33,188 nt of DNA, from positions 1 through 33,188 of the forward strand of contig QHSR01000063.1 in NCBI GenBank assembly GCA_003221635.1. The letters are read 5' to 3'. Positions within the stretch are counted from its first letter, which is position 1. Each line of letters opens with the position of its first letter. The position numbers were made by a program, and so were the translations under genes. Below, one piece after another: positions 1 to 33,188 of the stretch. The notes under the pieces were generated by a model. It saw only the letters and a program-made list of their open reading frames with translations, was not told where the DNA came from and searched no databases. This stretch comes from Candidatus Rokuibacteriota bacterium (GTDB taxonomy: Bacteria > Methylomirabilota > Methylomirabilia > Rokubacteriales > CSP1-6).

Positions 1-597
1 GACGTCCAGTACGCGATCGAGTGGCCCGAGTTCCCCCGCAACGTGGAGAAGGCCAAGCAGCTCCTGCGCGAGGCGGGCTATCCGAACGGACTCGACGTGG
101 ACTGGGTCACGCCGCTGCCGACGTTCTACTCGCGGGGCGAGCGCCTCATCGCGCAGCTCCGTGAGGTCGGCATCCGCGGCCGGCTCCAGACCATGGAGCG
201 GGGCATCTTCTTCCAGCGGCTCCAGGGCGGCCTCAAGGAGTTTCCTGGGACCCAGATCATCCTGAACGGTGTCCGGATCGCGGGAAGCTGGTCGTTCTGG
301 TACGAAGGCTACTTCAAGTGCGGCGGCTTCAACTCTCGCGATCGCATCTGCGTGAAGGACCTCGACGGCAAGTTCGACCAGTACGAGCGGTCGATCAATC
401 CAGCAGAGCGCAAGAAGCTCGCCGAGGAGATCCAGCGCGGCATTCTGGAAAACTACTACCTCGTGCCGGTGTTCCGCCACGCGTTCGTCAACGCGATCGG
501 GCCCCGGATCGTGGCGCAGAAGTGGCAGGACGTCTTCCCGACGATCACCACCGGCTATGCCTATCCCTGGGAGGACCTGAAGGTGAAGGACCAGTAG
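1..597 (+). CDS. ABC transporter solute-binding protein (family 5), C-terminal part
   Basis: The frame is open from the first base of the window, so the 5' part of the gene lies outside. The 198 visible codons end in a tandem TAG TAG. The residues look like the last lobe of a periplasmic dipeptide/nickel-type binding protein (SBP_bac_5): an aromatic WSFWYEG segment, a late helix with ERKKLAEEIQ, and a run describing how the chain exits the lobe (NYYLVPVFRH). Such proteins capture a peptide, opine, nickel chelate or small organic solute outside the membrane and hand it to the permeases. Two permeases and two ATPases follow on the same strand, making a full importer operon. Substrate cannot be told from this fragment. 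A truncated N-terminal fragment of another family 5 protein occurs at 26270-26599, so this genome carries more than one such importer. Confidence 0.85.
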   Translation, partial: DVQYAIEWPEFPRNVEKAKQLLREAGYPNGLDVDWVTPLPTFYSRGERLIAQLREVGIRGRLQTMERGIFFQRLQGGLKEFPGTQIILNGVRIAGSWSFWYEGYFKCGGFNSRDRICVKDLDGKFDQYERSINPAERKKLAEEIQRGILENYYLVPVFRHAFVNAIGPRIVAQKWQDVFPTITTGYAYPWEDLKVKDQ

Positions 598-606
598 TAG
601 CCGGTC

Positions 607-1527
607 ATGCCGCAGTTCATCGTCCGGCGCGTCCTCTATAGCATCGTCACGCTCTTCATCCTGAGCGCGACGATCTTTCTCGTCGTGCGCTTCACCGGGG
701 ACCCCGTGGCGCTCATGGCGGAAGCCAGCGCGCGCCCCGAGGATCTCGACCGGATCCGCCACCAGTGGGGACTCGACCGCTCGTGGCCGGTGCAGTACGT
801 GACCTTCATGCAGAACGCCTTCCGGGGAGAGCTCGGCAAGTCCTTCAACTACCGGCTCCCGGTCACCGAGCTCTACTTCCAACGGCTGCCCAACTCGCTG
901 ACTCTGGGTCTCGCCGCCACGCTCATCTCCCTGCTCATCGGCGTTCCGGCCGGCATCATCTCGGCGGTGAAGGTCAACAGCCGGTGGGACAACGTCGCCA
1001 AAGGGATCGCCCTGCTCGGCCTCTCGATCCCGGGCTTCTGGCTCGGGCTCGTCCTGATCCTCGTGTTCTCCGTCTGGCTCCGATGGCTGCCGACCTCCGG
1101 GGCCGGCGACTGGCGGCACGTCGTCATGCCCGCCTTGGCACTCGGGTGGTACTTCGCCGCGTCGATGCTCCGGCTGACCCGTTCGAGCATGCTCGAGGTC
1201 CTGGGCAGCGAATACATCAAGCTCGCACGGCTCAAGGGGCTGCCGGACGTCGTCGTCATCGCCATGCACGCGTTCAAGAACGCGCTCATCCCGGTCTTCA
1301 CGCTGGCCGGCGTCAACATGGTCGTGATGGTCAACGCCGCCGTCATCATCGAGGTGATCTTCGCGTGGCCGGGCATCGGGCGCCTCCTCTACGAGGGCAT
1401 CTTCCAGCGGGACTTTCCACTCGTGCAGGGCGTGGTGATCATGGCGGGCGTCATGATCGTGGGGATCAACCTGGTCGTGGACATCCTGTACGCCTTCATC
1501 GACCCGAGAATCCGGCTCACGAGATGA
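607..1527 (+). CDS. ABC transporter permease, DppB/OppB type
   Basis: This 306-residue inner-membrane protein is the first permease of the importer. It begins with a typical family start (MPQFIVRRVLYSI), has about six hydrophobic segments, and carries the cytoplasmic EAA loop that docks on the ATPase (EYIKLARLKGLPDVVVIAMH, near residues 199-218). The C-terminus IDPRIRLTR is also typical of DppB-like permeases. The ATG lies 9 bases after the binding-protein stop with no clear Shine-Dalgarno site, so translation may be coupled to the upstream gene. Length matches the family. The substrate class (peptide, nickel or another small solute) is not visible in the permease. Confidence 0.93.
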   Translation: MPQFIVRRVLYSIVTLFILSATIFLVVRFTGDPVALMAEASARPEDLDRIRHQWGLDRSWPVQYVTFMQNAFRGELGKSFNYRLPVTELYFQRLPNSLTLGLAATLISLLIGVPAGIISAVKVNSRWDNVAKGIALLGLSIPGFWLGLVLILVFSVWLRWLPTSGAGDWRHVVMPALALGWYFAASMLRLTRSSMLEVLGSEYIKLARLKGLPDVVVIAMHAFKNALIPVFTLAGVNMVVMVNAAVIIEVIFAWPGIGRLLYEGIFQRDFPLVQGVVIMAGVMIVGINLVVDILYAFIDPRIRLTR

Positions 1528-1548
1528 GCTGAGAAACCAGCTCACGAG

Positions 1549-2463
1549 GTGACGATGGCAACCATTCCGGCGGATACTCGGCGTGCTTCCCGACGGGCGG
1601 CGGCCGGCCGGCTCGGAACGATCGTCAAGGCGGTGCGGGAAGCGCCGCAGGCCGCGGTCGTCATCCTCGGCGGCCTCATGCTCGTCGCGATCTTCGCCGA
1701 TTTCATCGCTCCGCACGATCCGACGCTTCCGGTGCAAGGCGCGGGCGTGTTCGACCCGCCGTTCTGGATGGAAGGGGGTCGCGTGACGACCCTGCTCGGC
1801 ACCGACTTCCAGGGCCGGGACGTCCTGAGCCGCCTGATCTACGGAGCGCGCGTGTCGCTGGTCGTGGGGCTGATGGGGACGCTGGTGGCGGGCGGCATCG
1901 GGACCGCGATGGGGATCATTTCGGGGTACGTGGGCGGCTGGGTGGACCAGATCATCATGCGCGTGACCGATGCCTGGCTCGCGTTGCCCGCCATCGTCTT
2001 CGCGATCTTCCTGGCCGCCATGGTCGGGCCCAGCATGTGGAACATCATCGTCATCCTGGGCGCGGTGTACTGGACGCGGTACGCGCGCGTCATCCGTGGC
2101 GAGGTGCTGACCCTCCGGGAACGGGAATTCGTGAAGCTGGCCGAGATCGCCGGCGCCAGCAAGCTGCGCGTGATCAAGCGGCATATCCTGCCGAATGTCA
2201 TGAACACGGCGACCGTTCTGGCCAGCCTCACGGTCGGTGTCGTCATCATCGCGGAAGCCTCGCTGAGCTTTCTCGGAGTGGGCGTGCCGCCGCCACAGCC
2301 CGCCTGGGGCCTCATGCTCTCGGAGGCGCGTTCCACGTTGATGGCCGGCCAGTGGTGGCTCACGGTGTTCCCGGGGTTCTGCATCCTCCTGATCGTCCTC
2401 GCGACCCAGCTTTTCGGCGACTGGTTGCGGGTCCGGCTGGATCCCCAGCTGAGGAATTTATGA
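1549..2463 (+). CDS. ABC transporter permease, DppC/OppC type
   Basis: The second permease subunit is 304 residues long from GTG 1549, or 302 from ATG 1555. The GAGGTG at 1546-1551 overlaps the GTG and is close to the ATG, so the exact start is undecided. After an N-terminal cytoplasmic stretch and a first membrane helix, the protein has the large periplasmic insertion found in DppC (FIAPHDPTLP; LLGTDFQGRDVLSRLIYG), further membrane helices, and the EAA coupling loop (EFVKLAEIAGASKLRVIKRH). The late segment SFLGVGVPPPQPAWG is a hallmark of this subfamily. Its TGA overlaps the ATG of the next gene (ATGA at 2460-2463), supporting translational coupling to the ATPase. Confidence 0.93.
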   Translation: MTMATIPADTRRASRRAAAGRLGTIVKAVREAPQAAVVILGGLMLVAIFADFIAPHDPTLPVQGAGVFDPPFWMEGGRVTTLLGTDFQGRDVLSRLIYGARVSLVVGLMGTLVAGGIGTAMGIISGYVGGWVDQIIMRVTDAWLALPAIVFAIFLAAMVGPSMWNIIVILGAVYWTRYARVIRGEVLTLREREFVKLAEIAGASKLRVIKRHILPNVMNTATVLASLTVGVVIIAEASLSFLGVGVPPPQPAWGLMLSEARSTLMAGQWWLTVFPGFCILLIVLATQLFGDWLRVRLDPQLRNL

Positions 2464-3362
2464 ATCTGGGGGGCCCCGACATGGCCCCCCAGACCCCCCA
2501 GCGCTCGGCGCGCGAAGCCGTGGCGCGCCGGGATCCCATCCTGACCGTGTCCGAGCTGCAGACGCACTTCTTCAGCTTCGGCGGGACACGCGTCGTCAGG
2601 GCGGTGGACCGCGTGAGCTTCACGCTTCACGAAGGCGAGACCCTGGGGCTCGTCGGCGAGTCGGGAAGCGGCAAGACGACGACGTGCCTCTCGATCGTCG
2701 GGCTCCTGCCGCGGGCTGCTCGGACCGTGGGAGGGAGTGTCGTCTTCGAGGGCGAAGATCTGACGCGCAAGAGCCAGCGTGAATTGCGGCGGATCCGTGG
2801 CCGGCGGATCGCCGTGATCCTCCAGGACCCCATGGCGTCTCTGAACCCGCTCTTCACCATCTTCAGGCAGGTGGCGGAGCCCGCCTTCTTCCACCAGCAG
2901 CTGCGGGGCCGCACGCTGCGGGAGCGCGTGCAGCACCTGCTCCGCGCCGTCCGGATCCCGTCGCCCGAGTGGAGGATGCGCGAATATCCCCATCAGATGA
3001 GCGGCGGCATGCGCCAGCGCATCGTCGGCGCGATCGCCCTCGCCGGCGGGCCGAGGGTCGTCATTGCCGACGAGCCCACGACGAATCTCGACGTCACCAT
3101 CCAGGCGCAGTATCTCGACCTCCTCAAGGACATCCAGCGGGAGACCGGCGTGGCGTTGATCTTCGTGACGCACAACCTGGGCATCGTGGCGAAGATGTGT
3201 GACAGGGTCGCCGTGATGTATGCCGGCAAGATCATCGAGCAGGCGCCGGTGCGGGAGCTCTTCGACGACCCCAAGCACCCGTACACGCGAGCCTTGCTCG
3301 GCTCGGTGCCGAAGCTCGCGCGTTTCATCCGCGCTGCCCGGAAGCGCTGCCACGCTGCGTGA
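2460..3362 (+). CDS. ABC transporter ATPase, DppD/OppD type, with deleted and frameshifted C-terminus
   Basis: The intact part is an ABC ATPase that powers the importer: Walker A GESGSGKTT, Q-loop ILQDPMASLNP, signature MSGGMRQRI, Walker B VVIADEPT and the H-loop FVTHNLG. ATG 2460 overlaps the permease stop and has GAGGA at 2451-2455. An ATG at 2481 inside a repeat element is the alternative. After ALLGSVPKLA the frame runs into unrelated residues and stops at 3362. The missing family tail is visible in another frame from 3323 onward (FHPRCPEALPRC ... VARCWL). Compared with the next gene, about 25 residues between the HPYT motif region and FHPRCP are gone. The catalytic domain is complete, but the C-terminal Cys-containing oligopeptide-transport domain is lost unless the defect is a sequencing error. 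Confidence 0.85.
   Translation: MNLGGPDMAPQTPQRSAREAVARRDPILTVSELQTHFFSFGGTRVVRAVDRVSFTLHEGETLGLVGESGSGKTTTCLSIVGLLPRAARTVGGSVVFEGEDLTRKSQRELRRIRGRRIAVILQDPMASLNPLFTIFRQVAEPAFFHQQLRGRTLRERVQHLLRAVRIPSPEWRMREYPHQMSGGMRQRIVGAIALAGGPRVVIADEPTTNLDVTIQAQYLDLLKDIQRETGVALIFVTHNLGIVAKMCDRVAVMYAGKIIEQAPVRELFDDPKHPYTRALLGSVPKLARFIRAARKRCHAA
2466..2507. repeat. Dispersed GC-rich hairpin element, copy A
   Basis: CTGGGGGGCC (2466-2475) and GGCCCCCCAG (2483-2492) form a perfect 10-bp stem around the loop CCGACAT, followed by ACCCCCC and CGCTCG. A related element lies between soxZ and soxA (11990-12029). There the stem is GTAGGGGGCC/GGCCCCCTAC with loop CCGAAAT, again followed by ACCCCCC and CGCTCG. The stem sequences differ but pairing is kept. 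Here the element covers the first codons of the ATPase gene and holds an alternative ATG at 2481. Confidence 0.7.
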
Positions 3363-3469
3363 ACGAGGAGCCGGGGGACTTCCACCTCGGCGACGGGAGC
3401 GTCGCCCGGTGCTGGCTCGTGGAAGGCAAAAACGAAGCGGGAGCGCATCGTGGCCGAACCGGTTCTTGA
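3323..3469 (+). pseudogene. Out-of-frame C-terminal remnant of the DppD-type ATPase
   Basis: In the frame starting TTT CAT CCG at 3323 the translation reads FHPRCPEALPRC, then EEPGDFHLGDGS and VARCWL, which is the usual end of DppD/OppD-type ATPases. The following gene carries the same FHPRCP motif in frame. The frame stops at 3467-3469 and would overlap the start of the next ATPase at 3450, a normal arrangement for such operons. The remnant shows that the upstream gene was once longer. Confidence 0.75.
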
Positions 3470-4421
3470 AGTCCGGGGCCTGACGAAGCACTTCCCCCTG
3501 CGGCACGGGCTGCTCGGACGCGGGAGGGCGTGGGTCAAAGCCGTGGACGGAGTGGACTTCGCGATCCATCCAGGTGAGACGCTCGGCCTCATCGGCGAGT
3601 CCGGATGCGGAAAGACGACGACCTCCAAGTTGATCCTGCTGCAGGAGACACCGACCGCGGGGTCGATCGCCTTCGAGGGCCGGGACATCTCCGGCCTCCA
3701 CGGTGCGGAGTTGATGGCCTACCGCCGGGCGGTGCAGGTGGTGTTCCAGGACCCGTTCAGCTCGCTCAGCCCGCGCATGCGCGTGGAGGACATCATCGCC
3801 GAGCCTCTGGAGATTCACACCGATCTCTCGCGCGCGGCGATTCGTGAGCGCGTCGGAGCGGTGCTCGATCTGGTCGGGCTGCAGCCGGACGTGGCCCCGC
3901 TGTTCCCGCACGAGTTCAGCGGCGGCCAGCGGCAGCGGATCGCCATCGCCCGGGCGCTGGCGACCGACACGCGTCTCATCGTGTTGGACGAGCCGGTCTC
4001 GGCGCTCGACGTGTCGGTCAGGGCCCAGATCATCAACCAGCTCGAGCACCTGCAGCGGACCCTCGGCGTGAGCTATCTCTTCATCGGCCACGACCTGGCC
4101 ACGGTGGCGCACATCAGCCACCGGATCGCCGTGATGTACCTGGGCAAGATCGTCGAGTCGGCCGACAGCGATACCCTGTGCGCGCGCCCGATGCACCCGT
4201 ACACCAAGGCTCTCTTCGCCGCCGCGCTGCCGTCCCATCCCGACGACCCGCAGCCGGAACGGACCATCGCCGGGGAGGTCCCGAGCGCCCTCCGCCTGCC
4301 TTCCGGGTGTCGTTTCCATCCGCGGTGCCCGGCGGCGATGTCGGTGTGCTCCGAGGTCGAGCCGACCTTGCAGCCGCGCGACGACGGCGGCGGCGTGGTG
4401 GCCTGCCACCTGTACGGGTGA
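3450..4421 (+). CDS. ABC transporter ATPase, DppF/OppF type
   Basis: This is the second nucleotide-binding subunit of the importer, 323 residues, starting at GTG 3450 with GGGAG at 3439-3443. Motifs in order: Walker A GESGCGKTT, Q-loop VFQDPFSSLSP, signature FSGGQRQRI, Walker B LIVLDEPVSALD, H-loop IGHDLATV, then the oligopeptide-transporter C-terminal region with HPYTKAL, GCRFHPRCP and a final VACHLYG. All key ATPase residues are present, so this protein is intact, unlike its partner. It ends the operon. The next gene is on the opposite strand and ends 36 bases away, so the two are convergent. Confidence 0.93.
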   Translation: MAEPVLEVRGLTKHFPLRHGLLGRGRAWVKAVDGVDFAIHPGETLGLIGESGCGKTTTSKLILLQETPTAGSIAFEGRDISGLHGAELMAYRRAVQVVFQDPFSSLSPRMRVEDIIAEPLEIHTDLSRAAIRERVGAVLDLVGLQPDVAPLFPHEFSGGQRQRIAIARALATDTRLIVLDEPVSALDVSVRAQIINQLEHLQRTLGVSYLFIGHDLATVAHISHRIAVMYLGKIVESADSDTLCARPMHPYTKALFAAALPSHPDDPQPERTIAGEVPSALRLPSGCRFHPRCPAAMSVCSEVEPTLQPRDDGGGVVACHLYG

Positions 4422-4457
4422 ATGCAGATCCGCGGCGTCGCCTTGCGTCTGGCGCGC

Positions 4458-5552
4458 TCAGCCGCCCAGATCGACGATGGCGATGACGGGACCGCCGCCG
4501 TGCGGTCCCTGGTGCATGGCATCGACCGAGACGAAGACGGCTGGATCTCCGATCGCCGCCGCCGCCACGCCGCCGACCGCCGCCTTGGAGTGGCGATGGT
4601 GGTGGACGTCGGAGTCGTCGAGCATGATCTGGCGTCTGCCGCGCAGCGTGCCGCGATGGTCGGCCTCGGACTTGATGAAGCAGTTCACGAGGCGGCCCTT
4701 GAGGTCTTCGGCGCGCGGTCGGTCCGGCAGCTCGAGCCCGGCGTTCCGGATCGCCGCGTAGATGCCGTCGAGGTCGAGCGCATCCTTCATCACGCTGTGA
4801 CCGATGCGGTAGCGCCCGCCCGCGGAGGCCTTGTTGCCCATGAGCACGATCTGCGCTCGCGTCAGCTCGACGCCGGAGGAGCAGGACGCGACCGACGAAT
4901 ACAGGTCGAGATCCTTGCAGATCTGCTCGGCACGCGGCATCGGGATCTCGCCCAGCGCGACCGCGATGCCCAGGCCGGTGGTGCCGTTCGACACGCCCAT
5001 CGAGTCGTGCACTTCACAGGCCACGGTCTTGCCCCGCCGCTTCGCGTTCTCCACCCATTCGATGGTGAGCAAGGGCGTCTTGGTCTGGACGTAATGCACG
5101 TCTTTCGAGTCCTCGATGCCGGCATCCTTCATCGCCGCCTTCACGCCCTCGGCGACGACCTCGACCATGCGCAGCCGGCCGATGTCTTCGGGCTGAAGCT
5201 CTGCGCTCATGGCGGTCCCGATTACCAGGCGCGACTTGTCCGCAGATCCTTTCCCCTCGTTCCTCGCGAACACGGTCGCGTGAGGTGTGATGACGCCGTC
5301 GCAGCCCCCGGACCACACCATCGGGATCGTCGCGACCTCGGCCTCGCCGCGCTTGCCGTGCTTCAACAGCACGCGCCGGAAGGCGTGGTCGGCGAGCAGG
5401 CGGGTGAAGTCGTTGACCCCGCCGTTGCCCTCGGTCTTCCCCACGACGGCCACGACCTGGTCGGCGGTGAACTGGCCGGCCAGGATGCGCTCCTCGAGGC
5501 CGGAGGCATCCTGGACGCTTTTGAGCTCGACTTTTGCCACTTCGACGGCCAT
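4458..5552 (-). CDS. Ring-opening amidohydrolase (cyanuric acid hydrolase / barbiturase family)
   Basis: The 364-residue product has the length and signature motifs of the AtzD/barbiturase family, which opens six-membered cyclic amides such as cyanuric acid or barbiturate. The fold is three related domains, each contributing a Ser-Lys pair. Visible here are GKTEGNG with a Lys near residue 39, the first Ser in WSGGCDGV (about 81), the Lys in VQTKTPLL (158), the second Ser in CSSGVEL (225/226), and the late metal-loop motif SVDAMHQGP followed by GGGP. The start ATG 5552 is preceded by GAGGAG at 5562-5567 with 9-base spacing. It sits between an importer operon and a phosphoesterase, with no biuret or allophanate hydrolase gene nearby. 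Cyanurate versus barbiturate cannot be decided from motifs alone. Confidence 0.9.
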
Positions 5553-5590
5553 CGCGTGCGTCTCCTCAATTTATATTCGCGCCTCGGCCG

Positions 5591-5608
5591 GCGGGGCCCC
5601 AGCCCCGC
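5591..5608 (-). terminator. GC-rich stem-loop between phosphoesterase and amidohydrolase genes
   Basis: GCGGGGC (5591-5597) and GCCCCGC (5602-5608) form a perfect 7-bp stem with a 4-base loop. It lies 28 bases after the stop of the SbcD-like gene and before the amidohydrolase start. No U-tract follows directly, so it may be a weak terminator or just a structured spacer. Confidence 0.35.
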
Positions 5609-5635
5609 GACGGCCTGCAGCGCGAACCACCATTG

Positions 5636-6403
5636 TCAGTCGAGCGGTCGAGGTTCTACGCGGATCCCGTCGTCCGCGGAGAAGTCGATTCGCAGGACTG
5701 TGCCCGCCGGGTGTCCGCTTCCCCACTCCATCAGGGGGGCTCCCGCATAGTGGGCGGCCACGCGGCCCTGGCTGACGTTGGTCTGGACATGCTGGTGGCC
5801 GAGGGCGATGTAGTCCCAGCCGGTGTCACGAACCTCATCGGCGAATATCGGCGACGACCGCTCCGGCCGCTGCCGCGCCTCGTAGAAAAAGCCGTGCGCC
5901 ATGGCCAGGCACCAGCGTCGGTCGTCACGCCCCGGGATATGGGCGAGAGGCCGGAACTCGGGCGCGTGCTCTTCCATGGCGCGGCCCCACACGACCACCT
6001 CGAGCTCAGGGAAGTCGATGGTCTCTCCGTTCAGCTGGCGGATCACGTGGACGTGGCTCGCTCCGGCCGTGAGGTCGTGCCGGTCGTAGATCGCGCTCGT
6101 GCGCAGCGCGTCGTGGTTCCCGGGCAGGATGACGACCGGCTGGCGAAGCCGCTCGAGCTCGGTCCGCACGAACGCGACGGTCTCGTCGGACACGCGGTTG
6201 TGATCGAAGAGATCGCCGGCGATCAGCAGCAGATCGACCGTATCGGTCAACGCCCGATCGACGATGCGCCGGAAGACGCGCCGGCCGCGATCCCGGTGCA
6301 CTCTTTGCTGATGGGCATCTCCATAGCCGTCGCTGTCGAGATGGACGTCGGCGGTGTGAAGCACTCGCAGGGGTCGTCTTGACGGGGGCATGACCAGCAG
6401 CAT
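5636..6403 (-). CDS. Metallophosphoesterase, SbcD-like DNA repair exonuclease family
   Basis: The protein carries the four blocks of the calcineurin-like metallophosphoesterase fold in order: HTADVHLD (D and H metal ligands), [19 protein letters not shown] and ALGHQHVQ. These bind two metal ions that hydrolyse phosphodiester bonds. At about 255 residues it is shorter than SbcD, ending just after the core domain, and no SbcC ATPase is adjacent. A role as a stand-alone nuclease or phosphoesterase is therefore more likely than a classical SbcCD complex. ATG 6403 is preferred because GGGGA precedes it by 7 bases; ATG 6391 is the alternative. The gene is divergent from the molybdenum hydroxylase operon, with 142 bases between the two starts. 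Confidence 0.82.
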
Positions 6404-6484
6404 GCCATATTCCCCACGCGGCCATCGCGGATTGACAGGCACCCGGTGCGCGACCTGGGACGGGCCTTCCGACGCGGAGATCGC

Positions 6485-6513
6485 TTGCCTTCCAGAGCCT
6501 GATAGCGGATATT
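6485..6513 (+). promoter_or_regulatory. Possible sigma70-type promoter for the molybdenum hydroxylase/sox operon
   Basis: TTGCCT (6485-6490) and GATATT (6508-6513) are separated by 17 bases, each matching 4 of 6 consensus positions. Transcription would start near 6520, leaving a short leader with the strong GGGGGAGGGGAG ribosome site before ATG 6546. Assigned from sequence alone. Confidence 0.35.
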
Positions 6514-6545
6514 TTCTGCACCGCACTCTCGGGGGAGGGGAGCCA

Positions 6546-6995
6546 ATGGCACGCCTGACGATCAACGGGAAAACCAACGAGGTCAATGTCGATCCCAACA
6601 CGCCCCTGTTGTGGGCGATCCGCGAGCAGGTCGGCCTCACCGGCACCAAATACGGCTGCGGGATGGCCCTGTGCGGCGCCTGCACGGTGCACCTCGACGG
6701 CAAGGCGATCCGTTCCTGCGTGACGCCCGTCAGCGCGGCGGTGGGCAAGCAGGTCACCACCATCGAAGGCCTCGCCGCCGGCGGGGCGCTCCACAAGGTT
6801 CAAAAGGCCTGGGTCGACTACGAGGTGCCGCAGTGCGGCTACTGCCAGACGGGCATGATCATGGCGGTGGCCGCGCTCCTGAAGGACAAGCCGAAGCCGA
6901 CCGACGCCGATATCGACGCGTCGATCACGAACATTTGCCGGTGCGGCACGTTCCAGCAGGTGCGAGAAGCGATCCACGCCGCGGCGAAGGCATAA
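6546..6995 (+). CDS. (2Fe-2S) subunit of a xanthine dehydrogenase-family molybdenum hydroxylase
   Basis: This 149-residue protein carries two 2Fe-2S clusters that pass electrons from the molybdenum site. The plant-type ferredoxin cluster is seen in [13 protein letters not shown] with a further Cys in IRSC. The second, all-helical domain has [11 protein letters not shown] and ICRCGTF. The ATG at 6546 is preceded by a long purine-rich ribosome site ending 3 bases before it. The molybdopterin subunit follows 12 bases downstream. The two-subunit layout, without a separate FAD subunit, matches isoquinoline 1-oxidoreductase-type (IorA) enzymes, where cytochrome c or another carrier takes the electrons. 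A close paralogue is encoded at 20831-21286. Confidence 0.93.
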
Positions 6996-7007
6996 GGGGG
7001 AGAGGTC

Positions 7008-9188
7008 ATGATCACCAAGGCTCCGAAGATCGATCGCCGCTCCTTCATCATCGGCACCGCCGCGGTCGGCAGCGGGCTCGCCCTGGGCCTGAAGATCCCG
7101 TTCGGCGCGACCGTCGTTCGCGCGCAGGACGGCTCGCCCGAGATCAACGCCTGGGTGGTCATCCGCCCCGACGACACCGTCGTGATCCGCGTCGCGCGCT
7201 CCGAGATGGGCCAGGGCACGATCACCGGTCTCGCCCAGATGGTGGCCGAGGAGCTCGAGTGCGACTGGGCGAAGGTGACCACCGAGTACCCGACGCCCGG
7301 CCAGAGCGTCGCGCGCAAGCGCGCGTGGGGCAACTTCTCCACGGGCGGTAGCCGCGGAATCCGAGAGTCGAACGAGTACGTCCGCAAGGGCGGCGCCACG
7401 GCGCGGGTGATGCTGGTGCAGGCCGCGGCCAACGCCTGGGGTGTGCCCGCCGCCGAGTGCAGCGCCGCCAACAGCGTGATCACCCACAAGCCCTCTAGCC
7501 GCACGACGACCTACGGCAAGGTCGCGGAAGCCGCGGCCAAGGTGACGCCGCCGACGGAGGTAACGCTCAAGGACCCGAAGGATTGGAAGATCATCGGCAA
7601 GTCGGTCAAGCGCCTGGATACGATGGGCAAGGTGACCGGCGCCCAGATCTACGGCGCCGATCTGAAGCTCCCCGGCATGCTCAATGCCGCGATCAAGGAC
7701 TGTCCGGTGTTCGGCGGCAAGGTGAAGAGCTTCGAGGCCGCCAAGGTGAAGACCATGCCGGGCGTCCGCCACGTGCTGCAGGTCGGCGACTCCGCCGTCG
7801 CCGTGGTGGCCGAGACGTGGTGGCAGGCCAAGACCGCGCTCGACGCGCTCCCGATCGTCTGGGACGAAGGCCCCAACGCCCAGGTCTCGAGCGCCACGAT
7901 CGCCGAGATGCTGAAGGCCGGTCTCGACGCCGACCAGGCGTTCGTGCGCACGCAGGTCGGCGACGTGAAGTCCGCCATCGCCGGCGCCGCCACGAAGGTC
8001 GAGGCGGTGTATGCCTATCCGTTCCAGAACCACGCGCCCATGGAGCCGATGAACGCGACGGCGAAGTACACCCCGGATCGCTGCGAGGTCTGGGTGCCGA
8101 CGCAGAACGGCGAGGCCGCGTTTGCGGCGACGCTGGCGGCGTCCGGTCTTCCCGCCGACAAGTGCGAGGTCTACAAGATCAACCTCGGCGGCGGCTTCGG
8201 ACGGCGCGGGGCGTTCCACGACTACGTGACGCAAGCGATCCTCATCGCCAAGCAGGTCCCGGGCACGCCGGTGAAGTTACTGTGGACCCGCGAGGAGGAC
8301 ATGACGCACGGCCGCTATCACCCGGTCATGCAGGCGAAGCTGACGGGTGGCCTGGATGCGAGCGGCAACCTCGTCGGGCTCCACCTGCGGCTGTCCGGAC
8401 AGTCGATCCTCGCGGCCGTGTTCCCGCAGAATTTACAAGATGGCCGAGACAACGCCACCTTCCAGGGGCTCGACCCGAGCGGCGACTTCACCCTGGGCTA
8501 CACCGTTCCCAACTTGCTGATCGACCACGCCATGCGCAATACGCACGTGCCGCCCGGGTTCTGGCGCGGCGTGAACATCAACCAGAACGCGATCTTCCTC
8601 GAATGCTTCCTGGACGAGCTGGCCAAGGCAGCCGGGCAGGACGCGCTCGAGTTCCGCCGCAAGCTGATGAGCAAGCATCCCAAGCACCTCGCCGTGCTGA
8701 ACGCCGTGGCCGACCGAGCGGGCTGGGGCAAGCCGGCGCCGCAGGGTGTCCATCGCGGGCTGGCGCAGATGATGGCGTTCGGCAGCTACGTCGCGGCGTG
8801 CGCGGAGATCTCCGTGACCGGCGGCGACAAGATCAAGGTCCGGCGCATCGTCTGCGCGACGGATCCCGGGTATGCCGTCAACCCGGCGCAGATCGAGCGG
8901 CAGATCGCCGGGTCGTTCGTCTACGGGTTGTCCGCGGTATTCATGGAGGAGTGCACGGTCAAGGACGGCCGCATCGAGCAGACGAACTTCCACAGCTACG
9001 ATTCGATGCGGATCGCGCAGATGCCGAAGGTCGAGTCGATCATCATGCCGTCCGGCGGGTTCTGGGGCGGCGTCGGCGAGCCGACGATCTGCGTGGCGGC
9101 GCCGGCGGTCCTGAACGCGTACTTCGCCGCGACCGGCAAGCGCATCCGCACGTTCCCGCTGAAGAACCACGGCCTCCAGATGGTGTAG
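7008..9188 (+). CDS. Xanthine dehydrogenase-family molybdopterin-binding subunit (IorB-like), Tat-exported
   Basis: The 726-residue catalytic subunit starts with a twin-arginine signal (DRRSFIIGTAAVGSG, residues 5-20), so the folded enzyme is probably exported. Molybdopterin-binding motifs include SEMGQGT (about residue 65), GGGFGRRG, and the late GGVGEPTI whose Glu is the expected catalytic base. The family hydroxylates heterocycles or oxidises aldehydes using water as the oxygen source. GGGGAGAGG precedes the ATG. Downstream lie a small cytochrome c (4 bases away), a flavoprotein and sox genes on the same strand, so its electrons may enter a periplasmic cytochrome pool. The substrate is unknown. 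A paralogous cassette at 18628-21286 is not linked to cytochromes. Confidence 0.92.
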   Translation: MITKAPKIDRRSFIIGTAAVGSGLALGLKIPFGATVVRAQDGSPEINAWVVIRPDDTVVIRVARSEMGQGTITGLAQMVAEELECDWAKVTTEYPTPGQSVARKRAWGNFSTGGSRGIRESNEYVRKGGATARVMLVQAAANAWGVPAAECSAANSVITHKPSSRTTTYGKVAEAAAKVTPPTEVTLKDPKDWKIIGKSVKRLDTMGKVTGAQIYGADLKLPGMLNAAIKDCPVFGGKVKSFEAAKVKTMPGVRHVLQVGDSAVAVVAETWWQAKTALDALPIVWDEGPNAQVSSATIAEMLKAGLDADQAFVRTQVGDVKSAIAGAATKVEAVYAYPFQNHAPMEPMNATAKYTPDRCEVWVPTQNGEAAFAATLAASGLPADKCEVYKINLGGGFGRRGAFHDYVTQAILIAKQVPGTPVKLLWTREEDMTHGRYHPVMQAKLTGGLDASGNLVGLHLRLSGQSILAAVFPQNLQDGRDNATFQGLDPSGDFTLGYTVPNLLIDHAMRNTHVPPGFWRGVNINQNAIFLECFLDELAKAAGQDALEFRRKLMSKHPKHLAVLNAVADRAGWGKPAPQGVHRGLAQMMAFGSYVAACAEISVTGGDKIKVRRIVCATDPGYAVNPAQIERQIAGSFVYGLSAVFMEECTVKDGRIEQTNFHSYDSMRIAQMPKVESIIMPSGGFWGGVGEPTICVAAPAVLNAYFAATGKRIRTFPLKNHGLQMV

Positions 9189-9192
9189 ACGC

Positions 9193-9483
9193 ATGTTGAA
9201 GGTCATCGCCGCCGCGATCGGGTCCATTTCGATCGCGGCGGTGGTCGTCGCGTCGGCGGAGCCGCCCGCCGGCGCCGCGGCGTGCTCGGGCTGCCATCCC
9301 GCCTCGACGCGCGTGACATCGCCGGTGCTTCGGTTGGCCGCGCGCGATCAGGCCGCGATCGTCAAGGCGATGCAGGACTTTCGCTCGGGCGTCCGGGCCG
9401 CCACCGTCATGGACCGGATCGCCAAGGGCTTCACCGACGAGGAAATCCAGGCGATCGCCGCCTGGTACGCTGCGCAAAAGTGA
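9193..9483 (+). CDS. Small exported monoheme cytochrome c (FccA-like)
   Basis: The 96-residue product has a Sec-type signal (residues 1-29, cleavage likely near GAAA), one heme motif CSGCH at residues 31-35, and a short class I cytochrome body with a candidate distal Met in ATVMDRI and the C-terminal helix EEIQAIAAWYAAQK. The next gene, a sulfide-dehydrogenase-type flavoprotein, starts inside its stop codon (GTGA at 9480-9483). The pair therefore looks like the cytochrome and flavoprotein subunits of a flavocytochrome c. Four bases separate it from the molybdenum hydroxylase, which could be a second electron donor. That last point is inference from gene order. Confidence 0.88.
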   Translation: MLKVIAAAIGSISIAAVVVASAEPPAGAAACSGCHPASTRVTSPVLRLAARDQAAIVKAMQDFRSGVRAATVMDRIAKGFTDEEIQAIAAWYAAQK

Positions 9484-10754
9484 AGTCGAGCCGCCGCGCG
9501 TTCTTGAAGCTCGGCATCGCGGCCACCGGCTCGGCCGCCCTCTTCTCCCCTCCGGCCTTCTCACAAGGGGCCGCCGCGCGCGTCGTCGTCGTCGGAGGAG
9601 GATTCGCCGGCGCCAGCTGCGCCCGCGCCCTCCGGCAGGCCGATCCGCGCATCGCCGTCACGCTGGTCGAGGCGAACGCGACGTTCATCGCCTGTCCGTT
9701 CAGCAACGCGGTGATCGGTGGCTTGCGCGAGCTGACCGCGCAGCAGTTCACGTACGAGCGCGTCGCCGCCGACGGCATCGTCGTCGCGCGCGCGACCGCG
9801 ACGGCCGTCGACGCGCAGGCGCGGTCGGTCACGCTCGCGGACGGTGCACGCCTGCCGTATGACAGGCTGGTGCTGGCGCCGGGCATCGACATTCGCTGGG
9901 GTGCCTTGCCGGGCTACGACGAGGGGGCGGCCGCGCAGATGCCGCACGCCTGGAAGGCGGGCGAACAAACGCTGTTGCTGCGCCGTCAGCTCGAGGCCAT
10001 GGACGACGGTGGGCTCGTGGTCATCTCGGCCCCGGCGAATCCGTTCCGCTGCCCGCCCGGGCCCTACGAGCGCGCGAGCCTGATCGCGCACTATCTCAAG
10101 ACGAAGAAGCCGAAATCCAAGCTGCTCGTCCTCGACGCCAAGGATGCGTTCTCCAAGCAGCGGCTGTTCCAGGCCGCCTGGGCCGAGTTGTACCCCGGCT
10201 TGCTCGAGTGGGTGCCGCTGTCCAAGGGGGGCAACGTCACCTCGGTGGACGCCGCGACCCGCACGCTGGTGACCGATTTCGGCCGCCACCAGGCGAAGGT
10301 GGCCAACGTCATCCCGCCGCAGAAGGCGGGCCGCATCGCGGACGTCGCCGGCGTCGCCGACCGCAGCGGCTGGTGCCCGATCGATCCCGTCACGTTCGAG
10401 TCGAAGCTGCAGGCCGGCATTCACGTCATCGGCGACGCCGCGATCGCGGGCGCGATGCCGAAGTCGGCCTTCGCCGCGAACTCGCAGGCCAAGACGTGCG
10501 CGGCGGCGGTGGCTCGTCTCCTCGCGGGCGGCACGCCGTCCGCCCCCAAGCTGATCAACACCTGCTACAGCCTGGTGGCGCCCGACTACGGAATCTCGGT
10601 CGCCGGCGTCTACCAGCCCTCGGGCGGGCAGCTTGCCGACGTCCCCGGCGCCGGCGGTGTCAGCCCCACGGATGCGCCGCGCGCAACGCGGGCGGCCGAG
10701 GCCGTGTTGGCCGAGGCCTGGTTCCGTACGATCACCGGCGAGGTCTTCGGGTGA
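9480..10754 (+). CDS. fccB: FAD-dependent flavocytochrome c sulfide dehydrogenase-type flavoprotein
   Basis: This 424-residue protein starts at GTG 9480, overlapping the cytochrome stop by 4 bases. It has a Tat signal (SSRRAFLKLGIAATGSA), an N-terminal FAD dinucleotide fold (VVVVGGGFAGASCA), a FAD attachment-region motif FIACPFSN, and two Cys motifs that match the redox-active pair of FccB: NPFRCPPGPYERAS and GWCPIDPVTFES. FccB oxidises sulfide or polysulfide and passes electrons to its cytochrome subunit. The C-terminal flavocytochrome domain with NTCYSLVAPDYG is present. Length matches the family. It is followed by soxX with another GTGA overlap, which supports a sulfur-oxidation role. Exact substrate (sulfide, or the product of the sox proteins) is inferred. 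Confidence 0.88.
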   Translation: MKSSRRAFLKLGIAATGSAALFSPPAFSQGAAARVVVVGGGFAGASCARALRQADPRIAVTLVEANATFIACPFSNAVIGGLRELTAQQFTYERVAADGIVVARATATAVDAQARSVTLADGARLPYDRLVLAPGIDIRWGALPGYDEGAAAQMPHAWKAGEQTLLLRRQLEAMDDGGLVVISAPANPFRCPPGPYERASLIAHYLKTKKPKSKLLVLDAKDAFSKQRLFQAAWAELYPGLLEWVPLSKGGNVTSVDAATRTLVTDFGRHQAKVANVIPPQKAGRIADVAGVADRSGWCPIDPVTFESKLQAGIHVIGDAAIAGAMPKSAFAANSQAKTCAAAVARLLAGGTPSAPKLINTCYSLVAPDYGISVAGVYQPSGGQLADVPGAGGVSPTDAPRATRAAEAVLAEAWFRTITGEVFG

Positions 10755-11164
10755 GACTGGTGGCGGCGATCGTCGCCGCCAGCTGTACGGTGGGCGTGGC
10801 GAGTGGGCAAGATGCGATCCCGCAGTCGCTCACCGGCGCCAAGGGCGATCCGGCGCGTGGCCGGGCGATGGTCGCCAACCGCCAGGTCGGTCTGTGCTTG
10901 CTCTGTCACAGCGGGCCGTTCCCGGAGGAGCGCTTCCAGGGCAATCTCGCGCCCGATCTCAGGGGCGCCGGCAAGCGTTGGTCCGAAGGCCAGCTCCGGC
11001 TCCGGATCGTCGATTCGGCCCGGATCAACCCGGCGAGCATCATGCCGGCGTATCATCGGACAGAGGGGCTGGTGCGGGTGGCGCCGGCCTGGCGTGGCAA
11101 GACCATCTTGAGCGGGGAGCAGATCGAGGACGTGGTGGCTTTCCTGATGACGCTGAAGGATTGA
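10751..11164 (+). CDS. soxX: SoxX, monoheme c-type cytochrome of the sulfur-oxidising SoxAX complex
   Basis: Starting at GTG 10751 inside the preceding stop, the 137-residue product has a Sec signal (residues 1-20), heme motif CLLCH at 49-53 and the conserved SoxX tail: PDLRGAGKRW, INPASIMPAYH with the probable Met ligand, RTEGLVRV, a WRGK segment and EDVVAFLMTLKD. SoxX pairs with SoxA (encoded at 12082) to attach a thiosulfate-like substrate to the SoxY cysteine. The stop TGA directly abuts the soxY ATG. The order X-Y-Z-A is conventional. What is unusual is the lack of soxB and soxCD in the same run. Confidence 0.9.
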   Translation: MRLVAAIVAASCTVGVASGQDAIPQSLTGAKGDPARGRAMVANRQVGLCLLCHSGPFPEERFQGNLAPDLRGAGKRWSEGQLRLRIVDSARINPASIMPAYHRTEGLVRVAPAWRGKTILSGEQIEDVVAFLMTLKD

Positions 11165-11638
11165 ATGAGACGACGCGCCTCGCGCCGTGAATTCCTGGTG
11201 GCCGCCGGGGGCGCCGCGGCCGGCATCGGGCTCGGGTCCGTGATTGCCGTCGCGCCGGCGCGCGCGACGCCCGAGGCGATGCGGGAGGCCATCCGCAAGG
11301 TGGTGGGCTCGGCTCGCATTGGGACGGGCCGGGTGAAGCTCGAGCTGCCGCCGCTCTCCGAGAATGGCAATACCGTGCCGCTCGCGGTCAGCGTCGAGAG
11401 CCCCATGACCGCGGCCGATCACGTGAAGGCCATTCACGTCTTCACGGAAAAGAACCCGCAGCCCGAGGTCGTGAGCTTCCGGCTCGGCCCGCGCGCCGGG
11501 CGGGCGAGCGTGGCGACCCGCATCCGGCTCGCCGACACGCAGACCGTCGTCGCGATCGGTGAGATGAGCGACGGCTCGTTTTGGTCCGCCAGCGCGAGCG
11601 TCGTGGTGACCCTCGCGGCGTGTCTGGAGGAGGCGTAG
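11165..11638 (+). CDS. soxY: SoxY-like sulfur carrier with atypical C-terminus
   Basis: The 157-residue protein has a Tat signal (SRREFLVAAGGAAAG), then the SoxY immunoglobulin-like domain: LELPPLSENGNTVPL, VESPMTAADHVKAIHVF, EKNPQPEVVSF and a late strand with IRLADTQTVVAIGEMSDG. In SoxY the chain normally ends in GGCGG, the flexible arm whose Cys carries the sulfur. Here the end is LAACLEEA: the Cys is present five residues from the end, but the glycines on both sides are Ala, Leu or Glu. The protein may therefore still carry a substrate but with a stiffer, longer tail. Start ATG 11165 abuts the soxX stop. SoxZ follows after 2 bases. Confidence 0.87.
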   Translation: MRRRASRREFLVAAGGAAAGIGLGSVIAVAPARATPEAMREAIRKVVGSARIGTGRVKLELPPLSENGNTVPLAVSVESPMTAADHVKAIHVFTEKNPQPEVVSFRLGPRAGRASVATRIRLADTQTVVAIGEMSDGSFWSASASVVVTLAACLEEA

Positions 11639-11640
11639 CC

Positions 11641-11961
11641 GTGGCGAACGCCCTCGTCAACGTGCCGGCCCGCGCCCGACGCGGCGACGTCATCGAGATC
11701 AAGACGCTGGTCTCACATCCGATGGAAACCGGATATCGCCGCAGCCAGCTCGGCGTGTCGATCCCGCGCGACATCATCAGACTGTTCGTGTGTACCTATA
11801 ACGGTACCGAAGTCTTCCGCGCCGAGCTTCACCCGGCGATCGCCGCGAATCCGTTCATCGTGTTCTCGACGGTCGCCACCGAGAGCGGCACCATCGCGTT
11901 CCACTGGACCGGCGACAACGGCTTCACGGCGACGGAGTCGGCAGCGATTCTTGTTGAGTAG
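11641..11961 (+). CDS. soxZ: SoxZ, partner of the SoxY sulfur carrier
   Basis: The 106-residue protein starts at GTG 11641, two bases after soxY. It has no signal peptide, as expected since SoxZ is co-exported with SoxY. Family motifs include ARARRGDVIEIKTLVSHPME, GYRR, the mid strand FVCTYNGTEVFRAELHPAI, FIVFSTVATESGTI and the final FHWTGDNGF. SoxYZ presents the substrate-loaded SoxY arm to the other Sox enzymes. The stop TAG lies inside a truncated copy of a dispersed GC-rich element, which separates this gene from soxA. Confidence 0.9.
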   Translation: MANALVNVPARARRGDVIEIKTLVSHPMETGYRRSQLGVSIPRDIIRLFVCTYNGTEVFRAELHPAIAANPFIVFSTVATESGTIAFHWTGDNGFTATESAAILVE

Positions 11962-12029
11962 GGGGCCCCGACATGGCCGATTTTGTTGGGTAGGGGGCCC
12001 CGAAATGGCCCCCTACACCCCCCGCGCTC
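11951..12029. repeat. Tandem GC-rich element, copies B (partial) and C (complete)
   Basis: Two direct repeats with a period of 32 bases start at 11951 and 11983. Each reads TTGTTG, a purine, GTAGGGGGCCCCGA, A or C, then ATGGCC: 28 positions with two differences. The second copy continues into a complete hairpin: GTAGGGGGCC (11990-11999), loop CCGAAAT, GGCCCCCTAC (12007-12016), then ACCCCCC and CGCTCG. The first copy lost the distal half of the right arm. The soxZ stop codon lies in copy B. Copy A is at 2466. Confidence 0.7.
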
Positions 12030-12035
12030 GTCGCC

Positions 12036-12052
12036 CCCCGGCAAAGCCGGGG
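12036..12052. other. Second stem-loop in the soxZ-soxA gap
   Basis: CCCCGGC (12036-12042) and GCCGGGG (12046-12052) make a perfect 7-bp stem with an AAA loop, immediately after the dispersed element. No U-tract follows, so it need not terminate transcription. It could lower soxA expression relative to soxXYZ or protect the upstream message. Confidence 0.45.
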
Positions 12053-12081
12053 CGCTCCTCGATTACCCGATTCGCCCCGTA

Positions 12082-12855
12082 GTGCGGAGATTCGTTGCTG
12101 CACTGGGCGCCGTCGCGATCGCGGCGTCGGCCTTCGCCGGTGAGATCCCGCGCGCTGAGCGGCGCTCGGGCTACGACTTCATGAGCCGCGAGACGCGCGC
12201 GATGCAGGACGACGACACCGCCAATCCCGGTCTGCTCTGGGTGCTCGAGGGCGGAACGCTGTGGAACCGGAAGATCGGCGCCGCCGGCCGCGCCTGCGCC
12301 GACTGCCACGGCGACGGCCGCGCGAGCATGAAGGGCGTGGCCGCTCGCCACCCGGCCTTCGACGCCGCACAGGGGCGGCCGGTCAGCCTCGAGCAGCGGA
12401 TCAACATCTGCCGCACCGACCGACAGCAGGCACCGCCGTTGGCCTGGGAAAGCCGCGAGCTCCTGGCGCTGACCGCGTACGTCGCGCGCCAATCGCGCGG
12501 CCTGCCGATCGAGATCGCGATCGACCAGCGCGCCCAGCCGTTTCTCGACGCCGGCCGCGCCATCTTCCATCGCCGCCAGGGCCAGCTCAATCTCGCCTGC
12601 AGCCAATGTCACGACGACAACTGGGGACGGCAGCTCGCGGGGAGCGTCATCCCTCAGGCGCACCCGACCGGGTACCCGGTGTACCGTCTGGAATGGCAGG
12701 GCCTCGGCTCGCTCCAGCGGCGTCTGCGCAACTGTCTCGTCGGGATGCGCGCGGAGCCCTATGACTACGGCGCGCCCGAATTCGTCGATCTCGAGCTGTT
12801 CCTGATGTGGCGCGCGCGCGGGATGATCATCGAGGCGCCAGCCGTGCGACCCTGA
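12082..12855 (+). CDS. soxA: SoxA, diheme cytochrome of the SoxAX complex
   Basis: From GTG 12082 the product is 257 residues with a Sec signal (residues 1-20). Two heme motifs are visible: CADCH at 72-76 and CSQCH at 173-177, so this is a diheme SoxA. The catalytic Cys that bears the persulfide during substrate conjugation is present at 218 in RLRNCLVGMRAEPY, followed by YGAPEFVDLELFLMWRARG. These are diagnostic of SoxA. An earlier INICRTDRQQ segment also matches the family. The gene follows soxZ after 120 bases filled with GC-rich hairpins, longer than other gaps in the operon, so expression may be modulated there. No soxB follows; the next gene encodes an NTF2-like protein with its own promoter. 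Confidence 0.9.
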   Translation: MRRFVAALGAVAIAASAFAGEIPRAERRSGYDFMSRETRAMQDDDTANPGLLWVLEGGTLWNRKIGAAGRACADCHGDGRASMKGVAARHPAFDAAQGRPVSLEQRINICRTDRQQAPPLAWESRELLALTAYVARQSRGLPIEIAIDQRAQPFLDAGRAIFHRRQGQLNLACSQCHDDNWGRQLAGSVIPQAHPTGYPVYRLEWQGLGSLQRRLRNCLVGMRAEPYDYGAPEFVDLELFLMWRARGMIIEAPAVRP

Positions 12856-12915
12856 GCGCGCCTGGTCTGCGTGCGGCGTAGCATCACGACCGTAGGGGGC
12901 TGACTTTTTGGCGGA

Positions 12916-12943
12916 TTGACAGGTCTCGGCGCACACGCATAAT
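12916..12943 (+). promoter_or_regulatory. Sigma70-type promoter, probably giving a leaderless mRNA
   Basis: A perfect TTGACA (12916-12921) and CATAAT (12938-12943, 5 of 6 matches) are separated by 16 bases. The expected transcription start, about 7 bases on, falls on or next to the ATG at 12950. No Shine-Dalgarno site precedes that ATG, so a leaderless transcript is the simplest reading. Confidence 0.65.
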
Positions 12944-12949
12944 GCCGCC

Positions 12950-13384
12950 ATGGCTCCCTCAGCCGCGACCCCCGAGCAGTGGCTCCACACGTTCCAGGCC
13001 GTGGTGCGCGCGCGTGATTTCGCCGCCGGCCGCGCGCTGTTTGCCAACGACGCGGTGGCCTTCGGCACCTGGGCCCGCGCCGTGGCGGGCCTCGACAACA
13101 TCGTCCGCGAGCAGTGGGAGAACGTCTGGCCGCGCATCCGCGACTTCCGCTTCGAGGCCGATGCCCGCGTCCGCACCGCCGGCGACAGCGCGTGGATCGC
13201 CGGAGGCTGGCTGACCGAGGTCACGGGCCCCGATGGCCGCCCGTTCACACGCCCCGGGCGAGGCACCTTCGTGCTGGAGCGGCGCGCCGGCAAGTGGCTC
13301 GCCGTGCACAGCCACTTCTCGCTGTTGCCATCCCAGTCCGAGACGGCGCACGGGCGCCTGCCCAGCGACGCCGCGCGCTCGTGA
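12950..13384 (+). CDS. NTF2/SnoaL-like protein
   Basis: The 144-residue soluble protein shows the cone-shaped NTF2-like pattern: an N-terminal helix (QWLHTFQAVVRARDFAAGRALF), a small strand with VAFGTWA, a helix (NIVREQWENVWPRIRDF) and a curved sheet ending with GTFVLERRAGKWLAVHSHFSL. Proteins of this fold include SnoaL-like isomerases and many uncharacterised DUF4440-type binding proteins. No catalytic residues can be assigned with confidence. The GNAT gene starts inside its stop codon (GTGA at 13381-13384), so the two are co-translated. It carries a strong promoter and apparently no leader. Confidence 0.8.
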   Translation: MAPSAATPEQWLHTFQAVVRARDFAAGRALFANDAVAFGTWARAVAGLDNIVREQWENVWPRIRDFRFEADARVRTAGDSAWIAGGWLTEVTGPDGRPFTRPGRGTFVLERRAGKWLAVHSHFSLLPSQSETAHGRLPSDAARS

Positions 13385-13863
13385 GCGCCGTCCGGGTGCG
13401 CCCCGCGCATCCCGACGAAGCCGCGATCCTGGCCGACATGGCCAACGACCTCAACGACCACGTCGGGGTTCACGGCCGGCCGTTCACGCCGGAGCGTGTC
13501 CGGACCGACGGCTTCGGCCCGCAGGCCGCCTTCACGCCGCTGATCGCGGAGCTCGAGGGCGCGGTGGTGGGCTACGTCTTCTTCAGCCCGGGCTACAACA
13601 CGGACATCGCGGCCCGGTCCGTGTGGCTCCACGACATCTTCGTGGCGCCGACGGCGCGCGGCCGCGGCGTGGGCTACGCCCTCATGGCCGCCGTCGCAGC
13701 GGAGACAGTGCGCGTGAGCGGCGTATCGCTGGAGTGGGGAGTGCACGAGGCCAACGCTGGAGCGCTCGAATTCTATCGCCGCCTGGGCGCGGTCGCCGCG
13801 CAGACGCGCGTCATGGGTGTCGCCGGAGAGCGCCTGCGCGCTCTGGCCGCCGCCGCACCCTAG
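13381..13863 (+). CDS. GNAT-family N-acetyltransferase
   Basis: Starting at GTG 13381, overlapping the previous stop by 4 bases, the 160-residue product has the GNAT layout: N-terminal VRPAHPDEAAILADMAND, a central strand GAVVGYVFFSPGYN, acetyl-CoA pyrophosphate loop RGRGVGYAL after IFVAPTA, and the late ANAGALEFYRRLGA motif. The family transfers an acetyl group to an amine of a small molecule or protein. Its substrate is unknown. The resemblance of the late part to diamine acetyltransferases is weak and is not used for naming. Confidence 0.88.
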   Translation: MSAVRVRPAHPDEAAILADMANDLNDHVGVHGRPFTPERVRTDGFGPQAAFTPLIAELEGAVVGYVFFSPGYNTDIAARSVWLHDIFVAPTARGRGVGYALMAAVAAETVRVSGVSLEWGVHEANAGALEFYRRLGAVAAQTRVMGVAGERLRALAAAAP

Positions 13864-13984
13864 CCGGGGACTTCACGTGGCGCTACGGCGACGCCCGGTG
13901 CCGAACCCTCGTTCGCTCGCCCTCGCTCTCTTCGTGGCCGCGTGCAGCGCCCGCGCGATCCGAGCGTGCCGTCGACCGCGGATT

Positions 13985-14013
13985 GGCTCACCGCGCAGCG
14001 TCGGCGGTGAGCC
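13985..14013 (-). terminator. Perfect 10-bp stem-loop after the PhyH-type gene
   Basis: GGCTCACCGC (13985-13994) and GCGGTGAGCC (14004-14013) form a perfect 10-bp stem with a 9-base loop. It starts one base after the stop of the minus-strand gene at 14015 and lies between two convergent genes, so it may terminate both. There is no U-tract. Confidence 0.5.
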
Positions 14014-14014
14014 T

Positions 14015-14869
14015 TCAGCGACCCTCGAGCGCGACCTGTTCGGCGTACGCGGCCCGGTAGCCATCGTAGGAGCGGGCATAGGCCGCGCGGGCCGCCTCGT
14101 CGAGATCGGCGGTCGGCGTGGGCTCGAGCTCGAAGTGGCCGAACGTATCGACACCGCGGACCAGCATGGCCGGCGTCTTGTGCTTCACGCCCAGGTGTTG
14201 CGCCTCGGTCGGGATGTAGCTGATCGCCAGGCCGATGCGACGTCCGGGCGACCGATTCGGCTGCGAGCGATGGAGGCACAGCGTGTGGTGCAACGAGAAC
14301 TCGCCCGCGCGCAGCGGAGCCAGAACCGCCGGCGTGTCGTCCACGTCCCCGACGACAGCCTGGCCCGCACGATTCACGCTGCCGGCCACGACACCCGCGC
14401 GATGGGGCATTTGCCCGCGACCGTGACTGCCAGGCAAGAATTCCATGCAGCCGTTCTCGGCCGTCGCTTCGGTGAGCGCGAGCCACGCGGTGACGTGCAC
14501 GTACGGGCGCAATCCGAAATACGTGGCATCCTGATGCCAGGCGGCGATCGCCGTGCTTTCGGGCTCCTTGATGAACCACGTCGAGGTGTACACGAGGATA
14601 TTGGGACCGATGAGATCCTCGACGGCGTCCAGGATCGCGGGGTGGCGGGCGAGCGCATGGACCCAGGTCAAGAGGACGTGCGTGCGGGACCGGTAGCGTG
14701 GGTCCGTTCCATCGGACGTGAGCGGTCCGCCGACGACCGCTTCGAACGCCTCGAGTCTCCCGCGATAGTAGGCCGCCTGCTGACGCGTGAGCGCCACCAT
14801 GGGCGACAGGAATCCGTTTCGCGCGTAGCTCTCGGCCTGGGCTGAGGAAAGCTTCGTCGGCATGGTCAT
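14015..14869 (-). CDS. Phytanoyl-CoA dioxygenase (PhyH)-family Fe(II)/2-oxoglutarate oxygenase
   Basis: The 284-residue product has the metal triad of this family: His and Asp in AAWHQDATYFG and the distal His in HHTLCLHRSQPN, followed by the 2-oxoglutarate-binding Arg region SPGRRIGLAISYIP. The HxD form indicates hydroxylation rather than halogenation, since halogenases have Ala or Gly in place of Asp. The middle segment ENGCMEFLPGSHG is typical. ATG 14869 follows GAGGTAAGTGG; a second ATG at 14863 is possible. The gene starts 4 bases after the isochorismatase-like gene, so the two form an operon. The substrate is unknown. Confidence 0.9.
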   Translation of the reverse strand: MTMPTKLSSAQAESYARNGFLSPMVALTRQQAAYYRGRLEAFEAVVGGPLTSDGTDPRYRSRTHVLLTWVHALARHPAILDAVEDLIGPNILVYTSTWFIKEPESTAIAAWHQDATYFGLRPYVHVTAWLALTEATAENGCMEFLPGSHGRGQMPHRAGVVAGSVNRAGQAVVGDVDDTPAVLAPLRAGEFSLHHTLCLHRSQPNRSPGRRIGLAISYIPTEAQHLGVKHKTPAMLVRGVDTFGHFELEPTPTADLDEAARAAYARSYDGYRAAYAEQVALEGR

Positions 14870-14873
14870 CCAC

Positions 14874-15503
14874 TTACCTCACTGTCGGGACCGCGAGCAT
14901 CGCCAGGGCTTGCGCAAGGGTGCGGACGCGTGCGTACATCTTCATGGACTTGTCGAGGCTGTAGGCGTGAGCCGCGCCGTCGCCGCCCCAGCAGCACTCG
15001 CGGACGACCACGGTGTCGAGGTCCATGCTGAAGGCCTCACGGACGCTAGTCTCGACGCCGCGATTGGTCGCCCCGCCGCCGATCACCAGCGCGGTGCGGC
15101 GGAGCATTCGCAGCAACTCGGCCACCCCGGTGCCGTAGAATGCGCTGGGCCGGCGCTTGAGGTACACGTAGTCCAGGGGCCGGGGGGCGATCTCGTCGGG
15201 GAAGCCGGCGTCCGGCGTGCCCTCGACGCAGTTGGTGAGGGACGGCACCCCCGTCTCGACGCTGAGGTCGGTGGGCAGCAACACGACGTCGGCGCCGTCC
15301 GCCCGGCTGACCGGGGTCGTATAGATGATGGGCACGGCGCGCGCGCGGCAGGCGCCGATCAGGGCGACCCAGGCGTCCAGGACGGGCCGCATCGCCGCGC
15401 GGCGGGCGGGATCGGCGGGAGTCAGCGCACGGCGGCAGGCGTCGTAGACGATCAGGGCGGCGCGCGAGGCGTCGATGCGGTCGGGCGTGGCTCTGGTGCT
15501 CAT
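14874..15503 (-). CDS. Isochorismatase-like (cysteine hydrolase fold) protein lacking the catalytic Cys
   Basis: The 209-residue protein has the isochorismatase/nicotinamidase fold: the N-terminal Asp strand ALIVYDACR, the Lys motif YLKRRPSAFYGTGV and the late ATNRGVETSVREAF motif. In amidohydrolase members the last motif reads TNxCVxxT, with the nucleophilic Cys. Here the position is Gly. Asp and Lys are kept. Isochorismatases that cleave a vinyl ether (PhzD, EntB) also lack this Cys, so a non-amidase reaction or a binding role is possible. ATG 15503 is likely; ATG 15512 is also in frame. The gene is divergent from the ThuA-like gene, with 34 bases between starts. Confidence 0.82.
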   Translation of the reverse strand: MSTRATPDRIDASRAALIVYDACRRALTPADPARRAAMRPVLDAWVALIGACRARAVPIIYTTPVSRADGADVVLLPTDLSVETGVPSLTNCVEGTPDAGFPDEIAPRPLDYVYLKRRPSAFYGTGVAELLRMLRRTALVIGGGATNRGVETSVREAFSMDLDTVVVRECCWGGDGAAHAYSLDKSMKMYARVRTLAQALAMLAVPTVR

Positions 15504-15510
15504 GGCCGAC

Positions 15511-15518
15511 ATTCTAAT
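15511..15518. promoter_or_regulatory. AT-rich -10-like sequence shared by two divergent genes
   Basis: Only 34 bases separate the starts at 15503 (minus) and 15538 (plus). The sequence here reads TCTAAT on the plus strand (15513-15518) and TAGAAT on the minus strand (15516-15511), each 5 of 6 matches to a -10 box. No good -35 box is seen for either. On the minus side a start about 7 bases on would again give an almost leaderless message. Confidence 0.3.
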
Positions 15519-15537
15519 CTGGACGCGAGGTGATCCG

Positions 15538-16347
15538 ATGACAGAGACGAAGCCCGGACGCGCGCACCTCATCGCCGGCGGCTTTCCGCCTGGTTCGTCT
15601 GCCGGGCACGACCACGACTATGCCCGCCTGCGGCTGCTCGGGCTCCTGGCGGAGCGGGGCGTTGCCGCCTCGGTCGCCAACGACTTCGCGGACGTCGAGA
15701 AGTGGCTGCCGGTGAGCCGGTTGCTGATCACCTACGTGGCCGGCCCGTACCCCGACGCCGCGCAGTGCCGCGCGATCCAGCGCTGGCTGGAAGCGGGCGG
15801 CCACTGGCTCGGCTTGCACGGCACCAGCGGCGGCCGCGCCGAGCGGGTCGAAGGCTCGCGACAGCGCCGCACGGTGAAGACCGAGCACCACGCGCTGCTC
15901 GGGAGCTACTTCCTCACTCATCCTCCCATCTGCAAGATCCGCGTCGACGTGGCGGCCGGCGACACGAGCCTGACGCGAGGACTCACCGCGTCGTTCGTCG
16001 TCGAGGACGAGCCGTACTTCATCGAGCTCCAGGATCCAGGGGCGACGCGAATCTTGCTGACCGCGGACTACGGCCCGGGCGCCGCGTCGCCCACCATCGG
16101 CACCCTCTACCCCTCGGACACGTCGTTGCGGCCCGACGGCAAGACCCGCGTGCTCGGCTACACCCGTGAGGTGGGCAAAGGCGGCGTCACGTACTTCGCG
16201 CTCGGCCATTGCCACAATCCGGCGATCCGAGCGTCCCGGGCTGTCGACCCGACGGACACGACGCCGCTCACGTTTCGAGGCTCCTGGGAGAGCGATGGGT
16301 TCATCACGCTGTTGCGCAACGCCATCGCCCGGGGCGTGGGCGCCTAG
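15538..16347 (+). CDS. ThuA-like (trehalose utilisation-type) protein
   Basis: The 269-residue protein has the class I amidotransferase-like fold of ThuA domains: LIAGGFPPGSSAGHDHDYAR near the start, an RLLITYVAGPYPDAAQC strand, LEAGGHWLGLHGTSGG at the would-be nucleophile elbow, and the late pair GKGGVTYFALGHCHNP and GSWESDGFITLLRNAI. The usual Cys nucleophile of glutamine amidotransferases is absent, as in ThuA proteins in general. ThuA takes part in disaccharide catabolism, but most homologues have no proven activity. ATG 15538 follows GAGGTGA at 15527-15533. Its divergent neighbour is the isochorismatase-like gene. Confidence 0.82.
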   Translation: MTETKPGRAHLIAGGFPPGSSAGHDHDYARLRLLGLLAERGVAASVANDFADVEKWLPVSRLLITYVAGPYPDAAQCRAIQRWLEAGGHWLGLHGTSGGRAERVEGSRQRRTVKTEHHALLGSYFLTHPPICKIRVDVAAGDTSLTRGLTASFVVEDEPYFIELQDPGATRILLTADYGPGAASPTIGTLYPSDTSLRPDGKTRVLGYTREVGKGGVTYFALGHCHNPAIRASRAVDPTDTTPLTFRGSWESDGFITLLRNAIARGVGA

Positions 16348-16421
16348 CGGCCCGGAGAGCGCCGACGCGCGACGCTTTGACGCGCCGCTGAACGCCCCGC
16401 GTCCTCCGCGAGCTCCGCCGG

Positions 16422-16940
16422 CTATTTCATCCGTTCCTGGATCTTCGCGATGGCAGCGCGGGCGCACTCCTCGTCGAACTGGCCGCCGGGAGCTCCGCTC
16501 ACGCCGATCGCGCCGATCGCCTTTCCGCCGGCCATGATGGTCACGCCGCCGACCGCGTACGTCACGTTGGGCAGCGGCGTCTGCGGCACCGTGGTGGGGG
16601 GATTCTTCGCCACTCGGTCGGCGACGGCCTTCGTGCTGTCTTCCTTGCGCGCGAGCGTCAGCGAGGCGGCCGAGTACGCCTTGTAAAAGGCGTTGTCGAG
16701 CGTATGGATCGGCGCGCCGTTACCCCGCAGCAGGGCCTGGCGAACGCCATCGAGATCGACGACGACCGCCGTCACCGTGTACCCCTTCTGAGCGCAGGTC
16801 GCGACCGAATCCCCCACCAGCTCATTCGCCAGCGCTGCCGAGAGTTTCTGCGTGGTGACCAACCCTTGAGCCCCAGCGCCCGTCGTTGCGCCAACGAGGG
16901 CGAACGCGAACACCGCACCTGCCGCCAAGGTTCGTGACAT
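16422..16940 (-). CDS. Exported GlcG/HbpS-like protein (DUF336)
   Basis: The 172-residue product has a clear Sec signal (residues 1-24, cleavage near AGAQG), then the GlcG/HbpS domain: an N-terminal helix, VTAVVVDLDGVRQALLRGNGA, a helix with KAYSAASLTLARKED, and the glycine-rich end YAVGGVTIMAGGKAIGAIGVSGAPGG. Some members bind heme or cobalamin-like ligands; others are found next to catabolic oxidoreductases. No heme ligand can be named here. ATG 16940 is preceded by GGGGAGGAAAGC, a strong ribosome site. It lies between a ThuA-like gene and an amidohydrolase gene that points away. Confidence 0.87.
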   Translation of the reverse strand: MSRTLAAGAVFAFALVGATTGAGAQGLVTTQKLSAALANELVGDSVATCAQKGYTVTAVVVDLDGVRQALLRGNGAPIHTLDNAFYKAYSAASLTLARKEDSTKAVADRVAKNPPTTVPQTPLPNVTYAVGGVTIMAGGKAIGAIGVSGAPGGQFDEECARAAIAKIQERMK

Positions 16941-17136
16941 GCTTTCCTCCCCGTCGATTTCCCCGGCCAGACGCCTGGAGTGGGCCAACGCGCGAGCCGT
17001 GCCCCCGCGGATCATACTCCAGTGAGGGAGCCACGGGGCCCGTTCTCCACCGGGTGTTTCACGGCGCTTGAAGACGGCGAGAATCTCGGCTAAAGAGACA
17101 GTACCCGCGGATGTCCACACAGGGAAGGAGCACGCC

Positions 17137-17940
17137 ATGCTGGTCGTCGACGCGCAGATCCACATCTGGAAAAACAACAAGCCGACGAATCCGAACCACC
17201 GTCAGGTCACCGACTTTACGGCGGATGACGTGCTGAAGGAGATGGACGAAGGCGGCGTCAGCGCGGCCGTGATCCACCCGCCCGGATGGGATCCCAATTC
17301 CAACGCGCTGGCGGTCGACGCCGCGCGCCAGCATCCCAACCGGCTCGCGATCCTCGGCAACTTCCCCCTCGACAAGCCGGACAGCCGCTCGTTGATCGAC
17401 GGCATGAAGAGTCGGCCGGGCATGCACGGACTCCGCTTCGCGTTGCTGCAGCCGCATCAGAAGACGTGGTTGACGGATGGAACCCTCGACTGGCTATGGC
17501 CCGCGGCCGAGCGCGCGAGACTGCCGATCGCGCTGCTCGGACCAGGCCTCCTGCAGGTCATCGGCGGGATCGCCGAACGCCATCCGGGGCTCAAGCTGAT
17601 CGTCGATCATTTCGGGCGCCCCGACGCCGCGTGGTCGAACCTGCCAGATCTTGTCACGGCGGCGAGGCATCGCAACGTGGCGCTGAAGGCGACCGGCGCG
17701 CCGAGCTACTCGAGCGAGTCCTATCCGTATCGCGACATCCACGGACACATCAGGAAGCTCTACGACGCTTTCGGCCCGGAGCGCATGTTCTGGGGTACCG
17801 ACATCACGCGGATGCCGTGCTCGTGGAAGCAGTGCGTCACGATGTTCACCGAGGAGTTGTCGTGGCTGTCGGCGAAGGACAAAGAGTTGATCATGGGGCG
17901 CGCCCTCTGCAACTGGCTCGACTGGAAGCTGCCGGGATAG
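17137..17940 (+). CDS. Amidohydrolase family 2 protein (TIM barrel metal-dependent hydrolase)
   Basis: The 267-residue protein starts with MLVVDAQIHIW, carrying the HxH-type metal motif in the QIH form. It continues with features of the 2-pyrone-4,6-dicarboxylate/4-sulfomuconolactone hydrolase group: GVSAAVIHPPGWDPN, a strand GMHGLRFALLQ, LKLIVDHFGRP with a metal or substrate His, and RMFWGTDITRMPC with the catalytic Asp. Such enzymes hydrolyse lactones or decarboxylate ring-cleavage products. ATG 17137 is chosen because GGAAGGAG ends 7 bases upstream and because the family starts here. Substrate is not known. Confidence 0.86.
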   Translation: MLVVDAQIHIWKNNKPTNPNHRQVTDFTADDVLKEMDEGGVSAAVIHPPGWDPNSNALAVDAARQHPNRLAILGNFPLDKPDSRSLIDGMKSRPGMHGLRFALLQPHQKTWLTDGTLDWLWPAAERARLPIALLGPGLLQVIGGIAERHPGLKLIVDHFGRPDAAWSNLPDLVTAARHRNVALKATGAPSYSSESYPYRDIHGHIRKLYDAFGPERMFWGTDITRMPCSWKQCVTMFTEELSWLSAKDKELIMGRALCNWLDWKLPG

Positions 17941-17980
17941 GCCATGCCGGTGAGAGCTGCTGGCCGCGAGGAGAGCGACG

Positions 17981-18229
17981 ATGGCTGACGACCCGCTGCA
18001 CGCAGAGGTCGAGCGACTCAAGGCGGAGAACGCGGCGCTGAAGGCCCGGACGACGCGCGGCGTCTCGATCAAGGTCAGCGCGAAGGGCGGCGTCTCCGTC
18101 TACGGGCTCGGCCGCTTCCCCGTGACCCTGTACAAGGAACAGTGGGTGAAACTACTCGACATCGCCGGCGACATCCGGGCCTTCATCCAGGAGCACGACG
18201 CCGAGTTGAAGACCAAGGAGCCGCGCTGA
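17981..18229 (+). CDS. Small conserved hypothetical protein with N-terminal coiled coil
   Basis: The 82-residue protein has two parts. Residues 3-25 are a leucine-zipper-like helix (DPLHAEVERLKAENAALKAR), which would form a dimeric coiled coil. Residues 28-82 are a compact basic domain with KVSAKGGVSVYGLGRFPV, LYKEQWVKLLDIAGDI and a final charged helix. The GVSVYGLGRFPVTLYKEQW motif is well formed and the codon use is that of a real gene. GAGGAG precedes the ATG. I do not recognise a function. It is convergent with, and overlaps by 47 bases, the frameshifted minus-strand frame at 18183-18600. Confidence 0.75.
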   Translation: MADDPLHAEVERLKAENAALKARTTRGVSIKVSAKGGVSVYGLGRFPVTLYKEQWVKLLDIAGDIRAFIQEHDAELKTKEPR

Positions 18230-18600
18230 CCGGACGAATCCGGAGCTCGATGGCGGTGACGCGCAGCGGCACGGTGCGATCCTGGACGCCCGTCTCGCGA
18301 GGTCCGAGGTCGTGTTCGGCGTCCGCCAGCAGGCGCTCGAAGGATGACGGCCGCTCGATCGGGCGGCCGACCACGCCGGGGCTGTAGCCCTGCAGCCAGT
18401 AGCTGTTGGTCGGATGCCCGCCACCGGCCACGACGATCACGAAGTTGTCGGGGCTGGCGGTGATCGGCCACGGATCCAGGGCGAGGCTCTCACGCGTCAC
18501 CTTGCTCGCGTCGATCTCGATCCACGCCGGGCATCCCGCGCGCCGGAGCTGTTCGGCCGGGATCCGCGAATGCTCCCAGAGGAACTCACGGATCGACCAT
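18183..18600 (-). pseudogene. Unrecognised gene with frameshift at its start
   Basis: After the molybdenum hydroxylase stop the minus strand has a strong ribosome site (CCAGGAGGGC) and ATG at 18600, but that frame stops after four codons (MVDP). The frame displaced by one base is open for about 130 codons and looks coding: SIREFLWEHSRIPAEQLRR, AWIEIDASKVTRESLALDPW, DNFVIVVAGGGHPTNSYWLQ, then RTVPLRVTAIELRI. It has no ATG or GTG near its beginning; the first is GTG 18500. Removing one G after the ATG would join start and frame. Possible explanations are a one-base insertion, real or from assembly. No family is recognised. It would be the third gene of the hydroxylase operon. Confidence 0.55.
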
Positions 18601-18627
18601 ATGCCCTCCTGGAAATCAGCTCATCGG

Positions 18628-20829
18628 CTACACGAGCTTGAGGTTCTTCAGCGGGAGGCTCCGCACCGGCTTGCCGGTCGCCGCGAAGATTGCATTGAGC
18701 ACCGCGGGCGTCACCACGCAGATCGTCGGCTCACCGACGCCACCCCAGAAGTCGTGTGACGGTACGATCACGGTCTCCACGACAGGCATTTCGGCCAGAC
18801 GCAAGATCCGGTAGCGGTCGAAGTTCAGCTCCGTCATGCGCCCGTTCTGTACGGTGCACTCGCCGTAGAACGCCGCGCTCAGACCGTAGGCCACCGAGCC
18901 TTCGACCTGGGCGGCGATCTGATCCGGGTTGACCGCATGGCCGCAATCGAGCGCCAGCACCATGCGGTGCACCTTGACCTTGCCCTCGCCGCTCACCGAG
19001 ACCTCGGCGACGGCCGCCGAATAGCTGCCGTAGCCCATGAACTGCGCGATGCCGCGATGCACGCCGGCGGGCAGCGGCTTGCCCCAGTTGCCCTTGTCCG
19101 CCACGGCGTTGAGAACGGCGAGATGCTTCGGATGCTTGCCCATGAGGGCGCGGCGGAACTCGAGCGAGTCGGTGCCGGCGGCGCGGGCCGCTTCTTCGAT
19201 GAAGCACTCCATGTACACGCCATTCTGATTGGTGTTGACGCCACGCCAGGGGCCGACCGGCACGTGCGTGTTGCGCATCGCGTACTCGATCAACAAGTTC
19301 GGCACGGTGTAGCCGAGCTGCGCGTCGCCGGGCTTGTCGGTGTACCCCTGGAGCTGTCGATCATCCTTGTTGCCGACGATCAATGCCGGATTCACGAACG
19401 CGTTGATCGACTGGCCGGAGATGCGAACGTGCAACCCGACGAGGGTGCCGTTCTCATCGAGGCCTGCGGCCAGCTTGCACTGCGAGATCGGACGGTAGAA
19501 ATCGTGCCCCATGTCCTCCTCGCGCGACCAGATCATCTTGACCGGGACGTCGGGGAACTGCCTGGCGATGAGGACCGCCTGGCGAACGTAGTCCTGGTTG
19601 CCGCCGCGCCGGCCGAAGCCGCCGCCGAGGTCGTGCCGGTAGACCTCGCACTGGGCCAGCGGGACGCCCGACTGCTCGGACAGGGCGGCCAGCGAAGCCT
19701 CCGAGTTCTGCGTCGGCACCCAGCACTCCGCCCGGTTCGCCGAGATCTTCACGGTGCAGTTCATCGGCTCCATCGTCGCGTGGGCCAGGAACGGCGTGCT
19801 GTAGACCGCTTCGACCTTCTTCGGGGCACCCTGGATGGCGGAGAGCGCGTCGCCCTCGTTGCGGAACGCGTATGCCTCCTTCGCCGCCAGCCCCTCCTTG
19901 AGGTGCTCGGCGATCGTCGCGCTCGACTGGGAGGCGCCGGCGCCTTCGTCCCAGACGATCGGCAGCGCATCGAGCGCGGACTTGGCCCGCCACCACGTGT
20001 CGGCGACGACCGCGACGGTCGCATCGTTCACCTTGACGACACGGCGGACGCCGGGCCGGCCGGACACCTTCGCCTCCTCGTAGCTCACGAGCTTGCCGCC
20101 GAACACCGGGCAGGCCTTGATGGCCGCGTGCAGCATACCCGGCAGCTTGAGATCGATCGCGTAGACCTTGCTGCCGTCGAGCTTGTCGGCCGTGTCCAGC
20201 CGCTTCACCGGCTTGCCAGCGATCTTCCAGTCCCTCGGGTTCTTGAGCGTGATGCTCTTGGGATCCGGTGCGGGCAGCTTGGCGGCGGCCTCGGCGACCT
20301 TGCCGTAGGTCGTCCTGCGCCCGGAGGCCGTGTGCGTGATGACGCCGTCGGCCACGCTGACCTCGCCGACTGGCACGTTCCACTGGTCGGCCGCCGCTTG
20401 CAGCAGCAGCATCCGCGCGACGGCGCCGCCGCGCCGGACATAGTCCTGCGAGGTGCGGATGCCGCGGCTGCCACCGGTCCCCATCTCGCCCCAGATGCGC
20501 TTGCGCGCGAGGTTCTGGCCCGGCGTGATCGACTCGGTGGCCACTTTCTTCCAATCGCACTCGAGCTCCTCGGCGACGAGCTGGGCCAGGCCGGTGAGCG
20601 TGCCTTGCCCCATCTCCGAGCGCGCGATGCGAATCACACAGGTGTCGTCGGGTTTGACGACGACCCAGGCATGGACCTCGGTGCCAGCGTTGGCCACGCT
20701 CTGTGCCTCGGCCGATCCGAACCCCGACGGCAGCCGGATCCCGATGGCCAGGCTGCCGGCGGCGGCCGCCGTGCCGACGATGAAGTTGCGGCGCGAGAGA
20801 TTCAAAATCCTGGCGCTGGTCGCTTTCAT
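18628..20829 (-). CDS. Second xanthine dehydrogenase-family molybdopterin-binding subunit (IorB-like), Tat-exported
   Basis: This 733-residue protein is a paralogue of the subunit at 7008-9188, with matching blocks throughout: Tat motif SRRNFIVGTAAAAGS, SEMGQGTLTGLAQLVAEELE, GGGFGRRGG, NTHVPVGPWRGVNTNQNG and the late GGVGEPTI with the expected catalytic Glu. It should catalyse hydroxylation of a heterocycle or oxidation of an aldehyde outside the cytoplasm. ATG 20829 follows the small-subunit stop by one base (TGA C ATG), with GGGAGGG upstream. Unlike the first copy it has no cytochrome or sulfur genes beside it. A frameshifted unknown gene follows 27 bases after its stop. Confidence 0.92.
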   Translation of the reverse strand: MKATSARILNLSRRNFIVGTAAAAGSLAIGIRLPSGFGSAEAQSVANAGTEVHAWVVVKPDDTCVIRIARSEMGQGTLTGLAQLVAEELECDWKKVATESITPGQNLARKRIWGEMGTGGSRGIRTSQDYVRRGGAVARMLLLQAAADQWNVPVGEVSVADGVITHTASGRRTTYGKVAEAAAKLPAPDPKSITLKNPRDWKIAGKPVKRLDTADKLDGSKVYAIDLKLPGMLHAAIKACPVFGGKLVSYEEAKVSGRPGVRRVVKVNDATVAVVADTWWRAKSALDALPIVWDEGAGASQSSATIAEHLKEGLAAKEAYAFRNEGDALSAIQGAPKKVEAVYSTPFLAHATMEPMNCTVKISANRAECWVPTQNSEASLAALSEQSGVPLAQCEVYRHDLGGGFGRRGGNQDYVRQAVLIARQFPDVPVKMIWSREEDMGHDFYRPISQCKLAAGLDENGTLVGLHVRISGQSINAFVNPALIVGNKDDRQLQGYTDKPGDAQLGYTVPNLLIEYAMRNTHVPVGPWRGVNTNQNGVYMECFIEEAARAAGTDSLEFRRALMGKHPKHLAVLNAVADKGNWGKPLPAGVHRGIAQFMGYGSYSAAVAEVSVSGEGKVKVHRMVLALDCGHAVNPDQIAAQVEGSVAYGLSAAFYGECTVQNGRMTELNFDRYRILRLAEMPVVETVIVPSHDFWGGVGEPTICVVTPAVLNAIFAATGKPVRSLPLKNLKLV

Positions 20830-20830
20830 G

Positions 20831-21286
20831 TCACGCCCTCCCACCGGCCGCCATGTGCACCGCCGCCCGGATGCGCTGATAGGTTCCGCATCGGCAGATG
20901 TTCGACATCGCGTCGTCGATGTCCTGGTCGGTCGGTTTCGGGTTTCTCTTCAGCAAGGCCGCCGCGGCCATGATCTGCCCGGACTGGCAGTAACCGCACT
21001 GCGGCACGTCGACCGCCGCCCAGGCCTTCTGCACGGGATGCGAGCGGGTGGCCGACAGCCCTTCGATGGTGACGATCTTATCGGTGGCCTTCACGCTCCC
21101 GACCGGCATAGCGCAGGAGCGCACCAACGCGCCGTTGATGTGCACGGAACAGGCGCCGCATTGCGCGACGCCACAACCATACTTGGTGCCCGTCAGGCCC
21201 ACCTGCTCGCGGATGGCCCACAGCAGCGGCGTGTCGGCCTCCACCTGCACCTCACGGACCCGGCCATTGATGTTGAGCTTAGCCAT
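20831..21286 (-). CDS. (2Fe-2S) subunit of the second molybdenum hydroxylase
   Basis: The 151-residue electron-transfer subunit matches the protein at 6546-6995, with the block [20 protein letters not shown] shared exactly. Cluster motifs: [13 protein letters not shown] plus VRSC for the first, and [11 protein letters not shown] with ICRCGTY for the second. GGGAGGGG precedes ATG 21286. It is the first gene of the operon, and the 169 bases upstream to the Uma2 stop hold no other gene that I can see. The near identity of the N-terminal block to the first cassette indicates duplication or a common source. Confidence 0.92.
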
Positions 21287-21455
21287 GAACCCCTCCCACG
21301 ACTCACCGTGATGGCGACACTGTTTGCGACGCTTCGGTCGAGCACCGCGCGCCTGGATCCCCTGTGCAGCGCGATGCTACCACCCTCGAGGCGCTCCGCG
21401 CTCGTCTCCTTGCTCGGCAGTTTCCGTCACGGCGGAATGTCTCCAGGCTCCGAGA

Positions 21456-22034
21456 TCACGGCAACAGGGCCGCGACGCGGATGCGGGCTCGGGGCGCGCC
21501 GAGCGGCGTGACGGCCGCGTTGCGTCGGAGCAGACTGACCGAGGTGTACCGGGCGTCGCCGTGCGCCGATGACTCGCGGACCGGCTCCCGGTAGACCTCC
21601 AGCACCTCGTCGATCAAATTGACCACCCAGTAGTCGGCGATCCCTGCTCGCGCATACAGGGAGCCCTTGCGCAGCCGGTCGAGCGCGAGCGACGTGTCGG
21701 CGACCTCGACGACCAGCACGGGCTGGGACGGATGGGCGTCGCGGTAGTCTCGCGGCCGGCCCGGCACGACGACGACGTCGGGCTCGGGCTCCGATCGTTC
21801 ATCGAGCGCGATCGGTTTTTCCTCCCGCACGTAGTACGTGCGGCCGAACGCCTTCTCGAGCGCAGCGCGTACCAGGGCGACGGCCGTGGCGTGGCGCCCA
21901 CCGTGCGGCTCCCGAGTGACGAGCAGGCCGTCCAGCAACTCGACCCGGTCCTCCGGGCCGAAGATGCCGACGTCAACGAGGCGGTCGTATCGGGCTCGCG
22001 TCATCCGCCAGAGGGGCAGAACTGGCGCTTTCAT
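21456..22034 (-). CDS. Uma2-family (DUF820) PD-(D/E)XK nuclease-like protein
   Basis: The 192-residue protein shows the Uma2 pattern: an N-terminal RMTRARYDRLVDVGIFGPED, then the strand VELLDGLLV, the active-site block SEPEPDVVVVPG with Asp, and QPVLVVEVADTSLALDR with Glu, followed by Lys in RLRKGSLYARAGIADYWVVN. These match a restriction endonuclease-like fold. Uma2 proteins are common in multiple copies in some bacterial groups and have no settled role. ATG 22034 is the natural family start. It lies 35 bases after the SWIM protein stop on the same strand. Confidence 0.87.
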   Translation of the reverse strand: MKAPVLPLWRMTRARYDRLVDVGIFGPEDRVELLDGLLVTREPHGGRHATAVALVRAALEKAFGRTYYVREEKPIALDERSEPEPDVVVVPGRPRDYRDAHPSQPVLVVEVADTSLALDRLRKGSLYARAGIADYWVVNLIDEVLEVYREPVRESSAHGDARYTSVSLLRRNAAVTPLGAPRARIRVAALLP

Positions 22035-22069
22035 GGCTGTCGCCACGATACGGCAACCGCGACCAGGGC

Positions 22070-22882
22070 TCAACGTCTGCGTCCAGAGACGCGGGATGGC
22101 CGAGGCTTGCCCCGGCGAGGTGGGCGCTCCGCGCGCACCGGTGGCGCGTCCTCCAGCTCGATCCCGAACACCGCGGACAACCGATCGTCGGCGATGCGCT
22201 TGCCCGCGGCCGGGCGCGCGCGCGACACAGCCCCGGCGGTGACCGAGCTGAGCAGCTCCGCCTGATCCACTTGGCGCAGCACGAAGAACAGCTCCGGCCT
22301 GGCGTCGAGGCGGATGCCCACACCGTAGAGGACCGCGGCAACGTGCTTGCACACCTCGGCCGAGTCCGGGCAGGAGCAGTCGAGGGTCATCTCACGCGGC
22401 TCCGGAAAGAGCCCGTCCTTCGCGTCGGTCAGCACGGCCAGCACGTCGTCGGACAGCTCACCGCGCAGCAAGCCGACGAGTGAGCCGATCCGGCCCGTGC
22501 AGCGAGCCACCACGCGGCGCCAGCGCGCCCTTGCCATGGATGCGATGGCGATCGTCACGCGATACAGCTCGCTGCCGGCCACGTATGCCTCGACGCGTCC
22601 CCCGGCGATCGCCAGATGCAGCACCGAGCCATTTCTCAGATACGCACGCCCGCGCGGCAGACGGTTGGCGAGGTCGGCGTAGCGCTCGAGATTGTGGGCC
22701 CAGGCTTCGCCCCAGAACGTGGAGGTGAGCTGTCGCTTGCGGTGCGCGATCACGACCGGCTCGGCCGTGCGCTTGCTCTTTCTCAGCAGCTGTGCCAGTG
22801 CCAGGACGCCGCGCGCCTTTTTTTCGCCCACCGAGAGATAGGGCGGGTAGTAGTCCCAGCCGCTGCTGTCGTACCAGGCCAT
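22070..22882 (-). CDS. SWIM zinc-finger domain protein
   Basis: The 270-residue protein contains a SWIM zinc motif of the form CxC-x6-CxH at residues 169-180 (CSCPDSAEVCKH), followed by AAVLYGVG. The N-terminal part (YYPPYLSVGEKKARG) is typical of SWIM proteins encoded beside SNF2 helicases. The region after 220 is basic and low complexity (PPRRGKPRPSR). ATG 22882 is 15 bases downstream of the helicase stop, with GGGAG upstream, so the two are co-transcribed. SWIM domains bind nucleic acid or protein; a helicase accessory role is inferred from gene order. Confidence 0.88.
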   Translation of the reverse strand: MAWYDSSGWDYYPPYLSVGEKKARGVLALAQLLRKSKRTAEPVVIAHRKRQLTSTFWGEAWAHNLERYADLANRLPRGRAYLRNGSVLHLAIAGGRVEAYVAGSELYRVTIAIASMARARWRRVVARCTGRIGSLVGLLRGELSDDVLAVLTDAKDGLFPEPREMTLDCSCPDSAEVCKHVAAVLYGVGIRLDARPELFFVLRQVDQAELLSSVTAGAVSRARPAAGKRIADDRLSAVFGIELEDAPPVRAERPPRRGKPRPSRVSGRRR

Positions 22883-22897
22883 CGCGCTCCCTTTATC

Positions 22898-25452
22898 TTA
22901 CGGTTCGGCCGTAGCCCGACGGAGGTCGAGGGCGACCATGGCCATCAGCTCTTCGTCGCTCATCTCGGTGAGCAGCGTCTCGCCGCCGCCCTGCAGCACG
23001 CCACGAACCATCTTCTGCTTGTCCTCGATGAGCCGGTCGATGCGTTCCTCGACGGTGCCGCGGCACACGAGCTTGTGTACGAGCACGTTCTTGTGCTGGC
23101 CGATGCGATAGGCGCGGTCGGTCGCCTGGTCTTCGACCGCGGGGTTCCACCACCGGTCGAAGTGCACCACGTGCGAGGCCGCGGTGAGGTTGAGGCCGGT
23201 ACCGCCCGCCTTCACGGACAGCACGAAGAACGACACGGTCGCGTCCTCCTGGAAACGCTTCACGATCCCGCCGCGGGCGCGGACCGGCGTGCTGCCGTGC
23301 AGCACCAGCCCGGGGCGGCCGAACAGCTCCTCGAGGAACGCCGCCAGCGGCTCGGTGGCCTCGCGAAATTGCGTGAACACGAGGACCTTCTCCTGCTTCG
23401 CCGCCACCGCCTCGACGATCTCGCGCAACCGCGTGAGCTTGCCGCTGCCCGCCTCGTCCCACGCGCCTTCGCCCAGCCAGTGCGCGGGATGGTTGCAGAT
23501 CTGTTTGAAGCGCATGAGGTACGCGAGGACGAGGCCACGCCGCTCGATCCCCTGCGTGAGGCCGGCGATGGCACGCTCCAATTCGTCGACGGTCTTCTGA
23601 TAGAGCGCAGCCTGCGGGCCGGAGAGGAGGCAGAACGCCTTCACCTCGGTCTTGTCGGGCAAGTCGGCCACGATCGAGCGGTCGGTCTTGAGCCGGCGCA
23701 GGAGATAGGGCTGGATCAGGCGGCGCAGGGGCGCGTAGCTCTCGTCCGGGCGATCGGCCAGCCGCTTGGCGAACGCGGAAAACGGGATTGATGAAATCGA
23801 AAATCGACCACAGATCGCCGAGCCGGTTCTCGACGGGCGTGCCCGTGAGCGCGACGCGCGCGTACGCCTTCAGCGCCTTCACCGCCTGCGTCTGCCGGGC
23901 CCCGGGGTTCTTGATCGCCTGTGCCTCGTCGAGGATCGACAGCGACCACTCCCGGCTCCGGAGCGCCTCGACGCGCGCGAGCGTCCCGTAGGTGGTGATG
24001 ACGAGATCCGTGCCGCCGAGATCGGCGCCGGCCAGCTCGGCGAGCTCGCGCGCGGGCATAGCGGAGGGATGGGCCACGAGCGTCGCCAGCGACGGCGCGA
24101 AGCGCTCGATCTCGGCCTGCCAGTTGGCGAGCAGCGACGCCGGCGCCACGAGCAGATGCGGCGGCTCGCCGCCGCGCGCGCGGCGCTTGTGCAGGAGCAG
24201 GAGTCCCAGCACCTGGATGGTCTTGCCGAGCCCCATGTCGTCGGCCAGGCAGACGCCGAGCCGCAGCGACGAGGCAAACGCGAGCCACGCCACGCCGACT
24301 TTCTGATAGGGTCGCAGCGTCCCGCGCAGGTCGCCGCCCGGGTCGGCCGCCGCGAGCCCGGCGGGCCCGCGCCCTCCGTCCGCGCGGCGCCGGCGAGCAG
24401 CCGCATGCCCTCGAGAAAGGACAGCCCGCTCTCCCCGGCCTCGCGACGCACGCGCTCCCAGTGCGCGAGCACCTCGCGCAGTCGCTCGCGGTCCAGCTCG
24501 ACCCATTGACCGCGCAGCCGCACCAGCCCGCCCGACGACGCCAGGAGCTGGCGCACCTCGGCAGCCGTAAGCTTGTCGTCGCCCAGCGCGACGGCGACGG
24601 AGAAGTCGAGCAGCGCGTCCATGCCGACTGCGCTCGGCTTCTTCTCGCCCACGCGCACCGCGACCTCGGGTCGCGGCGGGTGCCGGGGGCGCCACCAGTC
24701 GGGGACGCGCACGACCAGCCCGGCCGCCTCGAAGGCCGGGATGGCTTGAAGAAAGCGGTGGGCCTCGGCGGGCGTCCACGCCATTGCCTGGTAGATCGCG
24801 CCGGAGTCGATGAGCTCGGCCAGCCACGGTCTTTGCTCCGCGGCGCGCTGCAGTGGCACCAGGAGGTGGAGCAGTGCCTGCCGGTCGCCGCGTGCGGAGG
24901 ACGCCTCGAGCCCGCGTGCCAGCGGGCGATGCTGCACCTTGCCGCCGGCACTCGCGCGCACCGCGTAGGTGGCGAGGAACGCGAAAGGGTGCTCCTCGTC
25001 GCCGCGGTTCTCGGCCAGGTGCAGGCACACCTTGCCGACGGCGTGCCACGAGGGGTGCTGCGCGCGCAACCACTCAGCGACGGGCCCGCGGTGCGTGCGG
25101 ATCTCGTCGGCGAATGCGCGGTTGAGGTCGGCCCAGCGCGCGGCGACCCAGTCGGCGTCGACGTACTCGCCGCCGTCCATTGGCGGGACGGCGCCGGCCA
25201 GCCGGGCGCGCTCGTCCGTCGGGCAGTCGACCTCGATGCGCTCGCGCCGCTCCTCGAGGTCGGGCATGGCGCAGAGCCGGGTCACGAACGCGCGGCCGAG
25301 GTCGCGAAGGAACGCGAGGGGAGGGACGAGCGGCGCGTCGAGCTCGGTCGCGCCCAGGTCGAGCAGGGCGTGTCCGGGCCCACGCCCGAAGGCGCGGGCG
25401 ACACGGGCGCGGGCCGTGGCGGACAGGCCGTCGCTCGTAGGATGGCCACGCG
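22898..25452 (-). pseudogene. SNF2-family DEAD/DEAH-box helicase, interrupted by frameshifts
   Basis: All helicase motifs can be read, but in two frames. From about 25440 to 24380 one frame encodes the N-terminal SNF2-associated region (ALLDLGATELDAPLVPPL, FLEGMRLLAGAA). From about 24370 to 23790 a second frame gives LRPYQKVGVAWL, DDMGLGKTIQVLG (Walker A), LVAPASLLANWQ, LDEAQAIKN (Walker B) and LTGTPVENRLGD. From about 23780 to 22898 the first frame returns with LLRRLKTDRS, KVLVFTQFREAT, KAGGTGLNLTA and QATDRAYRIGQ. The two shifts compensate: a net -1 then a net +1. The start is also unclear. ATG 25452 is out of frame with the first coding segment, so a third shift near 25445 is likely; otherwise GTG 25285 is the only in-frame start. 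Either the gene is broken or the assembly has indels here. Confidence 0.8.
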
Positions 25453-25554
25453 CATCGCCTGAAATCTAAGCGCCGGCGTCGCTCGGCGCAACCGCGACCA
25501 TCGGCCGGGCCCGCTGCCGAAAGGGGAGCGCGGCCCCCGTTGGGGTAGTTCAAG

Positions 25555-25597
25555 GGCGGCGGTGCCCACCGCGGGAAAACGTGGGCGCCGAGCCGCC
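25555..25597 (-). terminator. Long GC-rich stem-loop downstream of vapC
   Basis: GGCGGC and GGTGCCCAC (25555-25569) pair with GTGGGCGCC and GCCGCC (25581-25597), with a 2-base GA bulge, one G-T wobble and an 11-base loop. It starts 33 bases after the vapC stop and lies upstream of the helicase start. No U-tract follows, so termination is only a possibility. Confidence 0.45.
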
Positions 25598-25629
25598 GTA
25601 CGCCGACACGCCGCACCCGCTTCCGGGCG

Positions 25630-26031
25630 CTACACGAGGTAAACGCGAATGCCGTATCGCTCGTAGACAGGCGCGGCGCGCCGATCGCACGTCACGAGTT
25701 CGAGGCCATGGCTCGACGCCGTCGCAGCCACCAGCGCGTCGTACGAGGCGCCACCGGACACCCCGTGATCGGGCAAGTGCAGCAAGAAGTCACGGTAGGC
25801 TGGAGCGCTCAGGCGGAGGAACGGCTGGCGAAATCGCGCGGCCAGAAAGTCGCGCACCACGTCCCCTGGTGCCCGGTGAGGAGCGGGTAGCCGGGTGAGC
25901 ACCGAGTACGTCTCCAGGGCGCAATGCTCGACCAAGCGCAGCGCGCCGTCCAGCACTCGGCGCGCGGCATCGTGCTTCTCGTGCCAGGACGCGAATGCGG
26001 CGACGACCAGACTCGAGTCGGCTGCTCTTAC
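25630..26031 (-). CDS. vapC: VapC-like PIN-domain ribonuclease toxin, start codon unclear
   Basis: The PIN domain is complete, with four acidic positions of the metal site: ADSSLVV, ALETYSVLTR, SYDALVAATA and TCDRRAAPVYE. Such toxins cleave RNA, often tRNA or rRNA, unless bound by the antitoxin. The coding frame overlaps the end of the antitoxin gene. In the expected start region the codon before AGA GCA GCC GAC is GTA (26029-26031). There is no in-frame ATG, GTG or TTG between the far upstream ATG 26301 and a GTG that would delete the first catalytic Asp. Either a rare start is used, or the start codon has mutated, in which case the toxin is weakly made or silent. Confidence 0.82.
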   Translation of the reverse strand, partial: VRAADSSLVVAAFASWHEKHDAARRVLDGALRLVEHCALETYSVLTRLPAPHRAPGDVVRDFLAARFRQPFLRLSAPAYRDFLLHLPDHGVSGGASYDALVAATASSHGLELVTCDRRAAPVYERYGIRVYLV

Positions 26032-26273
26032 CGCCGTACACGCTCCAGCGTGTCGCGGACCTGCTCGGCTGTGAGGGGAGGCAGCTTGGCTTCCGGCACC
26101 GCCACCAGTCCCTTGCCCCGCTTCTTCAGCATCATGGGAGTGGAAGCGATCTCGATCTCCAGCCGGCCGTCGCCAGCGCGGATCTCGAGCAGCTGGCCGG
26201 GCGTCAGTCCCAGAGCCTGGCGTAGCGGCTTGGGCACGACGATCCTCCCTGCGCGATCGATGACAGCTTTCAT
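26028..26273 (-). CDS. vapB: VapB-like antitoxin with AbrB/MazE DNA-binding domain
   Basis: From ATG 26273 the 81-residue protein starts with the AbrB-type swapped-hairpin fold: MKAVIDRAGRIVVPKPLRQ, LGLTPGQLLEIRAGDGRLEI. The C-terminal half (KLPPLTAEQVRDTLERVRR) would wrap the toxin. The ATG overlaps the stop of the truncated binding-protein frame (ATGA at 26270-26273), and a perfect inverted repeat lies 10 bases upstream, fitting autoregulation. The toxin frame begins within its last codons. Confidence 0.9.
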   Translation of the reverse strand: MKAVIDRAGRIVVPKPLRQALGLTPGQLLEIRAGDGRLEIEIASTPMMLKKRGKGLVAVPEAKLPPLTAEQVRDTLERVRR

Positions 26274-26599
26274 GGTACGCACAATGCCACAGAAATGGCA
26301 TTGACGCAATAGCTGGCCTCCCGCATTCTGACGAGGCAGGCGTCGGCGGTCGACTCCGCGAGGCTCGGGGTGTAGAGGCCGGCGGGCATGGGCTTCACCA
26401 GCGCGTCGTGGAGGGCGTAGATCACCATGAACGGCGTGGCGATCCCCTCGGTTTCACCGGGGTCGAGCCAGCGTGAGGCCAAGGTGATGTGGACTCCCCA
26501 GGTCATCGTGCCCACCGGGGCGTCCGCGGCCGAGCCGACGGCAGGAAAGCCCAGGACGAACGCGACGACGACGATGACGCGCCAGCCGAATGACCTCAT
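26270..26599 (-). pseudogene. N-terminal fragment of a family 5 ABC solute-binding protein
   Basis: The frame starts with a strong ribosome site (GGGAGGAACCC) and ATG 26599. A signal peptide (residues 1-25) and typical mature N-terminus follow: GTMTWGVHITLASRWLDPG, TPFMVIYALHDALVKPMP and TPSLAES. Normal members have about 400 further residues. Here similarity ends at about 26350, and the remaining 27 codons are unrelated before a TGA that overlaps vapB. The rest of the gene is not in the window. The fragment can still direct transcription and translation into vapBC. Confidence 0.82.
26283..26302. promoter_or_regulatory. Inverted repeat, probable VapB operator
   Basis: AATGCCA (26283-26289) and TGGCATT (26296-26302) are perfect inverted repeats around CAGAAA. 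They lie 10 bases upstream of the vapB ATG on the minus strand. AbrB-type antitoxins commonly bind such palindromes to repress their own operon. Confidence 0.6.
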
Positions 26600-26724
26600 G
26601 GGTTCCTCCCAGGGGCGGGTGTCGAGCGGAAGCTTCTCATAAGCACGGAGGTCCGTCGATGCGCTAGAATGGCGCCCGAAGCGGCCACGAGGGCGTACCC
26701 AGCGGCCCCTGGGGAGGAGAGCAC

Positions 26725-28194
26725 ATGAGCGCGAACGCGCATTCCACACCCGCACAGATCCGGTCTCACCTGAACCATCCGGTCATCGACGGTGACGGCC
26801 ACTGGGTCGAATTCGACCCCGTCTTCAGCGACCGAATGCGAAAAGTTGGGGGTGACAAGGCCGGCGACGGGTTCCTCGCCGCGATGAAGACCACGCGCGA
26901 CGCGCTCAGTATGTCGGTCGCCGAACGGAGGCGCCGGCGTATCGCCCAGCCGGGCTTCTGGAGCCGTCAGGCGGAAAACACGCTCGATCGCGCGACCGCG
27001 ATGATGCCGCGCTTGCTCTACGAGCGTCTCGATGAGTTCGGCACGGACTTCGCGATCATCTATCCGACCGCCGGCCTGCGCGTGCCGCGAATCAGCGATG
27101 ACGAGACCAGACGCGCGGTCGTTCGCGCGCACAACATCGTCACCGCGGAATACTTCCGCGACCTGGGTGATCGGATGACCCCGGCCGCGATCATTCCGAT
27201 GCACACCCCGGACGAGGCGATCGCGGAGCTCGAATACGTCACGCGGCAGCTCGGGGCGAAAGTGGGCATGTTCGGCAGCGGTATGTCGCGGCGCGTTTCG
27301 TCGGTCGCGGCGACCGACCCGGATGCGGCGCGTCTCGCGGTCTGGTACGACGTGCTGGCGCTCGACAGCGACTACGACTACGACCCGGTCTGGGCGAAGT
27401 GCCAGGAGCTCGGCATCGCCCCGACCTTTCACAGCTCGAGCAGCAATCAAGGGTTGCGGTTGTCACCGACCAACTTCGTCTACAACCATATCGGGCATTT
27501 CGCTGCCGCCGGCCACGCGGTCTCCAAGGCGATCTTCCTGGGTGGCGTGACCCGGCGCTTCCCGAAGCTTCGATTCGCGTTCCTCGAAGGCGGCGTGGGC
27601 TGGGCCTGCCAGCTGTTCGGCGACCTGACCGAACACTGGGAGCGGCGCAATCGCAAGGCGCTGGAGCACATGGATCCGCGAAAGCTCGATCGCGCCCTGC
27701 TGATGAGCCTGGTCGAGAAGCACGGCGATCCCGACATGGCGGCGGCGCTGAAGGCGCGGGATGGCTGGCCCGACCTCGACCCGAGCCTGACGGGCGGGGT
27801 CGACGATCTCGACGATTTCTCCGCCTGCCAGATCACCCGCAAGGAAGACTGGATCGATCTGTTTGCCAAGCCGTTCTACTTCGGCTGCGAGGCCGACGAT
27901 CGGACCAATGCCTGGGCATTCAGCCGGAACAATCCGTTCGAATCGAAGCTGAACGCGATCTACAGCTCGGATGTCGGGCATTTCGACGTGATCGATATGC
28001 GCGATCCGCTGCCGGAGGCCTATGAGCTGGTCGAGGAGGGCCTGATCAGCAGAGACAACTTCCGTGACTTCACCTTCGCGAACACGGTTCATCTGTGGGG
28101 GACGCAAAACCCAAGATTCTTCGAGGGGACGGCGGTTGCCAAGGCGGCGGCGGCCGAGCTGGCGCGCGCGCCGGTGCAGGTGACGACGGCGTAG
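26725..28194 (+). CDS. Amidohydrolase family 2 protein, large form
   Basis: The 489-residue protein belongs to the amidohydrolase_2 TIM-barrel group: PVIDGDGHWVE near the start in place of the HxH motif, FAIIYPTAGLR, MTPAAIIPMHTPDEAIAE, LGIAPTFHSSSS with a metal-type His, KLRFAFLEGGVGWA, and YSSDVGHFDVIDM with the late Asp. It is longer than the usual 300-350 residues because of insertions before and after the barrel core. GGGGAGGAGA precedes ATG 26725. It is divergent from the truncated binding-protein gene. Function in catabolism is inferred; no substrate is known. Confidence 0.88.
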   Translation: MSANAHSTPAQIRSHLNHPVIDGDGHWVEFDPVFSDRMRKVGGDKAGDGFLAAMKTTRDALSMSVAERRRRRIAQPGFWSRQAENTLDRATAMMPRLLYERLDEFGTDFAIIYPTAGLRVPRISDDETRRAVVRAHNIVTAEYFRDLGDRMTPAAIIPMHTPDEAIAELEYVTRQLGAKVGMFGSGMSRRVSSVAATDPDAARLAVWYDVLALDSDYDYDPVWAKCQELGIAPTFHSSSSNQGLRLSPTNFVYNHIGHFAAAGHAVSKAIFLGGVTRRFPKLRFAFLEGGVGWACQLFGDLTEHWERRNRKALEHMDPRKLDRALLMSLVEKHGDPDMAAALKARDGWPDLDPSLTGGVDDLDDFSACQITRKEDWIDLFAKPFYFGCEADDRTNAWAFSRNNPFESKLNAIYSSDVGHFDVIDMRDPLPEAYELVEEGLISRDNFRDFTFANTVHLWGTQNPRFFEGTAVAKAAAAELARAPVQVTTA

Positions 28195-28454
28195 GCACCG
28201 AGCTCGAAGGGCAGCGCGACGCCCTGCGAGCGGAAGAAGCTCGCCACCGCGGCGGTCCAGAGGGTCGTGCCCGGGAACGGTCCGTCACCGCTCGGCCGGA
28301 AGCTGGTCACCACGATCGTCGCGTCCGCGTCCGCCACACGCACGGTGTGGATCTCTTCGCGGAGCGACGTCTCGAGCGCCGCGTCGCGCGCGGCCGGCAG
28401 CGCGCAACCGCCGAGAGCACCCAGGAGCAGCAGACCGAGCGTCAGGCTGCGCAC
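28195..28454 (-). pseudogene. Truncated lipoprotein gene (possible alpha/beta hydrolase fragment)
   Basis: From GTG 28454 the frame encodes a lipoprotein signal with lipobox LGGC (LLLLGALGGCALP) and a mature N-terminus (REEIHTVRVADADATIVVTS, FRPSGDGPFPG). That is how some exported dienelactone-type hydrolases begin. After about 28277 the sequence no longer resembles a hydrolase, and the open frame runs antisense into the amidohydrolase end, stopping at 28089. The gene has probably lost its 3' part by recombination. Confidence 0.5.
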
Positions 28455-28487
28455 GTGCGCGATTTTACGCGGTCGGGGGGTGTCTAT

Positions 28488-28970
28488 CTAATCCACGCCC
28501 CGTGACGGCGGCCCTCCGGGGTCGCGGCCTGACCGGGTCAGGAAACGGTCGAGGTGATTGGCGAAGCGCTGCCGATCGCTCTGGTTGAACGGCGCCGGGC
28601 CGCCGAGGATGTCGCCGGTGGACCGCAGCTCTTGCATGAGATTGCGCATGGCCAGGCGCTCCCGGACATTGTCCTCCGAGTACAGCTCTCCGCGCGGGTC
28701 GAGCGCGTGGGCTCCGCGCCCGATTACCGCGGCGGCCAGGGGGATGTCGGCGGTGATTACCAGGTCGCCGGGCTGGATCTGCTGCATGATCTGCTGATCG
28801 GCGACGTCGAAGCCCTTCGCCACGCGGACGCTCCTGATGAAGGGGGAAGCGGGGATTCGCAGCGGCGTGTTGGCGACCAGGGTCGTCGAGACCTGGGCGC
28901 GCTCGGCGGCCCGGAACAGGATTTCCTTGATGACCTGAGGGCACGCATCGGCGTCGACCCAGATCTGCAC
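28488..28970 (-). CDS. UPF0178 (YaiI/YqxD, DUF188) family protein
   Basis: The 160-residue protein has the family signature at its start, [18 protein letters not shown], then [25 protein letters not shown] with an internal Asp, [18 protein letters not shown] and [17 protein letters not shown]. The fold is related to PIN/NYN nucleases, with conserved Asp residues at DADACP and ITADIP that could bind metal. No biochemical role is established. It has its own short gap on both sides. Confidence 0.93.
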
Positions 28971-29125
28971 TCAGGGCCTTCGCCGGGTCATCAACGAGCC
29001 GAGCCGCATGATTCAAGCTAATACCATGGCCGCGTCGAGAGATCACCGCCCTGCCTGCGGCGCGCGATGTGGTAGTAGACTCGGCGGCAGTCTGGGCCGC
29101 TGTGGTGGAAGGGAGAACCCGTCAG

Positions 29126-30523
29126 ATGACTACGATCGATCCCGTGTGGGCCACGGTCGCCGAATTGTCCCGCGCGTTCGGCGCGCGCACGCTTTCGCCC
29201 CTCGACGCCGTCGACGCCCTGATCGGGCGGATCCGCCGGCGCAACCTGGCCCTGCACGCCTACATCGCGGTGTACGAGGCCGACGCGCGTCTGGCCGCCG
29301 AAGCCGCGGACCAGGCCATCCGCGCCGGCCATCGCGTTGGACCGCTCCATGGCGTCCCCATCGCGCTCAAGGATCTCGTCGACCTCGAGGGGCGCGTCAC
29401 GACAGGCGGGTCGAAGGTGTGGGCCGAGCGCGTGTCGCCAATGACCGCGACGCTCGCCGAGCGGCTCATCGCCGCCGGCATGATCGTTCTCGGCAAGACG
29501 CACACGGTCGAGTTCGCGATGGGCAGCTGGGGCACCAACACGCACATGGGCGCTCCGCGCAATCCGTGGGACCTGAAGGTGCACCGTACGCCCGGCGGCT
29601 CGTCCAGCGGGTCAGGCGTCGCCGTCGCGGCCGGCCTCGCGCCGGTCGCGATCGGCACCGACACGGGAGGGTCCGTGCGCATCCCCGCGGCCTGGTGCGG
29701 CATCGTGGGGCTCAAGGTGACGGTAGGACGGATCAGCACCTACGGCGTCCTGCCGCTCAGCTCGACGCTCGACACGCCCGGACCGCTGGCGCGCTCGGTC
29801 GAGGACGCCGCGCTGATCTACCGCGCGCTGAGCGGGCCCGACCCGCGGGATCCGCAGACGCTTGCGTGGACGCCCGCCGATCCTCTTCCGGCCCTCCGGC
29901 GCGGCGTCGCGGGCTTGCGTCTGGCCGTCCTGCCCGACGTCGAGCGCACGGGCGTCGACAAGGAGGTGCTGCTCGCGTACGACGCCGCGGTCGACGCGCT
30001 CGCCAAGCTCGGCGCCCGGATCGTCCGCGTCGAGCTTCCTCACCGCCTGAGCGACTACGCCGCGGCGACCGGGCGCATCATCGGCGCCGAGGGCTACCGA
30101 TTCGTCGGCCACCTCGTCGACGACGAGAGTCTCCCCACCGACCCGCACGTCCGTCCGCGAATCCAGCTCGGCCGGACCATCTCGGCGCGCGACTATCTGC
30201 TCACCCTCGCGGCGCGGGAAGAGCACATGCGCGCATTCGCCACGGCGCTCGCCGACGTCGACGCGCTGCTGACGCCGACCGCCCAGACCGTGGCGATCCC
30301 GATCGACCGGGTGGACCAGTCGGGCACCGCCGCGCACTTCACGCGGCCGGGAAACTACCTGGGGCTCTGCGGCCTCGCTGTCCCCAGCGGCGTCTCGGCA
30401 GATGGCATGCCGACGTCGCTCCAGATCCTCTGCCACGCCGGCGACGAGGCGATGGCGTTACGCATCGGCTGGGCTTACGAGCAAGCCACCGGCTGGATGG
30501 CGCGCCGGCCGCCGGAGCCCTGA
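29126..30523 (+). CDS. Amidase signature family enzyme
   Basis: The 465-residue protein has the complete Ser-cisSer-Lys catalytic set: Lys82 in PIALKDLVD, the cis-Ser region PGGSSSGSG at about 157-163, and nucleophile Ser183 in GTDTGGSVRIPAAW. The family hydrolyses amides, including aryl, nitrile-derived, or mandelamide-type substrates, and includes GatA. GatA is unlikely here since no gatB or gatC is adjacent. ATG 29126 follows GGAAGGGAG at a distance of about 10 bases. It is convergent with the cupin gene, 7 bases apart. Substrate unknown. Confidence 0.9.
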   Translation: MTTIDPVWATVAELSRAFGARTLSPLDAVDALIGRIRRRNLALHAYIAVYEADARLAAEAADQAIRAGHRVGPLHGVPIALKDLVDLEGRVTTGGSKVWAERVSPMTATLAERLIAAGMIVLGKTHTVEFAMGSWGTNTHMGAPRNPWDLKVHRTPGGSSSGSGVAVAAGLAPVAIGTDTGGSVRIPAAWCGIVGLKVTVGRISTYGVLPLSSTLDTPGPLARSVEDAALIYRALSGPDPRDPQTLAWTPADPLPALRRGVAGLRLAVLPDVERTGVDKEVLLAYDAAVDALAKLGARIVRVELPHRLSDYAAATGRIIGAEGYRFVGHLVDDESLPTDPHVRPRIQLGRTISARDYLLTLAAREEHMRAFATALADVDALLTPTAQTVAIPIDRVDQSGTAAHFTRPGNYLGLCGLAVPSGVSADGMPTSLQILCHAGDEAMALRIGWAYEQATGWMARRPPEP

Positions 30524-30530
30524 GGCGGGA

Positions 30531-31052
30531 TCAGGGTTTCGCCGGTGGGCGCGGGGTGACGTGGCCGCAGCGGCTGCAGGTCCGATGGGCTTCGGACCCG
30601 TAGAACTCCTCGTAGGCACGTGACACCGGATCCTCGCGGTAGTCGGCAACCTGCTTGACGCTCTCGTGGAGCTGAGCGCCGCATTTGGCGCAATACCACG
30701 TGAAGCGGTCGCGCTCGTCCGGCCGCCGCTTGCGCTCGAGGACGAGCACGAACGAATCGGGCGAGAACCGTGGAGAGTGGGGGGTGCCCGCCGGGCAATA
30801 CACGATCTCGCCCTCACGGACCACCGCGATCTTCTCGTCGCCATCGGGCGTCCGGTAATGGAGGTTCATATCGCCCTTGATCATGTACATGACCTCGTCG
30901 CTCGGGTCACTGTGGAACTCGCTGCGGAACTCACGGCCTCGGGCGACGAAGGCGACGCTGTCGGGCGCCTGCCAGAGGACCGTGTTGGGCCGGCCGGAGG
31001 CTCGAATGCTGTGCATGACCTGACCGAGATCGACCGCCTTCATCTCATCCAT
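30531..31052 (-). CDS. 3-Hydroxyanthranilate 3,4-dioxygenase-like cupin
   Basis: This 173-residue cupin carries the iron ligands of the family, His47 and Glu53 (FHSDPSDE) and His92 (AGTPHSP). Arg43, Arg95 and Glu106 lie at spacings that match the substrate-binding residues known from bacterial 3-hydroxyanthranilate dioxygenase. A rubredoxin-like zinc site is present at the C-terminus (CAKC at 121-124, CSRC at 159-162). The enzyme would open the ring of 3-hydroxyanthranilate or a related aminophenol. No other kynurenine or 2-nitrobenzoate genes are visible nearby, so the substrate may differ. ATG 31052 is preferred; AGGAAGGA lies about 12 bases upstream. Confidence 0.87.
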   Translation of the reverse strand: MDEMKAVDLGQVMHSIRASGRPNTVLWQAPDSVAFVARGREFRSEFHSDPSDEVMYMIKGDMNLHYRTPDGDEKIAVVREGEIVYCPAGTPHSPRFSPDSFVLVLERKRRPDERDRFTWYCAKCGAQLHESVKQVADYREDPVSRAYEEFYGSEAHRTCSRCGHVTPRPPAKP

Positions 31053-31077
31053 TGTTTGTTCTTGTCCTTCCTGCGCG

Positions 31078-31959
31078 TCAGGTCTGGAGGTCACCCACCG
31101 CCGCGGCCAGCGCCTCGAGCTCGGCGCGCCAGGATGCAGGCGCGACCACCGGGCGCACCACGAACTTGGAGAAGCCGACGGCGATGAAGCGCTCGATCAC
31201 CTTGCGCAACGCAGGCAACCCCACCGGCGTGAGCTCGAGCGATCGCGGACGCCGGGCGGCCATCATGCGCGCGGTGGCCGGGTCGATGGGCGCGCTGGCG
31301 TAGCCTATGCTCATGCCGAAGTGCTCGCTGCTGATCGAGCGCCCGGCCCGGGACGCCGCTTCTTCGATGACCACGCGTCCCGCCGCCGCCTCTTCGGGCG
31401 TGCACTGCGAGGGGAGCCACCCGTCGGACAACCGACCGCAACGTTCGAGGGCCGCGGGCGCCGTGCCGCCCAACCACACTTCGAGCGGCGTCTGAACGGG
31501 CAGGGGCGAGAGCTTGACGTCCCGGAAGCTGCCGGCGATGCCCTCGTGGCTCACCGTCTCGCCCGCCCACAGGCGCCGCAAGAGCGGAAGCGCCTCATCG
31601 ATGAACGCGCCGCGGCGCTTGGGATCGACGCCGATGGCATCGCGCTCCGGCGCGTACGTGAGCCCGGGAACCAGCGTCACGAGCAGCCGCCCCTTGCACA
31701 GCACGTCCAGGCTCGCGAGCTGCTTGGCCAGCCGGAGCACGTGGCGCCCGGGCAACAGCATCGTGGTCCCGAGCTTCAGCCGCGGATTGCTCGCGGCCGC
31801 CCAGGAGAGGCCCACGACGGGATCGAGCACGGGCGCGGTCAGCACCTCCGAGAGCCACAGGGAGTCGAACCCCAGATCGTCGAGACCCCTGACGAGCTCG
31901 GCCAGCCCTTCAGGCGTCGAGGAAGCGCCTCCGGATCCCACTCCGATGCGGATCTTCAT
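31078..31959 (-). CDS. LLM-class F420/FMN-dependent oxidoreductase
   Basis: The 293-residue protein has the luciferase-like TIM barrel of this class: MKIRIGVGSGGASSTPEG, LDDLGFDSLWLSEVL, PRLKLGTTMLLPGRHVL, AKQLASLDVLCKGR, and VWLGGTAPAALERCGRLSDGW in the flavin-binding half. Members use reduced FMN or F420 to oxidise or reduce organic substrates. Which cofactor is used cannot be read directly. It lies 25 bases upstream of the cupin gene on the same strand, so both could act in one aromatic or amine degradation pathway. The upstream gap to the MFS stop is about 100 bases. Confidence 0.88.
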   Translation of the reverse strand: MKIRIGVGSGGASSTPEGLAELVRGLDDLGFDSLWLSEVLTAPVLDPVVGLSWAAASNPRLKLGTTMLLPGRHVLRLAKQLASLDVLCKGRLLVTLVPGLTYAPERDAIGVDPKRRGAFIDEALPLLRRLWAGETVSHEGIAGSFRDVKLSPLPVQTPLEVWLGGTAPAALERCGRLSDGWLPSQCTPEEAAAGRVVIEEAASRAGRSISSEHFGMSIGYASAPIDPATARMMAARRPRSLELTPVGLPALRKVIERFIAVGFSKFVVRPVVAPASWRAELEALAAAVGDLQT

Positions 31960-32061
31960 TTCACCCCCCGGCTGTGCACAGAGTTCCCCTTTACCCCGTC
32001 CCCCGCTTGGTACAGCACGGCCGGACCAGCCGTCAAGCGAGCAAGTAGCGCGCGCGTCAGA

Positions 32062-33188
32062 TCATCCATTGGCAGTGCCCTTCGCGGGCCGGCCCGAGCC
32101 GGTCGCCGTCGATTGCAGCGGAGCGTCGGCTCGGGCCGCGCGCTGGTGAGGCAGCCCGAGTGCCACGAGAATGCCCAGCGCATTGCCGCCGGCGGCGATC
32201 AGGACCGCCGATCCGTAGCCACGAGTCAGATCGAACAGGTAACCGGCGGTGATCGGCAGGATGATGGCGGCGGCGCACCACGCCAGGTAGATCCGGCTGG
32301 CCATCCGGCCATACAGTGCGCGCCTCCAGTACACGGCCACCGCGGCAGCAGTGACGCCGGAGATCACCCCGTAGCCCAGCCCCACGAGCGCCAGCGCGAG
32401 GACCGATACGCCGGGGCCGGGCCATAGCGTCAGCGCCACGTTGCCGGCGAGCGCAACCGCGTGGGCGCCGGCCGCCACTGCCGGAATCGTCAGCCAGTCG
32501 ACCATCCACCCGCCCCCCAGCCGTGCGACGGCGATCGTGCCGGCGATGAACGTGGTGCCGTAGACGGCGAGCGTGGTCGCACCCCCGTACGCCGTGATGA
32601 TGCCGGCGGCCTGGCTGAGCACCATGAGCCCGGCGGAGGCCGCCAGGAAGAAGACGATCCACAGGCGCCAGAACACGGGCCGTCGTCGTTCTGCCGCACG
32701 AGGTGCGATCGACGCGGCCGCCGCCGCAAGCGTGACGCCGGACTGCGCGATCAGCCATGCGCTGATCGAGCCGGTGACGGCCAGGATCGTGGCGAGGCCC
32801 CCGAGCGTGGCGCGCACGCCGAACTGGCCGACAGACCAGCCAAAGAGGGGAGCGGCGATCATCGCGCCGGCCGGATACAGACCGACGATGTAGCCGTTCA
32901 CCAGGCCATGGCGTCTCGTCACGGCCAGGTTCACCGCCTGCTGCGCGAGGATGTAGGCGGCGCCACCACCGGCGCCGAATAGCACCCCATACCCGACGGC
33001 CAGCTGGACGAGACCGCCCGCCGTGGCGGCAACCGCGATGCCCAGCGCGCTCGCGGTCGCACAGGCCAGCACGAGTATCGAGGGCCGCGCGAGGCCGAAG
33101 AACTGGGGCGCCAGAAGCATGCCGGTGCCGAATCCAGCAGACGCCAGGGCGAAGACGAACGCGAGATCGGCTCGGCTCAGGCCGAGCA
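32062..33188 (-). CDS. MFS transporter, C-terminal part
   Basis: The frame is open to the last base of the window, so the protein's N-terminus lies outside. The visible 375 codons have about ten to eleven hydrophobic helices separated by short polar loops, with the MFS-like RRHGLVNGYIVGLYPAGA loop, FGARA-like inter-domain features (GQFGVRATLGGLA), and a second-half motif ARLGGGWMVDWL. The chain ends with a soluble tail (PAKGTANG). It probably exports or imports a small organic acid. Spacing to the LLM gene is 102 bases, so it may belong to the same transcriptional unit. Confidence 0.85.
   Translation of the reverse strand, partial: LGLSRADLAFVFALASAGFGTGMLLAPQFFGLARPSILVLACATASALGIAVAATAGGLVQLAVGYGVLFGAGGGAAYILAQQAVNLAVTRRHGLVNGYIVGLYPAGAMIAAPLFGWSVGQFGVRATLGGLATILAVTGSISAWLIAQSGVTLAAAAASIAPRAAERRRPVFWRLWIVFFLAASAGLMVLSQAAGIITAYGGATTLAVYGTTFIAGTIAVARLGGGWMVDWLTIPAVAAGAHAVALAGNVALTLWPGPGVSVLALALVGLGYGVISGVTAAAVAVYWRRALYGRMASRIYLAWCAAAIILPITAGYLFDLTRGYGSAVLIAAGGNALGILVALGLPHQRAARADAPLQSTATGSGRPAKGTANG

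Follow-up and report, generated by a model that had tools for sequence, protein, structure and literature searches.

Which partners does a SoxY carrier serve when its C-terminal arm reads LAACLEEA in place of GGCGG? The glycines of the SoxY arm are needed to enter the narrow active sites of partner enzymes, and the initial annotation of this locus proposed that the changed tail signals a different partner set or substrate. The protein is encoded in the window, by which we mean the whole 33,188-nucleotide stretch analysed here (contig C106 of genome G000, a Rokubacterial assembly judged 88.8% complete and 5.2% contaminated). On its + strand, positions 6546-12855 hold a compact cluster with the order xdhS, xdhL, small cytochrome c, FccB-like flavoprotein, soxX, soxY, soxZ and soxA.

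The cluster opens with the small subunit of an XdhS-like molybdenum (Mo) hydroxylase (6546..6995, +), which carries Fer2/Fer2_2 regions as two [2Fe-2S] domains and in which no signal peptide was seen. The XdhL-like Mo-cofactor large subunit follows (7008..9188, +; MoCoBD_1/2), with a Tat motif (RR at residues 10-11) and the catalytic Glu691 within GVGEP. Next come two optional cluster members: a small FccA-like c-type cytochrome with one CxxCH (9193..9483, +), and an FccB/SoxF-like flavocytochrome c sulfide dehydrogenase flavoprotein with FCSD_central and FCSD-flav_bind domains (9480..10754, +). The Sox genes complete the unit. SoxX (10760..11164, +) scores 80.6 bits with TIGR04485 (cut-off 61), and the TIGR04487 protein at 11165..11638 (+), a SoxY-related AACIE arm protein, carries a Tat-like signal (SRREFL). 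SoxZ (11641..11961, +), which starts with GTG at 11641, scores 82.5 bits with TIGR04490 (cut-off 76), and SoxA (12082..12855, +), with two CxxCH haem motifs, scores 231.6 bits with TIGR04484 (cut-off 110). Upstream, on the - strand, a gene of the cyanuric acid amidohydrolase family (4458-5552; 448.6 bits against a cut-off of 360) adjoins a peptide-type ABC transporter; it is not a conserved neighbour at other loci.

The arm itself occupies 11600..11638 (+; VVVTLAACLEEA). Its codons, GTC GTG GTG ACC CTC GCG GCG TGT CTG GAG GAG GCG TAG, lie in frame with the SoxY open reading frame from 11165 and translate as VVVTLAACLEEA up to the stop. This codon reading confirms that both glycine pairs are replaced and that the arm is two residues longer past the carrier cysteine, with four residues after Cys153 against two in GGCGG. 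The same arm recurs well beyond this genome. A collection scan whose peptide patterns left the tail out fetched 80 homologous loci from Rokubacteria, Alpha- and Betaproteobacteria. In these, the residue before the cysteine is Ala in 80/80, and the residue two after it is Glu in 79 and Asp in one. Leu, Ile or Val usually fills the position between, and 3-8 residues, mostly 4-5, follow the cysteine. Conservation across the 80 loci rules out chance or local mutation as the source of the tail. In an AlphaFold model the SoxY-like beta fold is kept, while pLDDT drops to about 53 over the last residues from about 90 in the body, which suggests that the tail is still a mobile arm. Five of the loci (L021, L022, L046, L049 and L068) lie on environmental MAG contigs titled Klebsiella pneumoniae, Bordetella parapertussis or Chitinophaga pinensis; they group with the betaproteobacterial loci, and the species labels look wrong.

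This tail is the signature of a protein family already known and named in NCBIfam. The window SoxY scores 211.6 bits against the TIGR04487 cut-off of 172 (‘SoxY-related AACIE arm protein’, a product name that RefSeq/GenBank also uses on Methylobacterium and Neorhizobium plasmids). Score and arm together make it a full member, with LAACLEEA here and AC.E in 79/80 relatives. It falls just below the true-SoxY model TIGR04488 (119.9 bits, cut-off 125) and lacks the C-terminal GGCGG of true SoxY; the other SoxY of its own genome, on contig C84, scores 140.3 bits with that model. In a tree of 75 SoxY sequences rooted at the midpoint, the ACxE proteins form one clade (support 99/95), which is the grouping that had been predicted for AACLEEA-type tails. 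The clade lies among alphaproteobacterial GGCGG proteins, a topology most naturally read as a single derivation of the ACxE tail from a GGCGG ancestor. The tail change occurred once, so tail and gene neighbour are correlated by descent and not through many independent events.

Other SoxY arms also depart from GGCGG. A canonical-lineage SoxY at 1495-2001 of locus L120 (genome G059), and likewise that of L167, ends in VVVAGCAA; G059 is a 99%-complete Rokubacterium without SoxB, and with SoxB gone the GGCGG tail appears to have relaxed. Further odd arms, GGCLS and DGCA, occur at L111 (1495-1959), L119 and L127. The GGCLS arm is found in two genomes, in one of them beside FccB, and the DGCA arm also stands beside FccB. 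The L111 SoxY is under the cut-off of every NCBIfam SoxY model.

Gene neighbourhood gives the arm its most constant companion. Across the 64 loci with at least 3.3 kb of upstream and 2 kb of downstream flank, xdhL, encoding the xanthine-oxidase-type Mo hydroxylase, is present in 63, soxXA in 59 and fccB in 43. In contrast to canonical operons, soxB was found in 0/64 of these loci and in 0/48 of those with 7.9 kb on both sides. The predicted co-occurrence of the tail clade with Mo hydroxylases was thus found in 63/64 loci, and likewise in 12/13 genomes and 8/8 units of an independent sample (below). At L085 the ACxE tail is present and xdhL is not nearby. Four loci (L022, L041, L046 and L052) are cut down to xdhS-xdhL-soxY-soxZ, with SoxXA and FccAB dropped. 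Since four otherwise complete loci lack SoxXA, not every SoxY of this type can be loaded by a SoxXA encoded in cis. The genomes of the four reduced loci encode SoxB over cut-off elsewhere, and a canonical system could supply the SoxXA, a trend that is not significant (p 0.29). Clustering of open reading frames over the 80 loci revealed no further general member beyond the core unit that might show the substrate. Otherwise the flanks hold only lineage-specific genes; in rhizobia and Chelatococcus, for example, these include a pair that probably encodes a histidine kinase and a response regulator. The xdhSL-Sox unit is also found on plasmids of Methylobacterium, Neorhizobium galegae and Roseomonas marmotae. 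At loci L026, L032, L037 and L051 the Sox genes are preceded by two tandem XdhSL pairs, of which the second belongs to a separate clade.

The association holds at the level of whole genomes. An ACxE SoxY over cut-off occurs in 12 of 95 genomes of the phylum, and bit scores fall from 202 to 115 with nothing between. XdhL at 80% identity or more is present in 13 of the 95, namely those 12 and G053, whose locus is severed by the contig end within fccB. The two proteins therefore co-occur in 12/13 genomes against 0/82 otherwise (p about 2e-14). The independent sample, 199 genomes of one order, contained eight ACxE-type SoxY, and 8/8 lie in xdhSL-soxXYZA units; seven are over the TIGR04487 cut-off and one is just under it, with the tail AACIDGG. 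The other 19 SoxY of this sample score lower, and 19/19 end in GGCGG.

SoxB, for its part, keeps company with the canonical arm. We took SoxB surroundings from genomes that also have the ACxE cluster, and there 25/25 SoxY beside SoxB end in GGCGG (one as GGCG). Neither an ACxE tail nor a linked-type Mo enzyme was found near these 25, compared with xdhL at 63/64 ACxE loci (Fisher p about 1e-22). The initial annotation had held that its argument would lose weight if the same tail were common in standard SoxB operons; it occurs in 0/25. Its statement that SoxB and SoxCD are lacking stands for the cluster and fails for the genome, whose contig C84 encodes SoxB together with a GGCGG SoxY and whose contig C292 encodes SoxC. 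More broadly, SoxB is over cut-off in 40 of 59 cluster-bearing genomes. The ACxE cluster does not need SoxB, because 19/59 of these genomes, eleven isolates included, have none over cut-off. The isolates are Enterovirga aerilata, three Chelatococcus, Paramesorhizobium deserti, five Mesorhizobium and Phyllobacterium salinisoli, and one 99%-complete Rokubacterium is also among the 19. No SoxC over cut-off was found in the SoxB-free cluster genomes tested, and in six isolates the ACxE SoxY is the sole SoxY-family gene.

The accompanying proteins retain the residues that their families require. The active-site cysteine of SoxA, within RLRNC, had been described as intact with loading plausible. The description holds: this residue, Cys251 when counted in the reading frame starting at 11983, is kept in 74/74 aligned sequences and aligns with solved SoxA chains. 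Both SoxA haem motifs (CxxCH pairs) and the SoxX haem cysteine are also conserved in the aligned set, and with these features intact SoxAX appears equipped to load SoxY. XdhL Glu691 is present in 72/72 aligned sequences, the Tat motif in 67/67 and all eight XdhS cluster cysteines in 66/66. Mo-cofactor domains, catalytic Glu and two [2Fe-2S] clusters in the small subunit place the pair in the xanthine-oxidase family of Mo hydroxylases. FccB conserves its redox pair (Cys191 in 48/48 and Cys362 in 47/47 aligned sequences), which together with its FCSD domains marks it as a flavocytochrome c sulfide dehydrogenase.

The closest solved relative of XdhL is PDB chain 8gy3_C, an aldehyde dehydrogenase large subunit that matches over the full length (E 1e-70) and is a distant homologue. 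The window locus encodes no FAD subunit, and we know of no SoxYZ partner for the 8gy3 aldehyde dehydrogenase. Pairwise distances of SoxY correlate with those of XdhL (0.65) and of SoxZ (0.66). The Sox-linked XdhL clade has fixed residues of its own; because these, including N341 next to the H342...E346 motif, differ from the paralogues, they suggest that the clade has its own substrate. Close XdhSL copies without adjoining Sox genes occur in three Rokubacteria (on C174 of the window's own genome, L201 and L202), and under some conditions the Mo enzyme may therefore work by itself. We considered a SoxYZ-independent Mo enzyme on the strength of these three copies and rejected it, as they nest within the linked clade of the XdhL tree and each genome keeps a linked copy. 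The rows for L172, L192, L197 and L198 in that tree were mis-extracted reading frames and were left out of account. On C174 (L088, 15003-17643 and 9389-10132), the XdhSL pair is 87% identical and has no adjoining Sox genes, and a fused SoxYZ-like carrier is encoded at a distance of about 5 kb. The window itself holds a second Mo hydroxylase pair, xdhL/xdhS at 18628-21286 (-), with no Sox gene beside it; it is 62-63% identical to the Sox-linked XdhSL, and the same paralogue is present in several relatives.

With the clade and the Mo co-occurrence both as predicted, the proposal of a different partner set or substrate is supported. We consider it probable that this SoxY is the swinging-arm carrier of a Sox variant independent of SoxB and SoxCD, whose constant partner is the periplasmic, Tat-exported XdhS/XdhL enzyme. 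From gene context we infer contact between SoxY and the Mo enzyme; the tail would physically fit another enzyme, and the substrate named below is a putative one. In such a pathway, SoxXA would oxidatively couple Cys153 of the arm to a thiol or a reduced sulfur compound. The altered arm, with a small Ala before the cysteine and an acidic Glu two residues after it, could then offer the adduct to the Mo enzyme. As a structural guess, this Glu would occupy the place of the canonical SoxY C-terminal carboxylate, and its fixation may stem from this. The Mo enzyme would oxidise the carried group and pass electrons via its Fe-S clusters to c-type cytochromes, and the FccAB-like pair, where present, might remove or oxidise leftover sulfane sulfur. 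Mo hydroxylases of the xanthine-oxidase family work on carbon, and the cluster has no SoxB that could hydrolyse a sulfonate; for both reasons we favour an organosulfur substrate over thiosulfate. We hold this weakest step of the scheme with low confidence. The fuller idea, that a SoxYZ arm with a sequence code of its own holds an (organo)sulfur group covalently and offers it to a periplasmic Mo hydroxylase without SoxB, is accordingly put forward only tentatively, as a possibility that falls short of even odds.

Other readings of the arm have to be weighed against this one. Part of its conservation lies in the RNA. The soxZ ribosome-binding site falls within the SoxY arm codons (11625-11641 in the window, and in most relatives too), and the window's LEE codons, CTG GAG GAG, double as the soxZ Shine-Dalgarno sequence; a Shine-Dalgarno-like core stands at that place before soxZ in 61/78 loci. 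This double use of the Glu codon explains part of the Glu conservation in most loci. However, the Glu is conserved at the protein level too, because 8 loci retain it with the codon GAA and 5 retain it at a distance of 20-49 nt from the SoxZ start, and the Ala before the cysteine (80/80) is written with four codons. That the acidic tail reflects RNA-level selection without protein meaning is hardly credible, and as a pure Shine-Dalgarno artefact it is largely refuted, the overlap accounting for it only partially. It is also improbable that this SoxY oxidises thiosulfate in the ordinary way, with a tail altered by drift and with SoxB and SoxC borrowed from elsewhere in the genome. The SoxB and SoxC genes of the window's own genome, and SoxB in 40 of the 59 genomes, would permit such borrowing, but genomes with SoxB have a separate GGCGG SoxY beside it, the 19 SoxB-free genomes with their 11 isolates offer none to borrow, and the tail is conserved, with no sign of drift.

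A division of labour is a more serious contender, though still rather unlikely: SoxYZ, SoxXA and FccAB would process thiosulfate or inorganic sulfane sulfur, with polysulfide or tetrathionate as possible products, while the Mo hydroxylase served a separate organic substrate and had nothing but its regulation and electron acceptors in common with the Sox proteins. The intact redox pair of FccB, the close XdhSL copies that stand alone and the aldehyde dehydrogenase as nearest solved XdhL relative all fit such an arrangement. Against it, the unit stays together in Rokubacteria, Alpha- and Betaproteobacteria and on plasmids, and the minimal loci consist of exactly xdhSL and soxYZ, without SoxXA and FccAB. 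SoxYZ might instead carry no substrate and, as a persulfide donor, restore the terminal sulfido ligand on which the exported Mo cofactor depends. The cofactor of the xanthine-oxidase family needs such a ligand, the pairing with an enzyme of this family is constant, and FccB and SoxXA could conceivably make a SoxY persulfide. We nonetheless find this very unlikely, since known sulfuration is cytoplasmic and precedes export, and the window paralogue at 18628-20829 has no SoxYZ.

The preferred reading, a SoxY arm serving a Mo hydroxylase, can be set beside known systems. Canonical SoxY (TIGR04488) shares with the window protein the fold, the Tat signal, the carrier cysteine, the SoxZ partner and a SoxXA with its active-site cysteine. 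The window cluster differs in having AACxE for GGCGG and a Mo hydroxylase instead of SoxB/SoxCD; canonical Sox encodes SoxB with SoxXYZA, whereas here SoxB lies elsewhere in the genome. The nearest concept comes from quinoprotein dehydrogenases, whose fused SoxYZ-like carrier (TIGR04557) provides a precedent: there a SoxYZ-type carrier is linked to a periplasmic non-Sox dehydrogenase (PMC12997753). That carrier is a single fused protein with a PQQ enzyme as partner, while SoxY and SoxZ are separate genes here and the window SoxY scores 65.1 bits against the TIGR04557 cut-off of 140. Altered SoxY arms also exist in symbiotic sulfur oxidisers and may shift substrate (PMC11237559). The same large study of SoxY arms dropped sequences without a GGC motif, and therefore excluded the AACxE family. 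In Bradyrhizobium diazoefficiens, soxY2 is reported to be dispensable for thiosulfate oxidation (PMC5748708). The TIGR04487 model gives a name to the tail alone: in the open literature searched, we found no description of AACIE, of TIGR04487 or of a SoxY-Mo hydroxylase system, and no function or Mo-hydroxylase link for the family.

These distinctions matter for how sulfur metabolism is read from genomes. Annotation tools name these genes SoxX, SoxZ and SoxA, and it is tempting to count them as thiosulfate oxidation. If this system does its work without SoxB and on another substrate, we are misreading its occurrence in many Rokubacteria and soil Alpha- and Betaproteobacteria. A one-motif test, GGCGG versus AC.E, separates the two SoxY types, and cultured isolates with only the AACxE version (Chelatococcus, Enterovirga and Mesorhizobium) make its function directly testable. 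The family's near-exclusive Mo-enzyme neighbourhood, free of SoxB at the loci examined, points to a SoxB-independent sulfur pathway. If the scheme proposed here is true, the Sox carrier principle would have been re-used with a different family of Mo enzymes, in a system widespread in soil and freshwater bacteria.
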